Part shown: positions 1-64,000 of the stretch, piece after piece
Position numbering within the stretch: position 1 is the stretch's first letter
How the letters are laid out: the number at the start of each line of letters is the position of its first letter
The notes under the pieces: generated by a model
The model's input: only the letters and a program-made list of their open reading frames with translations
What the model was told of the DNA's origin: nothing
Databases searched by the model: none
Assembly (NCBI GenBank): GCA_022826045.1
Contig: JAJDVQ010000102.1
Span: 1-64,000 of the forward strand
Direction of reading: 5' to 3'
DNA: 64,000 nt
From: Acidimicrobiia bacterium
GTDB lineage: Bacteria; Actinomycetota; Acidimicrobiia; Acidimicrobiales; Poriferisodalaceae
Program-made: the position numbers and the translations under genes

Positions 1-181
1 TAAGAGCGTTAGCGGATTGATAAAACGACTGTATGCAATCGCATCGTCTGTCGTGTCGATGCTGCAGGTCAGAGACCCATCCAGAGGCGATTCCACGGCT
101 CGAAATCGTTCAGAGCCGATCTATCCGCGCGGCCTCTAAAAGCAAGCCTCCTAGATTCCGGGGGAAGCCCACTTCGTAGCG

Positions 182-1327
182 GTGCATCCGTTCGCTGCGG
201 GACCAGGCGATGTGCCTGACAACGACGATGGCACGCACTTGGTAGTGCTCGGGCCCGAGGCCACCCACTCGGCTGGCGATCAGAACTCGCCGGCCGTCAA
301 GCTGGCCGAGCGCATCGTCACTCAGAGAGACGCCGGCCCCAGGTTGAACCAGAACCTGCTTGTCTTCGTGGCCGCGGCGGCGAACCGGCTCGCAGAGTTG
401 CGCGGCGCGGTCCGATCGTTCCTCGCTTGGAAATCCGTAGTGGCGGAGCACATGCCGCTAGATCTCACCGCCCAGCAGAAGCAGCAGGCCGACACCAAGC
501 TGGCAGACGCGTCCAAGCAGGTCGGCAGCCTGATCGCCGAGACATTCACGCAGGTGCTGGTGCCGTCTCGGGCCCCTGGTACCGCTGACATCGACTGGCA
601 ATTCACGCGGGCTTCCACGACGGGCGACATCGGCGAGCGCATCAGTCGCAAGCTGGGTACCGAGGAGAAGTTGATCGGCCGCTACGCCGGTGTGAGAGTC
701 CGCATAGACCTCGACAAGCACGGCCTGTGGACCGAGCGAGGCGATGTCTCTCTCGGCGCGCTGTGGGAGGCCTACGCCCGCTATCCCTACATGCCCCGCC
801 TCACGTCGCGCGACGTGCTTGAACACGCGGTCAGCAACGGCGTGTCAGCGCTGAACTGGCAGCAAGAGACCTTCGCCTATGCCGAGGCCCACGACGGCGA
901 CAGCTGGGTCGGCGTCCGCACCGCGCAGCACGTCGTGGCGTCGGTCGGTGGCTTGCTCATCCACCCTGACTTTGCTCCTGAGCCAGCTCGACCCGCGGAA
1001 CCCGGCGAGGATGAGCCGACCGATCCCGGCGGCGTGGCGCCACCTAGCGGTCGGAAGACACCGGGCGGAGGCGCAGAAGATCCGGACCCTGGCGGCGACG
1101 ATCGTCCCAGCCCCACCCAGTTCTACGCCCAGTTCCATCTCGACAGCCTTCGAGGAATCCAGCAGCTCAGCGACATCCTCGAATACATCGCCGCACATCT
1201 TGGATCCGGCGTGGAGCTCGAACTCGAGCTACGTGCCAACAACGACGATGGTTACGACGACAGCACCCGCCGAACGGTCAGCGAGAACGCTCAAAGCCTC
1301 AACGCCCAAGCTGCCGAGTTCGAATAA
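182..1327 (+). pseudogene. C-terminal remnant of a DUF499-type AAA+ ATPase
   Basis: The 381 codons match, from memory, the C-terminal half of DUF499-domain ATPases (usually about 1000 residues or more). The stretch LVVLGPEATH near the start is typical of the middle of that family. A proline/glycine/acid-rich linker lies near residues 270-315, followed by a final conserved segment. No Walker A motif is present, so the ATPase core is missing. Homology-like sequence continues upstream of the GTG for about nine codons and then meets an in-frame TAG at 152-154 and a TAA at 137-139. This looks like a truncated gene rather than a chosen start. DUF499 proteins are often found in defence-related gene sets with methyltransferases and helicases, none of which adjoins it here. 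Positions 1-181 hold no recognisable gene. An assembly join could mimic this truncation. Confidence 0.6.
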
Positions 1328-1362
1328 CCGGGCCCCTGCGCCGAATATTCACTTGGATCGAT

Positions 1363-1387
1363 ATAGACTGTTGTCTATGTTCATCCC
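1363..1387 (+). promoter_or_regulatory. promoter with palindromic operator for the HigBA-like pair
   Basis: A perfect inverted repeat ATAGAC-TGTT-GTCTAT occupies 1363-1378. It overlaps a -10-like TATGTT at 1376-1381, which sits 6 nt before the GTG start of the toxin gene. Transcription would begin at or next to the start codon (leaderless). An operator over the -10 box fits autorepression by the HTH antitoxin encoded second in the operon. Confidence 0.6.
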
Positions 1388-1762
1388 GTGGCTTGGGAAG
1401 TCAACGGCACCGACGAGTTCGCTGAGTGGTTCAGCCGACTCGACGAGCCCGAGCAAGACGAGGTGATCGCCGTGGTGGAGCTGCTCGCGCGTGATGGGCC
1501 AACGCTCGGTCGACCTCACGCCGACCGCATCGCGAGTTCGAAGCATCACAACATGAAGGAACTCAGGCCTCGCAGCGAGGCCAAGCACCTCAGGGTTCTT
1601 TACGTGTTCGATCCGAGACGTGAAGCCGTCTTGTTGCTCGGCGGCGACAAGCAGGGGCAGTGGGACCGCTGGTACGCGAGCGCTGTTCCCGAAGCCGAAC
1701 GGCTCTACGAGCGCTATCTCGCGGAGATCGACGGCAGCGGCGATTCGAACGTCGGCGGATGA
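1388..1762 (+). CDS. HigB/RelE-like toxin, phage-derived Gp49-like family
   Basis: This is a 124-residue protein of the RelE/ParE superfamily, HigB-type (Gp49-like, PF05973), expected to be a ribosome-dependent mRNA endonuclease. Family features seen are an N-terminal VNGTDEFAEWF helix, the central segment HHNMKELRPRSEAKHLRVLY (basic residues followed by a core beta strand) and the late strand VLLLGGDKQGQWD. The GTG at 1388 is preceded at 6 nt by TATGTT, which suggests a leaderless transcript. The gene is followed at once by an XRE-type antitoxin, giving the toxin-first order usual for HigBA. Molecular target and activity are inferred from the family only. Confidence 0.85.
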   Translation: MAWEVNGTDEFAEWFSRLDEPEQDEVIAVVELLARDGPTLGRPHADRIASSKHHNMKELRPRSEAKHLRVLYVFDPRREAVLLLGGDKQGQWDRWYASAVPEAERLYERYLAEIDGSGDSNVGG

Positions 1763-1782
1763 CGAGGACGGGAGACGGCGAC

Positions 1783-2160
1783 ATGGGACCAAAGAAATTC
1801 AGCCAGATCGTCGGCGACATCGGACCGGAGCGGCGTGCCCGCATTGACGCGATCAAGCATGCGGCTCAAGCGGAGGCTGTTGCGTTCAATCTCGCGCAGC
1901 TCCGCAAGCATCGGCAGCTGACCCAGGTTGAGCTCGCAAAGCGTCTTGAGCGGGCCCAAGCGTCGATTTCGGCCATGGAGACCTCGCAGGACAACCTGCT
2001 CTCGACATGGCGAGCGGCGGTCGAAGCGATGGGCGGGCGGCTCGAAATGGTTGCCGTCTTCGAAGATGAGCGCATCATTATTCTTACCGGTGCGCCGGCC
2101 GCGGTGCCCGAGCCGACTCGTCCGAATCCGGGTATGTCGGAGGTGCGCGGAGCGAGGTAG
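1783..2160 (+). CDS. HigA-like XRE-family antitoxin
   Basis: This 125-residue protein carries a lambda-repressor-like helix-turn-helix at about residues 35-85, with the segments LAQLRKHRQLTQVELAKRL and ASISAMETSQDN. It should bind and neutralise the HigB-like toxin and repress the operon. The ATG at 1783 has GGAG at 1771-1774 with 8 nt spacing. An alternative ATG at 1759 overlaps the toxin stop (ATGA) but lacks a clear ribosome site, so 1783 is preferred. The C-terminal 30 residues are proline-rich and look disordered. The palindrome upstream of the toxin gene is the likely operator. Confidence 0.85.
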   Translation: MGPKKFSQIVGDIGPERRARIDAIKHAAQAEAVAFNLAQLRKHRQLTQVELAKRLERAQASISAMETSQDNLLSTWRAAVEAMGGRLEMVAVFEDERIIILTGAPAAVPEPTRPNPGMSEVRGAR

Positions 2161-2220
2161 CCGGTTCGCAGCGGGTCAGCACTCCGGTCGACAGGGCGCG
2201 CTCGTGAAGAAGCTCGCTTC

Positions 2221-2234
2221 TAGAGTCGTTGCCG
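2221..2234 (+). promoter_or_regulatory. TANNNT -10 box, leaderless start of the oxygenase gene
   Basis: TAGAGT at 2221-2226 lies 8 nt before the ATG at 2235, with no Shine-Dalgarno sequence between them. No convincing -35 hexamer was seen. Confidence 0.4.
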
Positions 2235-3224
2235 ATGGGCGAGGCAGTTCCGTTTCCGACCGCCCAGCCGCGGGGGTACGAGTGGCTGGAGGGCGAGCCG
2301 GCGTTCGATGCCGAGCGGCATCTGCAGCTCGAAGAGCCGGCTGAGGTGCTGATGCTGGCCGACCTCGGCTATGACGCCGCCGAGATTGCCACGAAGGCGA
2401 CACCGGTGGCGCTGTCCTCGCCGTTTCGGATGCTGAGCGACGAGGGTTCGGCGATCATGCTGGAGACCGCCCGGCGCTTGCGCTGTTTCACCCGACCAGC
2501 GGGGGAGCGCATCGAGCGGACCGTGCGCGGCGGCTGCTACCGCTCACGCTGGCTGCGCGACCTCTGCCTCAGCGCCGAGGTGACGGCACATCTCGAAGCC
2601 GTCTACGGCATCGAGATCGCCCCGCATCCGATGCCGGTGCACTTGGGCCACATCAACTACGAGCCATCGCAGATCGATGTGGGCATCGACAAGTGGCATC
2701 ACGACACGCTGCCGCTCGACTACGTGCTGGCGGTGACCGACCCGGCGCAGGTTGCCGGCGGGCGCTTCGAGTGGTTCGGAGGCACCAAGCAGGAAGCCGC
2801 CGAGCTGGCCGAGGCCGGTCAGCAGGTCCCGGCTGAGCGGACGGTCGCTCCCCAGTTTCCCGGCCCCGGCTATGCCATCGCGCTGCACGGCGACATGGTG
2901 GTGCACCGCGCCGGTCCGCTCGACGAGATGTGCGAGCGCATCTCGATGGTGAACGGCTACGTGGCGACCGGCGTCGCCGTCGACGAGCAGAGCCGCACAT
3001 CCGACCTGATCGGCATCGACGACCCAGAGGTGCTGTGGACCGAATGGGCCAAGTTCGCGGCATGGCGGAGCAAGGATCGCTTGGCGCATCTGATCGACGA
3101 GCTGGAGTTCACCTCCGACCGCGACGCCGTCATCACCCAGCTGGAAAGCGCGATCGACGATGCGCAGCGTGCCGTCGCCGAGATGCGCGCCGGCGAGAAG
3201 GGCCTGCTGCACTACGGCGGCTGA
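2235..3224 (+). CDS. 2-oxoglutarate/Fe(II)-dependent oxygenase-like protein
   Basis: This 329-residue protein has the facial triad of the 2OG-Fe(II) dioxygenase superfamily: H155-x-D157 in WHHDTLPLDY, distal H224 in GDMVVHRAG, and R235 in ERISMVNGY placed to bind the oxoglutarate carboxylate. The spacing (about 67 residues between D157 and H224, 11 to the arginine) fits the phytanoyl-CoA hydroxylase/PhyH-like branch. The C-terminus (from about residue 270) is helical and acidic. The substrate cannot be read from sequence. It stands alone between the toxin-antitoxin pair and an aldehyde dehydrogenase. A TTG two codons upstream is possible but ATG 2235 fits the -10 box. Confidence 0.7.
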   Translation: MGEAVPFPTAQPRGYEWLEGEPAFDAERHLQLEEPAEVLMLADLGYDAAEIATKATPVALSSPFRMLSDEGSAIMLETARRLRCFTRPAGERIERTVRGGCYRSRWLRDLCLSAEVTAHLEAVYGIEIAPHPMPVHLGHINYEPSQIDVGIDKWHHDTLPLDYVLAVTDPAQVAGGRFEWFGGTKQEAAELAEAGQQVPAERTVAPQFPGPGYAIALHGDMVVHRAGPLDEMCERISMVNGYVATGVAVDEQSRTSDLIGIDDPEVLWTEWAKFAAWRSKDRLAHLIDELEFTSDRDAVITQLESAIDDAQRAVAEMRAGEKGLLHYGG

Positions 3225-3380
3225 GCGCACGGCCTCGCAGCAGCGCGGGCTGGTGCGGCACTGTGAGCGACCCGTCGGCCGAGCGGCAACCCCGCGGCAA
3301 TGCCAGAGCGTGAATGGTCGCGGCGTCGAGGCCCGGTTGCGATGGCGCGCAGCGGCTGGCTGATTTGCGATGCTGGCGCG

Positions 3381-4808
3381 ATGCAAACGCAGATGCTCAT
3401 TGGAGGCGATTGGCGAGGTGCCGCAGGCGGCGAGCTGATCGACGTGCTCGACCCGGCGACCGGCGACGTTGCCGCTGGCGTCGCAGCGGGAACGCCAGCC
3501 GATGCCGTGGCGGCGTGCGACGCGGCTGCCGCAGCGCAGCCCGGCTGGGCAGCCACCGCGCCCCGCGTCCGCTCAGAGATTCTGCGGGATGCCCATCGCA
3601 TCCTGATCGAGCACTCCGACGAGCTGGCCGATCTCATCACGCTGGAGAACGGCAAGCCCCGCGCCGACGCCATCGGCGAGGTGGCCTACGCCGCTGAGTT
3701 CTTCCGCTGGAACGCCGAGGAAGCCGTGCGCATCCACGGCTCGATCAGCGTCGCGCCCTCGGGCGCCAACCGCATCATCACCCGCCACCCGCCCGTCGGC
3801 GTCGTGGCCATGATCACGCCGTGGAACTTCCCGGCTGCCATGATCACCCGCAAGCTCGCCCCGGCACTGGCCGCCGGCAACACGGTGGTCGTCAAGCCGC
3901 CTCGGGAAGCCCCGCTGACCTCGCTGCGGGTCGCCGAGCTGCTGGCCGAAGCAGGCGTGCCGGCCGGCGTCGTCAATCTGGTGCCAACGGCCAACTCGGG
4001 CGCCTGGCTCGACGCCGTCGTGGATCACCGGGCGGTGCGGATGCTGTCGTTCACCGGCTCCACCGAAGTCGGCCGGGTGCTGCTGAAGCGCTGCGCCGAC
4101 CGGGTGCTCAAGGTGGTGATGGAGCTCGGCGGCAACGCGCCGTTCGTCGTGTTCGCCGACGCCGACCTCGAAGCCGCCACTGCCGGCGCCATGGTCGCCA
4201 AGATGCGCCACTCGGCCGAGACCTGCACTGCCGCCAATCGATTCTTCGTGGAGGCGCCGGTTCACGACGAGTTCGTCGAGCGGCTGGCGACGGCAATGGG
4301 AGCGATGAAGGTCGGCAACGGCAGGGACCCCGATGTCACGTGCGGCCCGATGATCAACGCCGCCTCGGTTTTCAATATCGACCGGCTGGTGCGCTCGGCG
4401 GTCGACGGGGGCGCCACCGCTGTCACCGGCGGCAGCGCCATCGACGGCCCGGGCTTCTTCTACGAGCCGACGGTGCTCGGTGGCGTGGCGCCCGGCGCGC
4501 CCATCACCCGCGAGGAGATCTTCGGCCCCGTCGCACCGATCTCCAGCTTCACCGACACCGACGCCATGATCGCCGCTGCCAACGACACCGAGATGGGCCT
4601 CATTGGCTACGTCTACACCCAGGACCTCGCCAAGGGCCTCGCAGTCAGCGAGCGCATCGAGGCCGGCATGATCGGCCTCAACCGTGGCGCCGTGTCTGAC
4701 CCCGCCGCGCCCTTCGGCGGCATGAAGCAGTCGGGCCTCGGCCGCGAAGGCGCCAGCGAGGGCATCTACGAATTCTGCGAGACCCAGTACATCGCCGCGG
4801 AGTGGTAG
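3381..4808 (+). CDS. NAD(P)-dependent aldehyde dehydrogenase, succinate-semialdehyde dehydrogenase type
   Basis: The 475-residue enzyme is a typical aldehyde dehydrogenase oxidising an aldehyde to the acid. The Rossmann part includes the TPWNFPAAM segment. Catalytic E248 lies in MELGGN and catalytic C282 in SAETCTAANR. The C-terminal part carries EEIFGPVAP and the PFGGMKQSGLGREG signature of the succinate-semialdehyde/GabD branch, but the exact substrate is uncertain. The ATG at 3381 is chosen because it begins just before the conserved N-terminus (LIGGDWRGA); the frame stays open upstream without conserved sequence. Bases 3225-3380 upstream hold no recognisable gene. Confidence 0.85.
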   Translation: MQTQMLIGGDWRGAAGGELIDVLDPATGDVAAGVAAGTPADAVAACDAAAAAQPGWAATAPRVRSEILRDAHRILIEHSDELADLITLENGKPRADAIGEVAYAAEFFRWNAEEAVRIHGSISVAPSGANRIITRHPPVGVVAMITPWNFPAAMITRKLAPALAAGNTVVVKPPREAPLTSLRVAELLAEAGVPAGVVNLVPTANSGAWLDAVVDHRAVRMLSFTGSTEVGRVLLKRCADRVLKVVMELGGNAPFVVFADADLEAATAGAMVAKMRHSAETCTAANRFFVEAPVHDEFVERLATAMGAMKVGNGRDPDVTCGPMINAASVFNIDRLVRSAVDGGATAVTGGSAIDGPGFFYEPTVLGGVAPGAPITREEIFGPVAPISSFTDTDAMIAAANDTEMGLIGYVYTQDLAKGLAVSERIEAGMIGLNRGAVSDPAAPFGGMKQSGLGREGASEGIYEFCETQYIAAEW

Positions 4809-4873
4809 CCCGTCGCAGCCCCACAGATCCGCTCAACCCCGCAGGCGGCCGGCGCCCATAGTCTTGGCAGTAC

Positions 4874-6610
4874 GTGCTGCTAGCTGCTTCGGCACCGCCG
4901 CTGCTGACCGAACTGGCGATCTTGCTGGTTGCGGGAACGCTGATCGCCTTCGTGTCGTCGCGTTTCGGAGTAGTGCCGATCGTCGGCTTCCTCGTCGCAG
5001 GTGCCGTCATCGGCCCCAGCGGGGTCGGCCTCATCAGCGACATCGACCTGGTCAACCAGTCGGCCGACATCGGGGTGATGCTGCTGCTGTTCACCCTCGG
5101 AATCGAGTTCAGCCTCGAACGGATGCGCCAGCTCGCCTCGCTGGTCGTGATCGGGGGCGCCAGCCAGGTCGCGCTGACGATGGGCATCGTCGCCGCGATC
5201 GTGGTGGCATTCGGCGTCGAATGGCAGACGGCGGTGTTCACCGGCCTGCTCGTGTCACTCAGCAGCACCGCGATCGTGCTCAAAGTGCTTGTGGGCCGGC
5301 GGGCGACGACATCGCAGACCGGCAACGTCTCGATTGCCCTCCTCATCTTCCAGGATCTGGCGATCGTCGCCATGGTGCTAGCGGTGCCGTTGCTCGGCGG
5401 TCAGACCTCTGGTCCCGTCGACATCCTGTTCGCGCTGGGCAAGGCAGCGGGCATCGTTGTGGCAGTGATCGTCGTGGCGCGGACGCTGATGCCCGCGCTG
5501 CTCCGGCATGTCTCGCGTTTCCAGTCCGCAGAAGTGTTCTTGCTGGCCATTTTGGCCATCTGCTTCGGCACCGCGTATGTGACGAGCCTGCTCGACGTGT
5601 CGATCTCGCTCGGTGCGTTCCTCGCCGGGCTGATGGTGAGCGAGAGCCGCGTCGCCGCTCGGGCGCTCGGCGAAGTGATGCCGCTGCAGATCCTGTTCTC
5701 GGCGACGTTCTTCGTGTCGATCGGCATGCTGCTCGACGTCGGCTACCTTGCTCGCAACCTGCCGCTGGTGGTGGGCCTCGCCGCCAGCGTCGTCGTCATC
5801 AAGCTGTTCGCGACTGCATCGGCTGCGCTGCTGCTGCGACAGCCTCGGGCAGTGGCCATCTCGGGGGCGGTGGTGCTCGCACAGGTCGGCGAGTTCTCCT
5901 TCGTTCTCGAACGGGCGGGCGAAGAGGTCGGGCTGGTTCCCGCGGGCCTCGCCAACGGCACCGATGCCTTCATCGCAGTCACCGTCCTGTTGATGGCGTT
6001 CAGCCCGTTCGGCGTGCGCTGGGGCGACTCGCTCGCTGCGCGGCTCGAGGCGGGCGCCGACGACCGACATCGCATCGATGCCGACGACATGCCGGATCCC
6101 GCGGACGACGAGCCGCTGGCCGATCACGCGGTCGTGAACGGCTTCGGTCCCCGGGCGCGCCGCATCGTCAGCGCTCTCGAGCTGGCACGCATTCCGTACA
6201 CCATCGTGTCGCTCGATCCCGACGCGCAGCGCTGGGCGGCTTCGACGGGCAGACGGGTGCTCATCGGCGATGTCTCGCGGCACCTGATAGCTGACCGGGC
6301 GGGTCTGCGCGATGCACGGATCGTGCTCTCGGTGGACAGCCCGCCCTCAGCCGTGGAGCAGTTCGCCCGTATCGCCCGCGAGCACAACCCCGATGTGGTC
6401 GTGCTCGCCTGGGCGGCTGACCCCGCCGACGCCGCTGATCTCGAACGCGAGGGACTGGTCGATCACGTCGTCGCCGAGCGGCAAGCAGCCCACGACGCGC
6501 TTATCGCCCATGCACTCGGCCACTTCGAGCTGCCTGAGCCGGAGACTGAAGCAGTCACCCACGCGGTGCTGCACTCCGAGCTCACGCCGCCGGACGAGGA
6601 CGACGACTAG
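4874..6610 (+). CDS. CPA2-family cation:proton antiporter with TrkA-N domain (KefB type)
   Basis: This 578-residue membrane protein exchanges K+ or Na+ for H+. About 11-13 hydrophobic segments span residues 5-390, with the GAVIGPSGVGL and LLLFTLGIEFSLE motifs of the Na+/H+ exchanger domain (PF00999). A soluble Rossmann TrkA-N domain starts near residue 417. Its nucleotide motif reads GFGPRAR rather than a full GxGxxG, so ligand gating may be altered. No TrkA-C domain follows. The GTG at 4874 is used. TAGTCT at 4859-4864 is a weak -10 candidate, 9 nt upstream. Confidence 0.85.
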   Translation: MLLAASAPPLLTELAILLVAGTLIAFVSSRFGVVPIVGFLVAGAVIGPSGVGLISDIDLVNQSADIGVMLLLFTLGIEFSLERMRQLASLVVIGGASQVALTMGIVAAIVVAFGVEWQTAVFTGLLVSLSSTAIVLKVLVGRRATTSQTGNVSIALLIFQDLAIVAMVLAVPLLGGQTSGPVDILFALGKAAGIVVAVIVVARTLMPALLRHVSRFQSAEVFLLAILAICFGTAYVTSLLDVSISLGAFLAGLMVSESRVAARALGEVMPLQILFSATFFVSIGMLLDVGYLARNLPLVVGLAASVVVIKLFATASAALLLRQPRAVAISGAVVLAQVGEFSFVLERAGEEVGLVPAGLANGTDAFIAVTVLLMAFSPFGVRWGDSLAARLEAGADDRHRIDADDMPDPADDEPLADHAVVNGFGPRARRIVSALELARIPYTIVSLDPDAQRWAASTGRRVLIGDVSRHLIADRAGLRDARIVLSVDSPPSAVEQFARIAREHNPDVVVLAWAADPADAADLEREGLVDHVVAERQAAHDALIAHALGHFELPEPETEAVTHAVLHSELTPPDEDDD

Positions 6611-6619
6611 CCGTCCACG

Positions 6620-6632
6620 TACAGTCGCGCCG
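6620..6632 (+). promoter_or_regulatory. TANNNT -10 box, leaderless start of the CoA-transferase gene
   Basis: TACAGT at 6620-6625 is followed after 7 nt by the GTG at 6633. It lies just after the antiporter stop codon, so the gene probably has its own promoter. Confidence 0.45.
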
Positions 6633-8909
6633 GTGAGCACAGACGCCGCAGCCCGACACGGCATCGCACCGGTCCGCTGCCTCGACGGCGTGAGGGTCGT
6701 GGAGCTGACGACCGGCATCGCTGGGCCGTATGCGGCGCGCTTCCTGGCCGACCAGGGCGCCGATGTGGTGAAGGTGGAGCCGCCCGGCGGCGACCCGTAC
6801 CGCGCCGACCCGGGCTTCCAGGCCGTGAGCCGCAACAAGCGCTCGGTGGTATCCGAGGGCGTCGAATGGGAACGGGCCCCGCTCCCGGCCGATGTCGACG
6901 GACCGCCGGCGTCTCTGCCCGGCATCCTGCGGCCGGCGTCGTCGTCGATGGCCGCGCCGCTGCTGGGTGGACTGCTCGCCGGCGCCGATGTCGTGTTCGT
7001 GTCCGACGGTCCGACCGCCGCGGCCGTTCGAAGACATGCTCCGAGCGCGGTGATCATCTCGTGCCCGACCTGGGGCGACCGGGGACCGTACGCAACACGT
7101 GTGGGCACCCCGTCGCAGGTGGCCGCCGTGACCGGCATCGGCTGGAACCAGATCAGCTACTCCGAAGGCCCCGTCGAGCTGGTGGTGCCGCTGGCCTCCT
7201 ACGGGGCCGGAATGCTCGGGGCGATGGCAGCCGCAGCGGGTCTGTACGCCCGGCGGGCCCACGGGTCGGCGCCGACCTGCACCGTCTCGGAGGTGTCCGG
7301 CTCGGGCGCCATGCAGATCGGCGACTTCGAGGTGCCCGAGATGGCCGACCTCGACCGCGACGGCTCCTGCCCGCTCGGCTCGGCCGGCAGACTGCCCGTG
7401 TACCGGCTGTTCCGGGCCGCCGACGACCGCTGGATGTTCGTGGCCTGCGGCACGTATCCCTTTTACGAGGCGATGCTGCGAGCCATCGGCCGCGAAGACC
7501 TGCTGGGCGACGAGCGGTTCCCGGACCCGCCGTGGGGCCTGCTCGATCTCGAGCCGCTGGCGGAGATTACGCCGATCCTCGAAGACGCCTTCGCGGCCCG
7601 CCCGCTCGACGAGTGGCTGGAGATCTTCGGCGCTCACGATGTGCCCTGCCAGCCGACCCAAACCCGCGAGGAATTCATGGCATCGGCGCTTGCGCAGGCC
7701 AACGGGCTCGCCACCACCGTCGAGCACCCCGAACTCGGCACGGTGCGCACGTCGCCGCAGCCGATGTGGATCGACGGCTGCGACCAGGTAGCGCTGCAGC
7801 CGGCCCCGCTTCTCGGCGAGCACACCGCCGAGGTCGCAGCCGAGCTGGCCGACGGCTCGTGGGCCGCAGCGACCGGCGGCGACGGCCGAGCGGCAGCCGC
7901 GGGCGAGCCCGCGAACCCGACAGCGCCCGCCGAGGCGCCGCTGGCGGGCGTGCGTGCCGTCGACCTCAGCTCGTTCATCGCCGGACCGGTCATCACCCGC
8001 CACCTGGCCATGCTGGGCGCCGAGGTCATCAAGATCGAACAGCCCGGCGGCGACCCGTTCCGCGTGCTCGGGCCGTATTTCAATGGCTGGAACCAATCGA
8101 AGCGCTCGATCTGCCTCAATCTCAAGGACGCTGCCGACCACGCGGTCATGGCACAGCTCGTGGCCGGTGCCGACGTCATCGTGGAGAACTTCCGCCCCGG
8201 TGTGGCGGCGCGCCTCGGCGTGGCCGACGACGACCTGCGGCGCATCCGCCCCGATGCGGTGCTGGTGAAGAGCCCCGGTTACGGCCGCGACTCGTCCATG
8301 GCGGACGTGCCGGCCTTCGATCCGCTGCTGCAGGCTCTGGGCGGGATCATGTCGGCGCAGGGCGGCGACGCTGAGCCGGTGTTCCTGACGGTGCCGGTGC
8401 ACGACGCCGCCACGCCGATGATCGCCGCGTTCGGCGTGCTGTGCTCGCTCTACCGGCGCTTGGTCGACGGCGAGGGGCGGACGGTGCGCACATCGCTCAC
8501 CCAGACCGTCACCGCAGCACAGGCAGCCGAGTTCGTGCAGTACGAAGGGCGGCCGCCTGCCGAGATGGGCGGCATGGACTACCGGGGCGCAGGCCCCGAG
8601 CGCACGTATCTCGAAGTTCCCGATGCCGACGGCCCCCAGTGGATCTGGCACCAGACGACGCCGGAGGGCACAAGCGACCTGCCGGTCGAGCGGCGCGGCT
8701 TCGTGAGGGCGACCGTCGCCGTTGACAACCGTCACGTCGTTGACCTGCCGGAGACCGAGTGGGGTCCGATGATCCAGCTCGGCGCCCTTGTCGGCGGCAT
8801 CGACGTGCCGATGCGCCGAGCTCCCTACCTCGACGAGCACCGAACAGAGATCACCGCCGAACTCGCCACGGCTGGGAGCACCGGCACGCAGCCGGCGGCG
8901 GCCGACTGA
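6633..8909 (+). CDS. tandem-domain family III CoA-transferase (CaiB/BaiF type)
   Basis: The 758-residue protein contains two complete CaiB/BaiF modules in one chain, at about residues 15-420 and 435-745, joined by an Ala/Gly-rich linker. Such enzymes move CoA between carboxylates. Each half shows the N-terminal signature (GADVVKVEPPGGDP; GAEVIKIEQPGGDP). The second half has the expected catalytic aspartate, D591 in VPVHDAATPM. The aligned place in the first half is S189 in VPLASYGAGM, so only one half is likely to be catalytic. Single-module enzymes are about 400 residues; natural tandem fusions exist in actinobacteria. The molybdenum hydroxylase gene follows within 51 nt, hinting at a shared catabolic role; substrate unknown. 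Confidence 0.85.
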   Translation: MSTDAAARHGIAPVRCLDGVRVVELTTGIAGPYAARFLADQGADVVKVEPPGGDPYRADPGFQAVSRNKRSVVSEGVEWERAPLPADVDGPPASLPGILRPASSSMAAPLLGGLLAGADVVFVSDGPTAAAVRRHAPSAVIISCPTWGDRGPYATRVGTPSQVAAVTGIGWNQISYSEGPVELVVPLASYGAGMLGAMAAAAGLYARRAHGSAPTCTVSEVSGSGAMQIGDFEVPEMADLDRDGSCPLGSAGRLPVYRLFRAADDRWMFVACGTYPFYEAMLRAIGREDLLGDERFPDPPWGLLDLEPLAEITPILEDAFAARPLDEWLEIFGAHDVPCQPTQTREEFMASALAQANGLATTVEHPELGTVRTSPQPMWIDGCDQVALQPAPLLGEHTAEVAAELADGSWAAATGGDGRAAAAGEPANPTAPAEAPLAGVRAVDLSSFIAGPVITRHLAMLGAEVIKIEQPGGDPFRVLGPYFNGWNQSKRSICLNLKDAADHAVMAQLVAGADVIVENFRPGVAARLGVADDDLRRIRPDAVLVKSPGYGRDSSMADVPAFDPLLQALGGIMSAQGGDAEPVFLTVPVHDAATPMIAAFGVLCSLYRRLVDGEGRTVRTSLTQTVTAAQAAEFVQYEGRPPAEMGGMDYRGAGPERTYLEVPDADGPQWIWHQTTPEGTSDLPVERRGFVRATVAVDNRHVVDLPETEWGPMIQLGALVGGIDVPMRRAPYLDEHRTEITAELATAGSTGTQPAAAD

Positions 8910-8959
8910 GGGTGCTGGCTCGGCTCGAAGACGGGAATCTGCGTCACTACGGTGAGCCC

Positions 8960-11308
8960 ATGGCGACGGCGCGACTTGCCTCTGAGGATCTGCCGATGCT
9001 GCACGGCGCGGCGGCCTTCACCGCCGATCTGCCGCTGCCCGACGGCTGCTTGCACGCAGCGTTCGTGCGCTCGACGGTGGCCCACGGCGACCTGCGCAGC
9101 GTCGATCTGCGCGAGGCCGAGCAGGCGCCTGGCGTTGTCGCGGTCTTCGAGGCGGCGGGGCTGGGCTTGGAGCCGCTGGAGTACTACCGGGCCACCACGC
9201 TCGGCGGCACGATGGCCCGGCCGCTGCTGGCCACCGAGCGGGTCCGGTTCGTCGGCGAGCCGATAGCGGTCGTGCTGGCGGACTCGCCCGTGCACGCCCT
9301 CGACGCCGCTGAGCTGGTTGCCGTCGAGATAGACGAGCTGCCGGCAGTCATCGACGCCGAGCAGGCCGCAGCCGACGACATGCTGCTGTTCCCCGGCGCG
9401 GCAACGAACGTGGTGCGGCCGCTGGATCCGCCCGACAGCGGCGGCTTCCTGTCACCGCCCACCGAGCTCGACGAGGCTGCTGCGCCCCCGGCCGCCCTCG
9501 GTGAGGACCCCTGTGCAGGCGCACAGTGCGTGGTGGAGCTGGTCTGCGAGAACGACAGGATCACGTCGCTGCCGATCGAGCCGTGCGCCATCGTCGCAAC
9601 ACCGTTCGAGCTGATCCGGGACACACCGCTCGCAGCCGGGGCATCGCCCGACTGCGAGATCGACATCTGGAGCACTGGCCAGGGCGTGCACAGCGCGCCG
9701 TACCTGTACCGGCGCCTGCTGGGCATCCCGGTTACGGCGGTGCGCGTCCGCGAACCCCACGTCGGCGGCGGGTTCGGCGGCCGCGGCGACCCGATGCCGG
9801 AGTTCTTCGTGGCGGCCCGGGCCGCCCAGCTGCTCGAACGTCCGGTGCGCTGGGTGCAGAGCCGCCAGGAGCAGTTCGTGTCCATGCCCTACGGGCGCGG
9901 CCAGCGGCACCGCATCCGGATGGGCTTCGAAGGCGACGGCCGCATCGTCGGGATCGACGCGGTCATGTGGTGCGACGCGGGCGCCTACCCGCACATGGCG
10001 CCGATGCTGACGGCGGCCAGCTACCGCCAGAGCACCGGCCTGTACCGGGTGCCGCGGCTGCGCTACCGCATCGGCTCCGCCGTCACGAATGCCCCGCCCA
10101 CTGGTGCCTACCGCGGCGCCGGCCAGCCCGAGGTGAACGCCGCGCTCGAACGGGCCATCGACGCCGGCGCCCGCAAGCTCGGCCTCGATCCCGCCGATGT
10201 CCGCCGCCGGAACCTGCTGCGGGCCGACGAGCTGCCGTTCGACACGGGCACCGGCATCGTGCTCGACAGCGGCGACCCGCACCGTGCACTCGACACAGCC
10301 CAGGAGCTCATCGACGTCGAGCGCTGGCAGGCGCTGGCAGCCGAGCGCCGGGCCGCCGGCAGCAGATCGGCGCTGATCGGGATCGGCTACGGCTGCTACA
10401 GCCAGAGCGCGGGCAGCGGCGACGACCCCGACTACGCCTCGCTGGAGCTGGGCTCGGACGGGAGCGTGCTGGTGACCTGCGGCAGCCACGGCCACGGCCA
10501 GGGGCATCACAGCTTGTGGGCCCAGATCACGAGCGCCCGGGTCGGGATCGCCGAGGGCGCCGTGCGGGTGAACGACGCCGACTCAGTGACATCGTCCTAC
10601 GGCGGGGTGACCGGCGGTTCGCGCACCGCGACGGTGCTGGGCAGCCAGATCGCCGAAGCAGCGACCGAGCTGCGTGCCCGCATCTGCGAGGTGGCAGGCG
10701 GGCTGCTCGAAGCCAGCCCCGACGACATCAGCCTCACCCCCGACGGCGCGCACGTCGCCGGTGTGCCGTCGCGGCTGACCAGTTGGGCCGACATTGCTGC
10801 GGCAGCGCCGGAGGGAATCAGCGCAACCGTCACCGAACGCCGCGCCGAGGTGACCCATCCCTACGGCACCCATGCCGCGGTCGTGGAGGTCGATGCGGAG
10901 ACCGGACGTGTCGAGCTGCTGGCGTTCGCCGCCGTGGACGACTGCGGGCGGATGCTGTCGGAGGCTTCGGTTGAGGGACAGCAGCACGGCGGCGCGGTGG
11001 CCGGCATCTCCCAAGCGCTGATGGAGGCAGGGCAGTGGGACGCCGACGGCACGCCTCGCACCACCACGCTCGTCGACTACCTGATCCCGGCCGCCGCCGA
11101 TCTGCCGCCCATCGACACCGCGCGGCTCGGCACGCCCACCGAGCGCAACGAGCTCGGCACCCGCGGCATCGGCGAGAACGGGGCCATCGCCGCCCCGCCC
11201 GCCGTGCAGAACGCCGTCATCGACGCCGTCGCCCACCTCGGCGTCACCCACATCGACATCCCCCTCACCCCCCAACGAGTCTGGGAAGCCATCCGAACCG
11301 CTCAATAG
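8960..11308 (+). CDS. xanthine dehydrogenase/CoxL-family molybdopterin-binding large subunit
   Basis: This 782-residue subunit of a molybdenum hydroxylase has the a/b-hammerhead domain at the N-terminus (about 15-125), then the molybdopterin-binding halves. Visible cofactor motifs are GGGFGG at residues 269-274, GAYRGAGQPE and GGVTGGSRTA. The catalytic glutamate is probably E739 in GIGENGA. Members hydroxylate aldehydes, purines or acyl-CoA compounds, or oxidise CO; the CoxL CO-dehydrogenase loop was not recognised. ATG 8960 has GGTGAG just upstream; a GTG at 8912 is an alternative. The FAD (CoxM) and [2Fe-2S] (CoxS) partners are not adjacent, which is unusual, so partners must come from elsewhere. 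Confidence 0.8.
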   Translation: MATARLASEDLPMLHGAAAFTADLPLPDGCLHAAFVRSTVAHGDLRSVDLREAEQAPGVVAVFEAAGLGLEPLEYYRATTLGGTMARPLLATERVRFVGEPIAVVLADSPVHALDAAELVAVEIDELPAVIDAEQAAADDMLLFPGAATNVVRPLDPPDSGGFLSPPTELDEAAAPPAALGEDPCAGAQCVVELVCENDRITSLPIEPCAIVATPFELIRDTPLAAGASPDCEIDIWSTGQGVHSAPYLYRRLLGIPVTAVRVREPHVGGGFGGRGDPMPEFFVAARAAQLLERPVRWVQSRQEQFVSMPYGRGQRHRIRMGFEGDGRIVGIDAVMWCDAGAYPHMAPMLTAASYRQSTGLYRVPRLRYRIGSAVTNAPPTGAYRGAGQPEVNAALERAIDAGARKLGLDPADVRRRNLLRADELPFDTGTGIVLDSGDPHRALDTAQELIDVERWQALAAERRAAGSRSALIGIGYGCYSQSAGSGDDPDYASLELGSDGSVLVTCGSHGHGQGHHSLWAQITSARVGIAEGAVRVNDADSVTSSYGGVTGGSRTATVLGSQIAEAATELRARICEVAGGLLEASPDDISLTPDGAHVAGVPSRLTSWADIAAAAPEGISATVTERRAEVTHPYGTHAAVVEVDAETGRVELLAFAAVDDCGRMLSEASVEGQQHGGAVAGISQALMEAGQWDADGTPRTTTLVDYLIPAAADLPPIDTARLGTPTERNELGTRGIGENGAIAAPPAVQNAVIDAVAHLGVTHIDIPLTPQRVWEAIRTAQ

Positions 11309-11351
11309 CCCAGCAGTGCTTGAATGCAGTCAAGCGACCCCGGAGGCACCC

Positions 11352-12647
11352 ATGGTCGAGCCGGACTTCCTGCACTTCGACACGCTGGCGCTGCACGCCG
11401 GCCAGCGGCCCGACCCGACCACCGGGGCGCGGGCCGTGCCGATCTACCAGACCACGTCGTTCAGCTTCACCGACACCGAGCAGGCGGCCAGCCTGTTCAA
11501 CCTCGAGATTCCCGGCCACATCTACAGCCGCATCTCCAATCCCACCGTTGCCGTGCTTGAGGAGCGGATCGCCGCGCTCGAGGGCGGCGTCGGCGCGGTC
11601 TGCACAGCGAGCGGCATGGCGGCGTTCCACCTGGCGTGCGCCACGATCGCCTCAGCGGGCGACCACATCGTGGCCAGCCGCAACATCTACGGCGGCACCC
11701 ACAACATTCTGAGCCTGACGCTGCCCCGCTTCGGCATCACCACCACGTTCGTCGACCCACGCGATCTCGATGCGTGGCGCAGCGCCATCCAGCCCAACAC
11801 CAAGGTGCTGTTCGCCGAGACGCTGGGCAATCCCAACATCGAGGTGCTCGACGTCCCGGCCGTCGCCGCGGTCGCCCACGAGGCCGGCCTGCCGCTGATG
11901 CTCGATGCCACGTTCACCACGCCGCACCTGATGCGGCCCATCGAGCTGGGCGCCGACATCGTGATGCACAGTGCCACCAAGTTCCTCGGCGGTCACGGCG
12001 TGGCGATCGGCGGCGTCGTGGTGGACGGCGGGCGTTTCGACTGGGCCGCCTCGGGCAAGTTCCCGACGCTCAGCGAGCCGTACGCGGGCTACCACGGCAT
12101 TGCCTTCACTGACGAGTACGGGCCGCAAGCGCTGTCGATGCGGGCCCGAGCCGAGGGCCTGCGCGACTTCGGCGCCGCCATGAGCCCAGCGGTGGCGTTC
12201 CACCTGTTGCAGGGTGTCGAGACACTGCCGCTGCGCATGGACCGCCATGTCGCCAACACCGAAGCCGTGATCGAGTTCCTCACCTCGCACGATGCGGTGA
12301 GCTGGGTAAGCCACCCGTCGGCGCCGTCGCACCCCGATCACGAGCTGGCCAAGCGGCTGCTGCCGCGGGGCGCCGGCGCGATCCTGAGCTTCGGCGTCGA
12401 AGGCGGCCGCGAGGCCGGACGGCGGTTCATCGAGGCAGTGCGGCTGGCCTCGCACCTCGCCAACGTGGGCGACGCCAAGACGCTCGTGATCCACCCCGCC
12501 AGCACCACCCACCAGCAGATGAGCGCCGAGGACCTTGTCGCCGCCGGCGTCGGCGAGGATCTGGTGCGGCTGTCGGTGGGCCTCGAGCACCCCGGCGACA
12601 TCATCTCTGACCTGTCCCGCGCCCTGCGGGCATCGCAGAAGGGCTGA
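11352..12647 (+). CDS. metY: O-acetylhomoserine aminocarboxypropyltransferase (sulfhydrylase)
   Basis: This 431-residue PLP enzyme makes homocysteine from O-acetylhomoserine and sulfide in methionine synthesis. It belongs to the Cys/Met-metabolism fold-type I family: the start LHAGQRPDP, the YSRISNPT substrate-loop motif and the Schiff-base lysine K210 in HSATKFLGGHG are all present. Length fits MetY (about 430) better than MetB or MetC (about 380-400). CGGAGG at 11341-11346 sits 5 nt before the ATG at 11352 and decides that start over an upstream GTG at 11316. It is transcribed convergently with the ADP-ribosylation operon; 12648-12716 shows no clear terminator. Confidence 0.9.
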   Translation: MVEPDFLHFDTLALHAGQRPDPTTGARAVPIYQTTSFSFTDTEQAASLFNLEIPGHIYSRISNPTVAVLEERIAALEGGVGAVCTASGMAAFHLACATIASAGDHIVASRNIYGGTHNILSLTLPRFGITTTFVDPRDLDAWRSAIQPNTKVLFAETLGNPNIEVLDVPAVAAVAHEAGLPLMLDATFTTPHLMRPIELGADIVMHSATKFLGGHGVAIGGVVVDGGRFDWAASGKFPTLSEPYAGYHGIAFTDEYGPQALSMRARAEGLRDFGAAMSPAVAFHLLQGVETLPLRMDRHVANTEAVIEFLTSHDAVSWVSHPSAPSHPDHELAKRLLPRGAGAILSFGVEGGREAGRRFIEAVRLASHLANVGDAKTLVIHPASTTHQQMSAEDLVAAGVGEDLVRLSVGLEHPGDIISDLSRALRASQKG

Positions 12648-12716
12648 TCCGATGAACGCACACCCCGACGACGTTCGATGTGCCGACAGATACGCCGTGT
12701 CTGGAGGAGAGTTGGG

Positions 12717-14624
12717 TTAGCGTCGGAGGTCGTCGTAGAGATTCGTAGCCACGTAGGCCAGGTCGGCTTGGTTGCCGACTCGCGCCACTTGGCGGAGCAT
12801 GTCTACCAAGGCTCGGTCGTCGTTGACCTTTCGCCGCGCGTGCTCCGCGTACTTCTTCAGTTGTTCAGGCGTCATGCGCGTCGAATCCTGTTCTGCCGGG
12901 GGCAGCCGTCGACCGGCTCGGTCCCCCCGAATGTCGTCGGTGTGATGAGACAACGCAGACTGGGCGTTAGCGGAGCGCTCAGTCGCTGCTGTGCCGTCAG
13001 TCGAGCCAAGCGACGACGGTCCATCGTCGCTTCCGGACAGTTCGCGTTGAACTCGCTGAGGCTTGTTCGGCCGTTCAGACTTAAAGGCTTGCTTGTCTGC
13101 TTCGCTTGAAGCCCCGTCGAGATTGAGCCGCGCCTGATCTTCTCCGGCGCCATCTGGTCTGTCGGCTGTTCTCCCGCGATCTGGGATGCGGTTGTAGACC
13201 GCTTGCTCCGGCGGAGTCGGGCGCGACTTGATGAGCAGTGTTTGGTTGAAGCACGTCTTGACCCAACGCCACGCAAAGTCGCGCTTCGGCGACCAGTGGA
13301 TGTCATCGTCAAGGGCGCTGACAGAGCCGAGGCCGTCAACTGCGAGTCCGCTCTGGTCGCGTACAAGTGCATCAGCCTGTGTAGACGGCGCTGCCCATCG
13401 GAGGAGGTCGGGGTAGGTATGGCCAGGCCGCCATTCACCTGTCGCGAGCGCGTGGAGCCGGTCGGCCTCGGCAGTCAAGAGGGCGGCATCGAGCGGCAGC
13501 TCTGGCGGATCCTCGGTACTGTCGCATGCTCCGAGCAATGCGCCCGCCATAGATGCGATGGTGTCGGTGTCGGTACCAAGTGCGTTGGCGGCAACGGTGC
13601 ACCCGCCGTACGCATCTTCGGCGATCGCGGCGAGAGCAGCCGCCGCCACGGTGGTGAGGACCCCGCTGCCCACGTGATGCTTCTCCCGAAGACCGAGAAC
13701 GCGACACGTCGCCTCGTACGCGTCGTCAGGTGTGTCCGCTTGCTCCATTGCAGAGCGTGCCATGCGGACCGCCTCCACCAGCTCGCAGACGGTCGAATCC
13801 CAGCTGTCGCGGAGCGATTGCGCAGTGGCACTTTCCCATAGACTGATCCAGAACGAACCGAGCAGATCATGTTCTTCGATCGTCCTCGACGAGCCTTCGA
13901 GCTTCTCGGCGAAGTCTTGGGCAGTGTCGAGATCCGGTGGCTCGCCGGCGATAAGGCTGTGAGCCAGCAAGTCAGCGGAAAAGCATGCGCCTACGAGCGC
14001 TCGGGGGTGTCCATGCGTACAAACACTGTCCTCGATGACCGGCACCAAGTAGTCGCGCTCGCTGAGCCGAGCGGATGCCCATACGTGCGGCTGGATGCGC
14101 ATGGCGGCACCGTTGCCGCCGGCTTCAGTCCATCCTTCGAAGGTGTTGGCATACCAAGGCACGCGGGGGTTGGCGAGGTTCTTGGATGCCGCCTTGGATG
14201 CTCGTCCGCCACCGAGCGCGTATGACGGCCACACGGGCAATTCGACGTTGGCAAACATTTCCGTGTCGAATCCGTAGCCGCTGAGCGATCGTCCTACGGC
14301 GAGACGCAGCTGTGTATCGTCCGACCAGCATCCGGCCGGGAGTTCAACTTCGACACCGCTTCTGCCGCCGACGCGTCGCATCCACGGGATGAGCCGATCC
14401 AGGTTTTTGCCACGAGTTCGGCGTCGCAGCAGGCGCTCGTCGGCCATCTCGCTGATGAAGCCCAGTGCATCGCCGTAGGCCGCCCATAGCACTGATCTGC
14501 GAGTGCGACGTGCGCGCAGATCGTCGGTGGCGTCGAGTCTCTTGCTCGGACCTTGGGCTTCAGTCAGGACCGCGGAGGCTTCATCGCCGAGTGGCAACGA
14601 CGGTGCGGGTTCAGTAGAACTCAT
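12717..14624 (-). CDS. ADP-ribosylglycohydrolase (DraG/ARH family), putative antitoxin
   Basis: This 635-residue protein has an ARH/DraG hydrolase domain at about residues 40-400 that should remove ADP-ribose from a modified target. Family motifs are GDALG (51-55), the metal-binding WSDDTQ (100-105), GGNGAAMR (169-176) and GTDTDTIASMAG (350-361). Residues 470-580 are low-complexity and polar; the last 50 (MTPEQLKKYAEHARRK onward) look like a folded helical element not found in ordinary ARH enzymes. ATG 14624 overlaps the DarT-like stop as ATGA, with GGAG 7 nt upstream; an earlier start at 14645 is less likely. As third gene of the operon it is the natural antidote to the ADP-ribosyltransferase. 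Confidence 0.85.
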   Translation of the reverse strand: MSSTEPAPSLPLGDEASAVLTEAQGPSKRLDATDDLRARRTRRSVLWAAYGDALGFISEMADERLLRRRTRGKNLDRLIPWMRRVGGRSGVEVELPAGCWSDDTQLRLAVGRSLSGYGFDTEMFANVELPVWPSYALGGGRASKAASKNLANPRVPWYANTFEGWTEAGGNGAAMRIQPHVWASARLSERDYLVPVIEDSVCTHGHPRALVGACFSADLLAHSLIAGEPPDLDTAQDFAEKLEGSSRTIEEHDLLGSFWISLWESATAQSLRDSWDSTVCELVEAVRMARSAMEQADTPDDAYEATCRVLGLREKHHVGSGVLTTVAAAALAAIAEDAYGGCTVAANALGTDTDTIASMAGALLGACDSTEDPPELPLDAALLTAEADRLHALATGEWRPGHTYPDLLRWAAPSTQADALVRDQSGLAVDGLGSVSALDDDIHWSPKRDFAWRWVKTCFNQTLLIKSRPTPPEQAVYNRIPDRGRTADRPDGAGEDQARLNLDGASSEADKQAFKSERPNKPQRVQRELSGSDDGPSSLGSTDGTAATERSANAQSALSHHTDDIRGDRAGRRLPPAEQDSTRMTPEQLKKYAEHARRKVNDDRALVDMLRQVARVGNQADLAYVATNLYDDLRR

Positions 14625-15316
14625 CGGAAGGCTCCAGGATCGCACCTGATGTTAGGGCTCAACGAGCTGAGGCTGAGAGCCGCATGAACGCGGTCACCGA
14701 GATCATCGCTGGGAACGACGACGGTGTGGAGATTGTCGACGCCAAGCGAATGTGGGTAGAGCACTTCGGCCTGTGGATCGGTCGTCTCGAAGGCCGTCCG
14801 GTCCCGGCGCGTGTGTGTGCTGTCGTAGTACCCCCACGGAACCGAAGCAGCGAACATCTGATTGAAGCCGTCGATGCCTGAGGCTCGATGGGTTGTGGGA
14901 TATGCGTTGTTTGAAGTGGTGAACACCACGCCCGGGTCGCCCAAGATTTCCGGTCCGAAGCAGAGGATTACCCATTCGGAGCTCGGATGCCACGTCTGCG
15001 AGGCGATCTCGAACAGGCTCATGTTGATGGCAGTCACAGAGAGATTGACATAGTCGTGCCATGGCGTATCGCGGCTGCGGTCCTCGACATTGGCCTGGTA
15101 CACGAACTCGACCAATTCCTCATCCGCGAGGTAGCTGCGACCCTTCACGTCACCGGTCCCCAAGATGCCGACGAGTCCCGAGTAGCGCGTGAAGTGCACG
15201 ACATCGGTGATGCCTCGATCCAGAGCCGCCGCGACGACAGCGGGGCAGCGCGGCTCCATCCGCACCTCCAAGGGCGACTGCGGAAGTGCCTCGGGCGCCC
15301 ATTCGTCGCCGCTCAC
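14621..15316 (-). CDS. DarT-like ssDNA ADP-ribosyltransferase (DUF4433), putative toxin
   Basis: The 231-residue protein resembles DarT, which uses NAD+ to ADP-ribosylate thymidine or guanosine in single-stranded DNA. Seen in sequence: VVHFTRYSGLVGIL at 39-52, matching the NAD+-binding start of DarT; DYVNLSVTAINMSL at 88-101, matching the DarT strand that normally reads VPFYF plus a short helix; and QAEVLYP at 182-188, the loop carrying the probable catalytic glutamate E184. An arginine expected for NAD+ binding could be R78, R80 or R82. Its ATG overlaps the helicase stop (ATGA), so translation is coupled. Known DarT toxins pair with a macrodomain antitoxin (DarG); here the following gene is an ARH hydrolase instead. 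Family assignment is from memory. Confidence 0.75.
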   Translation of the reverse strand: MSGDEWAPEALPQSPLEVRMEPRCPAVVAAALDRGITDVVHFTRYSGLVGILGTGDVKGRSYLADEELVEFVYQANVEDRSRDTPWHDYVNLSVTAINMSLFEIASQTWHPSSEWVILCFGPEILGDPGVVFTTSNNAYPTTHRASGIDGFNQMFAASVPWGYYDSTHTRRDRTAFETTDPQAEVLYPHSLGVDNLHTVVVPSDDLGDRVHAALSLSSLSPNIRCDPGAFR

Positions 15317-16722
15317 AGATCCACCCGTTCGTAGGTGTTGGGGTCGAGCAGATTGACCAGGGTCGATTCTTCGCCCGGCTTGTAGCCGAGCATGACCGTC
15401 TTGCGGGCTCGGCCGATGGCCATAGCCAGCATCCGCTGCAATTGCTGAAGGTCGCTGTCACCTTCCTCCGGACCGTGGGGTGTCACTCGCTGGCTGAGGC
15501 CCGGCATCAAGACGTGGTCGAATTCGAGACCTTTGGCCGAATGCATGGTGCAGAGTCCGACGTTCTCATCGCCGCGAGGCCACTCTGACTGCCTCGTCAA
15601 CTCGCAGTAGGGAATGCCGCGCGACCGCAACGCCCGCCGCATTTCGTCGAACCATCCTCCGCCGCGCGCTTTGAGCACGGCCGCCGTCTCTGTACGGAGA
15701 TCCGCCTCGGCTTCTAGCCGGTCGAGCATGTACGCGATCTGTCTGCTGTACTTGCCAACTGTCACCAAGGGTGGCGTGCCTTCGACGGCGCATGCGCTGA
15801 AATCGGGCATCGCACCATCATCCTCTGGCGGCAAGCCCGCCAGTAGCGGCTGCGCGAAGCGCGCAATGGCGGCAGTGTTTCGGTAGTTGCGCGTGAGCTT
15901 GTGGACTATCCCACGATGGGCCTTGATGCCGACTTCTTGCCATGCGAAGAAGCGTGGATATAGGCGCTGCATCGCATCGAGGACGAAGGTGGTGCTGTGG
16001 TCTTGGCTCAAGTGATGCAAGACAGCCCGCATTTGATTGGCCGAGAAATCCTGTGTCTCGTCGACTATCACGATGTCGTAGCGCTGTTTCGGGGGCGAGG
16101 CAGATGCGAGGAGGGCGAGATCGTTCCAATCGACGAGACCGCGGTTTCTCTTTTCCTCCGTGTAGGCAACTATTGGGCCTTCAAGCAGCGCCCGCTGACG
16201 AACCTTGCTGATTCTCGGTGCCGTACCGCGTCCGACCCGTTTCGCTTGCAAGTAATGGTCCAGGCTGTCAGGTGGATACCTGCCGAGTACGTACTCGATC
16301 TCGTCGATGAGAAATGCTTGTTGGCCCCGGACGCCGATGTCGGCGAGGTGTGGCAGCAGCATGGCAGCGGTTTGGTCGCGGCCGAGCACAGACGTCACAC
16401 CTGCGAGGTTCCGTGACCAACTTCCGAATGTGAAGATGTCCAGCACAAGGGAGTCGTCGCCGGTGTCGGCCTTTCGAGCGAGTTCTTCGACGTAGCCCCT
16501 GAGAGTGCGATTGAACGTCAGCACCAGTGCGCGAACGGGCTCGCTGGCACCCTCGCGCTGACGTCGTCGGAGACGCGCAGCGACTTGCAACCTGAGCTGG
16601 AGTAGCGCTGTCGATGTCTTACCGCTGCCCGCCGCACCCCGGATGATCCTGAAGCCGGCACGGTTGTCGGCAACGATCTGCCGCTGCTCTGGGGTCGGCT
16701 CGAAGTCCTGTAAGACGCGCAC
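15313..16722 (-). CDS. compact UvrD/Rep-like superfamily 1 helicase
   Basis: This 469-residue protein is a 3'-5' SF1A helicase by motif: Walker A GAAGSGKT at 29-36, motif II VDETQDF at 220-226, LTRNYRNT at 276-283, MHSAKGLEFDHV and the arginine-finger region AIGRARKTVML near the C-terminus. UvrD and Rep are about 670-720 residues, so inserted 1B/2B subdomains appear reduced. It starts at GTG 16722 and is first in a three-gene operon with the DarT-like transferase and ARH hydrolase. It could load on or expose single-stranded DNA, the substrate of DarT enzymes, during phage replication. A -10-like TATGTT lies on the minus strand at 16774-16779. Confidence 0.85.
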   Translation of the reverse strand: MRVLQDFEPTPEQRQIVADNRAGFRIIRGAAGSGKTSTALLQLRLQVAARLRRRQREGASEPVRALVLTFNRTLRGYVEELARKADTGDDSLVLDIFTFGSWSRNLAGVTSVLGRDQTAAMLLPHLADIGVRGQQAFLIDEIEYVLGRYPPDSLDHYLQAKRVGRGTAPRISKVRQRALLEGPIVAYTEEKRNRGLVDWNDLALLASASPPKQRYDIVIVDETQDFSANQMRAVLHHLSQDHSTTFVLDAMQRLYPRFFAWQEVGIKAHRGIVHKLTRNYRNTAAIARFAQPLLAGLPPEDDGAMPDFSACAVEGTPPLVTVGKYSRQIAYMLDRLEAEADLRTETAAVLKARGGGWFDEMRRALRSRGIPYCELTRQSEWPRGDENVGLCTMHSAKGLEFDHVLMPGLSQRVTPHGPEEGDSDLQQLQRMLAMAIGRARKTVMLGYKPGEESTLVNLLDPNTYERVDL

Positions 16723-16827
16723 ACTCGCTGCCCATCAGTTGTCGGTGCCACTGCCTGACACCACGTGGCGTCGAACATAGCCACTTGAGTGCCTTCGGCA
16801 GCGGACGATTCCTAGCGCGTCCGGATA

Positions 16828-16847
16828 CGCCCTCCCTAGCGAGGGCG
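16828..16847. repeat. inverted repeat between divergent promoters
   Basis: CGCCCTC (16828-16834) and GAGGGCG (16841-16847) form a perfect 7-bp inverted repeat with a 6-nt spacer. It lies in the 212-nt region between the helicase operon (minus) and the hydrolase gene (plus). It may be an operator; it has no U-tract, so terminator function is less likely. A plus-strand TAGCGT follows at 16879-16884. Confidence 0.4.
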
Positions 16848-16934
16848 AGAATCGGGGCAATGTGGCATCGAGGCGATGTAGCGTCACTTTGGCCCGGCGA
16901 TTCGGGCTAGGGCATGACCGGCAGGAGCAGGTTG

Positions 16935-17750
16935 ATGTTTGAACTGGTGGTGCGGGGCCGTGCTGTCGGTGTGGCCGCAGGGGGAGTGGTGCCCGGTGCG
17001 GCGTCGGCGGCCGAATCGCCCGTGGTGCTGCTCGTGCACGGCGCAGGCATGAACCGCACGGTGTGGCAGCTGCAGACACGCTGGCTGGCACACCACGGCT
17101 ACACGCCGCTGGCCATCGACCTGCCGGGCCACGGCAACAGCGAGGGCGAACCGCTCGGATCGGTGGCCGAGATGGCCGACTGGCTCGGCGACGCCATCAC
17201 CGCTGTGGGGGAGCGGCTGGAGTGCGCCCACGTACGTCTTGTCGGCCATTCGATGGGGTCGTTGGTGTGTACCGAAGCGGCAGCCGCCGACGGCGATCGC
17301 ATTGCCCGGCTGGTGCTGATGGGCACTGCCGCCGGAATGCCTGTCCATCCGGCCCTGCTTGACGCCGCGGAGAAGAACGAGCTGCTGGCACCGGAGCTCA
17401 TGACCGCATGGGGACACGGCAACCGGGCGCATGTCGCCACCAATCCGACGCCCGGGCTGTGGATGCTCGGCGGCAGCGTGGCCCTGCTGGAACGAGCCGA
17501 CGACGGTGTGATCCATGCCGACTTGTCTGCCTGCGCGGCCTACGAGGCCGGGGATGTCGCCGCCCGAGTCAAGTGCCCGGTAACCGTCATCGTCGGCAGC
17601 GAGGACAAGATGACCCCGCCCCGCGCCGCGGCACCGCTGATCGCCGATTTCGCCGACTGCGACGTGATCCATCTCGCCGGCGCCGGCCACATGATGATGA
17701 ACGAGGATCCGGCCGCGGTGCGCCGAGCGCTGGCCGCCGCCTTGGCCTGA
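16935..17750 (+). CDS. alpha/beta hydrolase
   Basis: This 271-residue enzyme has the alpha/beta-hydrolase fold: the oxyanion loop HGAGMNRTVW, the nucleophile elbow GHSMGS, a late Asp in VGSEDKMTPP and the catalytic His in GAGHMMM. It probably hydrolyses an ester, lactone or thioester in the cytoplasm; no signal peptide is seen. ATG 16935 has AGGAG at 16923-16927 with 7 nt spacing, so it is preferred over the in-frame ATG at 16914. TAGCGT at 16879-16884 is a candidate -10 box, giving a leader of about 45 nt. Substrate unknown. Confidence 0.8.
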   Translation: MFELVVRGRAVGVAAGGVVPGAASAAESPVVLLVHGAGMNRTVWQLQTRWLAHHGYTPLAIDLPGHGNSEGEPLGSVAEMADWLGDAITAVGERLECAHVRLVGHSMGSLVCTEAAAADGDRIARLVLMGTAAGMPVHPALLDAAEKNELLAPELMTAWGHGNRAHVATNPTPGLWMLGGSVALLERADDGVIHADLSACAAYEAGDVAARVKCPVTVIVGSEDKMTPPRAAAPLIADFADCDVIHLAGAGHMMMNEDPAAVRRALAAALA

Positions 17751-17914
17751 CGGCAACCGGAATCGACGACCCGCGCGAGCACAGCTCTCTGTGACGCTCG
17801 TCGCCGTGCCGACGACTGTTGTCTACGCGCTGTGCCGGTCGTGCGCGCGACGCGCGCGGCTGCCATCATGTGCCGGCGGCAATGTGACACGACCTGCCGC
17901 AGAAGGAGCCGGAC

Positions 17915-18454
17915 ATGGCAGTCGAGCGATTTCCCGTCGAGGCCTCGCACATCCTGATGTTCGCGAGGTCGATCGGCGACACGAACCCGATCTACAGCGA
18001 CCCGGAGTACGCAGCCGGCACCGAGGTCGGCTCGATCATCGCGCCGCCGACCTTCGCGCAGTCGAGTGCGCAGTTCGACCCCGACTACTTCCTGCGCCCC
18101 AAGCCCGACAAGAAGTGGTTCGGCAGCGGCCGCACCGCCTCGGGCACCCTGGTGCGCGACCTGTCCGAGGCCGACGGCAACGACGTCAAAGACGAGCGTG
18201 AGGACGACAAGCAGTCCGGCTCTGCGGCAGGCGGGCTGCACGCCGAGCAGCACTTCACCTATCACCGGCATCTGAAGCCCGGCGATGTGCTGCACACGGT
18301 CACCTACGACGGCGAGCGCTGGGAGAAGCAGTCCAAGCGGGCGGGCATTCTCAAGTTCTCCGAGGCCGTCACCGAGTACCGCGACGAGGACGACGAGCTG
18401 GTCATCACTGCCAAAGGCGTCGGCGTCGTCACCGAGAAGGTCATCGACAACTAG
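17915..18454 (+). CDS. MaoC-like N-terminal dehydratase (HadA-like)
   Basis: The 179-residue protein has the hot-dog fold of MaoC/FAS1-type dehydratases: FARSIGDTNPIYSD near the start and FTYHRHLKPGDVL in the second half. It resembles HadA-type non-catalytic or structural subunits of (3R)-hydroxyacyl dehydratases, because the canonical hydratase Asp/His pair is not clear here. Residues about 85-105 form an acidic insertion. AGAAGGAG lies 7 nt upstream of ATG 17915. The catalytic-type partner follows 53 nt downstream, suggesting a HadAB-like heterodimer acting on beta-hydroxyacyl thioesters. Bases 17751-17914 upstream contain no gene. Confidence 0.75.
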   Translation: MAVERFPVEASHILMFARSIGDTNPIYSDPEYAAGTEVGSIIAPPTFAQSSAQFDPDYFLRPKPDKKWFGSGRTASGTLVRDLSEADGNDVKDEREDDKQSGSAAGGLHAEQHFTYHRHLKPGDVLHTVTYDGERWEKQSKRAGILKFSEAVTEYRDEDDELVITAKGVGVVTEKVIDN

Positions 18455-18507
18455 CGGGTCGCCAAGGCCACGAACGCAGCACCCACTACCCAGGAAGGCA
18501 CACAGAC

Positions 18508-18930
18508 ATGGCACTCAGCGCATCGCAGCTCAACGTCGGCGACAGCTACTCCGAGCAGATCGTCGACGACCTCACCCGCACCCAGATCGTCCAGTACGCC
18601 GGCGCGTCAGGCGACTACAACCCGGTCCACACCGATGAGAAGTTCGTCACCGAGGTGGCCGGCTACCCGACGGTGTTCGCCCACGGCATGCTCACCATGG
18701 GCATGACCGGCCGCATGGTCACCAACTACGTCGGCGACGGCCGCCTCACCTACTACGGCGTGCGGTTCACCAGCCAGGTGTGGCCCGGCGACACGCTCAC
18801 GGCCAAGGCCGAGGTTGCCGACATCCGTGACGAGGACGGCCAGAAGCTGGTCGATCTCACCATCACCACCACCAACCAGGACGACCGGCCAGTTCTCACC
18901 GGCCAAGCCACCGCCCGCCTCGACGACTGA
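18508..18930 (+). CDS. MaoC-like (3R)-hydroxyacyl dehydratase (HadB-like)
   Basis: This 140-residue hot-dog protein carries the hydratase-2 motif YAGASGDYNPVH, with the catalytic Asp and His, followed by FAHGMLTMGM. It dehydrates or hydrates beta-hydroxyacyl thioesters and probably works with the preceding HadA-like subunit. AGGAAGG lies about 12 nt before ATG 18508. Length equals that of HadB proteins (about 140). Whether the pair serves fatty-acid synthesis or a degradation route cannot be decided here, since no condensing enzyme adjoins it. Confidence 0.8.
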   Translation: MALSASQLNVGDSYSEQIVDDLTRTQIVQYAGASGDYNPVHTDEKFVTEVAGYPTVFAHGMLTMGMTGRMVTNYVGDGRLTYYGVRFTSQVWPGDTLTAKAEVADIRDEDGQKLVDLTITTTNQDDRPVLTGQATARLDD

Positions 18931-18993
18931 GCGAGATTCCGCCCACCACAGCGGTCTCGACGGCTACTCGCTCTGCCGAACCATCGCGCCCTT

Positions 18994-19010
18994 GTGCTAC
19001 AATGTAGAAC
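18994..19010 (+). promoter_or_regulatory. VapBC promoter with palindromic operator
   Basis: CTACA-A-TGTAG at 18997-19007 is a perfect inverted repeat, extended by GT/AC pairs to 18994-19010 with one mismatch. The -10 box TACAAT (18998-19003) lies inside it, 7 nt before the GTG of the antitoxin. This fits autorepression by the VapB-VapC complex and a leaderless mRNA. Confidence 0.6.
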
Positions 19011-19295
19011 GTGGCGGAAGTCGGGATCCGGGCGCTGAAGCAGAACGCATCTGAGGTCGTCGCGCGGGCCGAAGCGGGCGAGGAGATCACCGTGACGAAC
19101 CGGGGTCGACCGGTTGCGAAGATCGTGCCGCATGTGAGCAAGCCCCCCCGGTCACGCATCGAAGAGATGATCGCCCGCGGCGAGATCACCCCGGCGACTG
19201 GTGATATCAGAGACTTCCTGCCGCCCCCGCCGGCACCACCCGGGCGCAGCCTGTCGGAGGTGCTGCTGGAGATGCGGGCCGAGGAACGGTACTGA
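19011..19295 (+). CDS. Phd/YefM-type VapB antitoxin
   Basis: The 94-residue protein starts IRALKQNASEVVARAEAGEE and continues TVTNRGRPVAKIVP, the Phd/YefM DNA-binding fold. The C-terminal half (proline-rich, then SLSEVLLEMRAEER) should wrap the toxin. It neutralises the PIN toxin encoded 15 nt downstream and represses the operon through the palindrome over its own promoter. The GTG start is at the predicted transcription start, so translation is probably leaderless. Confidence 0.88.
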   Translation: MAEVGIRALKQNASEVVARAEAGEEITVTNRGRPVAKIVPHVSKPPRSRIEEMIARGEITPATGDIRDFLPPPPAPPGRSLSEVLLEMRAEERY

Positions 19296-19310
19296 CAGCG
19301 CCATTGAACG

Positions 19311-19703
19311 GTGAACTTCTATTGCGACACATCTGCACTCGCGAAGGCGGTTCTTGACGAGGCGGAATCGGGGGCATTCGCCGCGTGGCTGAGCGAGACA
19401 CAGCGCTTGCTGTACTCGTCCGATCTGACGCGCACCGAGTTCATGCGAGCAGTTCGACGCCATGCGCCCACCTTCCAAGCCCGGGCACGCTCGCTGTTGA
19501 GCACTGTGATGTTCGTGCAATTGACTCCGTCGCTACTCGAACGGGCGGCGTTGCTCGATCCGCCTGAACTCCGCAGCTTGGACGCCATCCATCTCGCAAC
19601 TGCGCTGAGCCTCGGCGACGAACTTGACGGCCTCGTCACCTACGACGAGCGGCTCGCACGCGCCGCCCGCGAGAGCGGAATCCCGACGCTCGCCCCGAGC
19701 TAG
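19311..19703 (+). CDS. VapC toxin, PIN-domain ribonuclease
   Basis: This 130-residue PIN-domain protein has the expected acidic Mg2+-binding residues: D6 in YCDTSAL, a Glu in LTRTEFMRA, the Asp in SLDAIHLATAL and the Asp in VTYDERL. VapC toxins cut tRNA or rRNA. The GTG at 19311 follows the antitoxin by 15 nt. The core is complete, so the pair looks functional. The RNA target is unknown. Confidence 0.88.
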   Translation: MNFYCDTSALAKAVLDEAESGAFAAWLSETQRLLYSSDLTRTEFMRAVRRHAPTFQARARSLLSTVMFVQLTPSLLERAALLDPPELRSLDAIHLATALSLGDELDGLVTYDERLARAARESGIPTLAPS

Positions 19704-19752
19704 CCGTCGGCCCGCCCCGCGCTGGCTAGCCCTTGGCGCTGCCGGCGCTGTG

Positions 19753-21009
19753 CTAACTCTTCGCCCTCTGGGCGAAGCCGAACAGCTTGCCGGCGACTTT
19801 GCGGATCTGGATCTCCTCTGAGCCCTCGGTGATCCGGTACCGGCGGTGGTGCCGGTAGATGTGCTCGAAGGGCATGTGGCGGCCGTAGCCGTTGCCGCCG
19901 CAGCTCTGCATGGCCCGGTCGGCGGCGTCGCAGCAGAACCGGTTGCCCCGGTAGTTGCACATGGCCACCTTGTCGGTGATCTCCATGTGATCGACGCCCT
20001 CGTCCATCTCCCAGGCGGTCTTCCAGATGAGCGCCCGCACCATCTCGGCCTCGGTGTACAGCTCCGCCAGCGGGAACTGGATGGCCTGGTTCTGCGCCAG
20101 GGGCTTGCCGAAGGTGGTGCGGTTCTTCACATAGTCGACCGCCACATCGATGCAGTGCAGGCCGGCGCCGACCGATGACGCGGCCTGGCGGATGCGGTTC
20201 TCGTGCACGAAGAGCTGCGCTGTCTGCAGGCCCCGGCCTTCGTCACCCAGGATGTCGTCGTTGCTCACTCGCACGTCGGTGAGCCGCACGTGGGCGTGGT
20301 CGGTGGGCATGTTGAAGGTCCACATGAACTTCTCGACTGCGAAGCCGGGCGTGTCGACCGGCACGATGAAGCAGGTGATGCCGTGCCCTTCGCCGGGGTT
20401 CCCCGAGGTGCGGGCGAAGATGTAGTCGTGGGTGGCGTGGTGGAGCCCGGTGTTCCAGTACTTCTCGCCGTTGATCACCCACTCGTCGCCGTCGCGCACG
20501 GCGGTGGTCTCCATCCAGGTGGCGTCGGAGCCGTGCAGCGGCTCGGTGAGGCCGAAGCCGATGCGGGCCTGGCCCTCCAGCATCTTGGGGATCCAGTACT
20601 CCTGCTGGGCCGCTGAGCCGTAGCGCTCCATCATCAGCACGGTCGGGAAGTTGCCGATGATCGAGTTCTCGTTCTGCAGGTCGTTGTGCAGTCCGAGGCC
20701 ACGGCGGGCGAGGTGCTCGCGGATGATGGCCATCCCCAGGTTGGTGCCGTCGCTGCCGCCGAAGCGCTCGGGCAGGTGCCAGCGCAGGAAGCCCGCCTTG
20801 TCGGCTTCCTTGCGCATGCGGACCAGCAGGGCTTCCCATTCCGCGTTGGGCAAGCCCTCGCGTTCCCAGTCGGTGCGCGAATCCTCTCGCCGGTGGTCGA
20901 AGAAGCGGATGTTGTCGTCTTCGTTCTCGATGGGCTTGATGACGTCGTCGATGAACGTGTCCAGGTCGTCGAGCAGCTGGGCGATGTCGTCCGGGATGGT
21001 GAAGTCCAT
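19753..21009 (-). CDS. acyl-CoA dehydrogenase family protein
   Basis: The 418-residue flavoenzyme shows the N-terminal helical domain, the FAD-contact segment FGLTEPLHGSDATW, the middle-domain INGEKYWNTG, and a C-terminal YRITEGSEEIQIRKVAG where family members usually carry the substrate-clamp and FAD contacts. It oxidises an acyl-CoA at the alpha-beta position. ATG 21009 begins the conserved MDFTIPDDI; the frame stays open further upstream but that sequence is antisense to the selenoprotein gene and is not conserved. It is divergent from that gene. Substrate chain length cannot be told. Confidence 0.88.
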   Translation of the reverse strand: MDFTIPDDIAQLLDDLDTFIDDVIKPIENEDDNIRFFDHRREDSRTDWEREGLPNAEWEALLVRMRKEADKAGFLRWHLPERFGGSDGTNLGMAIIREHLARRGLGLHNDLQNENSIIGNFPTVLMMERYGSAAQQEYWIPKMLEGQARIGFGLTEPLHGSDATWMETTAVRDGDEWVINGEKYWNTGLHHATHDYIFARTSGNPGEGHGITCFIVPVDTPGFAVEKFMWTFNMPTDHAHVRLTDVRVSNDDILGDEGRGLQTAQLFVHENRIRQAASSVGAGLHCIDVAVDYVKNRTTFGKPLAQNQAIQFPLAELYTEAEMVRALIWKTAWEMDEGVDHMEITDKVAMCNYRGNRFCCDAADRAMQSCGGNGYGRHMPFEHIYRHHRRYRITEGSEEIQIRKVAGKLFGFAQRAKS

Positions 21010-21093
21010 GCGCGGCAACCTACCCGGCTGCCCGCGGCCCCCGCCGAGCCGCCGGGGCCGGTGTGCGAGGATGAGCACACGGGGGTGGCGGCG

Positions 21094-21705
21094 ATGACGA
21101 CTGCTGAGGCGATGTCCGTGCTGGTGTGGTCGGACTATCTGTGACCGTGGTGCCATCTGGCACGAGCCCGGGCGGTCCGCCTGGCCGAACGGCACAACCT
21201 CGACATCACGTGGCTGGCGTACGAGATCCATCCCGAAGTGCCGCCCGAGGGCGTCGAAGTGCGCATGAGCTTCGAGCGAATTGCCTCGATGGCCGAGGTT
21301 GAAGGCATCACGTTCGTGGTGCCCAAGCGCCTGCGCAACAGCGCCAAGGCGCATCAGGCTGCGCTGGCAGTCGAGCATGCCGACCCCGACGCCGCCGAGC
21401 GCTACCACGACCGGCTCTACGCCGCCTACTGGGAAGACGAGCTCGACGTCGCCGATCCTGACGTGCTGGTCAGCCTGGCGGCAGACGTGGCCATCGACCC
21501 AGACGTGCTGCGACGCGTCGTTGCCAACGACGAACTGCTGCCAGCGCTGCGGGCATCGATGACCCGGGCGAACGAGTGGGGAATCAGCGCCACGCCGAGC
21601 TGGCTGTTCGACGGTCGCCTCGTAATCCCGGGAGCGCAAGACGACGGCTTCATGGCAGACGTCATCAGTCGGCTGCGTGAGCGGCCTGCACCGCCCACCA
21701 GCTGA
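21094..21705 (+). CDS. FrnE/DsbA-like thiol oxidoreductase, probable selenoprotein (TGA = Sec17)
   Basis: Read through one in-frame TGA at 21142-21144, this gives a 203-residue DsbA-family protein of the FrnE/HCCA-isomerase-like branch. The N-terminus VLVWSDYL-U-PWCHLARARA matches the family active site SDxxCPWCxxG, with TGA exactly at the first catalytic cysteine (UPWC). The rest (residues 18-203) is open and conserved in style, including SATPSWLFDG, the cis-proline loop, and the closing LVIPGAQ. ATG 21094 has a G-rich GGGGGTGG about 5 nt upstream; ATG 21112 is an alternative (Sec11). A SECIS-like hairpin follows the TGA. The other reading is a recent Cys-to-stop mutation. No sel genes are in the window. 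Confidence 0.75.
21142..21144 (+). other. in-frame TGA, putative selenocysteine codon
   Basis: This TGA replaces the first Cys codon of the CPWC active site in the FrnE/DsbA-like gene. A single-base change from TGC or TGT would also give it, so conservation in relatives is decisive. Confidence 0.7.
21168..21184 (+). promoter_or_regulatory. bacterial SECIS-like hairpin
   Basis: CCGGGCG (21168-21174), apical loop GUC (21175-21177) and CGCCUGG (21178-21184) form a 7-bp stem with one G-U pair. The loop starts 30 nt after the TGA and has G in first position. Both agree with the bacterial SECIS rules I recall: loop 16-37 nt from UGA, and G in the first two loop bases. A second 5-bp hairpin lies closer, at 21150-21163. 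Confidence 0.55.
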
Positions 21706-21747
21706 AACCGTTTCGACGGCCTCGGTGTCTAGCTGGGCGCTGCGCTG

Positions 21748-22191
21748 CTAGCAGCCTTGCCCGCCGCCAGCATCCGGTGGCGGCACCACGGGCAGACCGT
21801 GGCTGATCCAGCCTTCGATGCCGCCGTCGAGATCGGTGGCACGCGCAAAACCCAACTCCTGCAGCTGGGCCGCCGCAAGGCTTGAGCTGTAGCCCTGGTT
21901 GCACACGATGACCAGATGGTCGTCGAGATCCGCTGCGGTTCCTTCCGAAGCGCCCGAGTCTGGGTCGAGGCGCCACTCCAGTACCAACTGCCCGATGTGC
22001 TCAGAGCCCTCGATGACGCCGGTCCGCTGCCGGTCATCTCGTGGCCGAATGTCGATGACACGCAGTGGCCGTTCGCTGTCGCCGCTCCCTGGGCCCATCA
22101 TCTCGGCAAGCTCAGCGGGAGCGACTCGCTCAAACCCCGAACGTGCCTCGTCCAGCAGTTGGTTGATCGTCTTGCGCTGAGGTTCAGACAC
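21748..22191 (-). CDS. rhodanese-domain protein
   Basis: This 147-residue single-domain rhodanese has the active-site loop IVCNQGYSSS, with the Cys that carries persulfide or phosphate. The early helix region APAELAEMMG and the strand RVIDIRPRDD fit the family. It ends GGGQGC, an extra C-terminal cysteine. GTG 22191 has GGGGAGC about 6 nt upstream. It converges on the putative selenoprotein; the 42 nt between them hold no clear terminator. A role in sulfur transfer or thiol redox is inferred. Confidence 0.85.
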   Translation of the reverse strand: MSEPQRKTINQLLDEARSGFERVAPAELAEMMGPGSGDSERPLRVIDIRPRDDRQRTGVIEGSEHIGQLVLEWRLDPDSGASEGTAADLDDHLVIVCNQGYSSSLAAAQLQELGFARATDLDGGIEGWISHGLPVVPPPDAGGGQGC

Positions 22192-22288
22192 CGTTCAACG
22201 CTCCCCATGCGGTTCTGCCAGCGATCCTAAGACGCTCTGCCGCGCCCCAAGGCGCGTCGGTCCGCCGTCGATGTGCGGCCGCCGATGA

Positions 22289-22699
22289 TCAGGCAGGGTT
22301 GTCGATGAACTCCACCCAATTGCCGTCGGGATCTTCCACCATGCCGACCACCACGCCGGGCCGCGCTTCGAGCCGACGCCAGATGATGTTGGCGTCGGCG
22401 TCCTCGCACGCGGTCATGACTTCCTCGAAGTTGCCGACGTTGAAGGTGAAGTAGCGCAGCCCGGTGGCACCGGTGATGCCGCCAGTAGCGCCGGCCTGAA
22501 CGTCAGCGACAGGCACCACGAGCTTGAGCAGGCTCTTGTCTGCCCACAGGCGGTGCATCTGGGCGATGCCCACCTGCTCCATGTTGAGCGTCGCCTCGAA
22601 CTCCAGCCCGAGCACGTCGCGGTAGAACGCGAGCATCTCGTCGCCGTTGCTGGTGACGATGCCCAGGTCGAAGCCCTCCTTGGTCGGTTGCAGTGCCAC
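22289..22699 (-). CDS. VOC (glyoxalase-fold) family protein
   Basis: The 136-residue protein has the paired beta-alpha-beta-beta-beta modules of the vicinal oxygen chelate fold: LGIVTSNGDEMLAFYRDVLG at the start, TGLRYFTFNV mid-way and the closing MVEDPDGNWVEFID that usually supplies a metal-binding Glu. It could be an isomerase, dioxygenase or binding protein. AGGGGAC precedes ATG 22699 by 5 nt. The DUF169 gene lies 66 nt upstream on the same strand and the rhodanese gene 97 nt downstream, so the three may be co-transcribed. Confidence 0.8.
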   Translation of the reverse strand: MALQPTKEGFDLGIVTSNGDEMLAFYRDVLGLEFEATLNMEQVGIAQMHRLWADKSLLKLVVPVADVQAGATGGITGATGLRYFTFNVGNFEEVMTACEDADANIIWRRLEARPGVVVGMVEDPDGNWVEFIDNPA

Positions 22700-22765
22700 G
22701 TTGTCCCCTGTCTGTGTTTGTTCTGCGCTCGATCCGCGCCTGATCAGGTTGGTCGGCCGGTGTGC

Positions 22766-23581
22766 TCAGTCGTAGCTGGCGCCGAGGCCGGCGCGGGCGT
22801 CGGTCTGGATGCCGTAGGGCGGGATCGGGTAGCGCAGGCCGTTGCGCGCCAGCGCCTCCATGCCCTCGACTGCCACCACCAGATCGCCAGGCGTGAGTGC
22901 AATCAGCAGCTCGTCTTCCATCACGCCGCCGTAGCGCCGCTCGGCGAAGCAGGGGAGCGACACGCTGGGCTCGCCGGTGCGCAGCGCTCGGCCCCACGAG
23001 TCGGCGCAGGCCGATTCGCCCACGCAGCCCCATTCCAGCTTCTTGTACTCCCGCCACTGCAGTCCGTTGATGAAGATGATCATCTGCGCCGGGGTGGCGT
23101 AGATCATGCAGACATCGGGCGGGTCCAGCCGCTTCGACGACAGCGGCGACACCACCATCGCCTCATAGGTGCCGTATGGCACGAAGTCCATGGCGTGCTG
23201 GTGTGCAGAGGCGTCTTCGAGAGTCTCGTACCAGACCCCGGCCATGCGGTCGCCCGACAGCCACTTGTCGTCCTGTGGATGCAGCCCGATGACGGCGCCG
23301 CACTGGGCCCCCACGAGGTCGTCCATGGTGATTCCGACGGTCCAATTCAGCCGGCACGCCATGCCCACGATCTGGTCGGTGGTGTGGATGGCCTTGGGGC
23401 GGCGCACTCGCGGCACTTCGTTCATCGCCTCGACCGTCTCGAAGAGCTTCATGCCGATGGGCGTCGTGCGGATGCGCAGCACAGCCTGCAGCCGCGCCAG
23501 CAGCTCGTCCCAGTCGATGGACGCCGTGCGCACGTGCGCTGCAGTCTCGGAGCTTGCGTCGGCGGTGTCGGTCTGAGTCAC
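22766..23581 (-). CDS. DUF169 family protein
   Basis: The 271-residue protein fits DUF169 (COG2043, PF02596): TTPIGMKLFETVE near residue 50, several cysteines (MACRLNW, GAQCGAV, WGCVGESACADS, LPCFAERR) and the central PLSSKRLDPPDVCMIYATPAQM. The function of the family is unknown; the conserved cysteines hint at metal or cluster binding. GTG 23581 is preceded by AAGGGGGAAGCC, a better ribosome site than that of the in-frame ATG at 23608, whose nine extra codons are not conserved. It is divergent from an enoyl-CoA hydratase gene. Confidence 0.75.
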   Translation of the reverse strand: MTQTDTADASSETAAHVRTASIDWDELLARLQAVLRIRTTPIGMKLFETVEAMNEVPRVRRPKAIHTTDQIVGMACRLNWTVGITMDDLVGAQCGAVIGLHPQDDKWLSGDRMAGVWYETLEDASAHQHAMDFVPYGTYEAMVVSPLSSKRLDPPDVCMIYATPAQMIIFINGLQWREYKKLEWGCVGESACADSWGRALRTGEPSVSLPCFAERRYGGVMEDELLIALTPGDLVVAVEGMEALARNGLRYPIPPYGIQTDARAGLGASYD

Positions 23582-23728
23582 GGCTTCCCCCTTGTCCACC
23601 GCAGCCATGAAGTTCCCGGAGTTTCCGGCTGCCGTGTTCGGGAGGTCACGCTAGTTCGGCGACCACTAGCGTGAGCCGCCGAGCGAGCAGAGACCGGGTC
23701 GGCAGACCGGGTGATCGGAGACGGGGCA

Positions 23729-24511
23729 ATGGCAGACGGACTGAGGGTCGAGCGGGACGGGCGCGTCGGGCTGGTGATCATGGATCGCCCGCCGCACAAC
23801 TTCCTGAGCTACCGCCAGGTGCACGACATTGCCGACGCCATGGTGGAGATGGAAGAGGACATGAGCATCGGCTGCGCCGTGCTGGCCGCCGAGGGCCGCT
23901 CGTTCTGCGCCGGCGCCGACCTGGGGGGCGAAGGCGTCGGCGGCGGCGCCGAAGAGAAGGTCGGCGGCAGCGCCACACTGCAGCTCTACCAGGGGTCGGG
24001 TCGGCTCTTCGATGTGACCCTGCCCATCGTCGGGGCGATCCACGGCCCCGCTATCGGCGGCGGCCTGGGCCTGGCGATGGTGCCCGACATCCGCATCACC
24101 TGCCCCGAGGCTCGCTTCTGTGCCAACTTCGCCTCGCTGGGCATTCACCAAGGCTTCGGCATGAGCGTGACGATGCCGCTGCTGCTGGGACCGGAGCGCG
24201 CCGCGAAGGTGCTGCTCGGCGCCAAGCGGTACAAGGGCGATGAGGCGGTGGAGCTTGGGCTCGCTGACGAGTGCGTGCCCGTCGACCAGGTGCGAGATCG
24301 CGCCATTGAGGTCGCACGTGAGATCGCGACCAACGCGCCACTGGCAGTGCGGGCCATCAAGGCCACGCTGCGGCTCGGCCTCGGCGACAAGGTGCGCGAG
24401 GTCACCCAGCGCGAGGCGGCCGAGCAGCTGCGCCTGTCGGGCACCGAGGACGCCAGCGAAGGCATGAAGGCCGTCAGCGAACGCCGCCCCGGCAATTTCG
24501 TCGGCCGGTAG
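23729..24511 (+). CDS. enoyl-CoA hydratase/isomerase family protein
   Basis: This 260-residue crotonase-fold protein has the oxyanion-hole segments GRSFCAGADL and GAIHGPAIGGGLGLAM and the helix ASLGIHQGFGMS. The second canonical glutamate is replaced by His/Gln in that segment, so activity may differ from a standard hydratase. The C-terminal EDASEGMKAVSERRP is typical. GGAGACGGGG lies just before ATG 23729, and TAGCGT at 23667-23672 is a candidate -10 box giving a leader of about 50 nt. Confidence 0.85.
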   Translation: MADGLRVERDGRVGLVIMDRPPHNFLSYRQVHDIADAMVEMEEDMSIGCAVLAAEGRSFCAGADLGGEGVGGGAEEKVGGSATLQLYQGSGRLFDVTLPIVGAIHGPAIGGGLGLAMVPDIRITCPEARFCANFASLGIHQGFGMSVTMPLLLGPERAAKVLLGAKRYKGDEAVELGLADECVPVDQVRDRAIEVAREIATNAPLAVRAIKATLRLGLGDKVREVTQREAAEQLRLSGTEDASEGMKAVSERRPGNFVGR

Positions 24512-24553
24512 GCCGAGCGACAAGCCTTGGGCCGGTAGGCCGGGCAACGAGCC
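24503..24553 (+). repeat. imperfect 24-nt tandem repeat at the 3' end of the enoyl-CoA hydratase gene
   Basis: GGCCGGTAGGCCG is found at 24503 and again at 24530, each followed by a similar 11-nt tail (three to four differences). The first copy includes the stop codon of the hydratase gene. Each copy can fold as GGCC-GGTA-GGCC, so together they may act as a terminator toward the convergent lipoprotein gene. Confidence 0.45.
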
Positions 24554-24582
24554 CGACTGCCGCGAGGCGGAGCAGGAGTTCG

Positions 24583-26766
24583 CTACAGGTCGACTCCGGC
24601 GAGGGGCGTGAGCGTGGCGAGGTCGTGGACTTCGAGCCGGCCACGACGGCTCCCATCGAACCCCCAGCCCTTGAAGCTCAGCGTCCACAGCTCGTCGCCG
24701 ATCACGATGCTGCGCACGATCCGCCGCGGCTCGTGGTTCCACCAGCAGATCGAGACCGACTCGTCGCCCCGCAGCAGACCCAGTCGCGCAACCTCGTCTT
24801 CGAAGTAGGGCTCGGGGTAGCAGTCGAAGCCGGTCATGCCCGTCTCGCCGGACTCGCAGGCCAGCACCTCGCTGCTGGCCTCGACGATCAGGAACTCGAC
24901 CTCGGTGGAGAACTCGCTGCGCTCGGCCGACGGCAGGTCGTCGACGGTGAGCTTGCGGCAGTCGGTGATGCCGGGCTGCTCGTCGGCCTCGGCGTGCGAC
25001 ACGCGGCCGAACTCCCGGACAGACCGGTCGTCGGCATGCAGCACCACGGCCCCGGAGAAGTCCTGCCACACCGTCACCGGCACCACGGCGAGCCGTTCGG
25101 GTGCCCACCACAGGAACGCCCGGTGGTCCCAGCCGACGTCGTGCCACCCGTCGGGTGCAGCCCACACCGACACCTCGCGGGGATCGGCGAGGTTGCTGAC
25201 GTCGAACAGCGACACCTTCGCGCCGGTGATGCGCCCGTCGAGATCCGCGTCGGTGCCCACGCCGAGCACGAGGTCGTCGCTGATGGGATGCAGGTAGCTG
25301 GAGAACCCGGGGATCTTCAGCTCGCCGATCACCCGCGGATCGGCCGGTACGGACAGGTCGATGGTGTAGAAGGGGTCGATCTGGCGGAATGTGACCACGT
25401 AGCCGATGTCGCCGGCGAAGCGCACCGACTGGACGTTCTCGCCCCGGCCGATGTCGCCTACGCTGCCGATCTCGACCAGATCGTCGCCCTGCTGTTCGAG
25501 CACCCGCACATGCGACTCCGACTCGTCGCCCCAGGGGTCGCGCACGGTGGTGACCACCCGCAGGTAGCCCTCGTGCTCGGACAGCGAGAACTGGTTGTGG
25601 ATCTCTCCGGTCACGTCGCCCGAGGCCTCGTAGCCGGCGCGACCGCCGCCGGAGATGTCGAACCGGTGCAAGGCAGTGCGGCGCTCCTGCCAAGCACGCC
25701 TCCAGCCATCCTCGTCGTCGTCGAACTGCTCGGGGTCGAGCCAGCGGGTCGTCGCGACGTACAGCGAGCCGACCGATGCGTACACGGTGTCGCCGGGGGC
25801 GGTGACGGCGGTCGATGACGACGGGTCGAGATCGCCGCTGACCGGCACGCTCATCACGGTGCTGACGCCGAAGCCGGAGAACACCGACGGCGCATGCACC
25901 TCTGCGCAGTCAGTGAGCTGCTGGCCCCCGGCGATGTCGCGATCGCCAGTCGCGTAGCGGGGCAGCCAGTCGTCGAGCGTCGAGTTGAGCACTGCCTCGC
26001 GGTTCACCCGCTCGGCGGCGTCCTCGCCTTGGGGGTTCTGCGGGTACACGAACGGGAAGTTGTGCTGCGGGTCGTAGCGCATGATGACGCGTGCAGTGCC
26101 CCCGACGCTGCGGGCGCTCAGGTAGTCGCCCTCCACCCGCATGGTGCCGACGATCGACAGCCGGTTGCTGGTCAGATCAATGCGCTGCAGCACCGTCTGC
26201 GGCACATGGGTGTCCTCGTCGTAGGAGCGCACGATCAGCAGCAGGCTGTCCCCGTCGATGAACAGCTCAGACGACCAGCCCTCAGCCGCTTCGACCGTGT
26301 CGATCACTTGGCGCCGGGCGACGTCCACGACGACGAGTTCGCCGCCCGACAGCGTGAAGATGCGACGACCGTCGGTCTTGACGACATCGGCCTCGTCGAC
26401 GCCCCGTTCCTGCACATTGGTGCCCGAGAAGTCGACGCCCTCCACCGGGGACCCGGCCGAGACGGCGCCGCTGTCGTCCGAGTCGGCCATCGCCTCGTCC
26501 ATCATCTCGTCCTCCGCGGGGCCGAACCAGCCCCCGCCGCCGAAGCCCCACGGGCCGACCCGCGCTGCGTACTCGTTGCGCAGGTGATCCAGCAGCGCGC
26601 CGCAGTCATCGAAGCGCACCAGCGCAGCCGTGAGAACGATGTCGTCCTCGCCGAGCACGACGAGCGGCAGGTCTTGATCGTCGGCGGAATCAGACGTCCC
26701 TGTGCACGCGGCAGCGAGCAGTGCCGCACAAAGAGGAACGGCGAGTGTCCGGTGCAAGAGTCGCAT
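24583..26766 (-). CDS. secreted beta-propeller lipoprotein
   Basis: The 727-residue protein begins with a lipoprotein signal (MRLLHRTLAVPLCAALLAAAC, cleavage before the Cys) and should be anchored outside the membrane. An acidic linker follows, then the Beta-propeller family segment NVQERGVDEADVVKTDGRRI and repeated blade-like strands over about residues 120-700, matching PF09826 (C-terminal beta-propeller). The role of the family is unknown. GAGG lies 8 nt before ATG 26766; the longer open frame upstream has no signal peptide. The gene is divergent from the epimerase gene. Confidence 0.8.
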   Translation of the reverse strand: MRLLHRTLAVPLCAALLAAACTGTSDSADDQDLPLVVLGEDDIVLTAALVRFDDCGALLDHLRNEYAARVGPWGFGGGGWFGPAEDEMMDEAMADSDDSGAVSAGSPVEGVDFSGTNVQERGVDEADVVKTDGRRIFTLSGGELVVVDVARRQVIDTVEAAEGWSSELFIDGDSLLLIVRSYDEDTHVPQTVLQRIDLTSNRLSIVGTMRVEGDYLSARSVGGTARVIMRYDPQHNFPFVYPQNPQGEDAAERVNREAVLNSTLDDWLPRYATGDRDIAGGQQLTDCAEVHAPSVFSGFGVSTVMSVPVSGDLDPSSSTAVTAPGDTVYASVGSLYVATTRWLDPEQFDDDEDGWRRAWQERRTALHRFDISGGGRAGYEASGDVTGEIHNQFSLSEHEGYLRVVTTVRDPWGDESESHVRVLEQQGDDLVEIGSVGDIGRGENVQSVRFAGDIGYVVTFRQIDPFYTIDLSVPADPRVIGELKIPGFSSYLHPISDDLVLGVGTDADLDGRITGAKVSLFDVSNLADPREVSVWAAPDGWHDVGWDHRAFLWWAPERLAVVPVTVWQDFSGAVVLHADDRSVREFGRVSHAEADEQPGITDCRKLTVDDLPSAERSEFSTEVEFLIVEASSEVLACESGETGMTGFDCYPEPYFEDEVARLGLLRGDESVSICWWNHEPRRIVRSIVIGDELWTLSFKGWGFDGSRRGRLEVHDLATLTPLAGVDL

Positions 26767-26823
26767 GTCGGTGTCCTCAGTTGCCGCGCCAGTCGGACCG
26801 GCCCGTTGGGTCATCATGGTGTC

Positions 26824-27738
26824 ATGCAGACCTTGAGAATCGCGGTCACGGGCATTCGAGGGCTGATCGGCAGCGCACTCGCAGCCAGCCTGCGCGCGGA
26901 CGGCCATGAAGTCGTCGGCATCTCTCGACGACCCGACGCTCCGACCGGCGACGAGAATCCCGGCACTCGGACGATCGCGTGGGACGTGGCGGCGGGGACG
27001 ATCGACGCATTTGCGCTCGAGGGGCTCGATGCCGTCGTCCACTTGGCGGGGGAGAGCATCGGCGGGCGGTGGACCGAGGCGCGCAAGGCGGCGATCATGT
27101 CGAGCCGCGTTGATTCCGCTCGGCTGCTTGCCGGGGTCATCCGGGAGCTCGATGCCAAGCCGTCGGTGTTCGTCTGCGGCTCGGCGATCGGCTTCTACGG
27201 CGACCGGGGCGACGAAGAGCTGACCGAGCGGTCGCTGCCTGGCGACGGATTCTTGGCCGACGTGTGCATGCGCTGGGAGCGCGCTGCGGTGCCGATCGCT
27301 GACGTCGGTGTGCGCTTGGTGCGCATCCGCACCGGTCTCGTCGTGGGACCCGGTGCCGAGGCCATCGAGCGGATGGAGAAGATCACGCGGCTCGGCGCCG
27401 GCGGTCCGCTGGGAAGCGGCCGCCAGTGGTGGAGCTGGATCAGCCTGGACGACGAGGTGAGGGCCATCCGCCATCTCATCGACAGCGACGCCAGCGGCGC
27501 GTTCAACCTGACGGCACCCAATCCCGTCCGCCAGCGCGACTTCCAGCGTGCGCTGAGCGCAGCGATGCGACGCCCGTCATTCATGCCGGCGCCCCGGTTC
27601 GCGATCCGTGCAGCGCTCGGCGAGATGGGCCAGGCACTGCTGCTCGACTCGACGCGGGTGCTGCCCGACGCCCTCACCGAGGACGGCTTCGAGTTCAGCC
27701 ACCCCGACCTCGCAACCGCTCTCGCTGCTGCCGTCTGA
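26824..27738 (+). CDS. TIGR01777-type NAD(P)-binding epimerase (SulA/YfcH-like)
   Basis: The 304-residue protein has the Rossmann motif VTGIRGLIGSAL, the SDR-like VHLAGESIGGRWT, the VCGSAIGFYGDRGDE segment characteristic of TIGR01777 and a C-terminal DUF1731 part (MPAPRFAIRAALGEMGQALL). Usual GxxGxxG is seen as GIRGLIG. The reaction is unknown for most members; some affect cell division. ATG 26824 starts directly at the conserved MQTLRIAVTG. No ribosome site or -10 box was clear. Confidence 0.85.
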   Translation: MQTLRIAVTGIRGLIGSALAASLRADGHEVVGISRRPDAPTGDENPGTRTIAWDVAAGTIDAFALEGLDAVVHLAGESIGGRWTEARKAAIMSSRVDSARLLAGVIRELDAKPSVFVCGSAIGFYGDRGDEELTERSLPGDGFLADVCMRWERAAVPIADVGVRLVRIRTGLVVGPGAEAIERMEKITRLGAGGPLGSGRQWWSWISLDDEVRAIRHLIDSDASGAFNLTAPNPVRQRDFQRALSAAMRRPSFMPAPRFAIRAALGEMGQALLLDSTRVLPDALTEDGFEFSHPDLATALAAAV

Positions 27739-27776
27739 CAGAACGCTTCGCTTGCCACGTGTGGCGCTGTGGCTTC

Positions 27777-27789
27777 TAGCGTGACCGGC
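27777..27789 (+). promoter_or_regulatory. TANNNT -10 box, leaderless start of the acylase gene
   Basis: TAGCGT at 27777-27782 lies 7 nt before ATG 27790. TTGCCA at 27752-27757 is a possible -35 element with a long 19-nt spacer. Confidence 0.45.
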
Positions 27790-30060
27790 ATGGCACAGAG
27801 CGATGGTCCTGGCAGCGGCGCCGTTGGCGCGCTGGGAGCAACAGTCCGCCGGGATCGGTGGGGCATTGCTCATGTCGAGGCGCCGTCGGCCGAGGCTGCG
27901 TTCGCGGCGCAGGGCTGGGTGGCGGCCGACGACCGGATCTGGCAGATGGAGTGGGACCGGCGCCGGGCGCTTGGGCGTTGGGCCGAGGTCGTCGGGATGG
28001 CCGGGGCGCGTGAGGACGCCTTCTTCCGCCGACTCGGACTGGCCGCGATTTCCCGAGCCGACTACGCAGCGCTGGATGGGCGCACCCAGGCGATGTGCGA
28101 GGCCTATGCACGGGGCGTGAACCGCTGGCTTGATGACCATGGCGACGCTTTGCCGGCCGAATTCGAGCATCATCCGGCGCCGCCGGAGCCTTGGGAACCG
28201 TGGCACTGCGTGGCCGTGTACAAGCTGCGCCACATCTTCATGGGAACCCTCACCCGCAAGCTGTGGCGGGGGCGGATCATGGCTCAGGCTGGCCCCGAAG
28301 CCGTGATGGCCACGGTCGGCGACACCGAGGCCGACGCGGCGATGGTGCCGGGAGACGGGCCCCGTCCCGATCTGCTGGCCGACGCAGCGAGCGTGCTCGA
28401 CGCGTGCGCAGCCGACATGGCGGCGCTGGCAGCGGCGATGGACTCCGACGGCGCCTCCAACTCGTGGGCGCTCAGCGGGCAGCGCACTGCCAGCGGCAAG
28501 CCGCTGCTGGCCGGCGACCCGCACCGCGGCATCGAGTTCCCGAACGTGTACCACCAGTGCCACCTGCGCTGCGACGAGTTCGATGCGATCGGGATGGGAT
28601 TCCCTGGCGTGCCCGGCTTCCCGCACTTCGGCCACAACGCCGAGGTGGCGTGGGGCATCACGCACGGCATGTGCGACGACACCGACGTGTTCGTGGAGCG
28701 CTTCCAGCCTGGCTCGGCATTGGGCGAGCCGTGGCGCACCGAGGAACTCGAAATCCGGGGCGAGGGCACGGTCGAGGTGCTGTGCGGCTCCACGCCCCGG
28801 GGCCCGGTGGTGCTGGGCGATCCCGCCGACGGTGTAGCGCTGTCGATGCAGTGGACCGGCATGTTCGGCCCCGACACGACGCTGGATGCCCTGTGGCCGA
28901 TGCTGGTGGCGGGATCGACGGCCGAGCTGGTCGAGGCGGTACGGCCGTGGGTGCTGCCGGTCAACAATCTGCTGGCGGCCGACCGGGATGGCTCGATCGC
29001 GTTCAAGATCCGGGGGCGTGTGGTCGAACGCTCGCCGGCGAGTCGCTGGACGCCTGTGCCGGGGACCGATGAGTTCGCTTGGGACGGCCTCGAGCCGGTG
29101 CCATTCGAGGACCTGCCGGAATGGGCCGATCCCGAACGCGGCTTCCTCGTGACGGCCAACAACCGCACCGCCGACGGCGGCCCGTACATCTCGCTGGATT
29201 TCGCCGGCCCGAGCCGCCACGATCGCATCTGCGAGCTGCTGACTCCGCTGACGGGTGCCACGGTGGACGACATGAGCGCCGTCCACGGCGACGTGACCTC
29301 GCTCGTGGCTGCCAACTTGTTGGGCCTGATCACCGAGTACGCGGTCGAGTGCGGTCACGAGCTCTCGCACACGCTGCTGGACATGCTCGCTGACTGGGAC
29401 CAGCGCATGACGGTCGACTCAGCTCCGGCGACGATCTACGCAGTCGTCAAGCGCCGGCTCATCGAGGCCATCGTCGAACGCCTCGGCATCGCCGGCGCCC
29501 AGCTCGGCGCAGCGGGATGGCCGCCTGCGGCCGAAGCCAGCCGGATGGCAGCGGGCGCCGCCACGCGCATGCTCTGCGAGCGCAACCTCGACGTGGTGCC
29601 GGGACTCGACAACCCCATCGGCCGGCGCATGGCCGCCAGCGCCTGCGTCGACGAGACCGCAGCCGAGCTGACCCAGCGGCTCGGCCCCGACCCGCAGGCA
29701 TGGACGTGGGGCAAGGTGCACCGCATGGCCTCGCCGCACCCGCTCGCCTCAGCGCTCGCTGCGGCAAGGGACCTGCACCCGCCGGTCGACGGCTGCGCCG
29801 GCGACGGCGACACGGTCCGTCAGGGCGGAACCGCACCCGAGACGGGCGAGCGGGCCATCCACGGCTCGGTTGCCCGCTACGCATTCGACCTCGGCAATTG
29901 GGACAATTCCGGCTGGGTGGTCCCCCATGGCGTGTCGGGTGTGCGCAACAGCGGCCACGATCTCGACCAGCGCCAGGCCTGGCTCGGCTGCGAGCTGCTG
30001 CCCATGGCCTACAGCCCAGAAGCAGTGGCCGCGGTCACGGAGCATGAACACGAGATCTAG
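27790..30060 (+). CDS. penicillin acylase-family N-terminal-nucleophile hydrolase
   Basis: The 756-residue protein matches the penicillin acylase/acyl-homoserine-lactone acylase family (PF01804). The alpha-chain part has WGIAHVEAPS and GWVAADDRIWQMEW. The nucleophile is S223 in GASNSWALSG, the expected self-cleavage point between residues 222 and 223 that would free the beta-chain. PHFGHNAEVAWGITHG and VNNLLAADRDGSIAF are further family blocks. It should hydrolyse an amide bond. Most relatives are exported, but no signal peptide is visible here, so it may be cytoplasmic. In-frame GTGs at 27769 and 27781 are less likely starts. Confidence 0.85.
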   Translation: MAQSDGPGSGAVGALGATVRRDRWGIAHVEAPSAEAAFAAQGWVAADDRIWQMEWDRRRALGRWAEVVGMAGAREDAFFRRLGLAAISRADYAALDGRTQAMCEAYARGVNRWLDDHGDALPAEFEHHPAPPEPWEPWHCVAVYKLRHIFMGTLTRKLWRGRIMAQAGPEAVMATVGDTEADAAMVPGDGPRPDLLADAASVLDACAADMAALAAAMDSDGASNSWALSGQRTASGKPLLAGDPHRGIEFPNVYHQCHLRCDEFDAIGMGFPGVPGFPHFGHNAEVAWGITHGMCDDTDVFVERFQPGSALGEPWRTEELEIRGEGTVEVLCGSTPRGPVVLGDPADGVALSMQWTGMFGPDTTLDALWPMLVAGSTAELVEAVRPWVLPVNNLLAADRDGSIAFKIRGRVVERSPASRWTPVPGTDEFAWDGLEPVPFEDLPEWADPERGFLVTANNRTADGGPYISLDFAGPSRHDRICELLTPLTGATVDDMSAVHGDVTSLVAANLLGLITEYAVECGHELSHTLLDMLADWDQRMTVDSAPATIYAVVKRRLIEAIVERLGIAGAQLGAAGWPPAAEASRMAAGAATRMLCERNLDVVPGLDNPIGRRMAASACVDETAAELTQRLGPDPQAWTWGKVHRMASPHPLASALAAARDLHPPVDGCAGDGDTVRQGGTAPETGERAIHGSVARYAFDLGNWDNSGWVVPHGVSGVRNSGHDLDQRQAWLGCELLPMAYSPEAVAAVTEHEHEI

Positions 30061-30108
30061 TCCAGTGTCGCGCCACCGCAGCTGCGCACGTAGCGCGACG
30101 GAGTCGTC

Positions 30109-30447
30109 GTGAGTCCCGACTCGGACGCTGCGCAGTTCGTTCGCCGGCACGAGTTGTCGCCCGAAGCCATCGCCTACAAGTCCCAGCGCAAACCGTCGGT
30201 GCCGATCCAGATGCCCGATCTGACCGACCATGCAGCGGTGGCGCGCTGGCGTGCCGAAACCAATGCGCTGTGGGGCGAAGACGACGACCCTGCGGTGCCT
30301 CACCGCCGGGCCACGGCCGCGGGCGTCGACGTCACGCTCGATCTCTGGGAGCACATGTGGCACACGTGGCACTACCACGACCTGCCCGAGGCCGACCAAG
30401 CACTCGCCGAAGCCGCTGCCTTCCTGTCGGCACACCTCACCCCGTGA
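30109..30447 (+). pseudogene. internally deleted alpha/beta hydrolase (fold-3) remnant
   Basis: The 112 codons look like the two ends of an HSL-type (fold-3) esterase joined in frame. Residues 1-55 resemble the N-terminal cap (IQMPDLTDHAAVARWRAE). From about residue 64, AVPHRRATAAGVDVTLDLWE is the C-terminal strand and helix, and HMWHTWH holds the usual catalytic-His position. The HGGG oxyanion loop and the GDSAG nucleophile elbow are absent; full members are about 300 residues. It might still make a small protein, but hydrolase activity is not expected. The GTG start has no clear ribosome site. Confidence 0.5.
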
Positions 30448-30456
30448 GCGGGGCGA

Positions 30457-30684
30457 TCAGTTCGCTGACTCTTGCCATTCGTCCCGGGAAATCCCGGCTT
30501 GGCCGAGGATGACTGCGAGCAGCTGCGGGCTGATGTCGCCGCTGTGCGGGTTCGGCAAGCGCAGCTTGCGCTTGTCTTTGTGCATCATCTGATGCTTGCT
30601 GCCGTGCCACGGACCGGTCCAGCCGAGCCTTCGCAGCGACTTGATCAAGTCCCGCCGGCTGACCGGGCTCAGCCGCTGGCTCAT
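30457..30684 (-). CDS. hicA: HicA-type toxin
   Basis: This 75-residue protein of the HicA/YcfA mRNA interferase family has the dsRNA-binding-like fold with GSKHQMMHKDKRKLRLPNPH, including the catalytic His, and the end DISPQLLAVILGQAGIS. Its ATG overlaps the stop of hicB (ATGA). Most HicAB pairs put the toxin first; here the antitoxin precedes it. Confidence 0.88.
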   Translation of the reverse strand: MSQRLSPVSRRDLIKSLRRLGWTGPWHGSKHQMMHKDKRKLRLPNPHSGDISPQLLAVILGQAGISRDEWQESAN

Positions 30685-30974
30685 TGCGTGACGTAGATGC
30701 TTACCCCGTCGATGCTGGGAATGTCGTCGTCACCGTGCTCGATCTTCAGGGAGGCCCAGTCGATGAGCACTTCGAACAGCTCTTCTTTCGCCGCGCTCAC
30801 GTCCGCACCATGAGCCCACACGCCATCCAAGCCCTCGACGGTCACCACGACGCCTGCCGGATCGTCGATGTCCTGCGTGCAGGCGTGTCCGAGGGCCGCT
30901 TCGGCCCAGGCAGCCATTTGCACTTGATCATCACTGGAAGCGTGGACAGGTGGCGTTCGGGGTGCGGCAACCAC
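30681..30974 (-). CDS. hicB: HicB-type antitoxin
   Basis: The 97-residue protein has the RNase-H-like partial fold of HicB: VVVTVEGLDGVWAHGADVSA followed by a helix (KEELFEVLIDWASL) and the closing IPSIDGVSIY. It should inhibit HicA. No separate ribbon-helix-helix or HTH domain is seen, so operator binding, if any, would need the short N-terminal part. GTG 30974 is favoured by AGGAG 7 nt upstream over GTG 30989. An inverted repeat (CGCAG, 9-nt spacer, CTGCG) lies just upstream. The pair may also be read through from the hydrolase operon 90 nt upstream. Confidence 0.75.
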   Translation of the reverse strand: MVAAPRTPPVHASSDDQVQMAAWAEAALGHACTQDIDDPAGVVVTVEGLDGVWAHGADVSAAKEELFEVLIDWASLKIEHGDDDIPSIDGVSIYVTQ

Positions 30975-31064
30975 ATCCTTGCTCCTCACCCTCGCAGTCT
31001 CTCACGCTGCGTCTCCGACAGGCGAGCGGATTTCTGCAGCGGCGCTGTCCGGGATCGCGTGGCG

Positions 31065-31925
31065 TCAACCGGAGAGGTGGGACGTGACCGCAGCGACGAC
31101 TGCTGCTGACTGCTCGTAGGGGAGCATGTGGCCTGCGCCGTCGACCAGCTCGACCGTCGCGTCGGGAAGGGCCGCTTGCCATGCATCGGCGTAGGCGGGC
31201 GGGATCAGGCGGTCTTGGCGGCCCCACACCAGCAGCGTGGGCACCGTCACCCGGTAGGCCCGCTCGGAGAAGCGCCGGTTGGGGATCGGGAACAGGATCT
31301 TGCCGGCCATGCCCTGCTGGCGAGCCCGCGCCACCATGAAGCGCGTGAGCGTTTCGTTGTCGGAGAAGTCGGCACCGCCGGTCAGCACCTCCTCGCCCAC
31401 ATTGGGATCGGCGAAGAGCACCTCGGCAAGCTGGTAGGGGAGCATCGCGAAGATGTCGGGAATCGGGTGGTCGCCCAGCCACATCCCCGCAGGGCACAGC
31501 AGGGCCATGCGAGCCACCGACTGGGGCGCCAGCGCCGCCATCTCCGCAGCGATCATGCCGCCCATCGAGTGGCCCATCAGATGAAGCTCGGCAGCGCCGT
31601 CGGCGCGCAGCAGGCCCATCTCGGTGGCAACGTCCCAGCCGTGCAGCGCGAAGTCCTGCATGTCGGACAGGCGGTCCTCGTCGGTGTGCTCGCTCCAGGC
31701 AGGCCACACGGGTGCCACCACGCGCAGCCCGGCACCGGCCAGGCCGGCGAGCACCGGTTCGTCGCCCAGCCAGCCGCCTGCGCCGTGCAGCGCCAGCACG
31801 GTCGCCGCGCCGCTCGAAGCGCCGCCCGCGGGCTCGTAAACGCGCACTGGCGCCGTCACGCCCCGCCGAGTCGTGATGACGACCTCTTCGAAGGCCGGCG
31901 CAGGAGCCGTATCAGTGGCGCTCAT
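31065..31925 (-). CDS. alpha/beta hydrolase
   Basis: The 286-residue protein carries HGAGGWLGDE (oxyanion loop), the elbow MGHSMGGM with the nucleophilic Ser, VWGRQDRLIPP with the acid and GAGHMLPYE with the His. It is last in a four-gene minus-strand operon; its ATG overlaps the stop of the flavin monooxygenase gene (ATGA). A role in cleaving an ester or lactone made by the upstream oxygenases is inferred. Confidence 0.85.
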   Translation of the reverse strand: MSATDTAPAPAFEEVVITTRRGVTAPVRVYEPAGGASSGAATVLALHGAGGWLGDEPVLAGLAGAGLRVVAPVWPAWSEHTDEDRLSDMQDFALHGWDVATEMGLLRADGAAELHLMGHSMGGMIAAEMAALAPQSVARMALLCPAGMWLGDHPIPDIFAMLPYQLAEVLFADPNVGEEVLTGGADFSDNETLTRFMVARARQQGMAGKILFPIPNRRFSERAYRVTVPTLLVWGRQDRLIPPAYADAWQAALPDATVELVDGAGHMLPYEQSAAVVAAVTSHLSG

Positions 31926-33205
31926 GCCACCGGACCCTTGGGCGCCTCGGGGTAGCGGCGGGCGTCGGCCATGGTGTCCTCGGGACGCACCCGGTCATCC
32001 ATCGGCTTGCACCACCAGTCCTCCGCGTCGGCGAACTCGTCGCCCCAGATGCCGCGCAGCCCGGGCATCACCTTCTCTGCGAAGAGCTGGCTCGAGTAGC
32101 GGGTCTTCCAGTCGGGCATGTTGCCCATGTGCAGCAGGCAGAACACCGTGCCCACCCGCAGCCGCTTGATCATGTCCTCCATGCGCTCGCGCACGGTGTC
32201 GGGCGAGCCCGCAATGACGTAGCCGCCCTCCACTAGGTCCTTCCAGGTCAGCCGCTTGAACAGCGCCTGGTTCTCCTTGCGGAACTGGTCGAGCTTGCCT
32301 GCCTGGATGGTCTTGACCGTCCGGTAGCCCGGCGGGTCGGCGAAGCCGGGGAACACATGCAGGCAGCGGTTGAAGAAATACAGCATGTGCTCGCTGTAGA
32401 GCTCCTCGGCCTCGGCGTCGGTGGCCGCCGTGCAGATGATCTGCGCGAACCCCGCACGCCCCGGCGTCATGGACTTGTCGAGCTCGCCCACACGGTTCCA
32501 GTACCCGTCCATCAGCGTCTGGCCTGCGAGGTACCCGTTGAAGCTGAGGTAGGAGTAGTTGTAGTCGTTCTCGAGGCAGAAGTCCCACGTCTCGATCGAG
32601 CCCCCGCCGGGGATGTAGATCGGCGGGTGCGGCTGCTGGATCGGCTTGGGCCAGCAGTTCACGTAGCGCAGCTGGGTGTACTTGCCGTCGAATGCGAACA
32701 CATCGGGGTTGGTCCACGCCTCCATGATCAGGTCGTGGGCCTCGTAGTACTTCTCGCGGGTCAGCGCGGGGATCTGCCCGTAGGTGAAGTTGGTGTCCAT
32801 CGGGGTGCCCACCGGGAAGCCCGCCACCAGCCGACCGCCGCTGAGGCAGTCGAGCATGGCGAACTCCTCGGCCACCCGGTGCGGCGGGTTGTACAGGGCG
32901 ATCGAGTTGCCGATCACGCAGATCGCCGCCTGTGAGGTCCGCCGGGCCAAGCCCGCAGCGATGATGTTGGGGCTCGGCATGATGCCGTAGCCGTTCTGGT
33001 GATGCTCGTTGACACCGATGCCGTCGAAGCCGAGCTCGTCGGCGAACTCGAGCTGGTCCATGTACTCGTGGTAGACGCCGTTGGCGCGCTCGGGGTCGAA
33101 CAGCGAGCCGTCGATGTCTACCCAGACCGACCGGTGCTCGGTCTTGAAGTCATCGGGCAGATCGGGCCACGGCATCAGGTTGAACCAGCAGAACTTCACG
33201 GTCAT
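31922..33205 (-). CDS. LLM-class flavin-dependent monooxygenase
   Basis: This 427-residue protein has the bacterial luciferase TIM-barrel fold: FADELGFDGIGVNEHH near residue 53, AMLDCLSGGRLVAGFPVG, PPIYIPGGGSIETWDF and the late GGYVIAGSPDTVRERM. It uses reduced FMN or F420 to oxidise an organic substrate. GAAGGAG lies 8 nt before ATG 33205. It lies between the P450 gene (47 nt upstream) and the hydrolase gene (overlapping). Two oxygenases side by side point to breakdown of a hydrophobic compound. Confidence 0.87.
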   Translation of the reverse strand: MTVKFCWFNLMPWPDLPDDFKTEHRSVWVDIDGSLFDPERANGVYHEYMDQLEFADELGFDGIGVNEHHQNGYGIMPSPNIIAAGLARRTSQAAICVIGNSIALYNPPHRVAEEFAMLDCLSGGRLVAGFPVGTPMDTNFTYGQIPALTREKYYEAHDLIMEAWTNPDVFAFDGKYTQLRYVNCWPKPIQQPHPPIYIPGGGSIETWDFCLENDYNYSYLSFNGYLAGQTLMDGYWNRVGELDKSMTPGRAGFAQIICTAATDAEAEELYSEHMLYFFNRCLHVFPGFADPPGYRTVKTIQAGKLDQFRKENQALFKRLTWKDLVEGGYVIAGSPDTVRERMEDMIKRLRVGTVFCLLHMGNMPDWKTRYSSQLFAEKVMPGLRGIWGDEFADAEDWWCKPMDDRVRPEDTMADARRYPEAPKGPVA

Positions 33206-33252
33206 GTGGGGACTCCTTCGGGGCTTGGGCTCAGGCGAAGCAATGGTCGCGG

Positions 33253-34575
33253 CTAACGCCGGGTGACTTGGACGGGCAGGTGGGTGTAGCCGTGAATGAA
33301 CGACGAGAGCGAGCGCTCGGGCTCGGCTTGGACTTCGATGCGCTCGAAGCGCGGCAGGATCTCCTCCCACAGCACCCGCAGCTGCAGCTCGGCCAGCCGG
33401 CTGCCGAGGCAGTAGTGAAAGCCGTAGCCGAACGAGAGATGACTGGCGGCGTTGTGACGCTCGATGTCGAGGTCGTCGGCATTGTCGCCGAAGACGTCCT
33501 CGTCTCGATTGGCCGACACGTACCACATCAGGACCTGATCGTCCTTGCGGATCTGCTTGCCCCCGACCTCGCAGTCCTTCGTGGCAGTCCGCCGCATGTA
33601 CGACAGCGGTGTCTGCCAGCGGATGATCTCCGGCACGAAGCCGGCGATGAGATCGGGATCCGCCATGAGCTTGTCGTACTGATCGGGGTACTTGTTGAGC
33701 GCATACACACTGCCCGACATGGTGTTGCGTGTGGTGTCGTTGCCGCCCACGATCAGCAGGATCAGATTGCCGAGGTGGGCTGCGGCAGGAAGGTGGCTGG
33801 TGGCATCGCCGTGGACCAGCATCGAGATCATGTCGTTGCCGGGGTTGGTCCGCCGCTCTTCCCAGAGCCGCTCGAAGTACGGGAGGCAGTCGGCGAACTC
33901 TTCGCGCCGCTGAGCGCTGGTCTCGACGATCCCATCCGGACCGGGGATGGTGGTGACCAGGTCGGACCATCGGGTGAGCTTGCGGCGGTCTTCCAGCGGG
34001 AAGTCGAACAGGGTTGCCAGCATCAGCGTCGTCAGCTCGACCGAGACGGTGTCGACCCAGTCGAATGTCTCGCCCTCCGGCAGGGAGTCGAGCACCGTCA
34101 TCGCGCGTTCCCGGATGAGCGACTCGAGGTCTCGCAGGTTGGTCGGGGCCATCATCGGCTGGACAGTGCGGCGCTGGGGGCGGTGCTCGGGCGCGTCCAT
34201 GGTGATGAACGAGTCCAGCGGTGTCGTCGGCGGCAGATCGGTGTCTGGGGGCGGTCCGACGGTGATGCCGTGAGCCGAGCAGAACGTCTCGTCGTCGCTC
34301 TCCACCTCGCGGACGTCGGCCCATTTCGTGACCGACCAATAGCGTCCTGCGGAACCCAGCTCGTTGAAGTGGACAGGATCCTCCCGACGCAGGCGTGCGA
34401 AGTGATCGTGCCAGCGATCCTCGCGGAACAGATGAGGGTTCAGCGGGTTGATCTCGTCGATGGCGAGATCGGCGGCGGGCGGCACGCCCGCCCCGAAATG
34501 CGCCTGCTCGCGATCGGGATTCACGGCGCCGCCGGCCCGCCATTCCTCCCGTTCAGCCTCGGTTGCAACCGCCAT
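33253..34575 (-). CDS. cytochrome P450
   Basis: The 440-residue bacterial class I P450 has the I-helix oxygen-binding motif VGGNDTTRN, the K-helix ExxR in VPEIIRW, and the heme loop FGYGFHYCLGSRLAELQ with axial ligand C389. It needs ferredoxin and reductase from elsewhere. The heme loop (FGYGFHYCLG with an aromatic instead of the more common FGxGxHxCxG small residue) recalls the CYP125/CYP142/CYP124-type steroid and fatty-acyl hydroxylases, but this is only a hint. GAGGGAG precedes ATG 34575 by 7 nt. Second gene of the operon, 74 nt after the acyl-CoA dehydrogenase. Confidence 0.88.
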   Translation of the reverse strand: MAVATEAEREEWRAGGAVNPDREQAHFGAGVPPAADLAIDEINPLNPHLFREDRWHDHFARLRREDPVHFNELGSAGRYWSVTKWADVREVESDDETFCSAHGITVGPPPDTDLPPTTPLDSFITMDAPEHRPQRRTVQPMMAPTNLRDLESLIRERAMTVLDSLPEGETFDWVDTVSVELTTLMLATLFDFPLEDRRKLTRWSDLVTTIPGPDGIVETSAQRREEFADCLPYFERLWEERRTNPGNDMISMLVHGDATSHLPAAAHLGNLILLIVGGNDTTRNTMSGSVYALNKYPDQYDKLMADPDLIAGFVPEIIRWQTPLSYMRRTATKDCEVGGKQIRKDDQVLMWYVSANRDEDVFGDNADDLDIERHNAASHLSFGYGFHYCLGSRLAELQLRVLWEEILPRFERIEVQAEPERSLSSFIHGYTHLPVQVTRR

Positions 34576-34649
34576 GTCGGCTCCCTCGCCACTCTGTGCT
34601 CTGCGCAGGGCTGTGTTCCGGCCGCGTGTCGCCGACCGGCCCGCCAACT

Positions 34650-35798
34650 TTAGGGGGACGGTTCGCGAGGCAGGCCGAGCACCCGCTCGCCGATGATGTT
34701 GCGCTGGATCTCGCTGGTGCCCCCGGCGATGCGCATGCCCGGCGCGTACAGGAACGCTTCGGTCTCATCCGAAGACAGCATGGCATCGGCGCCGCGCAGG
34801 CTGGCGCCGATGGCGACCTCGTCGTAGCCGAGTTCGCTGTTCGCCAGCTTGGCCACTGGCGCCATGCGCGGATCAGCGCCGTGCAGCTCCATCAGCGCCG
34901 CCAGGGCGTTGCCCCGGGCGTGCAGCTCAGCCAGCGACTGCCGACCCAGCGGCCCGGCATCGCCTGCCGCTTCGATCATCTTGACGAGGCGTTTGCGGAG
35001 GCTGATGACCCCTGACGAGCCGGCGCCGCCGCGCTCGTCTTCCAGCACTGCCATGGCGACGCCCCAGCCGCCGCCGCGCTCGCCGAGCAGTGCGTCGGCG
35101 GGCATGGCGACGTCATCGAAGAAGACTTCGCAGAATTCGCTGTCGCCGGTCATCTGCTTGATCGGGCGCACTTCGATGCCGGGCAGCGTCATGTCGAGCA
35201 GGAAGAAGCTGATGCCGCGGTGCTTGGGGGCATCGGGCTCGGTGCGGGCCATCAAGATGCCGTGCTCGGCAAACTGCGCGTTCGATGACCACACCTTCTG
35301 GCCGTTCAGCACATAGTGGCCGCCGTCAGGCACCGCAGCCGAGGTGAGCCCGCCCAAGTCCGAGCCGTTGCCGGGCTCGCTGAACAGCTGGCACCACAGC
35401 TCCTCGCCGGTCAGGATCGGGCGCAGGAACTGCTCACGCTGGCGTTCGGTGCCAGAGCGCAGGATGGCCTCGCCGGCCAGCACGATCCCCTGCAGGTTCA
35501 GGTACGGGGCAACGCCTGCGCGTTCGCACTCCTCCATCCACACGCCGGTGTGCGCCCGGGAGAGCCCGCGACCGTCGTGCGCCGTCGGCCAATGGAGCCC
35601 CGCCCAGCCGTGGTCGTAGCAGTACCGCTGCCAGACGCGGGCCTGATCATGCAGCGCGGGCACCAAGATCGCGCCATACGCGGGGCACGCCACGCCGGTT
35701 TCGACGGCGTCCCGCAGGAATGCAGCCGTCGTCTCGCGGAACGTCTCAAGATCGACGGCCGTCGATGAACCGGCGGATGTGTCAGTTGCCGCAATCAT
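34650..35798 (-). CDS. acyl-CoA dehydrogenase family protein
   Basis: The 382-residue flavoenzyme shows LFSEPGNGSDLGGLTS (FAD contact), LNGQKVWSSNAQFAEHG in the middle domain, and a C-terminal RIAGGTSEIQRNIIGERVLG, typical of the FadE26/FadE-like actinobacterial branch. That branch often forms heterotetramers with a partner dehydrogenase in steroid side-chain breakdown; no partner is adjacent. It is first in the operon with P450, LLM oxygenase and hydrolase. ATG 35798 follows a -10 box at 7 nt. Confidence 0.88.
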   Translation of the reverse strand: MIAATDTSAGSSTAVDLETFRETTAAFLRDAVETGVACPAYGAILVPALHDQARVWQRYCYDHGWAGLHWPTAHDGRGLSRAHTGVWMEECERAGVAPYLNLQGIVLAGEAILRSGTERQREQFLRPILTGEELWCQLFSEPGNGSDLGGLTSAAVPDGGHYVLNGQKVWSSNAQFAEHGILMARTEPDAPKHRGISFFLLDMTLPGIEVRPIKQMTGDSEFCEVFFDDVAMPADALLGERGGGWGVAMAVLEDERGGAGSSGVISLRKRLVKMIEAAGDAGPLGRQSLAELHARGNALAALMELHGADPRMAPVAKLANSELGYDEVAIGASLRGADAMLSSDETEAFLYAPGMRIAGGTSEIQRNIIGERVLGLPREPSP

Positions 35799-35811
35799 GA
35801 CGCTCACCGTA
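35799..35811 (-). promoter_or_regulatory. TANNNT -10 box for the acyl-CoA dehydrogenase/P450 operon
   Basis: On the minus strand TACGGT (35806-35811) is followed after 7 nt by ATG 35798. This would start a leaderless four-gene mRNA. A plus-strand promoter for the M20 gene lies 63 nt away, so the two are divergent. Confidence 0.45.
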
Positions 35812-35873
35812 GCCGTGGCTGTGCAGCTGCGACCAAGATCGCTGGCTCGCCACCCGGGGTGCAAGCGCAGTCG

Positions 35874-35885
35874 TAACATCGCCAT
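35874..35885 (+). promoter_or_regulatory. TANNNT -10 box, leaderless start of the M20 peptidase gene
   Basis: TAACAT at 35874-35879 is 6 nt before ATG 35886; no ribosome site could fit in this gap. Confidence 0.5.
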
Positions 35886-37250
35886 ATGGGCGATCTCGAC
35901 CACACCAATCCGGCGCTGACCAACGAGACCATCGAGCTGCTGCAGCAGATGATCTGCAATGCCTGCGTCAACGACGGGACCGTTGAATCGGGCGAGGAGG
36001 TTCGCAACAGCGACCTGCTCGAGACGTACCTGGAGGGCCCTGGCGTCGACATGCAGAGCTTCGAGTCGGAGCCTGGACGCCGATCACTGGTGGCCCGCAT
36101 CTCGGGAACCGATCCGTCGGCGCCCAAGCTGTGCCTGATGGGCCACACCGATGTGGTGCCGGTGAACGCCGACGGCTGGAGCCGGGATCCGTTCGGCGGC
36201 GAGCTGGTGGACGGCGAGGTGTGGGGGCGCGGGGCGGTCGACATGCTCAACCTCACCTCGTCGATGGCGGTGGCGTTCCGTCACATCGTGCGCACCGGTT
36301 ACCGGCCGAAGGGCGATGTCATCTACTTCGGCGTTGCCGACGAGGAAGCCGGCGGCACCTACGGCGCCAAGTGGATGGCCGAGCACAACTGGGACGCCAT
36401 CGAGTGCGACTACGTGCTGACCGAGTTCGGCGGCATGCCCAACCACACGCCCCAAGGCACCAAGATCACGCTGGCGGCGGGCGAGAAGGGCATCGGCTGG
36501 CGCCGGCTCACCGTGCGCGGCACGCCGGGTCATGGCTCGATGCCGTTCGGCACCGACAACGCCCTCATCAAGGCGGCCGAGATCGTGCGCCGCATCGCCG
36601 AGTACCGGCCGGCCCCGCAGCTCACCGAGATGTGGCAGCACCATGTCTCGACGCTGAGGGTCGACGACGAGACACGAGAGGCGCTGCTCGACCCGGCCCG
36701 CGTCTACGACGCTGTGGCCGGCATCGATGCACCCGGCTTGGCGCGCCACCTGCATGCATGCAGCCACACCACGTTCAGCCCGAATGTCGTGGGCGGCGGC
36801 AACAAGACCAACATCATCCCCGACAAGGTCGAGATCGAGGTCGACATCCGCACTGCCCCGGGCGATCCCGTCGCCGTGAATGAGCACCTACAGGCAGCGC
36901 TCGGCGAGCTGTTCGACGAGGTGGAGATCGAGCACCTTCACGACGATCCCGCCAGCTTCTCGCCCACGAACACGCCGATGTGGCAGCTGCTGAGCGAGCT
37001 GATGGCCAAGGCTCACCCGGGTGCGCCGGTGATCCCTCAGCTGATCGTGGGAGCGACCGATGCCCGCTTCTTCCGCCTGAAGGGCGCCGTGGCCTACGGG
37101 GCCGGGCTGTTCAGCAACCGGGTGAACTCCAGCGACTTCATGCTGCGGTTCCACGGCAACGACGAACGCGTCGATGTCGATTCGCTGGCGCTCACCACGC
37201 AGCTGTGGATCGATGTGGTCAAGAACCTGGGCGACACCGCCAGCAGTTGA
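35886..37250 (+). CDS. M20-family metallopeptidase/deacylase
   Basis: The 454-residue protein is an M20 dizinc hydrolase (ArgE/DapE/CPG2/acylase type). Metal and catalytic residues are clear: H87 and D89 in GHTDVVP, bridging D119 in GRGAVDM, general base E153 and ligand E154 in DEEAGGTYG, E180 in LTEFGG, and H423 in RFHGND. The dimerisation domain (about 215-330) includes GTPGHGSMPFG. Substrate is an acylated amino acid or dipeptide; it cannot be named. A role as ArgE (which could replace ArgJ) is possible but untested; the gene is 25 kb from argC. Confidence 0.87.
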   Translation: MGDLDHTNPALTNETIELLQQMICNACVNDGTVESGEEVRNSDLLETYLEGPGVDMQSFESEPGRRSLVARISGTDPSAPKLCLMGHTDVVPVNADGWSRDPFGGELVDGEVWGRGAVDMLNLTSSMAVAFRHIVRTGYRPKGDVIYFGVADEEAGGTYGAKWMAEHNWDAIECDYVLTEFGGMPNHTPQGTKITLAAGEKGIGWRRLTVRGTPGHGSMPFGTDNALIKAAEIVRRIAEYRPAPQLTEMWQHHVSTLRVDDETREALLDPARVYDAVAGIDAPGLARHLHACSHTTFSPNVVGGGNKTNIIPDKVEIEVDIRTAPGDPVAVNEHLQAALGELFDEVEIEHLHDDPASFSPTNTPMWQLLSELMAKAHPGAPVIPQLIVGATDARFFRLKGAVAYGAGLFSNRVNSSDFMLRFHGNDERVDVDSLALTTQLWIDVVKNLGDTASS

Positions 37251-37258
37251 GCCGCCAA

Positions 37259-37276
37259 CCGGCCAGCGTGGGCCGG
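37259..37276. terminator. hairpin between convergent genes
   Basis: CCGGCC (37259-37264), 6-nt loop AGCGTG, GGCCGG (37271-37276) lies 8 nt after the M20 stop and before the convergent lipoprotein stop. There is no U-tract, as is common for actinobacterial terminators. Confidence 0.45.
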
Positions 37277-37311
37277 AACAGATCCGGTCAGCTTGGTGTG
37301 ACCAGTCGGGA

Positions 37312-38013
37312 TCAGCCGGTGCAGGCCACCCTCGGCTCAATGTGGGGAAGCCGCCCGGCTCGCAGTGAGATCACCGCGCCCGCCTCGTCGACTTCCCACA
37401 CCACGCGCTTGTCGATGTCGGGCTCGTCCACCGGCACGTACTGGATCGCCGAGAGCCCGGGTCCGTCTTCGATCCTGTCGCCGAATGCCTCGATGATCTC
37501 GCTGCGGGTGGCGCCGATGCCGTAACCCGAGATCGTCGTGATCGAACCGGATTCGATGTCGACGCGCACGATCTCGGCGTTGACGGCCAGGAACCGGACG
37601 CCTTCGGGACCGTTCTGCACCGTGTAGTAGCGGCAGGCGTCCGAGCCGCCTGGGACGGCGATCATCAGCGCACCGGCAGCAGCGTGGGCATCATCGAGAG
37701 AGTGGCCGATCTGCACCGGTCCCAACCCGGCCGTGGAGAGCTTCGACTCGACGGTCACGGCAGGACCGTCAGGCTCGTCTTCTGCCATCGCATCGTCGGC
37801 TGCTGTCGTCGTCGGCGCGGCAGTGACCATGGCGGGGGTATCGGCCTCGGTCTCGGTCATGGCGCCGTCTTCAGCGGCAGTGGTCGTCGCCGCGTCCGTC
37901 TCGTCGTCGCTGAGCAGACCGCAGGCACTGACCAGCAGCGCAACGGCCGGAGCTACAGCCAGAACACGCCAATGCGCGGCAGTGCTTCTGAGGCGGGAGT
38001 CGAGTTGATGCAC
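37312..38013 (-). CDS. putative lipoprotein of unknown function
   Basis: The 233-residue protein has a basic N-terminus, a hydrophobic stretch and a lipobox ALLVSAC at about residues 26-32, so it should be lipid-anchored outside the membrane. A Thr/Ala/Glu-rich linker follows (about 35-85). The C-terminal domain (90-233) begins TAGLGPVQIGHSLDDAHAAAG and includes ISGYGIGATRSEIIEAFGD, resembling small secreted domains found in actinobacterial lipoproteins. GTG 38013 has GGAAGG about 9 nt upstream; ATG 38034 is an alternative. The open frame running further upstream is antisense to the amidohydrolase gene. Confidence 0.7.
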   Translation of the reverse strand: MHQLDSRLRSTAAHWRVLAVAPAVALLVSACGLLSDDETDAATTTAAEDGAMTETEADTPAMVTAAPTTTAADDAMAEDEPDGPAVTVESKLSTAGLGPVQIGHSLDDAHAAAGALMIAVPGGSDACRYYTVQNGPEGVRFLAVNAEIVRVDIESGSITTISGYGIGATRSEIIEAFGDRIEDGPGLSAIQYVPVDEPDIDKRVVWEVDEAGAVISLRAGRLPHIEPRVACTG

Positions 38014-38164
38014 GGCGTTCGCCCTTCCAGTCATGCTCCGGTGGGGAGTCGGCATCCAATGCAGAGTACCGAAGCCAGCGCAAGAGCGGGGAGACAACAG
38101 CGTGACGCCCCGGTGCGGCTCTAAGCTCGGCAGTTGCGGACTGGGACGAGCAGGGGAGAGCGCG

Positions 38165-39895
38165 ATGTCGCACGACACGGTCATTCGAGGCGGCCTGGTG
38201 GTCGACGGGACCGGCAGCGGTGCCAAGGTTGCCGATGTCGCCATCGACGGCGAGCGGATCACGGCGGTCGGAGAGGTGCCCGACGCCGGACGCACAGAGA
38301 TCGACGCCGCCGGCAAGGTTGTCACGCCCGGATTCGTCGACATCCACACGCACCTCGACGCGCAGCTCGCCTGGGACCCCATCGGCTCGAGCTCGTGCTG
38401 GCACGGCGTGACCTCGGTGGTGATGGGCAACTGCGGGGTCACGTTCGCTCCCGTGAAGACCGAGGACATCACCTACATCGCCGAAGTCATGGAGTCGGTC
38501 GAGGACATCCCGAAGCAGTCGATGATGCAGGGCCTTCCGTGGGACTGGCGTTCCTACGGCGAATACCTGGCCTTCTTGGACGGCATGCCCAAGGGTCTCA
38601 ACGTCGGCGGCATGGTCGGCCATGTGGCGGTGCGCTGGCACACGATGGGTCCCGACAGCCTCGACGAGCGTCCCGCATCGGAAGCCCAGATCGCAGCGAT
38701 GTGCGAGCTGGTGGACGAAGCGATGGGGTCCGGCGCGCTGGGATTCTCGACCTCGCGCACGCTGCTGCACCGCACGCCCGACGGACGCCCGATCCCGGGC
38801 ACCTTCGCCGATGACGGCGAGCTGTACGCCTTCGGCGACGTGCTGGGCCGCCACGGCCGGGGCGTGTTCGAGTCGGCGCCTCGCTTCGAGGCCGCCGGGC
38901 CGGACTTTGCCGGAGGCCGTCACGAGATCGAGGTGCTCGGCGAGATCACGCGGCGCAGCGGCCGGCCCAGCACCTTCGGCTTGGTGTACTCGGCCCGCAA
39001 GCCCGAGATGAGCGATCTGGTGCTCGGCTACGTCAGCGAGCAGAACGCCGCCGGCGCGAACCTGCGACCGCAGACCACGTGCCGTGCCATCGGCGTCGTG
39101 CTCGGAATCCAGCACCGCACACCGTGGGACCGGGCGGGCGAGACCTGGCGATCGCTGCGCGATCTCGATGTGGCTAGGCGCCTTGAGGCGATCCGCGACC
39201 CAGCAACCCGTGCAGCCCTGGTGGCGGAGGCCAACTCGCATGCTGATTCCCCAGGCAAGAACTCGACGGGCATGGCGAACTCGCTTGTCGACCTGAGCCG
39301 CCTGTACCTGCTCGATGCGGTCAACCCGAACTACCGGATCGGGCCCGACGGCACGCTCGAGGCACAGGCTGCGGCAGCCGGTGTGTCGCCGGTGGAGCTG
39401 TTCCTGGACGCCACCGACCGCTCCGAGGGAACCGTGATGCTGAGCCTGCCGGTGTTGAACCAGGACTTCGATGCCATCGAGCGGATGCTCTCCCACGACT
39501 CCATCGTGATGGGCCTCGCCGATGCGGGTGCTCACGTGGGGCAGATCATGGACTCCAGCCAGCCCACGTTCTTCCTGAGCCACTGGGTGCGCGACAACGG
39601 GTTCTTCTCGCTGCCCGAGGGCATCCGCCGGATCACTTCCGACACCGCCGACCTGTTCGGGCTGGTCGACCGGGGCCGGATCGAAGCCGGGCGGTTCGCC
39701 GATATCAACGTCATCGATGTCGACGGCCTCTCGCTGTCGGGTCCTGAGTACGTCTATGACTTCCCGGGCGGCGCGGGCCGCTACATCCAGCGCGGCAGCG
39801 GCTATGACGCCACGCTGGTGAACGGGCAGGTGTTCATGCGCGACGGCGAGCACACCGGTTCGCTCACCGGAAAGACCCTGCGCTCCACTGATTAG
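38165..39895 (+). CDS. N-acyl-D-amino-acid deacylase-type amidohydrolase
   Basis: The 576-residue protein belongs to the D-aminoacylase/dihydroorotase-like amidohydrolases. Zn ligands H61 and H63 lie in DIHTHLDAQ, C90 in MGNCGVTFAPV is the extra metal ligand known from D-aminoacylase, and GLADAGAHVG supplies the late Asp. It removes an acyl group from a D-amino acid or related amide. GGGGAGAG lies 5 nt before ATG 38165; TAAGCT at 38122-38127 may be the -10 box. The C-terminal VNGQVFMRDGEHTG is the family end. Confidence 0.85.
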   Translation: MSHDTVIRGGLVVDGTGSGAKVADVAIDGERITAVGEVPDAGRTEIDAAGKVVTPGFVDIHTHLDAQLAWDPIGSSSCWHGVTSVVMGNCGVTFAPVKTEDITYIAEVMESVEDIPKQSMMQGLPWDWRSYGEYLAFLDGMPKGLNVGGMVGHVAVRWHTMGPDSLDERPASEAQIAAMCELVDEAMGSGALGFSTSRTLLHRTPDGRPIPGTFADDGELYAFGDVLGRHGRGVFESAPRFEAAGPDFAGGRHEIEVLGEITRRSGRPSTFGLVYSARKPEMSDLVLGYVSEQNAAGANLRPQTTCRAIGVVLGIQHRTPWDRAGETWRSLRDLDVARRLEAIRDPATRAALVAEANSHADSPGKNSTGMANSLVDLSRLYLLDAVNPNYRIGPDGTLEAQAAAAGVSPVELFLDATDRSEGTVMLSLPVLNQDFDAIERMLSHDSIVMGLADAGAHVGQIMDSSQPTFFLSHWVRDNGFFSLPEGIRRITSDTADLFGLVDRGRIEAGRFADINVIDVDGLSLSGPEYVYDFPGGAGRYIQRGSGYDATLVNGQVFMRDGEHTGSLTGKTLRSTD

Positions 39896-39960
39896 TGCGA
39901 ACGCCAAGGCTTCGCCGGCGTTCACACGAAAAGGCCCTTGGCAGGTAGCGTCGATGCTTC

Positions 39961-40437
39961 ATGGCTTCTGCACCTGCAATGAACATCAACACCGATGCGA
40001 TCTGGCGTGTCACCCTCGACACGTCCAAGGGCCGCATCGTCATGGACCTCGACCCCCAACTCGCCCCGGTGACGGTGAACAATTTCGTCAACCTGGCGCA
40101 GGACGGCTACTACACGGGGCTGACCTTCCATCGAGTCGTGCCCGACTTCGTCATCCAGGGCGGCTGCCCGGAGGGGTCGGGCCGGGGCGGCCCGGGGTAC
40201 CGATTCGCTGACGAGCCCGTGACGGGCGACTACACGCTCGGTGCCGTGGCTATGGCCAATGCGGGGCCGGACACCAACGGCAGCCAGTTCTTCATCTGCA
40301 TCGACGACTGCCGTGCCAAGCTGCAGCCCGCCTACAACCTGTTCGGCTATGTGACCGAGGGGATGGACGTTGCACTCGCCATAGCGGTCGGCGACACGAT
40401 GGACACGGTCACCGTCGAAGAGATGGCTCGCGACTAG
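39961..40437 (+). CDS. cyclophilin-type peptidyl-prolyl isomerase
   Basis: The 158-residue protein carries the cyclophilin core: LAPVTVNNFVNLAQDGYY, the catalytic Arg in FHRVVPDFVIQGG, the NGSQFFIC segment and a closing MDTVTVEEM. It isomerises prolyl bonds during folding. No signal peptide, so cytoplasmic. ATG 39961 follows TAGCGT (39946-39951) by 9 nt, slightly long for a leaderless start; ATG 39979 is an alternative. Confidence 0.88.
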   Translation: MASAPAMNINTDAIWRVTLDTSKGRIVMDLDPQLAPVTVNNFVNLAQDGYYTGLTFHRVVPDFVIQGGCPEGSGRGGPGYRFADEPVTGDYTLGAVAMANAGPDTNGSQFFICIDDCRAKLQPAYNLFGYVTEGMDVALAIAVGDTMDTVTVEEMARD

Positions 40438-40480
40438 CGCGAGTAGCGTGGCCGCGGCGGCACCAGCAAGGAGAAGCCGG

Positions 40481-41287
40481 ATGAATGACACAGTGCTGTA
40501 CGAGGTTGACGATGGCGTGGCGGTTGTCACGCTGAACCGTCCCGAACGTTTGAACGCCTGGACTGGCGAGTTGGGAACCGGCTACTTCGACGCGCTTGAT
40601 CGGGCTGCCGCCGACCCTGACGTCCGCGCCATCGTGGTGACCGGAGCGGGCCGGGGATTCTGCGCCGGGGCCGACATGGACAACCTGCAGGGGATCAGCA
40701 GCGGGCAAGGCGAAGGCTCCGACGAGGCCCCGCCCCGCTTGCGCAACGAGCGCCACGACTACGCCCTCTCCATCCCCAAGCCGGTGGTGGCCGCGATCAA
40801 CGGGGCATGCGCCGGGCTGGGCTTCGTCCACGCAATGATGTGTGATGTCCGGTTCGCGGCTCAGGGGGCCAAGTTCACGAGTGCATTCGTGCGCCGCGGC
40901 CTCATCGCCGAGCACGGCGTCTCGTGGATGCTGCCCCGCGTGGTCGGCCCGTCGAATGCTCTCGACATTCTCATGTCGGGCCGCGTCTTCCTGGCCGAGG
41001 AGGCCAAGGAGATGGGCGTGGTCAGCAGGGTCTTCCCGCCCGACGAGGTGCTCGACGAGGCAGTCGGCTACGCGCGTGACCTGGGGCGTTTCAGCGCTCC
41101 GTGGTCGATGGCCCAGATCAAGCGCCAAGTATGGGGACATCTCGACGAGGCACGCAGCGAGGCCTTGGAGGAGTCCAACGCCATCATGCGGGAGTCGCTC
41201 ACTCGACCGGACTTCAAGGAAGGCGTCCAGAGCTTCGTGGAGCAGCGCGACCCCAACTTCGAGCCGGTCTCGGCTGCCTCTGATTGA
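40481..41287 (+). CDS. enoyl-CoA hydratase/isomerase family protein
   Basis: This 268-residue crotonase-fold enzyme has GRGFCAGADMDNL and NGACAGLGFVHAMM (oxyanion hole) and RRGLIAEHGVSW, where the Glu is the second acid of true hydratases. The C-terminus (RPDFKEGVQSFVEQR) is typical. AAGGAG lies 8 nt before ATG 40481. TAGCGT at 40444-40449 is a probable -10 box with a 30-nt leader. Standalone gene; the acyl-CoA substrate is unknown. Confidence 0.87.
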   Translation: MNDTVLYEVDDGVAVVTLNRPERLNAWTGELGTGYFDALDRAAADPDVRAIVVTGAGRGFCAGADMDNLQGISSGQGEGSDEAPPRLRNERHDYALSIPKPVVAAINGACAGLGFVHAMMCDVRFAAQGAKFTSAFVRRGLIAEHGVSWMLPRVVGPSNALDILMSGRVFLAEEAKEMGVVSRVFPPDEVLDEAVGYARDLGRFSAPWSMAQIKRQVWGHLDEARSEALEESNAIMRESLTRPDFKEGVQSFVEQRDPNFEPVSAASD

Positions 41288-41364
41288 TCTGGGTCTGAGT
41301 CAGCTGGGATCTGATCGACTCCCTGCCCAGGGGTTCTGGCACCTGCCGGGGCGGTGACGCGACG

Positions 41365-43008
41365 GTGAACGACACGCTCGTCGCGTTCGCCGTGCTGGCT
41401 TGGCTGGCGTACCTGGCCAGCCGGCTGCTGGCGCGGCATCACCTGCCCGAGCTGGTCGCATTCCTCATCGTCGGTGCGCTGCTGGGCCCGTCGGGGCCGC
41501 CGTTCATGCAGCTGATCGACGAGCCGTCGCTGATCGCGCTGCGACCCGTCACCGAGGTGGCACTGGCAGTGCTCATGTTCGTGATCGGCGAGCGAGTCTC
41601 GGTGCGGGCACTGAGAGCCGCGAGATGGACGCTCACGACGGGCGTCATCCAGTTCGTGCTGAGCGCAGTCGCGGTGTTCTGGGTGACGAGCAGGCTCGGC
41701 GCCGACCGTCCGGTCGCGCTGGTGCTCGGCGCGCTTGCCGGTGCCGGCGCACCGATGACGATCGCGCACATCGTGACTTCCGTGCGTGCCCGCGGCGGCT
41801 ATCCCACCGGCATCGTGGGCACCCATGCCGTGTCGGACGCGCTGGCGACCACGACGTTCGCTGCGGTGCTCCCGATAGCGCTGCTGCTGTCGGACGAGGC
41901 CGCCGACATCGGCGGCGCGCTGGTGAACTTCGTCCAGCTCGGCATCGGAGGCGCGGTGCTGGGACTGATCCTGGGCTGGTTCATCTCGCGGCTCGGCTTC
42001 CAGATCGAGACGTCAGGCGAGCTGCTGCTGTTCGTGCTGGTGCACATCGTGATCGCGTGGACCGTTGCCGGATTCGCCGAGATCTCGCTGCCGCTGGCAG
42101 CGCTCGTCGCGGGTGCCACGGCGGCGACGGTGTCGCCGCAGGCATTCTCGGTGCGCCTGTTCAGGACGATCAAGACCATCGAGCAGCCGCTCTACCTGCT
42201 GTTCTTCGCGCTGGCCGGTGCGTCCATCCACCTCTCCGATGTGCCCAAGGTCGGGCTGGTCGGCGTCGCCTACATCGTCGTGCGCGTGGCGGCCAAGATC
42301 GTCGGCGGCCTCGCTGGCGGCCTCACCGGGGGCCTCGGCTGGCGGCGATCGTTTCGGCTGGGAGTCAACCTGACGCCTCAGGCAGGTGTGGCTGTCGGCC
42401 TTGCGGTCCTTGCTTCCGAACGCTTGAGCGACGTCGGTTCCGATGCCGGCGTCGAGGCCGCCACCGTGGTGCTCGGCGCCGTCGTGCTGTTCGAGCTGAT
42501 CGGGCCCCTCTTCGTTGCGCGGGACCTGCGTGACTGGTCGTCCGAGGAGGACGACTCCGGCACTGCTCCCGAAGAGTTCGAGCTGCCCGCACATGTGCTG
42601 GTGGCAGCTCCGGTCCCGGTGGAGATGCCCGAATGGCTGATCGACCAGGCGGCCCGGTGGCGCTCGTCGCTGGTGGTGTTGATGCCAGGGGAGCGAGACG
42701 AGCCCCACGCGGCACAGATCGGGGAACGATGCGGGAGCCGCGACGTGGACTTCGAGTTCCGTTCACTGCGAAACGAGAGCTTCACCGGTGCGGTGGTGCG
42801 CTCACGCAGCCAGCACCAGGCGGACCTCGTCGTCCTGTTCGCCCCGCGCCCGCCGGCCGGAGCCTCCCGGCTGGTGCTGCTGCCGTCCGAGCGCATCGCG
42901 CGCCAGCTGCCGGTGCCGGTACTCACCTTCCCGCTGAACCTGCCGGAGGAGGACCAACCGCCGCGGCCTCGCCGGTTGCCGTGGCAGAGCCCGGGGCGGG
43001 GCGAGTGA
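41365..43008 (+). CDS. CPA2-type Na+/H+ exchanger with C-terminal stress-like domain
   Basis: The 547-residue protein has about 12 hydrophobic helices over residues 1-390 (Na+/H+ exchanger domain), starting with the half-helix pattern HHLPELVAFLIVGALLGPSG. From about residue 410 a soluble domain with Rossmann-like strands (HVLVAAPVPVEMP; SLVVLMPG; DLVVLFAPRPP) resembles universal-stress or nucleotide-sensing domains rather than TrkA-N. Exported/imported ions are not known. The GTG start has no clear ribosome site. It overlaps the phosphatase gene by GTGA, opening a four-gene overlapping set. Confidence 0.8.
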   Translation: MNDTLVAFAVLAWLAYLASRLLARHHLPELVAFLIVGALLGPSGPPFMQLIDEPSLIALRPVTEVALAVLMFVIGERVSVRALRAARWTLTTGVIQFVLSAVAVFWVTSRLGADRPVALVLGALAGAGAPMTIAHIVTSVRARGGYPTGIVGTHAVSDALATTTFAAVLPIALLLSDEAADIGGALVNFVQLGIGGAVLGLILGWFISRLGFQIETSGELLLFVLVHIVIAWTVAGFAEISLPLAALVAGATAATVSPQAFSVRLFRTIKTIEQPLYLLFFALAGASIHLSDVPKVGLVGVAYIVVRVAAKIVGGLAGGLTGGLGWRRSFRLGVNLTPQAGVAVGLAVLASERLSDVGSDAGVEAATVVLGAVVLFELIGPLFVARDLRDWSSEEDDSGTAPEEFELPAHVLVAAPVPVEMPEWLIDQAARWRSSLVVLMPGERDEPHAAQIGERCGSRDVDFEFRSLRNESFTGAVVRSRSQHQADLVVLFAPRPPAGASRLVLLPSERIARQLPVPVLTFPLNLPEEDQPPRPRRLPWQSPGRGE

Positions 43009-43826
43009 GCCAGCCGGCCGGCAACCCGGCGGGAGCGGATCCGCCAGACGCCACCGAAGCGCTGGTCGGGGCAGCACGCGATATCGCCGCGGACGCGGGA
43101 TCGCTCACGTTGCGGTGGTTCGGCCGTCGCGATCTCGGTGTCACCTGGAAGCGGGACGGCACCGAGGTGACCGAAGCCGACCGGGCGGCGGAGCGCCTCG
43201 TCCGGGACCGGATCGGTGAGCAGTTTCCCGATGACGCGATCTTCGGCGAGGAAGAGGGCGGCGCAATCCGGCCTGAGGGTCGGACATGGATCGTCGACCC
43301 CATCGACGGGACGCGGGGCTTTGTGCGAGGCGTTCCCCTGTACGCGACGCTCGTGGCGCTGGTCGATCCTCACGGTCCGCTGGTGGGCGTCATCGACCTG
43401 CCGGTGCTCGGGCAGACGCTCGCCGCCGGGAGAGGCACCGGCTGCTGGCGGGACGACCATCGCTGCACGGTGAGCCATCACGCTGAGCTCAGCGGAGCGC
43501 TCGTCAACACCTCGGACTACAACACCTTCGAACCGACCCAATTCGAGGCGTTGCGCTCCCGCGGTGCGATGATGCGCACGTGGGGCGACGCATACGGCTA
43601 CTTCCTCGTCGCCACCGGGCAGGCTGAGGCGATGATCGATCCGGTATGCGAGACATGGGACCTCGCCCCGATGCCGGTGATCATGTCGGAGGCCGGCGGC
43701 ATCTTCACCGATGTCGATGGCCGGCCTGAGTACCGCAACCGCAACGGCATCGCCACCAACGGCGTGCTCCACGAGGAAGTCGTCGACGCTATGGCCGCCC
43801 GCCCCCCGAACAGCCATGCCGAGTGA
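43005..43826 (+). CDS. hisN: inositol-monophosphatase-family phosphatase, histidinol-phosphatase type
   Basis: The 273-residue Mg2+-dependent phosphatase has the metal motifs GEEEGG, WIVDPIDGTRGFVRGVP and the late WDLAPMPVIMSEAGG of the IMPase family. The RGFVRGVP form and overall length are those of HisN (histidinol-phosphatase, last-but-one step of histidine synthesis), but inositol or other sugar-phosphate activity is not excluded. GTG 43005 overlaps the antiporter stop. No other his genes are near. Confidence 0.75.
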   Translation: MSQPAGNPAGADPPDATEALVGAARDIAADAGSLTLRWFGRRDLGVTWKRDGTEVTEADRAAERLVRDRIGEQFPDDAIFGEEEGGAIRPEGRTWIVDPIDGTRGFVRGVPLYATLVALVDPHGPLVGVIDLPVLGQTLAAGRGTGCWRDDHRCTVSHHAELSGALVNTSDYNTFEPTQFEALRSRGAMMRTWGDAYGYFLVATGQAEAMIDPVCETWDLAPMPVIMSEAGGIFTDVDGRPEYRNRNGIATNGVLHEEVVDAMAARPPNSHAE

Positions 43827-45036
43827 CGCCCGCCGCAGGGCCGAACTCCAGCTGCCTGAGCGCGATCGGATGCCCCGCTGGGTGCCGCGTGCGATCGGGC
43901 TGGCATTGCTGGGCGTCGTGGGCCTGGCGACGGCGGCGTGGCTGCTCGACCGGCTGCGCGACCTCTTGGTGGTGCTGCTGGTGTCGCTGTTCCTGTCGTT
44001 TGCCATGGAGCCGGCCGTCAACTGGCTGGCGCGCCGGGGATGGAAACGCGGGCTTGGCACCGCGGTCGTCTTCTGTGTCTTCGCCGCGGCGGCCCTGGGG
44101 TTTCTGGCTGCCATGGCATCGGTCCTGGCCGACCAGATCACCAAGCTGATCGATGCTGCGCCCGGCTACCTGGCCGATATCGAGCGCTGGGCAGACGACC
44201 AGTTCGGCATCCAGCTCAGCACCGACGATCTGCGAGCCCAGTTCACCGAGGGCGGCACGGCGGCATCGCTGTTGGGTGACGTTGCCGGCAACCTGGTGTC
44301 GGTCGGCTCGACTGTGGTCAACGTCGCGATCCAGATGCTGACCGTTGCCTTGTTCACCTTCTACTTGGTCGCAGACGGCCCGCGGCTGCGCCGCTTGGTC
44401 TGCTCCGCGCTGGTGCCGTCCCGCCAGGCCGCCGTGATGCGCGGCTGGGAGCTGGCCATCGACAAGACCGGCGGCTACATCTACTCCAGGACGCTGCTCG
44501 CTATCGCAGCGTTCCTGGTGCACTGGGCCGCCTTCGCCATCATCGGCGTGCCGTTCCCGCTGCCGCTCGCGATGTGGGTGGGCGTGCTGTCGCAGTTCGT
44601 CCCGGTCGTCGGCACCTACCTAGCGGGCGTGCTGCCGCTGCTCATCGCTCTGCTCGACGAGCCGATCAGCGCCTTGTGGGTTCTCATCGTGGTGCTCGCA
44701 TACCAGCAGATCGAGAACTACCTGCTCGCGCCCCGGGTGACCGCCCACACGATGAACATCCATCCCGCCGTCGCGTTCGGCTCGGTTCTCGTGGGCGCCG
44801 CGCTGCTCGGCTCAGCCGGAGCGCTGCTCGCAGTTCCCGCGGCTGCGACCATCCAGGCCTTCGTGTCCACCTATATCAAGCGGCACGAGCTCATCGAGTC
44901 AGAACTGTTCGAGACCCACGAGAGCGAAGCGGACGTCGCTGACGGCCACGATGAGCTGGCTGTCGTGGACTCAGGCGAGTCTGTGGACGCTGATGCGGGC
45001 CCAGCGGCAGATTCCGGATCGCCGCCAGCCGGGTGA
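43816..45036 (+). CDS. AI-2E family transporter
   Basis: The 406-residue membrane protein fits the AI-2E exporter/Na+-pump-like family (PF01594): eight or so hydrophobic helices, a periplasmic-type loop at about 95-165, LFTFYLVADGPRLRRLV, and the conserved late block NYLLAPRVTAHTMNIHPA. Members export autoinducer-2, nucleosides or ions; here the cargo is unknown. A long acidic C-terminal tail follows. The ATG overlaps hisN by 11 nt, so translation is coupled. Confidence 0.85.
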   Translation: MPSDARRRAELQLPERDRMPRWVPRAIGLALLGVVGLATAAWLLDRLRDLLVVLLVSLFLSFAMEPAVNWLARRGWKRGLGTAVVFCVFAAAALGFLAAMASVLADQITKLIDAAPGYLADIERWADDQFGIQLSTDDLRAQFTEGGTAASLLGDVAGNLVSVGSTVVNVAIQMLTVALFTFYLVADGPRLRRLVCSALVPSRQAAVMRGWELAIDKTGGYIYSRTLLAIAAFLVHWAAFAIIGVPFPLPLAMWVGVLSQFVPVVGTYLAGVLPLLIALLDEPISALWVLIVVLAYQQIENYLLAPRVTAHTMNIHPAVAFGSVLVGAALLGSAGALLAVPAAATIQAFVSTYIKRHELIESELFETHESEADVADGHDELAVVDSGESVDADAGPAADSGSPPAG

Positions 45037-45314
45037 TGGCGGTCCTCGTTGACGACGCCCGGTGGCCATGGCGAGGTCGACGCTGGGCGCATCTCGTCTC
45101 CGACGAGAGCTACGAGGAACTGCACCTGTTCGCTGCGTCAATCGGCAAGCGACGGGCGGCATTTCAGGGCGACCATTACGACGTCGACGAGGCCGAGCGG
45201 GAGCTTGCCCTCGCTGCTGGCGCCGTAGCGGTCAACAGCCGCGAACTGGTAGCTCGCCTGCGCGCGGCCGGCTTGCGTCAGCGCAATGCCCGCCGGGCCG
45301 ACAATCGCATGTGA
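45033..45314 (+). CDS. DUF4031 domain protein
   Basis: This 93-residue protein is nearly all DUF4031 (PF13223): VDDARWPWRGRRWAHLVSD, the EELHLFAASIG helix, FQGDHYDVDEAER and RELVARLRAAGLR. The family is widespread in actinobacteria and its function is not established. GTG 45033 overlaps the AI-2E stop (GTGATG); ATG 45036 is an alternative start. Confidence 0.85.
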   Translation: MMAVLVDDARWPWRGRRWAHLVSDESYEELHLFAASIGKRRAAFQGDHYDVDEAERELALAAGAVAVNSRELVARLRAAGLRQRNARRADNRM

Positions 45315-45331
45315 GCCTGCCCGAGGCAGGC
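45315..45331. terminator. hairpin between convergent genes
   Basis: GCCTGCC, loop CGA, GGCAGGC is a perfect 7-bp stem starting on the base after the DUF4031 stop, 13 nt before the convergent hydrolase stop. No U-tract. Confidence 0.55.
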
Positions 45332-45343
45332 ACCCTAGGCGGC

Positions 45344-46033
45344 TCAGAACACCTCGAGGTGCTCCATCACGGCGTCGATGAAGCCGAAGTTCTTCGGCGT
45401 CGCGAAGTGGTCACAGCCGCGCAGCTCAGTGAACGAAGCATCTGCCAAGGCGTCGAGCAGCGGGTCTGCGGGGCCGGCGAAGTCTTCGGTGCCCAGCACC
45501 ACCCGCACCGGATGGGTGATGCGTGCGAACTCGTCGTCGCCGAGCGGCGCGTGCCTGCGGCGCATGAACGCGGCCAGGGCCAGACCGTCCTGATCGGGCT
45601 CGGCCGCGTAGCGAGCGAAGGTCTGTGCGTGCACGTCATCGGCCGGGGCGTCGCCCGAAACTCCCCGCGCAATGCGCTCGGCCTGCTCGTCATCGCGCTC
45701 GAACAGGTTGCGGCCGACGCCCGAGACCACCAAGCGACCGAATCGTTCGGGTGCCATCGACGCCATCACCAGCAGCGTGCGCGACCCCATCGAGAAGCCC
45801 ACGCCGTCGACGGTCTGATCGCCCGCTTCTTCGGCCAGTCGCTCGACCAGCTTGGCTTCCATTTCTGCGTAGTCGGCAGGATCGTGCGACTTGGGCGCCG
45901 ATCCGTGGCCTGGCAGGTCCCACGCGATGACCTCGCGCCCGCCGTCGGCCAGCAGGTCCAAGATGCCGGTCGGCTGCCACGTGCTCGCCACCGAGCCGGT
46001 GAAGCCGTGAAGCAGGAGCACAGGGTTCGCCAT
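45344..46033 (-). CDS. alpha/beta hydrolase
   Basis: The 229-residue protein has HGFTGSVAST (oxyanion), VGFSMGSRT (nucleophile Ser), VLGTEDFAGP (acid region) and CDHFATP (catalytic His). It resembles MenH-like and small lactone or ester hydrolases. No signal peptide. ATG 46033 begins the conserved MANPVLLLHG; an earlier in-frame start at 46069 adds unconserved residues. Confidence 0.8.
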   Translation of the reverse strand: MANPVLLLHGFTGSVASTWQPTGILDLLADGGREVIAWDLPGHGSAPKSHDPADYAEMEAKLVERLAEEAGDQTVDGVGFSMGSRTLLVMASMAPERFGRLVVSGVGRNLFERDDEQAERIARGVSGDAPADDVHAQTFARYAAEPDQDGLALAAFMRRRHAPLGDDEFARITHPVRVVLGTEDFAGPADPLLDALADASFTELRGCDHFATPKNFGFIDAVMEHLEVF

Positions 46034-46253
46034 GGCGGGAAGTCTGCCAAGGAACCTGCGCGGCTTCACACGCCCTCCCGTCGGGTCACCTGTTGCTTCC
46101 CGCTCTTGTTTCCCGTGTCCATGTGGTTGGGCTCACGGGCCGCTCGGGCCACGGCTTCGCCATTCGGCTCAGCCTCTGGGCTGTGACATACCCTGCACCG
46201 GGGCGTTGGGCACCCACGTCCCGCTGAACGACACCCAGAGCGAGTGGCGAACT

Positions 46254-48029
46254 ATGAGCACGACGACTGCACCGCCCATCCGGATTGCCAACTGCAGCGG
46301 CTTCTTCGGAGATCGTCTCTCCGCTGCCCGCGAGATGGTCTCCGACGGTCCGATCGATGCCCTCACGGGCGACTGGCTCGCCGAGCTGACGATGCTGATC
46401 CTGTCGCGCATCGCCGCGAAGCGCCCCGGCGCCGGCTACGCCCGCACCTTTGTCAGCCAGATGGAGGAGGTGATGGGGACCTGCCTGGACCACGGAATCA
46501 AGGTCGTCTCCAATGCCGGGGGGCTGCACCCGGCGGGCTGCGCCGACGCGGTGTCTGATGTCGCGGATCGGCTGGGATTGAAGCCGTCGATCGCGTATGT
46601 GGACGGCGACGATCTGACTGATCGGCTCGCCGAGCTGATCGCATCGGGCAACGACTTCGCGCATCTCGACACCGGCCAGCCGCTCGGCGATCTGGCCGAC
46701 CGCATCGTGACGGCGAATGCCTACATCGGCTGCTGGGGGATCGTCGAGGCGCTCAACCAGGGCGCTGACATCGTCATCACCGGGCGGGCGACTGATGCAG
46801 CCGTCGTGGCAGGTCCCGCGGCGTGGCATCACGGCTGGACCCGCGACGACTGGGATGCCCTGGCCGGGGCGATCGTCGCCGGTCATGTCATCGAGTGCGG
46901 CGGGCAGGCCACCGGCGGCAACTACAGCTTCTTCACCGAGATAGCCGACATGACCTACCCGGGGTTTCCCTGGGCCGAGGTCGCAGCGGACGGTTCGAGC
47001 GTGATCGGCAAGCACGCTGGTACCGGCGGGGAGGTCTCGGTCGGCACCGTGACGTCACAGCTGCTGTACGAGATTCAGAGCGAGCGGTACTTCAACCCCG
47101 ACGTGGTGAGCCGCTTCGACTCCATCGAGCTCTCTCAGATCGGGCCGGACCGGGTGCGCATCGGCGGCGTGCGGGGCGAGCCGGCCCCGCCCACGCTGAA
47201 GGTGGCCATGAACTACCAGGGCGGGTACCGCAACCAGATCTCGATTGGGCTGACGGGGCTTGACATCGAGGCCAAGGCCGAGCTGATCGAGCGGCAGTTC
47301 TGGCACGCGTGCCCGTACGGCCCCGACGACTACGAGACCGTGGTGCGCAAGTTCCTGCCGACCCACAAGATGGATCCGGCCTCCAATGAGGAGGCAGTTG
47401 CGGTCTACAAGATCATCGTGAAGGACCCCGACGAGCGCAAGGTCGGCCGGGCGTTCTCCAACGCCGGTACTGAGATCGGCCTGTGCTCCATTCCCGGAAT
47501 GTTCGGCACCGGAGGCGGGCCGGGCCCCGGCCAGCCGTTCGGCGTGTACTGGCCGGCGCTCGTCGATGCCGAGCTCGTGCCGGTGAACGTCGTGGTGGAC
47601 GGCCGGCGCACGGTGGTCGACAGCACCCCGCCGGAGGTCTTCTTCGAGAGCGTCGAGGTGGCGACGCCCGACCGGGTCGATCCGCCGGGCGGGCCGACCA
47701 GAGCCGCCCCGCTCGGCACGCTGTTCGGCACCCGGTCGGGCGACAAGGGCCCGAACGCGAACCTCGGCATCTTCGCCCGGTCGGCCGGGGCCTACTGGTG
47801 GCTGTCCGACTACTTGACAGTGGACCGTCTCGCGGAGTTGATGCCCGAGGCAGCCGAGCACACGGTGGATCGCTACGACCTGCCCAACATCTGGAGCCTC
47901 AACTTCATCTTCCACGGCCTGCTGGAGGAAGGCGTGGCAGCGTCGACGCGGCAGGATCCTCAAGCCAAGGCGTTGGGGGAGTACCTGCGGGCCAAGGTCG
48001 TCGAGATTCCCGAGGCGTTGCTGCCGTAG
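46254..48029 (+). CDS. AtuA-like protein (DUF1446), acyclic terpene utilisation family
   Basis: The 591-residue protein has the DUF1446/AtuA domain over about residues 8-450 (IANCSGFFGDRLSAAREM; VVSNAGGLHPAGCAD; VITGRATDAAV; GHVIECGGQATGGNY) and a C-terminal AtuA-like domain from about 480 (LGTLFGTRSGDKGPNANLGI). AtuA is needed for citronellol/geraniol use in Pseudomonas, but its reaction is not known. No other atu-type genes adjoin it. GAGTGG lies 6-7 nt before ATG 46254; the open frame upstream is unconserved. Confidence 0.82.
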   Translation: MSTTTAPPIRIANCSGFFGDRLSAAREMVSDGPIDALTGDWLAELTMLILSRIAAKRPGAGYARTFVSQMEEVMGTCLDHGIKVVSNAGGLHPAGCADAVSDVADRLGLKPSIAYVDGDDLTDRLAELIASGNDFAHLDTGQPLGDLADRIVTANAYIGCWGIVEALNQGADIVITGRATDAAVVAGPAAWHHGWTRDDWDALAGAIVAGHVIECGGQATGGNYSFFTEIADMTYPGFPWAEVAADGSSVIGKHAGTGGEVSVGTVTSQLLYEIQSERYFNPDVVSRFDSIELSQIGPDRVRIGGVRGEPAPPTLKVAMNYQGGYRNQISIGLTGLDIEAKAELIERQFWHACPYGPDDYETVVRKFLPTHKMDPASNEEAVAVYKIIVKDPDERKVGRAFSNAGTEIGLCSIPGMFGTGGGPGPGQPFGVYWPALVDAELVPVNVVVDGRRTVVDSTPPEVFFESVEVATPDRVDPPGGPTRAAPLGTLFGTRSGDKGPNANLGIFARSAGAYWWLSDYLTVDRLAELMPEAAEHTVDRYDLPNIWSLNFIFHGLLEEGVAASTRQDPQAKALGEYLRAKVVEIPEALLP

Positions 48030-48042
48030 AGGACCCGTCTCC

Positions 48043-48990
48043 CTAGCGGCCCTGCAGGTCCTGGAGTGCCATTCGCGGGCCACGACGGGGCGGCGCCCCA
48101 GCCGACTTGGCCAGCGCCTGCACACGGGCGCGTTGCCCGCGATAGGGCTCGAGCAGCTCCAGCATGCGGTCGTCGTCTCCGCGTCGTTCGCCGGCCAGGT
48201 GCCAGGCGACGTAGCTGGGGATCTGGTAGTCGCCGACGATGACCGAGTCGGGGTCGCCGTGGCAGAGCAGCACGACGATCGACGCGGTCCACGGGCCGAT
48301 GCCCCCGACGGTCTGCAGGCGCTCGCGAGCCGCCTTCGGCGCGAGCCGGGCCACGCGTTCCAGCGTCGAGGCGCGGCGGGCGAACGCGATGATCGCCTCG
48401 GCGCGGCGGCGCTCGACATCGAAGCGGTGGAACTCGTGGTACGCCAGCGACGCCATGAGCTCGGCCGCCGGCGGCAGCCGCAGTGCCTCGGGCGCGGGTC
48501 CAGGCGGCCTGCGACCCCAGCGCCGCAGGATTCCCTGCCAGGAATGCTTGGCGTTCAGCCCGGGAACCTTCTGGCCGCAGATGGTGGGGACGACGTGCTC
48601 CCATATCGTGCCGGTGGCTGTCAGCCTGCGTGAGGGCCAGCGACGCACCCATCCGGCCACTACTGCGTCGCGGGGGACGAGTGCAGCAGGTTCGTCCCCG
48701 CTGCCGAGCAGCGCGGGCACGCTTGCCGCAGCCTCCGATGCACCCGGTCCCCAGCCGATCACCTCCGCGCTGTGCCCGCTGCGGGTGATGCGCAGCGTGG
48801 CCTCGCCGGCAGGTGTGTCCTGGGCGCGCCAGATGTGCGGGCCCGCATACAGCACCGGACCCAGCGCTCCCTTGCCGCCGACCCGACCGAGCGACCTGCC
48901 GGCGTCCAGCGAGTAGTCGAACTCGAAGCGCTGCCGCAGATCGGGCGACCTGACGTTCGCGGCCGGCCCCGGCCTGACGCCGGATCGCAT
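48043..48990 (-). CDS. DNA-3-methyladenine glycosylase II-like (HhH-GPD) protein
   Basis: The 315-residue protein has the helix-hairpin-helix-GPD fold in its C-terminal half: LQTVGGIGPWTASIVVL is the hairpin, and the Asp in DSVIVGDYQIPSYV is the catalytic residue. It removes alkylated bases in base-excision repair. The N-terminal half (1-120) resembles the AlkA N-terminal domain. Its ATG is 11 nt after the FAH-family gene stop, so the two are co-transcribed. Confidence 0.82.
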   Translation of the reverse strand: MRSGVRPGPAANVRSPDLRQRFEFDYSLDAGRSLGRVGGKGALGPVLYAGPHIWRAQDTPAGEATLRITRSGHSAEVIGWGPGASEAAASVPALLGSGDEPAALVPRDAVVAGWVRRWPSRRLTATGTIWEHVVPTICGQKVPGLNAKHSWQGILRRWGRRPPGPAPEALRLPPAAELMASLAYHEFHRFDVERRRAEAIIAFARRASTLERVARLAPKAARERLQTVGGIGPWTASIVVLLCHGDPDSVIVGDYQIPSYVAWHLAGERRGDDDRMLELLEPYRGQRARVQALAKSAGAPPRRGPRMALQDLQGR

Positions 48991-49001
48991 CAGGGCATCG
49001 C

Positions 49002-49850
49002 CTAGCAGGCCGGCTCCGCGATCACCGGGTTCGTGAGCGTCCCGATCCCCTCGATGGTGATCGACACGTCGTCTCCGTCGCTCAAGAACGCCGGGGGTTT
49101 CCAGAAGGCCCCCACTCCCTCAGGAGTGCCCGTGGCGATGACGGTGCCCGGATCGAGCGTGAATGCCGTCGAGAGGTGCGCGACGATCTCGTAGCAGTCG
49201 AAGATCAGATCGTCGGTCTTGGCGTCCTGGCGGACCTCGCCGCTCACCTCGGTGACCAGGCGGCACACATGCGGATCGATCGAGTCGCTGGTGACCATCC
49301 ACGGTCCGCACGGCCCATGGGTGTCCCACGACTTGCCCATCATCATCGTCGGGCTCGCTCGCTGCCAGTCGCGCACGCTGACGTCGTTCATGATCGTGTA
49401 GCCCGCGATGTAGTCCGGCGCCTCAGAGGCTGACACCGCACGAGCAGCGCGTCCGATGATGACGGCCAGCTCGCCCTCGTAGTCGATCATGTCCGGCGCC
49501 GCGGCCGGGATATGGATCGGCTCGTGGGGCCCGATGATGCAGTTGTGGTGCTTGTTGAAGATGATCGGCACCGACGGGGGCTCGCGGCCGCCTTCGGCCG
49601 CATGGGCCCGGTAGTTGAGCCCCACGGCGAGGACGGTCGGCGGGCGGCCGACGGGGGACAGCAGGTTCGCTTCGTCGAGCGCCGTGGTGGGGCCAGCGGC
49701 CATCGCTTCGACGGCGGCCACCACGTCACCGTCGCACGCTTCGAGCAGCGACGGCAGATCTGTGTGATCGCATTGCAGGGTCGCAATGCCTTCGTCAGTC
49801 ACGATGCCCAGAGCGGGCTGTCCGTCTACGAGATGTCTCCCTATGCGCAT
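49002..49850 (-). CDS. fumarylacetoacetate hydrolase-family protein
   Basis: The 282-residue protein has VLAVGLNYRAHAAE, the metal-ligand block IDYEGELAVIIGRA, and GYTIMNDVSVRDWQ, all standard for the FAH superfamily (hydratases, decarboxylases or C-C hydrolases of aromatic and sugar-acid routes). MGKSWDTHGPCGPW and VIATGTPEGVG are also conserved. Substrate unknown. It is followed on the same strand by the DNA glycosylase gene. Confidence 0.87.
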   Translation of the reverse strand: MRIGRHLVDGQPALGIVTDEGIATLQCDHTDLPSLLEACDGDVVAAVEAMAAGPTTALDEANLLSPVGRPPTVLAVGLNYRAHAAEGGREPPSVPIIFNKHHNCIIGPHEPIHIPAAAPDMIDYEGELAVIIGRAARAVSASEAPDYIAGYTIMNDVSVRDWQRASPTMMMGKSWDTHGPCGPWMVTSDSIDPHVCRLVTEVSGEVRQDAKTDDLIFDCYEIVAHLSTAFTLDPGTVIATGTPEGVGAFWKPPAFLSDGDDVSITIEGIGTLTNPVIAEPAC

Positions 49851-49862
49851 GCGCCGACGCTA
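49851..49862 (-). promoter_or_regulatory. TANNNT -10 box, leaderless start of the FAH-family gene
   Basis: Minus-strand TAGCGT (49857-49862) lies 6 nt before ATG 49850. Confidence 0.5.
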
Positions 49863-49918
49863 GTGCGAGGCCGCACACGGGACGCGGTGGACGCGCTGAC
49901 GATGCTCGGCCCGCAGCA

Positions 49919-50503
49919 GTGCCGATTCGGGAGATCGTGCTTCGGCATTGTGCAAAGCACGTATCAGTGGCACTCTGGCGCGCCATGGCTCGCCATGGCG
50001 CCGGGGGCGAAACCCCCGGCGTACTCGACTCTGTGCATGACCCGGTCACCGGGCTGCCTGACATGCGCGTCTTCGCTGTGCTGCTGGATCGCAAGCTGGC
50101 GCTGGCGCGGCGGGCCTTGCAGCCGCTCTCGGTCGTCCTCTTCGAGGTGGACGGATGGGATGAGCTCAGCCGCACCCAGGCTCGCGTCGCCCAACGGCTC
50201 GCAGCGCGGCTGGTTCGGGGCACGCTGCGCGAGTCCGACAGTGTCTGCCACTGCACCGACGGCGTCCTCGCCGCCATCCTCGATGACACGCCGCACAGCG
50301 GTGCCGTGTGGGCCGCTGATCGGGTGCGTCGCGAGGTTGCCGCACGTTCGTACCACACCGGCGTGACGCTCTCGATGGGCGTAGCGAGCTATCCCACGCA
50401 CGCACTGGAAGCCGCAGAGCTGCGCGACCGCGCCTACGCAGCGCTGTTCGTGGCCCGGTCGCTCGGGCCCTCCCGGCTCGAGGTAGCCGACTCCGGGGCA
50501 TAG
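49919..50503 (+). CDS. degenerate GGDEF-domain protein
   Basis: The 194-residue protein looks like a GGDEF fold: HDPVTGLPDMRVFAVLLDR, SVVLFEVDGWDEL, and a late VTLSMGVASYPTHA. The signature loop that should read GG(D/E)EF is CTDGVLAAIL, so diguanylate cyclase activity is not expected; it may bind a nucleotide or another protein. No sensor or membrane domain is attached. The GTG at 49919 has no clear ribosome site, and a later ATG near residue 23 is possible. Confidence 0.6.
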   Translation: MPIREIVLRHCAKHVSVALWRAMARHGAGGETPGVLDSVHDPVTGLPDMRVFAVLLDRKLALARRALQPLSVVLFEVDGWDELSRTQARVAQRLAARLVRGTLRESDSVCHCTDGVLAAILDDTPHSGAVWAADRVRREVAARSYHTGVTLSMGVASYPTHALEAAELRDRAYAALFVARSLGPSRLEVADSGA

Positions 50504-50555
50504 CGCCGAACTGACTGTGCGGCAATCCAATGTGGGCAGTGTCCGGCGCAAAACG

Positions 50556-51998
50556 TCACGCTGTCGCTCGACAGCTGTCAGCCAACGAGACGTTCGCCGC
50601 CTCTGAGGTGCCCCCGAGCGCCCGCGCGACGGCGGCCCGCACTTTGGCGATCGGCGCGCTCCCGCGGGGAAACTCGGGTGGAACAAAGTTGACGGTGACG
50701 ATCCTCGACGTGTCGACGGAGCGGCTGAGCGTGAGCAGCTCATCAAGGCGATCGAACGGAATGTCGGTCAGCACATGCTCGGAGATGATGTCGGTGAGCG
50801 CGGGGTACTTCAGGAGTATCTCCAACGGAGAGCTCTGGTCGATCAGGGCTTCCACTATGCAGCGCTGCCGGGTCATGCGGTGATAGTCCGAGGTGCCTCT
50901 GCGCGACCTCACGTAGCCGAGCGCGGTCAAGCCGTCGAAGCGGTGCTCACCGGGCTCGACGACGATGTCGATGGGCGGTCCCCCCTCCGTGATGGGTCTG
51001 ATGCGATCGTTGATCGACTCGGTGACGTGAATGTCGATGCCGCCGAACAAGTCGATGGCCTTGACGAGCCCTTGCATGTCGATGAGCACGTAGTACTGGA
51101 TCGCCATGCCGGTCAGCTCCGCCAGCGCTGACTTGATTGCATGGCCCGCCGGATCCTCGACGTCGGGGAACGCCTCAGGAGCCCGCTGCCCCAGGCCGTA
51201 GATCTCGTTTGCGATCTCCGGATAGCCGTCGGGCCAGCGCATGGCGGCAGGTGTCCCGTCGGGGAAGGTGAGGTGCCGCCAGTTGCGCGGGACGTTGAAT
51301 GCGGCTGCCTCGCCAGAGTCGACGTCGATGGAGGCGACGATGATGGTGTCGGTTCGCACGCCCACGCGGTCGAATCCCCCGTCGCCGCCGAGCAGGGCGA
51401 GGGTCAGGCGCTCGGCGCCGTCCCAGGTACGCGGTGCCACGGTGGTCGTCGGCGCTGCAGTTTCCGGCGTTTGCGGTGCTTCGGGAGCGACGGTCGTGAC
51501 AGGCGGAATCGTGACTTCGGCAGTCGGGCTCGGTATGGCTGCCTGGGTCTCGGCCGCAGAGAAGACGCGTGACAGCAGATGAAGCTGTGCCGCGGCGTAG
51601 CGAATGACCAGCAGGTGCGGCACCAGGACAATCGCGAAGAGCACCACGATCCTGGCCGCTGACCAGAGTCGGAGCGCGCCTTGGTCCTTCAACAGCCGCA
51701 TCCGCGAGACGGTCGTGTAGACGTCGACGACAATCGCTATGCGCAGAATGAGCAGCACCACAGCACCGACGATCACGAGCCGAAGGCGCCAAGGACTCAC
51801 GCTCCAGATCAGCAGCGTGGTTGAACCGCGCGTCGCCAGGAACACCAGCGCAGCCAAGGTGACGCCGACCGACGTGATGATGAGTGCATATGCGCGGCGG
51901 TTGTTGAAGCCGAAGTGACCGAAGCCTGGCACCAGGGCCGAGAGCGCCGCTGCGGTCAGTGGGTGCCTGCCTCGGATCTCTCTGCGCGGGTTAACCAC
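50556..51998 (-). CDS. LytR-CpsA-Psr family wall-polymer ligase
   Basis: The 480-residue membrane protein has about four hydrophobic helices in residues 10-150, a Thr/Pro-rich linker, then an LCP domain from about 195: RTDTIIVASIDVDSGEAAAF, NVPRNWRH (Arg contact), and ALGYVRSRRGTSDYHRMTRQ with the conserved Arg cluster. LCP proteins attach glycopolymers to peptidoglycan outside the membrane. Several helices, rather than one, before the LCP domain is unusual. It starts 13 nt after the VanY-like gene, with GGTGAG 6 nt upstream of GTG 51998. Confidence 0.85.
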   Translation of the reverse strand: MVNPRREIRGRHPLTAAALSALVPGFGHFGFNNRRAYALIITSVGVTLAALVFLATRGSTTLLIWSVSPWRLRLVIVGAVVLLILRIAIVVDVYTTVSRMRLLKDQGALRLWSAARIVVLFAIVLVPHLLVIRYAAAQLHLLSRVFSAAETQAAIPSPTAEVTIPPVTTVAPEAPQTPETAAPTTTVAPRTWDGAERLTLALLGGDGGFDRVGVRTDTIIVASIDVDSGEAAAFNVPRNWRHLTFPDGTPAAMRWPDGYPEIANEIYGLGQRAPEAFPDVEDPAGHAIKSALAELTGMAIQYYVLIDMQGLVKAIDLFGGIDIHVTESINDRIRPITEGGPPIDIVVEPGEHRFDGLTALGYVRSRRGTSDYHRMTRQRCIVEALIDQSSPLEILLKYPALTDIISEHVLTDIPFDRLDELLTLSRSVDTSRIVTVNFVPPEFPRGSAPIAKVRAAVARALGGTSEAANVSLADSCRATA

Positions 51999-52011
51999 TG
52001 TGTCTCACCAT

Positions 52012-53523
52012 TCAGCGGCCATTGATGGACCAGTGCCACGGCTCGAGGATGAAGTTGTACAGGCCGTAGTGGTGTGCGTTGTCGGAAAGCCATTCGAAGC
52101 AGGCGTTCCCCGGACGCAGCGAGACACCGCGGGTGCCGCAGGCGAAGTCGACGGCGCCCCCGTTTTCGTGCATTGACGTCATCGGCTTGCTCACAGGCGG
52201 CGAGCACTCATATGACTCCATGAGCGACAATTGCAGCCAGTACTGGTCCGAGCTGGCAGGGGGCAGCGGGCAGTACTGGCGACGGAGCCGGATCTGAGTG
52301 AGCGTGGATCGCCAGCCCCAGCCCTTCAGCACGATGCCCTCGGCGGACGCTGCGTCGAGCAGCGAGCGCAGCGAGTCCGCGAGGCACGGCGCAACTCTGA
52401 AGCCCCTGACGACCACCGTTTCGGAGAATGGCAGTACCGGCGGCAGTTGATCGCAGGCCCGGTACGGCATCAGTGCCGGCGCGTCGCCGCTGAGCGGCGA
52501 TCTCGGAACCGATCTGAGCGCGCCTGCTGTCATGCGGTCGAGCGTGTCGGCAATGCCCGCTGCTGCAGCGTCGGACATTGTCTCGACGAGATGCTGCTCC
52601 CAGAATGGCCACGCCGGCGCCTCGACGCCGAGTCGGACGTACTGCTCGGCAAGCGCCGCAGCAGCGCGGCAGCCGCTCACGGCCGCGTTTCGGGTGACCG
52701 ACCGCAGATCGACGACGCTGCCGGGTCGGTGCCATTCGCCACTTCCGACGCGGGTGATCTCCGGAATGTCAGCGGTGACAGCAGCCACGACCCACAGCGC
52801 AGTCACGCCGCACGGGTACTGGTGCGAGGCAGTGCGCAGCCGCATGACAGCGGCGCTGTTGCGGGCGGCCTCGGCGAGCATGGGATGGACGCCGACGGGC
52901 CTCCATGCGTCAATCTCAAACGCGACATTGAGAAAGTCGAACGGGTTCACGGCGGTGCCGCTGGTGCGGCTGTCTGCCTGCAGTTCCAAGGCGCCGTCGG
53001 CGGCAGGGTCAAAGAGCGGAACCAGCCACGGCTGCAAACTGGGACACTGTTGCGCATCAGGGCCGTTCGGGCAGCCTGCGTCGTCTGCCAGCAGGCGCAT
53101 GGTGTGCTGTTGCCATGCTTCGGCAGCGCTGAGTTGGCGACGGCTGGCGAGTCTGACCAGACGGGACAGTGCCGAAGCGCCGGATTCGCCGCCGTTGTGC
53201 GGTGGCGGTGCGTAGTGCACTGACAGCTCGTTGAGGTTTGGCTCGTGCTTGAGGTCGGTGACCCAGTACGCCACGCCGACGTCGAGGGCGACGCGCCGGA
53301 TTGACTCACGGGTCGCGTCGCGACGGAACGATGACTCGACGGTGGTCTTGGCCGCACGAGAGTCGCTGAGCGGCAGGTCGCCGGGATAGGACAGGGCGCG
53401 AACGACCGGGCGTTGTTCTGGGCCGGCGGCAGCACCGACCGGCAGCTGCATCAGCGCAACAAGGGCGACGATCATCGCAGCAGCCGCTCGTGCCGTTGTT
53501 CGTCGAGCGTGGCCGCGCTTCAC
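52012..53523 (-). CDS. secreted VanY-type D-alanyl-D-alanine carboxypeptidase
   Basis: The 503-residue protein has a signal peptide (ARAAAAMIVALVALMQLPVG, residues 11-30) and a C-terminal VanY/LAS peptidase domain (about 365-503) with the Zn motifs SMHENGGAVD (H452, D459) and EPWHWS (H497). It trims peptidoglycan stem peptides. Residues 60-360 form a helical region with paired cysteines that I do not recognise, including a lytic-transglycosylase-like YPCGVTALWVVAAVTADIPE segment. Co-transcribed with the LCP gene, which fits a wall-building unit. Confidence 0.8.
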   Translation of the reverse strand: MKRGHARRTTARAAAAMIVALVALMQLPVGAAAGPEQRPVVRALSYPGDLPLSDSRAAKTTVESSFRRDATRESIRRVALDVGVAYWVTDLKHEPNLNELSVHYAPPPHNGGESGASALSRLVRLASRRQLSAAEAWQQHTMRLLADDAGCPNGPDAQQCPSLQPWLVPLFDPAADGALELQADSRTSGTAVNPFDFLNVAFEIDAWRPVGVHPMLAEAARNSAAVMRLRTASHQYPCGVTALWVVAAVTADIPEITRVGSGEWHRPGSVVDLRSVTRNAAVSGCRAAAALAEQYVRLGVEAPAWPFWEQHLVETMSDAAAAGIADTLDRMTAGALRSVPRSPLSGDAPALMPYRACDQLPPVLPFSETVVVRGFRVAPCLADSLRSLLDAASAEGIVLKGWGWRSTLTQIRLRRQYCPLPPASSDQYWLQLSLMESYECSPPVSKPMTSMHENGGAVDFACGTRGVSLRPGNACFEWLSDNAHHYGLYNFILEPWHWSINGR

Positions 53524-53535
53524 AGCCGCAAGCTA
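53524..53535 (-). promoter_or_regulatory. TANNNT -10 box for the VanY-LCP operon
   Basis: Minus-strand TAGCTT (53530-53535) lies 6 nt before GTG 53523, with no room for a ribosome site. Confidence 0.45.
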
Positions 53536-53610
53536 TGCGTTGTCGAGCGGCGGTCAGCGCCCTGCGAGAACACGAAGCCGACTTCACGCAGAGGTCTCTG
53601 CAGCCGGAGC

Positions 53611-53624
53611 TACGATCCTTCAGG
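53611..53624 (+). promoter_or_regulatory. TANNNT -10 box for the membrane-anchored hypothetical gene
   Basis: TACGAT (53611-53616) lies 8 nt before GTG 53625. It is divergent from the VanY promoter 76 nt away. Confidence 0.4.
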
Positions 53625-54152
53625 GTGCGACGCATTACGGGCAGCCGCGCTCGCGAGGCGCCCGACAAGCGGCAGCCGTCTGCCCACGAGATCGTCGAGT
53701 TGCGGCGCCTGCCTGACGCCATGATTCGCCGCCGAGGTTTCCTGGTCACGCTCGCAACGGTGCTCGTGATCGGCATCGGCGTCGGCTGGTTCGCAGCGGT
53801 GCAGTGGGGACCTCTGCCCACTCCCGACGAGCAGCCGCAGGTCAGCACCTTCGCGGGTGCCGAGCTGACGCCAGTTGCTCAGCTGGAGGTGCGGACGGCT
53901 TCGGGCTTGCCGGCTCTGATGCAGCGCGACGGCATGTACCTGGTGGGCGCCGACGTGGCACCTGGCCGTTATGTCGCAACTGGCACCGGCTCCGCCTGCT
54001 ACTACGCCGCAGTGAGTGACCTCAGCGGCTCGCTCAACGCCGTCGTCACCACTCACTTCGGGGACGCATGGGGCAGGCGAGTCGAACTCGATGAAGGCGA
54101 GTACTTCGAGACTGATGCCTGCGGCTCCTGGCTCCTGGAATCCCCGAGTTGA
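53625..54152 (+). CDS. membrane-anchored extracellular protein of unknown function
   Basis: The 175-residue protein has a basic cytoplasmic segment, one hydrophobic helix (GFLVTLATVLVIGIGVGWF, about residues 36-54) and an extracellular domain with two spaced cysteines, one in GSACYYAAVSDLSG and one in TDACGSW. The pattern PGRYVATGTGSACYY with a closing Cys-Gly-x-Trp is seen in many small secreted actinobacterial domains of unknown role. GTG 53625 fits the -10 box; an in-frame start at 53490 would overlap the VanY gene. Confidence 0.6.
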   Translation: MRRITGSRAREAPDKRQPSAHEIVELRRLPDAMIRRRGFLVTLATVLVIGIGVGWFAAVQWGPLPTPDEQPQVSTFAGAELTPVAQLEVRTASGLPALMQRDGMYLVGADVAPGRYVATGTGSACYYAAVSDLSGSLNAVVTTHFGDAWGRRVELDEGEYFETDACGSWLLESPS

Positions 54153-54214
54153 ACGCAGCGCCGCCGGGACAGCGGCACCCGCCCGTCGAGGAGTCAGGCG
54201 GGTTCTGAAGCGGA

Positions 54215-54234
54215 CGGCGCCACAGACGGCGCCG
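54215..54234. terminator. GC-rich hairpin between convergent genes
   Basis: CGGCGCC (54215-54221) pairs with GGCGCCG (54228-54234) around a 6-nt loop, just before the convergent gamma-glutamyltransferase stop. No U-tract. Confidence 0.45.
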
Positions 54235-54242
54235 CCGGCGGA

Positions 54243-55841
54243 TCAGTAACCCGCGGCGGATCCGGTCAGGGCTCGTGGGTCGGCGGCTCCGGCGAGCACG
54301 CCGTCGTGGACTTCGATGAGGTGCGCATGCCCGAAGGCGTTGTCGTGCGGAGCGTCGGCACCGACACGATGGCCTCGCTGTGCCAGATCGGCCAGCCCTC
54401 TTGACGTCGCCCACGCGGCATGGCCCTCGATGCGGAGTTCGAGGTTTTCGGGGTCGGCCCACGTGTCGAAGCCCGTTCCGGCAGCCGCGCCCCAGCGCCA
54501 GCGCCCCGAGCCGATAGCGCGTGCCGGCTCTTCGCCACAGGCGAGCGCGCGCGCGAGCACCTGCAGCAACACCTGTGGCTGCGCATCGCCTCCCATCGTC
54601 CCGACAACAGCGCGCAACGAGCTGTCGGCGTGCTGCACGAGCGCTGGCGCGAGCGTGTGCGGCGGCCGGCGCCCAGGTCCGTACTCGGCCGGGTGTCCCT
54701 CGTCGAGGCTGAACCCGAGGCCGCGGTTGTGCAGGCTGATCCGGTGTGTTGGGGTCCACAGCCCCACGCCCCAGCCCGAAGCGTTCGACTGGATGAGCGA
54801 GACGCCCATGCGGTCGGCGTCGACCGCCGCGAGGTACATCGTGTCGCCGGTGCCGGTGCCCGCACCGAGCGAGGAAGCGACGTCTGGCGAGATAGCGGAC
54901 CGGCGCGGGGCGAGCCGGTCGGGCGAGATCAGAGCGTCGCCGTCGGCGCCGTCGGAGAGGACCTCGGGCCGGTCCCACCCTGCCTGCTTCGCGGCCTCGG
55001 CCAGCAAGTGGGCGAACAGCGGGTCGTCGGGATCGGACGGCAGGTCCAGGCCGTCGGCAATCCATGCTCCGGCCAAGGTCAGGTAGCCCTGCGAGTTGGG
55101 GGGGACCGTGAAGATCGCGTGATCCCAGGCGGTGGTGCGCAGCGGCGTCACCCAATCCGCTTGGGAGCGTGCCAGATCGGTCGCCGCGTACTCGCCGCGG
55201 CCCAGCTCGATGAGGTCGCTTCCGAAGTCGCCTTCGTAGAAGGCCTCCCGCCCTCCCTCGACGATCTCGCGCAATGCGGCGGCGACGCCGGGCCGGCGGA
55301 TGAGATCGCCTGGCCGACTGCCCGCCGGGTAGTCCCCGGAGTTGGCGGCTCCGTCGAGCAGCGCCGTGGCGGCGGCCCCGTGCGGCGAGAGGGGGAAGCC
55401 GCCCTCGGCAAGATCGATGGCGGGGGCCAGCACCTCTGCCAGCGGCGCACGCCCGAACCGCTCGTGCAGGGCCAGCCACCCGTCGACGCACCCCGGTATC
55501 GGGACGCTGCGAATGTCGGCACGGAATCGCATGCGGGTTCGGCCCTCGGAGCGCAGACCGGATGCGTCCGCGCCGCTGCCGGCGCGGCCGCTCGCATTGA
55601 GCGCCGCAGGCGGTTCGCCGTCGGCGTGGTGGACGAGTGCCCACAAGTCGCCGCCCATGCCGCACATGTGCTGGGTGGTGACCGCGAGCACGGCCGAGGC
55701 GGCCACTGCCGCGTCTGCTGCTGAGCCGCCGGCGCGCAGCAGCGCCACTCCGGCGTCGCTCGCGAGGTGATCGACGCTGCACACCATGCCGCTGCGGGCG
55801 TAGCGAGTCGCGAAAGGGACCTGCGGTCGGGAGCGGCTCAT
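54243..55841 (-). CDS. gamma-glutamyltransferase family protein
   Basis: The 532-residue N-terminal-nucleophile hydrolase has GMVCSVDHLASDAG and ALRAGGSAADAAVAA-like segments (DAGVALLRAGGSAADA), then the nucleophile Thr T334 in GTGDTMYLAAVD, where self-cleavage would give a light chain of about 200 residues. The usual motif is TTHxSVxD, so TMYLAAVD is a clear variant. No signal peptide is seen, although many GGTs are periplasmic. It may act on gamma-glutamyl amides or, as some relatives, on other acyl amides. The ATG follows a -10 box at 7 nt. Confidence 0.82.
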   Translation of the reverse strand: MSRSRPQVPFATRYARSGMVCSVDHLASDAGVALLRAGGSAADAAVAASAVLAVTTQHMCGMGGDLWALVHHADGEPPAALNASGRAGSGADASGLRSEGRTRMRFRADIRSVPIPGCVDGWLALHERFGRAPLAEVLAPAIDLAEGGFPLSPHGAAATALLDGAANSGDYPAGSRPGDLIRRPGVAAALREIVEGGREAFYEGDFGSDLIELGRGEYAATDLARSQADWVTPLRTTAWDHAIFTVPPNSQGYLTLAGAWIADGLDLPSDPDDPLFAHLLAEAAKQAGWDRPEVLSDGADGDALISPDRLAPRRSAISPDVASSLGAGTGTGDTMYLAAVDADRMGVSLIQSNASGWGVGLWTPTHRISLHNRGLGFSLDEGHPAEYGPGRRPPHTLAPALVQHADSSLRAVVGTMGGDAQPQVLLQVLARALACGEEPARAIGSGRWRWGAAAGTGFDTWADPENLELRIEGHAAWATSRGLADLAQRGHRVGADAPHDNAFGHAHLIEVHDGVLAGAADPRALTGSAAGY

Positions 55842-55854
55842 GGAGCGAACGGTA
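55842..55854 (-). promoter_or_regulatory. TANNNT -10 box, leaderless start of the gamma-glutamyltransferase gene
   Basis: Minus-strand TACCGT (55849-55854) lies 7 nt before ATG 55841. Confidence 0.45.
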
Positions 55855-56032
55855 GACCCGCACAGCGACCAACGCGCCCGTGCAAGCGGTGGGCCCTGGC
55901 ACGCCAGCCTCGGAACATGAGCGAAGAATGCGGCGCGAAGTCGAGGACTCAACGGCAGGGCGAGCGCGGGTCGGGCGTAAACGCCGGATGCGGCAGGCGT
56001 GAGCAGTTCGTCGCCCGCTCTAGGTTGGCTCC

Positions 56033-56044
56033 TAGCATCTGACC
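56033..56044 (+). promoter_or_regulatory. TANNNT -10 box, leaderless start of the 56045 gene
   Basis: TAGCAT (56033-56038) lies 6 nt before ATG 56045. Sequence between 55855 and 56032 holds no recognisable gene. Confidence 0.45.
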
Positions 56045-56560
56045 ATGCAGTCACCCCGTCGGAGGCGACCCAGACGGCGTACCGTTGACGTTCCGCCCGG
56101 TACGGATCTTGACGCGCTTGCCGACCGCGCTGCACCGGCAGCCCGGAACACAAGGATGAGCCGACGTTCGCGGGACAGCCCCGGCCTCGAGGTGACGCTT
56201 CGCTGTGTCCGCGTGGGCACAACGACCGTGACCTGGTTGCCGACTGGTTCTGAGGGGTACGCACTTCCGGACGTTCGCTTCAGTGCTGCTGGAGGGCGAA
56301 TCAACATCGACTGGAGGAGCCGAACAGCGGAACGAAGCAGGCTTGAGTTCCGCAACTCCGGCTCAATCGACATCGATCGCGACGAGTTCTTGCGGAGTTG
56401 TTCTGAACTGATTGAGACCGTGGCCCGAAGGCTCACTGCATCTGATCAATTCGTCGACCGGGACCAAGTCGCTGATTTGGCTGAAGAATTCGGCGCCTCG
56501 CCGTACGTTGTCGAGCATCAGATCGAGAATCACCGCATTGCCGAACTCGTCGACGCGTGA
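56045..56560 (+). CDS. hypothetical protein
   Basis: The 171-residue protein is not recognised. It starts with a run of arginines (PRRRRPRRR), then a beta-rich middle (LEVTLRCVRVG; RINIDWRSRTAE) and an acidic helical C-terminus (DEFLRSCSELIETVARRL; DQVADLAEEFGASPYVVEHQ). The last part has the look of an HTH-like helix pair, as in IrrE/HigA-type regulators, but no family can be named. The DNA is less GC-rich by eye than the flanking genes. It converges on the FAD-oxidase gene. Confidence 0.55.
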   Translation: MQSPRRRRPRRRTVDVPPGTDLDALADRAAPAARNTRMSRRSRDSPGLEVTLRCVRVGTTTVTWLPTGSEGYALPDVRFSAAGGRINIDWRSRTAERSRLEFRNSGSIDIDRDEFLRSCSELIETVARRLTASDQFVDRDQVADLAEEFGASPYVVEHQIENHRIAELVDA

Positions 56561-56569
56561 TCGGAAGCG

Positions 56570-58036
56570 TCAAGCGACCGGCGGCAGCAAGGCGTTGGGA
56601 TTGAGCAGTCCGGCCGGGTCGAGCGCCCGCTTGATGGCGCTGAAGGCAGCCAACTCGGCCTCGCTGCGGTTGAGATGCATCTGGGAGAGCTTGGCGGTGC
56701 CGATGCCGTGCTCAGCCGAGATGCTGCCGCCGAGCTCGGCGACGTAGCGCAGCACCGCGTCATCCACCTCGTCGGCCGGTTCGGCGCCGCCGGGACCCAG
56801 CACGTTGACGTGCACGTTGCCGTCGCCGAGGTGGCCGAACAGCAGCGGCTGGGCGTCGGGGTCGGTCGCTCGGACCACATCGGGCACGCCGTCGACGAAC
56901 TCGGCGAGGCGGGCCGCCGGCAAGGTCACGTCCAGCTTGTGGGGGATGCCGGCTGCCGAGATCGCCTCGGTGACGTTCTCGCGGAACGCCCACAGCCGCT
57001 GGCGGGCTGCGGGATCGAGCGCTACCGCCGCATCGACGACGAGATCCGCCAGTTCTTCGACTGCGGCGCCGAGCTCATCGCTGGGATCGGTGCGTGCCGC
57101 GGCTTCGGCGATCAGCCACGCTCCGCCGCCGTCTTCGCCCGGAGCGCTGTCGGACGTGCCGCCGGTGCGCCGGTCGGGCAGGCTGCGATGCGGATCGCTG
57201 CCGAGGCTGCCGACGGGCGGGGTTGTGCCCAAGTGCTCCGACACGAGCGCCATGGCCTCCTCGAAAACGGCTTCCAGCGCGTGCAGTGAGGCGACACCGC
57301 GGCGCAGCGCCGCGGCTGCGCTGACGGCATCGGCCGCTGTCTCGAATGCCAGCAGCGCAGTGGCGCGCTCGGGCTGGGTGGGGTGCAGTCGCAGCCGCAC
57401 CCGCGTGATGATGCCGAGCGTGCCCTCGCTGCCCGCCAGCAGGCTCCCGAGGTCGTAGCCGGTGTTGTCCTTTTCGAGGCCTGCCAGGTGGCTCACCACC
57501 GTTCCGTCGGCCAGCACCGCCTCGATGCCGACGACCTGGGCTCGCATGGCGCCGTAGCGGAGCACGTTGATGCCGCCCGCATTGGTGGCGACCATGCCGC
57601 CGATCGTGGCCGAGTCGCGAGCCGCAAGGTCGACACCGACGCTGAGACCCGACGCGGCCGCGTGCGCATGGGCATCGGCCAGTGTCACGCCTGCACCCAG
57701 CGTCACCTGTGACGCGAGCTCATCCACCGGTTCGCAGATGTTCAACCGCCGCATCGACAGCACCGCTTCGCCGACGAGGGGCACGCTGCCGCCGACGAGG
57801 CCGGTGTTGCCGCCCTGGGGCACCACCGGCACCTGAGCAGCCGCCAGTGCACTCATGACGGCAGCGGTCTCTGCAGTGTCGCCGGGCCGGATCACCAGCT
57901 GCGTCGCGCCGGCGAAGCGGCGTGTCCAGTCAATGCTGTAGCCGACGGTCATCTCCGGGTCGTGCAGCACGTGTGCCGCCCCGACGATTCCCGTCAGCTC
58001 GTCGATCAGCCCAGGATCGATGACGCCGGTACTCAT
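56570..58036 (-). CDS. GlcD-like FAD-binding oxidoreductase (D-2-hydroxyacid dehydrogenase)
   Basis: The 488-residue protein is a VAO-fold FAD enzyme: PQGGNTGLVGGSVP (pyrophosphate loop), AARDSATIGGMVATNAGG, and GYDLGSLLAGSEGTLGIIT, then the FAD-oxidase C-terminal domain with FGHLGDGNVHVNVLG and SAEHGIGTAKL. These are glycolate oxidase/D-lactate dehydrogenase signatures. A hydrophilic insert near residues 275-300 is unusual. It is co-transcribed with the upstream glycerophosphodiesterase (ATGA overlap). Confidence 0.87.
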   Translation of the reverse strand: MSTGVIDPGLIDELTGIVGAAHVLHDPEMTVGYSIDWTRRFAGATQLVIRPGDTAETAAVMSALAAAQVPVVPQGGNTGLVGGSVPLVGEAVLSMRRLNICEPVDELASQVTLGAGVTLADAHAHAAASGLSVGVDLAARDSATIGGMVATNAGGINVLRYGAMRAQVVGIEAVLADGTVVSHLAGLEKDNTGYDLGSLLAGSEGTLGIITRVRLRLHPTQPERATALLAFETAADAVSAAAALRRGVASLHALEAVFEEAMALVSEHLGTTPPVGSLGSDPHRSLPDRRTGGTSDSAPGEDGGGAWLIAEAAARTDPSDELGAAVEELADLVVDAAVALDPAARQRLWAFRENVTEAISAAGIPHKLDVTLPAARLAEFVDGVPDVVRATDPDAQPLLFGHLGDGNVHVNVLGPGGAEPADEVDDAVLRYVAELGGSISAEHGIGTAKLSQMHLNRSEAELAAFSAIKRALDPAGLLNPNALLPPVA

Positions 58037-58863
58037 GTGCCGGCCTCGTCGCCTGCGGGCCAGGCGCCCCGCTTCGCCATGACCTCAAGCAGGACCGTGG
58101 GCTCGTCGGTCATGATGCCGTCGACGTCGATGTCGAGCAGCCGGTCCATCTCGGCCGGGTCGTCGATGGTCCACACATGCACAGCCAATCCGGTCCGGTG
58201 CGCATAGTCGACCAGCCGGCGGGTTGCGAGCGGGATCGGACCCCGCCGCAACGGGATCGACGCGATTCGCCCCCGGAAGGGACGGCCGGGCGACGTGCGG
58301 CCTGCCGACCCTGCCCGCGCCGAGCGGCGCTTGCGCACCGGCAGTCTCGCGATGCTCAGCATCCGCAGGCGAGCGATCTCTTGCGGGCTAAAGCTCAGGC
58401 ACACTGCGTCGCCGAAGGCTTGATCCACCCGCTCCAACCGTTCGTCGGAGAACGAGCCGATGCACACACGTTCCAGCACGCCGGGCCGCCGCAGTGCCTC
58501 GATGAGCGGCTCGACGGCGGCGTCGGTCTTGGGATCGATGCTGATGCGCACGTCGTCGAAGGCGTCGAGCAGTTCCTCGAGCCGGGGAATCGGCTCGCCG
58601 CCGACGCATGCCCGCGACACCTCGCTCCAGGTCATCTCCGAGATGCGCCCGTCGAGGTCCGAGGTGGGGGAGAGCATGTCGTCGTGGAACACGGCCAGCA
58701 CCCCGTCGGAGGTTGCCTGCACGTCGGTCTCGAGGTGGCGGTAGCCCAGGCCGACGGCGCCTTCGAAGGCCGCCATGGTGTTCTGCGGCCAGACCGCGCT
58801 GCCGCCGCGGTGGGCTATCGGCACCGGACCCGGCTCGTCCAGGTACGGATGCTGCGACGTCAC
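58033..58863 (-). CDS. glycerophosphodiester phosphodiesterase
   Basis: The 276-residue TIM-barrel enzyme has the GDPD motif PIAHRGGSAVWPQNTMAAF with the catalytic His, then RHLETDVQATSDGVLAVFHD holding the metal-binding Glu/Asp and the second His. VHVWTIDDPAEMDRLLD closes the barrel. It splits glycerophosphodiesters into glycerol-3-phosphate and an alcohol, apparently in the cytoplasm. GTG 58863 follows GATACT at 6 nt, a partial -10 match. Confidence 0.87.
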   Translation of the reverse strand: MTSQHPYLDEPGPVPIAHRGGSAVWPQNTMAAFEGAVGLGYRHLETDVQATSDGVLAVFHDDMLSPTSDLDGRISEMTWSEVSRACVGGEPIPRLEELLDAFDDVRISIDPKTDAAVEPLIEALRRPGVLERVCIGSFSDERLERVDQAFGDAVCLSFSPQEIARLRMLSIARLPVRKRRSARAGSAGRTSPGRPFRGRIASIPLRRGPIPLATRRLVDYAHRTGLAVHVWTIDDPAEMDRLLDIDVDGIMTDEPTVLLEVMAKRGAWPAGDEAGT

Positions 58864-58956
58864 AGCGCAAGTATCGCCGCTCGCCTGCTTGATACATCGG
58901 CCGACGAGGCGCAGCAACGGTGCAGCTGCCGAGATGGCGCCGGGTGCTGCCACCGG

Positions 58957-58969
58957 TACCGTCACGTCG
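58957..58969 (+). promoter_or_regulatory. TANNNT -10 box, leaderless start of the SirB1-like gene
   Basis: TACCGT (58957-58962) lies 7 nt before ATG 58970. Confidence 0.45.
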
Positions 58970-59788
58970 ATGCCAGACGGCGACGCGGGAGTACCTGACC
59001 CCCCAGACGGTCACCGGTCGCCGGTGGATGCCTTCGCCAGGTGGGCCGCCAGCGAACCGGTACCGCTCGACCGGGCGGCGTTGGCCATCGCCTCCCACTG
59101 CCGGGCGGACCCGGTCGACGAAGCTGCCGCGCTGGCCGAGCTGGACCGCCTCGGCGCAGCGGTGCGTGAGCCCACGCCGGACGCCGTCGTCGATCTGCTC
59201 TTCGGCCAAGAGGGCTTCGGCCCCAACCGGGGCCGCTTCGCCGATCCGGCGAACAGCTACTTGGATCTGGTCGTCTCGCGGCGGCTCGGCATTCCGATCA
59301 CGCTGGCGGTGGTCACCATCGAGGTGGCTCGCCGCGCCGGTGTCGTGCTGCACGGGGTCGGCATGCCGGGCCATTTCCTGGCCGGCACACCCGACCCAGA
59401 GGTGTTCATCGATGCCTTCGACGGCTGCGTCATCGACCGGGCGGGTGCTGCAGCGATTTTTGCCCGCTTCGAGTCACGGCAGGCGTTCGATGATTCGTTC
59501 CTGCGGCCGACACCGCCCGAGGCGATTCTGCTGCGCATGCTGAACAATCTGCGCACGCTGCACCTGCGCCAGCCCGATGCGCCCTCGATGCTGGCCGTGC
59601 TGGAACTGCTGACCCGGTTGCCCGGGTGCCCGATCGACGAATACATGCGACTGGGCCAAGCGCTCGCGACGCTGGGACGGCCAGACGAGGGTGCGCGAGC
59701 GCTGGAAGGCGCCGCAGGCCGGTTCGGCGGCAGCGACGCCGACCAGCTTCGGCGAGCAGCCACACGCCTGTGGGCCCAGCTCAACTGA
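58970..59788 (+). CDS. SirB1-family transglutaminase-like protein
   Basis: The 272-residue protein has the SirB1/transglutaminase-like segment: NSYLDLVVSRRLGIPITLAV, then HGVGMPGHFLAG with the conserved His, and FIDAFDGC. The catalytic Cys of true transglutaminases is replaced by Ser in NSYL, as in many SirB1 proteins, so it may not be an enzyme. The C-terminus (about 195-272) is a helical TPR-like repeat (LRMLNNLRTLHLR; RLGQALATLGRPDEGARAL). Divergent from the glycerophosphodiesterase gene. Confidence 0.82.
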   Translation: MPDGDAGVPDPPDGHRSPVDAFARWAASEPVPLDRAALAIASHCRADPVDEAAALAELDRLGAAVREPTPDAVVDLLFGQEGFGPNRGRFADPANSYLDLVVSRRLGIPITLAVVTIEVARRAGVVLHGVGMPGHFLAGTPDPEVFIDAFDGCVIDRAGAAAIFARFESRQAFDDSFLRPTPPEAILLRMLNNLRTLHLRQPDAPSMLAVLELLTRLPGCPIDEYMRLGQALATLGRPDEGARALEGAAGRFGGSDADQLRRAATRLWAQLN

Positions 59789-59868
59789 CCACCATCAGAG
59801 GTGCCGCCCCATGCGCACGGTTGCCCCTCGGTTTGGGTAAATAGAGGTTGAGTCGAAACAAGCGTTCT

Positions 59869-59880
59869 GAGGAGGTGACA
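59869..59880 (+). promoter_or_regulatory. strong Shine-Dalgarno site of a small reading frame
   Basis: GAGGAGGTGA at 59869-59878 is the longest anti-16S match noticed in the window, 5 nt from GTG 59881 counted from GGAGG. An AT-rich TAAATA (59838-59843) lies upstream. Confidence 0.5.
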
Positions 59881-60123
59881 GTGCCGCAGGAACTGCGCAC
59901 AGCAGATGCCGCGTGCGCCGCCGCCGACGTTGCCGCGGACCTCCGCGAGCGCGTTTCCGGAGTGGGGGACGTCAAACTGCACAAGCTGCAGGCGCCACTG
60001 CCGGCTATGGCAACGCCGATCTTGGGCGAACCCCACAGGGTCATGAGTGACGTTCTGAGGCGTTCGCGGGATCGGATTACCGGCAGCGGAGAGGTTGGTC
60101 GAGCGCAGTTCGCAGTGCTGTGA
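59881..60123 (+). CDS. small hypothetical protein
   Basis: The 80-residue frame follows a very strong ribosome site, which suggests that it or an ancestor is translated. The protein (PQELRTADAACAAADVAADL at the start) matches nothing I know; the first 45 residues look folded and the rest, overlapping an opposite-strand frame, is basic. It could be the 5' end of a gene whose remainder was lost. Confidence 0.35.
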   Translation: MPQELRTADAACAAADVAADLRERVSGVGDVKLHKLQAPLPAMATPILGEPHRVMSDVLRRSRDRITGSGEVGRAQFAVL

Positions 60124-60452
60124 CCTCGCGGCCATGACGATCGAGGGTTGCCTCGGGGAGGTTGTGGCTGCGGAAGAAATTCGCTGCGTGTGCGGCAATC
60201 CGGAGCGCTGCTGTCGCGTGCGCTCGCAGGGATTCCTCGTTGAAGTGCTCCTCCGGCAGGTCGGCGGAGCAGGCGGCAGCCGAGCGCCAGACATGCAGTG
60301 CGTCGAGGTCAATGCCGGTGTCCTGAGCGGCGGCCCGATTCGGCGAGCTCGACCGCATAGCCGGCGATGCGTGCCTCGACGGAGCAGGGCACTTTGGTGG
60401 TGCGCACCGTCCATTCAGCCGCGCGCACGAGTGCGTCGTCGAGGCGTGTCAC
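60077..60452 (-). pseudogene. frameshifted reading frame downstream of the small DUF-like gene
   Basis: GTG 60452 overlaps the preceding stop (GTGA) and opens a frame (TRLDDALVRAAEWTVRTTK) that ends at 60309-60311 after 47 codons. The next frame carries a coherent continuation (AQDTGIDLDALHVWRSAAA to a stop at 60077-60079). A single one-base shift near 60330-60345 would join them into a protein of about 124 residues. This looks like a recently broken second gene of a small operon. Family not recognised. Confidence 0.35.
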
Positions 60453-60658
60453 TGCAAGTGCGGGGGAACCGGGATCTCGCGCAGGTAGCCGTCGGCGTCG
60501 AGGTGGCGGTCACCGCCCGAGGCCCGTTCATCGATGGCAGCACGGACTCTCGTGGGTGTGACTGCCGGATTCTCACGTCGAAGCCGGGCCTCGATCATTC
60601 GTTCGGCAGCCTCGAACAGGTCGAAAATGGTGAGGCCGTGGTCTGGCTTGCCTCCCAC
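60449..60658 (-). CDS. small hypothetical protein resembling partners of AbiEii-type genes
   Basis: The 69-residue protein has LFEAAERMIEARLRRENPAV followed by a helix and a GD-containing end. From memory this pattern occurs in small actinobacterial proteins encoded directly before nucleotidyltransferase (AbiEii-like) genes of toxin-antitoxin type. The gene after it here does not look like AbiEii and appears frameshifted. GTG 60658 is the likely start. Weak assignment. Confidence 0.4.
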   Translation of the reverse strand: MGGKPDHGLTIFDLFEAAERMIEARLRRENPAVTPTRVRAAIDERASGGDRHLDADGYLREIPVPPHLQ

Positions 60659-60794
60659 ATGTCCAAGTTGCCTGTGGCGAGCGAGAACGATTCGGCCATA
60701 TCAGTCCAGTGGGTGAATAATATTGCAGTTGAGCGCATATTTCGGCTGAGCGCCTGGTAGCGTAAGTGCCGATCTCGCAGACAGGCACGCCGCT

Positions 60795-61904
60795 ATGGAC
60801 ACAGAGAACGCTCCGAATGCGATCAGCGGTTCGGCATCGGCTTCGCCGTTGCTCGCGGCAACTGTCGCTGCGGCGCCGGTGCGCGTCGGCATCGTGGGCG
60901 CGTCCGGCTACACCGGCGCGGAGCTGCTGCGACTGGCGGCAGCGCACCCGTCGTTCGACGTGGTCGCCGTCACCGGCGACACGCAGGCGGGTGCTGCGGT
61001 CCGCGACCTGTATCCCAGCCTGGCGGCCGACTACGGCGATCTTCGCTACTGCGCATACGACCCTGAGATCTTCGTCGGGCTCGACGTGGTCTTCCTGGGC
61101 CTGCCGCACATGGCCAGCGCGCCTGTCGTTGCCGACCTGTACAAGCGCGTCGGCTGCGTGGTCGACCTGGGCTCGGACTTCCGGCTGACCGACCCGGAGC
61201 TATACCCGCAGTGGTACGGCGCAGCCCATCCGATGCCGGAACTGCTGGGCGAATTGCCCTACGGGCTACCCGAGCTCGGCCGTGAGGCGCTGCGCGGCGC
61301 CGCGGGTGTCGCCGTGCCCGGGTGCTACCCAACGGCTGCTGCCCTGGCCCTGGCGCCGTTCGCCCGCGGCGGCCACATCTCGACGAGCGGGGTCGTGATC
61401 GATGCCGCATCGGGGGTCAGCGGCGCGGGTCGGGCGCCCAAGCCCAACACGACGTTCTCCAGCGTCGACGAAGATTTCGTGGCCTACGGCTTGCTCAGCC
61501 ACCGTCACACGCCGGAGATCGAGCAGGCAACCGGATGCCAGGTGCTGTTCACGCCGCACTTGGCGCCGATGGTGCGCGGCATTCTGGCGACCTGCTACGC
61601 CCGACCGCTGTCGGATTCGATTGGAGGCCTGTCCACCGATGACGCGCTCGGCGTGCTGGCAGATTTCTATGCGGACGAGCCGTTCGTGGTGGTGCATCGT
61701 GACGCCCCCCATACCAAGGCAACGCTCGGCGCCAACACGTGCCATCTGAGCGCGAGAGTGGATCCCCGCACTGGCTGGCTGGTCGTGCTCAGCGCAATCG
61801 ACAACTTGGTCAAGGGCGCTTCGGGCGGGGCGGTGCAGTGCGCCAACATCGCACTCGGCTTGCCGGAGACGGCGGGCTTGCCGACGACCGGTCTGATGCC
61901 ATGA
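60795..61904 (+). CDS. argC: N-acetyl-gamma-glutamyl-phosphate reductase
   Basis: The 369-residue enzyme makes N-acetylglutamate semialdehyde, step 3 of arginine synthesis. The NADP-binding motif GASGYTG is at 35-41 and the catalytic C177 is in AVPGCYPTAA; the late HTKATLGANTCH block is also standard. About 25 extra residues precede the usual N-terminus. TAGCGT at 60759-60764 may be the -10 box, giving a 30-nt leader. Its stop overlaps argB (ATGA). Confidence 0.93.
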   Translation: MDTENAPNAISGSASASPLLAATVAAAPVRVGIVGASGYTGAELLRLAAAHPSFDVVAVTGDTQAGAAVRDLYPSLAADYGDLRYCAYDPEIFVGLDVVFLGLPHMASAPVVADLYKRVGCVVDLGSDFRLTDPELYPQWYGAAHPMPELLGELPYGLPELGREALRGAAGVAVPGCYPTAAALALAPFARGGHISTSGVVIDAASGVSGAGRAPKPNTTFSSVDEDFVAYGLLSHRHTPEIEQATGCQVLFTPHLAPMVRGILATCYARPLSDSIGGLSTDDALGVLADFYADEPFVVVHRDAPHTKATLGANTCHLSARVDPRTGWLVVLSAIDNLVKGASGGAVQCANIALGLPETAGLPTTGLMP

Positions 61905-62890
61905 CAGGCGACGAAGAAACGCGAGGCCGCGCAGATGATGCATCGTCGGGTCGGACGCATGCCGCAGGCCGCGATCATCCCGGACTCGTGCGGGATGATC
62001 GCGGCGAACATGCCGCGCAGGTCGAGCGTGCCGAGCTGCTCGTGGAGATGCTGCCGTACATCAGCCGATGGCGGGGCAAGGTGGTGGTTGTCAAGTTCGG
62101 CGGCAATGCGATGGTCGACACTGCGCTCACCGACGGCTTCGCCGCCGACATGGTGCTGCTGCGCCAGATCGGCCTGGCGCCGGTCGTCGTCCACGGCGGC
62201 GGCCCGCAGATCGGCGATCTCATGGCTCGCCTCGGCAAGACCTCGGAGTTCCGCGACGGGCTGAGGGTCACCGACGCGGAAACGCTGGACATCGCACGCA
62301 TGGTGCTGGTCGGCAAGGTCAACCGCGACATCGTCGGCGCCATCAACGTGCACGGGCCGCTGGCCGTGGGCATCTCCGGCGAGGACGGCCGGGTCATTAC
62401 CGCGACCGCCCGGAACCCTGATCTGGGATTCGTGGGCGAGGTCACCGATGTGAACACCGACCTGCTGGAGCGCCTGCTCGCCGAGGGGTTGATCCCGGTG
62501 ATCTCCACGATCGGCGCCGATGCCAAGGGGCAGGCATACAACATCAACGCGGACACGGTGGCCGGCGCGGTGGCCGCGGCTCTCGAAGCCGAGAAGGTCG
62601 TGTACCTCACCGACGTGGCGGGACTGCTCGACGATGTCGACGACCCGGAATCGCTCGTGCCGCGGACGACGGCCGACTCGCTCGATGCCCGGCTGGCGAG
62701 CGGCACGATCGCAGGCGGGATGATTCCCAAGATCGAGGCGTGCATCAGCGCGGTGCGCAACGGCGTCAACAGCGCACACCTGCTCGACGGCCGCGTTCCG
62801 CACGTCGTGCTCGTCGAACTGTTCACCGATGCCGGCGTCGGCACCATGATCACCCGTGATCGGCCGACAACGCTGCAAGCCGGCCCCTAG
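61901..62890 (+). CDS. argB: acetylglutamate kinase
   Basis: The 329-residue amino-acid kinase phosphorylates N-acetylglutamate. It has VVVKFGGNAM (Lys for ATP), VVVHGGGPQIGDLM, YNINADTVAGAVAAAL and IAGGMIPKIEAC, all arginine-pathway kinase features. Residues 1-45 are an extra charged segment (DDASSGRTHAAGRDHPG) before the usual start ELLVEMLPYI; a later start is possible but ATG 61901 couples to argC. It directly follows argC; the argJ gene usual at this place in actinobacteria is absent. Confidence 0.93.
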   Translation: MTGDEETRGRADDASSGRTHAAGRDHPGLVRDDRGEHAAQVERAELLVEMLPYISRWRGKVVVVKFGGNAMVDTALTDGFAADMVLLRQIGLAPVVVHGGGPQIGDLMARLGKTSEFRDGLRVTDAETLDIARMVLVGKVNRDIVGAINVHGPLAVGISGEDGRVITATARNPDLGFVGEVTDVNTDLLERLLAEGLIPVISTIGADAKGQAYNINADTVAGAVAAALEAEKVVYLTDVAGLLDDVDDPESLVPRTTADSLDARLASGTIAGGMIPKIEACISAVRNGVNSAHLLDGRVPHVVLVELFTDAGVGTMITRDRPTTLQAGP

Positions 62891-62968
62891 CCCAGAGACC
62901 GTGTAACCCAGATACCCGTCAACCCGAACCGCTGAGTACCCGAAATATCGAGAGCGAGCCACGATCTC

Positions 62969-64000
62969 ATGACACAGACGACCACGGCGACAAGTGCAAC
63001 GAACGGGCTGTCGCCCCACGCCGCCGCCATGGGCGCCGCAGAGCTGGAGCATTGCCCGCTCATGCCCACCTACGGGCCGCCGCCGGTCCAGTTCGTACGC
63101 GGCAGCGGCTGCGAGCTCTACGACCGCGACGGCAAGCGCTACCTGGATTTCCTGGCGGGACTGGCGGTGACGTCGCTCGGCCACTCCCACCCGGCAGTCG
63201 CCGACGCGGTCGGTGAGCAGGCGCGCACGCTGCTGCACGTGTCGAATCTGTTCGGCACCGAACCGCAGGTCGAGGTCGCCCAGACCATCGACCGGCTGCA
63301 GGGCGGCGGCGGGCAGGTCTTCTTCTGCAACAGCGGCGCCGAGTCGCTCGAGGGGGCGATCAAGCTGGCGCGCAAGCACGGCGGCCGCGGCTGCTACGTC
63401 GTGGTCAGCGCGCTGCGTTCGTTCCACGGGCGCACGCTGGCGACGCTCCACGCCACGGGACAGCCCGAGAAGCACGAGACCTTCCAGCCGCTGCCGGACG
63501 GATTCCGGCATGTGCCCTACAACGACGCAGATGCACTGGAGGCGGCGCTGGATCCCAGCTGCTGCGCCGTGCTGCTCGAGGTTGTCCAGGGCGAGGGCGG
63601 CGTGAACGTCGCCGACAGCGCCTACTTGCATCGCGTCCGTGAGATCTGCGACGAGCGCGGCATGGTGTTCATCGTCGACGAGGTGCAGACTGGCTTGGCG
63701 CGCACCGGCGAGTGGTTTGGGTGGCATCACCACTTCGATCCGGCCGGGGGACCGACCGGCGCGGCTCGACCCGACATCGTGACCATGGCCAAGGCACTGG
63801 GCAACGGTGTGCCGATCGGTGCAGTCTGGGCGCGCCGCGAGGTCGCCGCCGCGTTCCAGCCGGGCGATCACGCGACCACTTTCGGCGGGCAGCCGCTGGC
63901 CGCGAGCGCGGCGCGTGCCGTGCTGCGCACCATGGAGGCCATCGATGCGCCAGCGGTGGCTGCTGCCCGTGGCGAAGAACTGGCCGGCAAGCTCATGGGC
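62969..64000 (+). CDS. argD: acetylornithine aminotransferase (3' end outside the window)
   Basis: The first 344 codons are present. This class III PLP aminotransferase converts N-acetylglutamate semialdehyde to acetylornithine. NSGAESLEGAIKLARKHGG is the cofactor phosphate region, IVDEVQTGLARTG holds the PLP-contacting Asp, and K275 in TMAKALGNGVPIG forms the Schiff base. It lies 78 nt after argB with only a weak GAGAG before ATG 62969. The order argC-argB-argD suggests the arg operon continues past the edge. Confidence 0.92.
   Translation, partial: MTQTTTATSATNGLSPHAAAMGAAELEHCPLMPTYGPPPVQFVRGSGCELYDRDGKRYLDFLAGLAVTSLGHSHPAVADAVGEQARTLLHVSNLFGTEPQVEVAQTIDRLQGGGGQVFFCNSGAESLEGAIKLARKHGGRGCYVVVSALRSFHGRTLATLHATGQPEKHETFQPLPDGFRHVPYNDADALEAALDPSCCAVLLEVVQGEGGVNVADSAYLHRVREICDERGMVFIVDEVQTGLARTGEWFGWHHHFDPAGGPTGAARPDIVTMAKALGNGVPIGAVWARREVAAAFQPGDHATTFGGQPLAASAARAVLRTMEAIDAPAVAAARGEELAGKLMG

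Follow-up and report, generated by a model that had tools for sequence, protein, structure and literature searches.

The question raised by this locus is what a CoA-transferase built of two CaiB-type modules in one chain does with a module that lacks the catalytic Asp. The gene lies in a window of 64,000 nucleotides, i.e., the whole stretch of DNA that was analysed (contig JAJDVQ010000102.1 of assembly GCA_022826045.1, an Acidimicrobiia bacterium of the Poriferisodalaceae). From the sequence of the window, the initial annotation had proposed a double CoA-transferase in which the second module keeps the catalytic Asp (D591), the first has Ser189 at the aligned place and the fusion may be a pseudo-dimer with one regulatory or structural half.

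Gene, reading frame and family

A longer in-frame reading is possible from position 6312. The start at 6633 was retained because the matches of close relatives begin at residues 1-12 of this reading in 8 of the 9 loci compared (the other one, L073, is truncated at a contig end). Pfam recognizes CoA_transf_3 alone in the 758-aa protein (E 2.9e-124, three stretches), and the PF02515 profile gives 415 bits for a cut-off of 23.3, i.e., the protein belongs to this family. Formyl-CoA transferase, succinate-glutarate CoA-transferase and related NCBIfam models all score far under their curated cut-offs, thus a specific enzyme name is not justified. Among PDB sequences, transferases match best (SUGCT 9.3e-37, Frc 1e-33), ahead of racemases (4e-19). 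The single open reading frame, the three stretches of CoA_transf_3 and the one-chain model agree with the two fused CaiB modules first proposed. The 758-aa protein is classed here as a fused, half-dead member of the class III CoA-transferases and, within this type, as a reduced variant.

Domain layout

The AlphaFold2 model of the whole chain has a pLDDT of 89.8 and a pTM of 0.93. It displays the fold of the solved class III members, i.e., a large Rossmann domain plus a small domain, the small domain of half 2 being reduced: helices occupy 275-356 in half 1, and strands 652-684 plus one short helix are found in half 2. VIA-align of the full-length model covered half 1 only, thus half 2 was modelled separately. 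The shortened half by itself folds confidently (pLDDT 88.0) and matches solved enzymes from end to end, e.g., YfdW with CoA (1q6y; 314/417 residues, Z 30.9, rmsd 3.6). Half 1 matches Rv3272 (5yit_B; 343/353 residues, Z 22.3, rmsd 2.5). Its blocks at 81-100 are poorly ordered in the AlphaFold2 model (pLDDT 58 and 56).

A loss of 40 residues from the CoA region of half 1 was considered and rejected. The gap in the HMM came from the local alignment, and the full alignment has instead a longer, poorly ordered stretch in the genus of the window and a later segment shorter by 8 residues.

Table 1. Coordinates, in the window, of the transferase gene, its parts and its neighbours
Feature	Coordinates	Strand	Details
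Aldehyde dehydrogenase, upstream	3375..4808	+	
KefB/C-like cation antiporter	4874-6610	+	
Fused double class III CoA-transferase gene	6633..8909	+	758 aa, GTG start, no internal stop; Pfam, AlphaFold2 model
Half 1 large (Rossmann) domain, N-terminal part	6672..7337	+	residues 14-235, without catalytic Asp
Ser189 codon, catalytic place of half 1	7197..7199	+	alignments
Half 1 small domain	7395..7712	+	residues 255-360, complete; model, alignment
Half 1 large domain, C-terminal part	7713..7859	+	residues 361-409; model
Inter-half linker	7860..7928	+	residues 410-432, variable
Half 2 large domain, N-terminal part	7929..8552	+	residues 433-640, most conserved part
ENFRPG signature, half 2	8184..8201	+	residues 518-523; missing in half 1
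Asp591 codon, catalytic place of half 2	8403..8405	+	alignments
Half 2 small-domain remnant	8553..8747	+	residues 641-705, mainly beta strands, helical part lost
Half 2 large domain, C-terminal part	8748..8882	+	residues 706-750
Molybdenum hydroxylase large subunit, next gene downstream	8960..11308	+	PF01315, PF02738, PF20256
O-acetylhomoserine sulfhydrylase-type PLP enzyme, downstream	11352..12647	+	
Three-gene island	12717-16722	-	
642-aa protein with ADP-ribosylglycohydrolase domain	12717-14645	-	PF03747 1.4e-32
DarT-type ADP-ribosyltransferase	14621-15316	-	PF14487 6.2e-23
UvrD-like helicase	15313-16722	-	

Catalytic positions of the two halves

Both residues named in the initial annotation are found where it placed them. 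In whole-protein alignments, D591 is opposite the catalytic Asp of SUGCT and of Brucella formyl-CoA transferase. Ser189 is opposite the catalytic Asp of the partner in five phmmer pairwise alignments, which represent three proteins: human SUGCT (9br6/9br7), Rv3272 (5yit/5yiy) and a Brucella CaiB protein (4ed9). In 5yiy it faces Ala, this entry being the D175A mutant of Rv3272. In the AlphaFold2 model, Ser189 and Asp591 occupy the same third position of matching long helices (187-210 and 589-612, respectively). Half 2 thus has its catalytic Asp at the start of a long helix, half 1 has Ser189 there, and, by secondary structure and sequence alignment, no acidic residue of half 1 takes the catalytic place in this helix start, which leaves the initial annotation unrefuted on this point. 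In a MAFFT alignment of 66 fused proteins, D591 is invariant (66/66), and column 189 contains Ser 40, Glu 7, Ala 5, Trp 4 and others, with Asp in 0/66.

Ser189 was also considered as a substitute nucleophile. This was rejected, since in the reduced subfamily described below the position can be S, Q, A, E or G, and wider sets have S, E, A, W, F, Q, Y, M and further residues there. Glu is found there in 8 of 76 fused relatives and in one reduced member (G726); judged from the sequence, such proteins may have a weak first site.

Dead and live halves among fused members

A survey of the two positions leads to a uniform result: the Asp is present in half 2 of 76/76 and in half 1 of 0/76 unique fused proteins, in a non-random sample that was gathered as relatives of the 758-aa protein, from the same class, and whose close orthologs make the counts not independent. 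At the half 1 position are found Ser (35), a gap (12), Glu (8), Ala (7), Trp (4), Met, Phe, Tyr and Gln (2 each), Thr (1) and Asn (1).

The genome that carries the window (3.64 Mb, 91% complete) gives 52 PF02515 matches, which for its size is a very large repertoire of CoA-transferases. All 13 fused genes read there have the Asp in half 2 and none has it in half 1. Two adjacent unfused gene pairs of this genome consist each of one gene with the Asp and one without. In these pairs (L014 and L029, on C44 and C91) the live gene is first and the dead one second, i.e., the reverse of the fused order. Among the single-module ORFs of the whole survey, the Asp is present in 42/50; of the eight that lack it, seven adjoin a live-module gene and one is on a short contig. 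Two reduced members (L198 in G726, L199 in G959) adjoin additional CaiB-type matches, and in G726 several of these stand in a row.

The rule also extends to plasmids. Five matches of a plasmid search were opened: one (H11) corresponds to two ordinary adjacent genes, and the other four are fusions that obey the rule (Sphingomonas sp. MM-1, two Rhodococcus sp. and R. rhodochrous). On a tree of 168 modules, only 3 changes between dead and live are needed, vs. a mean of 52.6 for shuffled labels; the dead halves are therefore a few old lineages.

These comparisons, together with the trimming described below, lead to the conclusions that: (i) the dead first half is correctly recognized, and it is ordinary for fused members and no peculiarity of the 758-aa protein; (ii) the peculiarity of this protein is the loss of the small domain of its live half. 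The initial annotation mentions neither this loss nor the missing ENFRPG signature of half 1. Fused or paired half-dead class III transferases are abundant in this genome and in its relatives, and the consistent rule (dead half 1, live half 2) indicates to annotators which half to mutate or assay.

Reciprocal trimming of the two halves

The small-domain core of half 2 (residues 668-700 of the window's protein) has 27-33 residues in 13/13 rows of the subfamily, vs. 71-118 residues (median 87) in the 53 other rows of the 66-protein alignment. A second alignment of 41 rows, which includes 22 further proteins, gives 28-33 residues in 23 rows vs. 52-91 in 17. One apparently reduced protein, G764 (L178), was left out of the 23 because its contig ends inside the gene. 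Of the 23 reduced members, nine belong to the genus of the window, eight to further genera of the same family and four to family f28, and two more families contribute one each.

Half 1 is trimmed at a different place. Its segment 119-140, which occupies the place of the ENFRPG-type signature of live modules, has 22 residues in 23/23 reduced members, vs. 30 residues in 13 of the 17 unreduced proteins (19, 24, 27 and 36 in the others). The small domain of half 1 is full (106 residues) in 23/23 reduced members. What is retained (large domain 2 with small domain 1) would make up one site, and what is lost would belong to the other; this fit is the main reason to infer a single composite site.

An order-wide search with the subfamily profile gave matches of E 1e-80 or better in 36 of 397 genomes, a count that pools reduced and unreduced members. 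The subfamily profile has matches in 2 of 396 genomes of a phylum sample. Searches of the open-licence PubMed Central literature gave no paper that describes the loss of a small domain in fused class III transferases.

Conservation and selection

The mean entropy in the subfamily increases from large domain 2 (0.60) to small domain 1 (0.68), large domain 1 (0.76) and the small-domain-2 remnant (1.06). In eight ortholog pairs, the large domain of half 1 has a dN/dS of 0.10-0.16 and the large domain of half 2 one of 0.09-0.16. The former is thus not decaying and is under strong purifying selection.

In the unreduced fused proteins (n=60), the expectation was a higher conservation of small domain 1 than of small domain 2. 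Only close pairs (80-97%) agreed with it, with identities of 0.867 and 0.744, respectively. For distant pairs, i.e., those with 25-35% identity in large domain 2, the order is reversed (mean identity 0.153 for small domain 1 and 0.254 for small domain 2). This reversal may come from substrate divergence or from alignment error, and the comparison gives no clean support to the composite-site model.

Proposed mechanism and alternatives

Sequence and model together make it probable that the 758-aa protein is an active class III CoA-transferase, in which one chain forms a pseudo-heterodimer around a single composite site and the large domain of half 1 is a scaffold. Asp591 and the CoA-binding residues would come from the large domain of half 2; the pocket would be closed by small domain 1, as it is by the small domain of the partner in ordinary dimers. 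Such borrowing of a small domain from the partner is described for a class III active site in passages of PMC9196870. Attack of Asp591 on the donor acyl-CoA would first yield an aspartyl anhydride and next an aspartyl-CoA thioester, which would be resolved by the acceptor acid; anhydride and aspartyl-CoA intermediates are described in passages of PMC9813914. The large domain of half 1, with Ser189, would remain as a scaffold within the interlocked fold. The second would-be site has decayed on both sides, i.e., by loss of the Asp and of the CoA-signature segment in half 1 and by loss of the small domain in half 2.

Sequence, survey, tree and model thus uphold the pseudo-dimer with one dead site that had been proposed. 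Of the two roles suggested for the dead half, the structural one is favoured because of the purifying selection on the large domain of half 1 and the full small domain of the same half; no evidence in support of the regulatory one was found. A regulatory half 1, whose old site would still bind a CoA species or an acid and thereby tune the live site, would be in line with a large domain as constrained as that of half 2 and with Lys69-Arg70 of the NKR motif of half 1, invariant in 8 aligned subfamily rows. However, every reduced member has a shortened CoA-signature segment in half 1 and the ENFRPG-like motif is missing in the aligned rows, residue 189 varies in the reduced subfamily, and the small domain of half 2, which would close the half 1 site, is mostly lost, so that this role is improbable. 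A CoA-dependent lyase, isomerase or racemase, instead of a plain transferase, is rather unlikely. DddD and the MCR-type racemases have the same fold, and passages on DddD describe the same two-CaiB-domain architecture (PMC7174347) and a function as both transferase and lyase (PMC8163506), but the best PDB matches are transferases over racemases. By sequence, a lyase step on top of the transfer may occur.

That the missing small domain of half 2 merely reflects an assembly error or a pseudogene is highly improbable. The named same-genus sequences do all come from metagenome-assembled genomes; against this reading, the same shortening recurs in 23 sequences, which represent several genera of the family of the window and three additional families, purifying selection acts along the gene and the shortened half folds confidently. 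The active pseudo-heterodimer with one composite site is thus the reading retained here. As for its origin, a natural one-and-a-half transferase is somewhat favoured: the Asp would have been lost first, then the small domain of half 2 and the CoA segment of half 1 would have been removed, leaving exactly one composite site. If true, this would be evolutionary evidence that a site of this interlocked fold pairs the large domain of one half with the other half's small domain, and that a single site is enough. For the composite-site model, the trimmed subfamily is a compact test provided by nature, and it gives a scaffold where a mutation should touch one site only.

Comparison with known systems

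BbsEF (succinyl-CoA:(R)-benzylsuccinate CoA-transferase; 9fn0, 9fol, 9fun) also has two class III subunits, one of them without the catalytic Asp, and a D178-CoA adduct is named in the PDB title of 9fol. The dead/live pairing is the same here (S189/D591). On the contrary, the BbsEF subunits are separate chains of 409-410 residues, whereas the 758-aa protein is fused in a single ORF and its live half is without the helical small domain. For the dead gene of the unfused C91 pair, the best match in the PDB is 9fn0_A (2.4e-38), and a Tyr of 9fn0_A is opposite the dead position (phmmer).

DddD, the DMSP CoA-transferase/lyase, has a single catalytic Asp, D602, in its second domain. It has two CaiB domains per chain, as here, placed at 1-416 and 439-821 for Endozoicomonas in passages of PMC7174347. 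Both domains of DddD, known here by its published description, are about full length (383-416 residues), whereas half 2 has about 328 residues, with a small-domain core of 33.

Frc/YfdW and human SUGCT share with half 2 the fold, the catalytic Asp and the CoA signature. They are dimers of one chain type with two equal sites per dimer, whereas one chain with one complete predicted site is found here. Mesaconyl-CoA C1:C4 transferase (7xkg, 8apq) shares the fold and, from passages of PMC9196870 and PMC9813914, a composite pocket; it differs in being a homodimer with an intramolecular transfer. An expansion of CaiB-type proteins, with DddD as top match for some, is mentioned for SAR202 bacteria in a part of PMC5395668.

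Gene neighbourhood

The near relatives are metagenome-assembled genomes named Acidimicrobiales, Acidimicrobiia, Microthrixaceae or Acidimicrobiaceae bacterium, presumably from marine sponges. The neighbouring genes were identified with Pfam and NCBIfam. Among the nine same-genus loci, eight have the molybdenum hydroxylase large subunit after the transferase gene (the contig of the other locus ends before it); in 4/4 loci of family f28 it is located 0.7-2.4 kb downstream. No match to it was found in the fetched stretch of 8 loci from other genera of the window's own family, and the sulfhydrylase gene is nearby in 8/8 loci from such genera. The link between transferase and hydroxylase is suggestive only. 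In the genome of the window, PF20256 (molybdenum hydroxylase) has 15 matches, some being pieces of one gene, and PF00941 (FAD subunit domain) has 8, with 7 over the cut-off. Several molybdenum hydroxylase large subunits, including the one after the transferase gene, seem to be without an adjacent FAD partner.

The KefB/C-like antiporter gene, between the aldehyde dehydrogenase and transferase genes, is also near the transferase gene in L068, L070 and L072; L067, L069, L071, L074 and L075 gave no match. The three-gene island with the DarT-type gene was found in L075 only, among the 8 other same-genus loci covering the place. DarT and its ADP-ribosylglycohydrolase-type neighbour could be a variant of a toxin-antitoxin or defence system.

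Follow-up and report, generated by a model that had tools for sequence, protein, structure and literature searches.

An active-site TGA codon, almost certainly decoded as selenocysteine, in the gene for a FrnE/DsbA-like protein of an uncultivated Acidimicrobiia bacterium

The window, a 64,000-nucleotide stretch of DNA from an Acidimicrobiia bacterium, carries a FrnE-like gene (Sec-FrnE) on the forward strand at positions 21094–21705. From its ATG start to its TGA stop (21703–21705), the gene encodes 203 residues, and its frame translates as MTTAEAMSVLVWSDYL-TGA-PWCHLARARAV..., with an in-frame TGA at 21142–21144 (forward strand). Alignment of homologues places this TGA as the proposed selenocysteine (Sec) codon, residue 17, giving the motif UPWC. 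The frame is open for 16 codons 5′ and 186 codons 3′ of the TGA, exactly as an earlier sequence-only reading of this DNA had described, and it contains no second internal stop and no frameshift. The start ATG is the same in 10 of the 10 genomes of the genus that were compared, and no signal peptide is evident in the protein. Cys20, the proposed resolving cysteine of UPWC, is encoded by a TGC at 21151–21153, and Thr167-Pro168 by positions 21592–21597, all on the forward strand. ORF calling with translation table 11 yields only 21238–21705 (155 aa) at the locus, the headless protein that the same reading had expected of standard annotation. A Pfam DSBA match (PF01323; E 2e-28) covers residues 9–190 of the read-through protein and homology is thus continuous across the TGA.

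Divergently transcribed from Sec-FrnE is an acyl-CoA dehydrogenase gene (19753–21009, reverse strand), identified from NCBIfam matches. This head-to-head neighbour adjoins 30 of 30 orthologues of the taxonomic family (L020–L049, the window gene included), and about 1.2 kb separates the two genes in one of them. The dehydrogenase, at 88–99% identity, is far more conserved than the selenoprotein, at 42–98% identity to that of the window. In other genera, most orthologues are flanked on the opposite side by a second, distant acyl-CoA dehydrogenase. Within the genus, genes for rhodanese-like, VOC and 280-aa proteins also follow Sec-FrnE. The first of these (21748–22191, reverse strand) adjoins Sec-FrnE and encodes a small rhodanese-like protein with the motif VIVCNQGYSSS; it is kept in the genus, but not in the family's other genera. 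The acyl-CoA dehydrogenase neighbour was absent beside the six distant Cys homologues that were checked (L064–L069), and beside two members (L086 and L090) of a second Sec clade described below. Its fixed position in the family hints at a role of Sec-FrnE near acyl-CoA metabolism.

The AlphaFold2 model of the read-through protein has a mean pLDDT of 92.7 and a DsbA fold, consisting of a thioredoxin fold with a helical insertion. FrnE of Deinococcus radiodurans (DR_0659; PDB 5cnw, 5co3 and 5xwh) was the best match in a sequence search of the PDB (E 2e-16) and also the first in Foldseek (26% identity, E 4e-14), in agreement with the FrnE-like identity that had been assigned from the sequence. 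It was followed in Foldseek by a Streptomyces DsbA-like protein, and then by GST kappa and 2-hydroxychromene-2-carboxylate (HCCA) isomerase. The window protein has a CxxC-type site with Sec at the first position and a later conserved proline, P168, which does not vary among 20 Sec and Cys homologues and which we take, by family precedent, to be the cis-Pro facing the active site. The combination of PF01323 with UxxC, which characterises DsbA-like selenoprotein form 1, is likewise present. A thioredoxin-fold selenoprotein model of NCBIfam, NF041057 (Rcas_1661 (seleno)lipoprotein, DsbG-like), matches just part of the protein and, at 31.5 bits, falls well below its cut-off of 190.

D. radiodurans FrnE carries CPWC at the same place as the window protein, which is shorter, has Sec for the first Cys and lacks the C-terminal CxxxxC motif, as Cys20 is its only Cys. 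The CxxxxC motif occurs in many FrnE proteins and so does not define the subfamily; it is missing in some, for which regeneration by another route has been suggested, and D. radiodurans FrnE is reported to have disulfide reductase/isomerase activity (PMC8945050). The window protein is probably cytoplasmic, since in the predicted model it starts directly at the first β-strand.

A different chemistry could be read into the structural similarity to GST kappa and HCCA isomerase, a sequence match to 3fz5 and the acyl-CoA dehydrogenase that adjoins all 30 orthologues. In that case, the protein would be a Sec enzyme resembling GST kappa or HCCA isomerase, acting on acyl-CoA or another small molecule and coupled to the neighbouring dehydrogenase. 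This is improbable, as the match to FrnE is stronger in both sequence and fold, and no Sec member has lost either U or C, which is a mark of thiol-disulfide chemistry. In GST kappa and HCCA isomerase, the first Cys is replaced by Ser, so that the pair is missing.

A homologue of Sec-FrnE is present in 37 of the 39 genomes of the taxonomic family. Each of the 30 family orthologues found has exactly one internal TGA, which lies at the first Cys position of CPWC; its retention in all of them indicates that the TGA is not a chance occurrence. Across a wider set of homologues, the codon is TGA in 49 distinct Sec homologues (the 30 family orthologues and 19 sequences of the second clade), and TGC or TGT in 35 others. 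These Cys sequences are more distant homologues, some of them from Myxococcota and from other genomes within the class. The claim of the sequence-only reading that the TGA takes the place of the first CPWC cysteine is thereby upheld, and close relatives, for which that reading had asked whether the position is Cys or TGA, have TGA in all 30 cases and lack signs of decay. The second Cys of the motif is kept as TGC or TGT in every Sec homologue. The closest named records are metagenome-assembled genomes titled Acidimicrobiia, Acidimicrobiales or Microthrixaceae bacterium. One FrnE-like homologue (L065, genome G332) has CPWS, with the second Cys lost, and in-frame TGA within its aligned stretch.

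From the TGA up to the start at 21238, the sequence evolves in the manner of a coding region. Codon differences were counted from the window sequence across ten genomes of the genus, and codons 18–48, which span this stretch and would go untranslated with a true stop at the TGA, showed 58 synonymous versus 6 nonsynonymous differences, distributed 8/2/56 over the three codon positions and thus mostly in the third. The dN/dS ratio was 0–0.06 for codons 18–48 and 0.05–0.11 for the remainder of the gene; for the first 16 codons it was 0–0.43, a noisier estimate from few codons. As there is no other stop or frameshift, and purifying selection acts on both sides of the TGA, the gene does not appear to be decaying. 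The ORF call of 21238–21705 alone is what would be expected if the TGA were a true stop in a decaying gene, leaving a headless product from the GTG at 21238 or none. However, 30 orthologues, the most divergent at 42% identity, retain both the TGA and the full frame, purifying selection on codons 18–48 is strong, and the headless protein would, in the predicted model, be without the first strand, the first helix and the active site. A true stop is therefore very improbable and was rejected on TGA conservation and codon statistics.

Decoding of the TGA as Sec would be directed by a putative bacterial SECIS hairpin, proposed at 21164–21184 (forward strand) from a hairpin rule, a consensus fold and synonymous constraint. 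The hairpin rule specified a stem of at least 4 bp, a loop of 3–9 nt with a G in its first two places, and a loop start 17–37 nt from the U of UGA. The best hairpin of the window is CCGGGCG-GUC-CGCCUGG (21168–21184), whereas most family relatives favour an overlapping register that corresponds to 21164–21178 in window coordinates. The best SECIS-like hairpin had a median energy of −9.0 kcal/mol in the 49 Sec genes versus −3.2 kcal/mol in the 35 Cys genes, and hairpins below −5 kcal/mol occurred in 88% of the Sec genes versus 17% of the Cys genes. In two sequences of the second Sec clade (L107 and L108), no hairpin was found by the simple rule.

The folding energy of the region was no better than that of shuffled sequences (z about 0 to −1.7) and was uninformative on its own; the comparison of Sec with Cys genes and the synonymous constraint were therefore used. 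Among the 30 orthologues, no other run of six successive eligible codons in the gene has a codon entropy as low as that of codons 23–29, and mean synonymous variation was 0.30 at codons 23–28 versus 0.82 outside the region (Mann–Whitney p 0.0003). The proposed hairpin thus coincides with the lowest synonymous variation in the gene. In a consensus fold of 16 sequences, one stem pair changed from G-C to A-U in 5 and was broken in 4, and it was the only pair of the shared fold to have changed on both sides. An Rfam scan of the window returned no family at the gathering threshold. A constrained RNA element lies 3′ of the TGA and is proposed to be a SECIS-like hairpin with bacterial spacing, with a predicted pairing register that varies between the window and most of its relatives.

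The sequence-only reading had named selA, selB, selD and tRNA-Sec as the machinery to look for, and all four were found in the same genome, the assembly of which comprises 3.64 Mb in 104 contigs and is 90.8% complete. selB scored 267.6 bits (cut-off 242), selA and selD gave E values of 7e-97 and 3e-105, and tRNA-Sec scored 67 bits and was called by ARAGORN as tRNA-SeC with anticodon tca. A single contig carries selA, selB and tRNA-Sec. The selD gene (L019; G000:C90:12620-13573, minus strand) has an in-frame TGA of its own in HGAG-TGA-ACKLG, so there is at least one other candidate selenoprotein in the genome. Furthermore, selA is present in 39 of the 39 family genomes and in all eight genomes outside the family with a verified Sec form (G053, G074, G113, G134, G243, G286, G309 and G315). 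A scan of the window for further in-frame TGA gave nothing beyond the termini of ordinary genes and frames that did not convince. Suppression or a code change across the lineage, with some other tRNA reading the UGA, would also explain a frame read through at a UGA, but is scarcely credible: TGA still terminates genes, this one included, the sole internal TGA sits at a Cys position, no other convincing readthrough gene emerged from the window scan, and all four Sec genes are present, so that a code change was rejected.

The 'stop' at codon 17 is thus almost certainly read as selenocysteine in the active site, as judged from comparative sequence evidence. With very high confidence, the gene is taken to encode a cytoplasmic FrnE/DsbA-fold thiol-disulfide oxidoreductase with a UPWC site, the Sec of which would derive from UGA codon 17 under direction of the hairpin. 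In the proposed mechanism, SelD would supply selenophosphate and SelA would make Sec-tRNA, and SelB with tRNA-Sec(UCA) would insert Sec at the UGA, directed by a hairpin that lies within the coding sequence about 20–40 nt downstream. Sec17 would then act as the exposed nucleophile that attacks a substrate disulfide, and Cys20 would resolve the Sec17–substrate intermediate. By analogy with D. radiodurans FrnE, which is a reductase, and because the window protein looks cytoplasmic, we infer that it may act as a reductase or isomerase and not as an oxidase.

The second Sec clade comprises 19 sequences (L095–L109, L111, L112, L086 and L090) with UPWCxVG or a similar motif, at about 30% identity. 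Its members come from other genera of the family and from further lineages of the class, and none was found in the genus of the window. Like the window gene, they are FrnE/DsbA-like, share the position of the TGA codon and have a hairpin with the spacing of a SECIS, but the hairpin loop is about 4 nt nearer the UGA. In a tree of 84 sequences, the second clade is separate from that of the window and groups with Cys proteins of Myxococcota, and Sec and Cys must have been exchanged at least twice. As the tree was a quick one with long branches, the claim made from these sequences is confined to the two Sec clades being distinct and does not extend to the number of Sec gains. More speculatively, Sec may have been gained more than once in the FrnE family of these actinobacteria, in which Cys proteins separate the two Sec clades, and the conserved two-gene unit of the window clade with acyl-CoA dehydrogenase could reflect a Sec-FrnE specialised to protect or regulate acyl-CoA oxidation; the two together are a doubtful proposition. 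We know of no selenoprotein with such a role.

Sec-FrnE is not a new kind of selenoprotein. COG2761, to which such proteins have been assigned, is the FrnE subfamily of DsbA (cd03024). DsbA-like UxxC selenoproteins assigned to COG2761 were already described in 2005, from ocean metagenome data of the Sargasso Sea (PMC1088965), and DsbA 1 and DsbA 2 selenoproteins were reported from the GOS data in 2008 (PMC2398784). DsbA-like selenoproteins were counted in 41 organisms in 2016 (PMC5029168), and 'DsbA-like protein form 1' is listed in Table 1 of a 2026 review, according to which the functions of such proteins are largely uncharacterised (PMC13188914). Form 1 (PF01323/COG2761) shares with the window protein its Pfam family, Sec for the first Cys of CxxC, a bacterial-type hairpin right after the UGA and widespread Cys homologues; the likeness to the Sargasso Sea and GOS proteins is drawn from their descriptions. 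A word search of PMC5029168 and PMC13188914 found no Acidimicrobiia host, and a literature search for FrnE with selenocysteine, or for selenoproteins of Acidimicrobiia or sponge symbionts, found nothing relevant.

None of the NCBIfam models with which NCBI names bacterial proteins scores the window protein above its cut-off, and the gene has therefore probably gone on record as a truncated DsbA-like protein, if it was annotated at all. The present analysis contributes a selenoprotein lineage of uncultivated Acidimicrobiia, which is well supported, together with a further Sec clade among related genomes and the constant head-to-head arrangement with one acyl-CoA dehydrogenase gene. That arrangement gives a starting point for testing the function of a DsbA-like selenoprotein.
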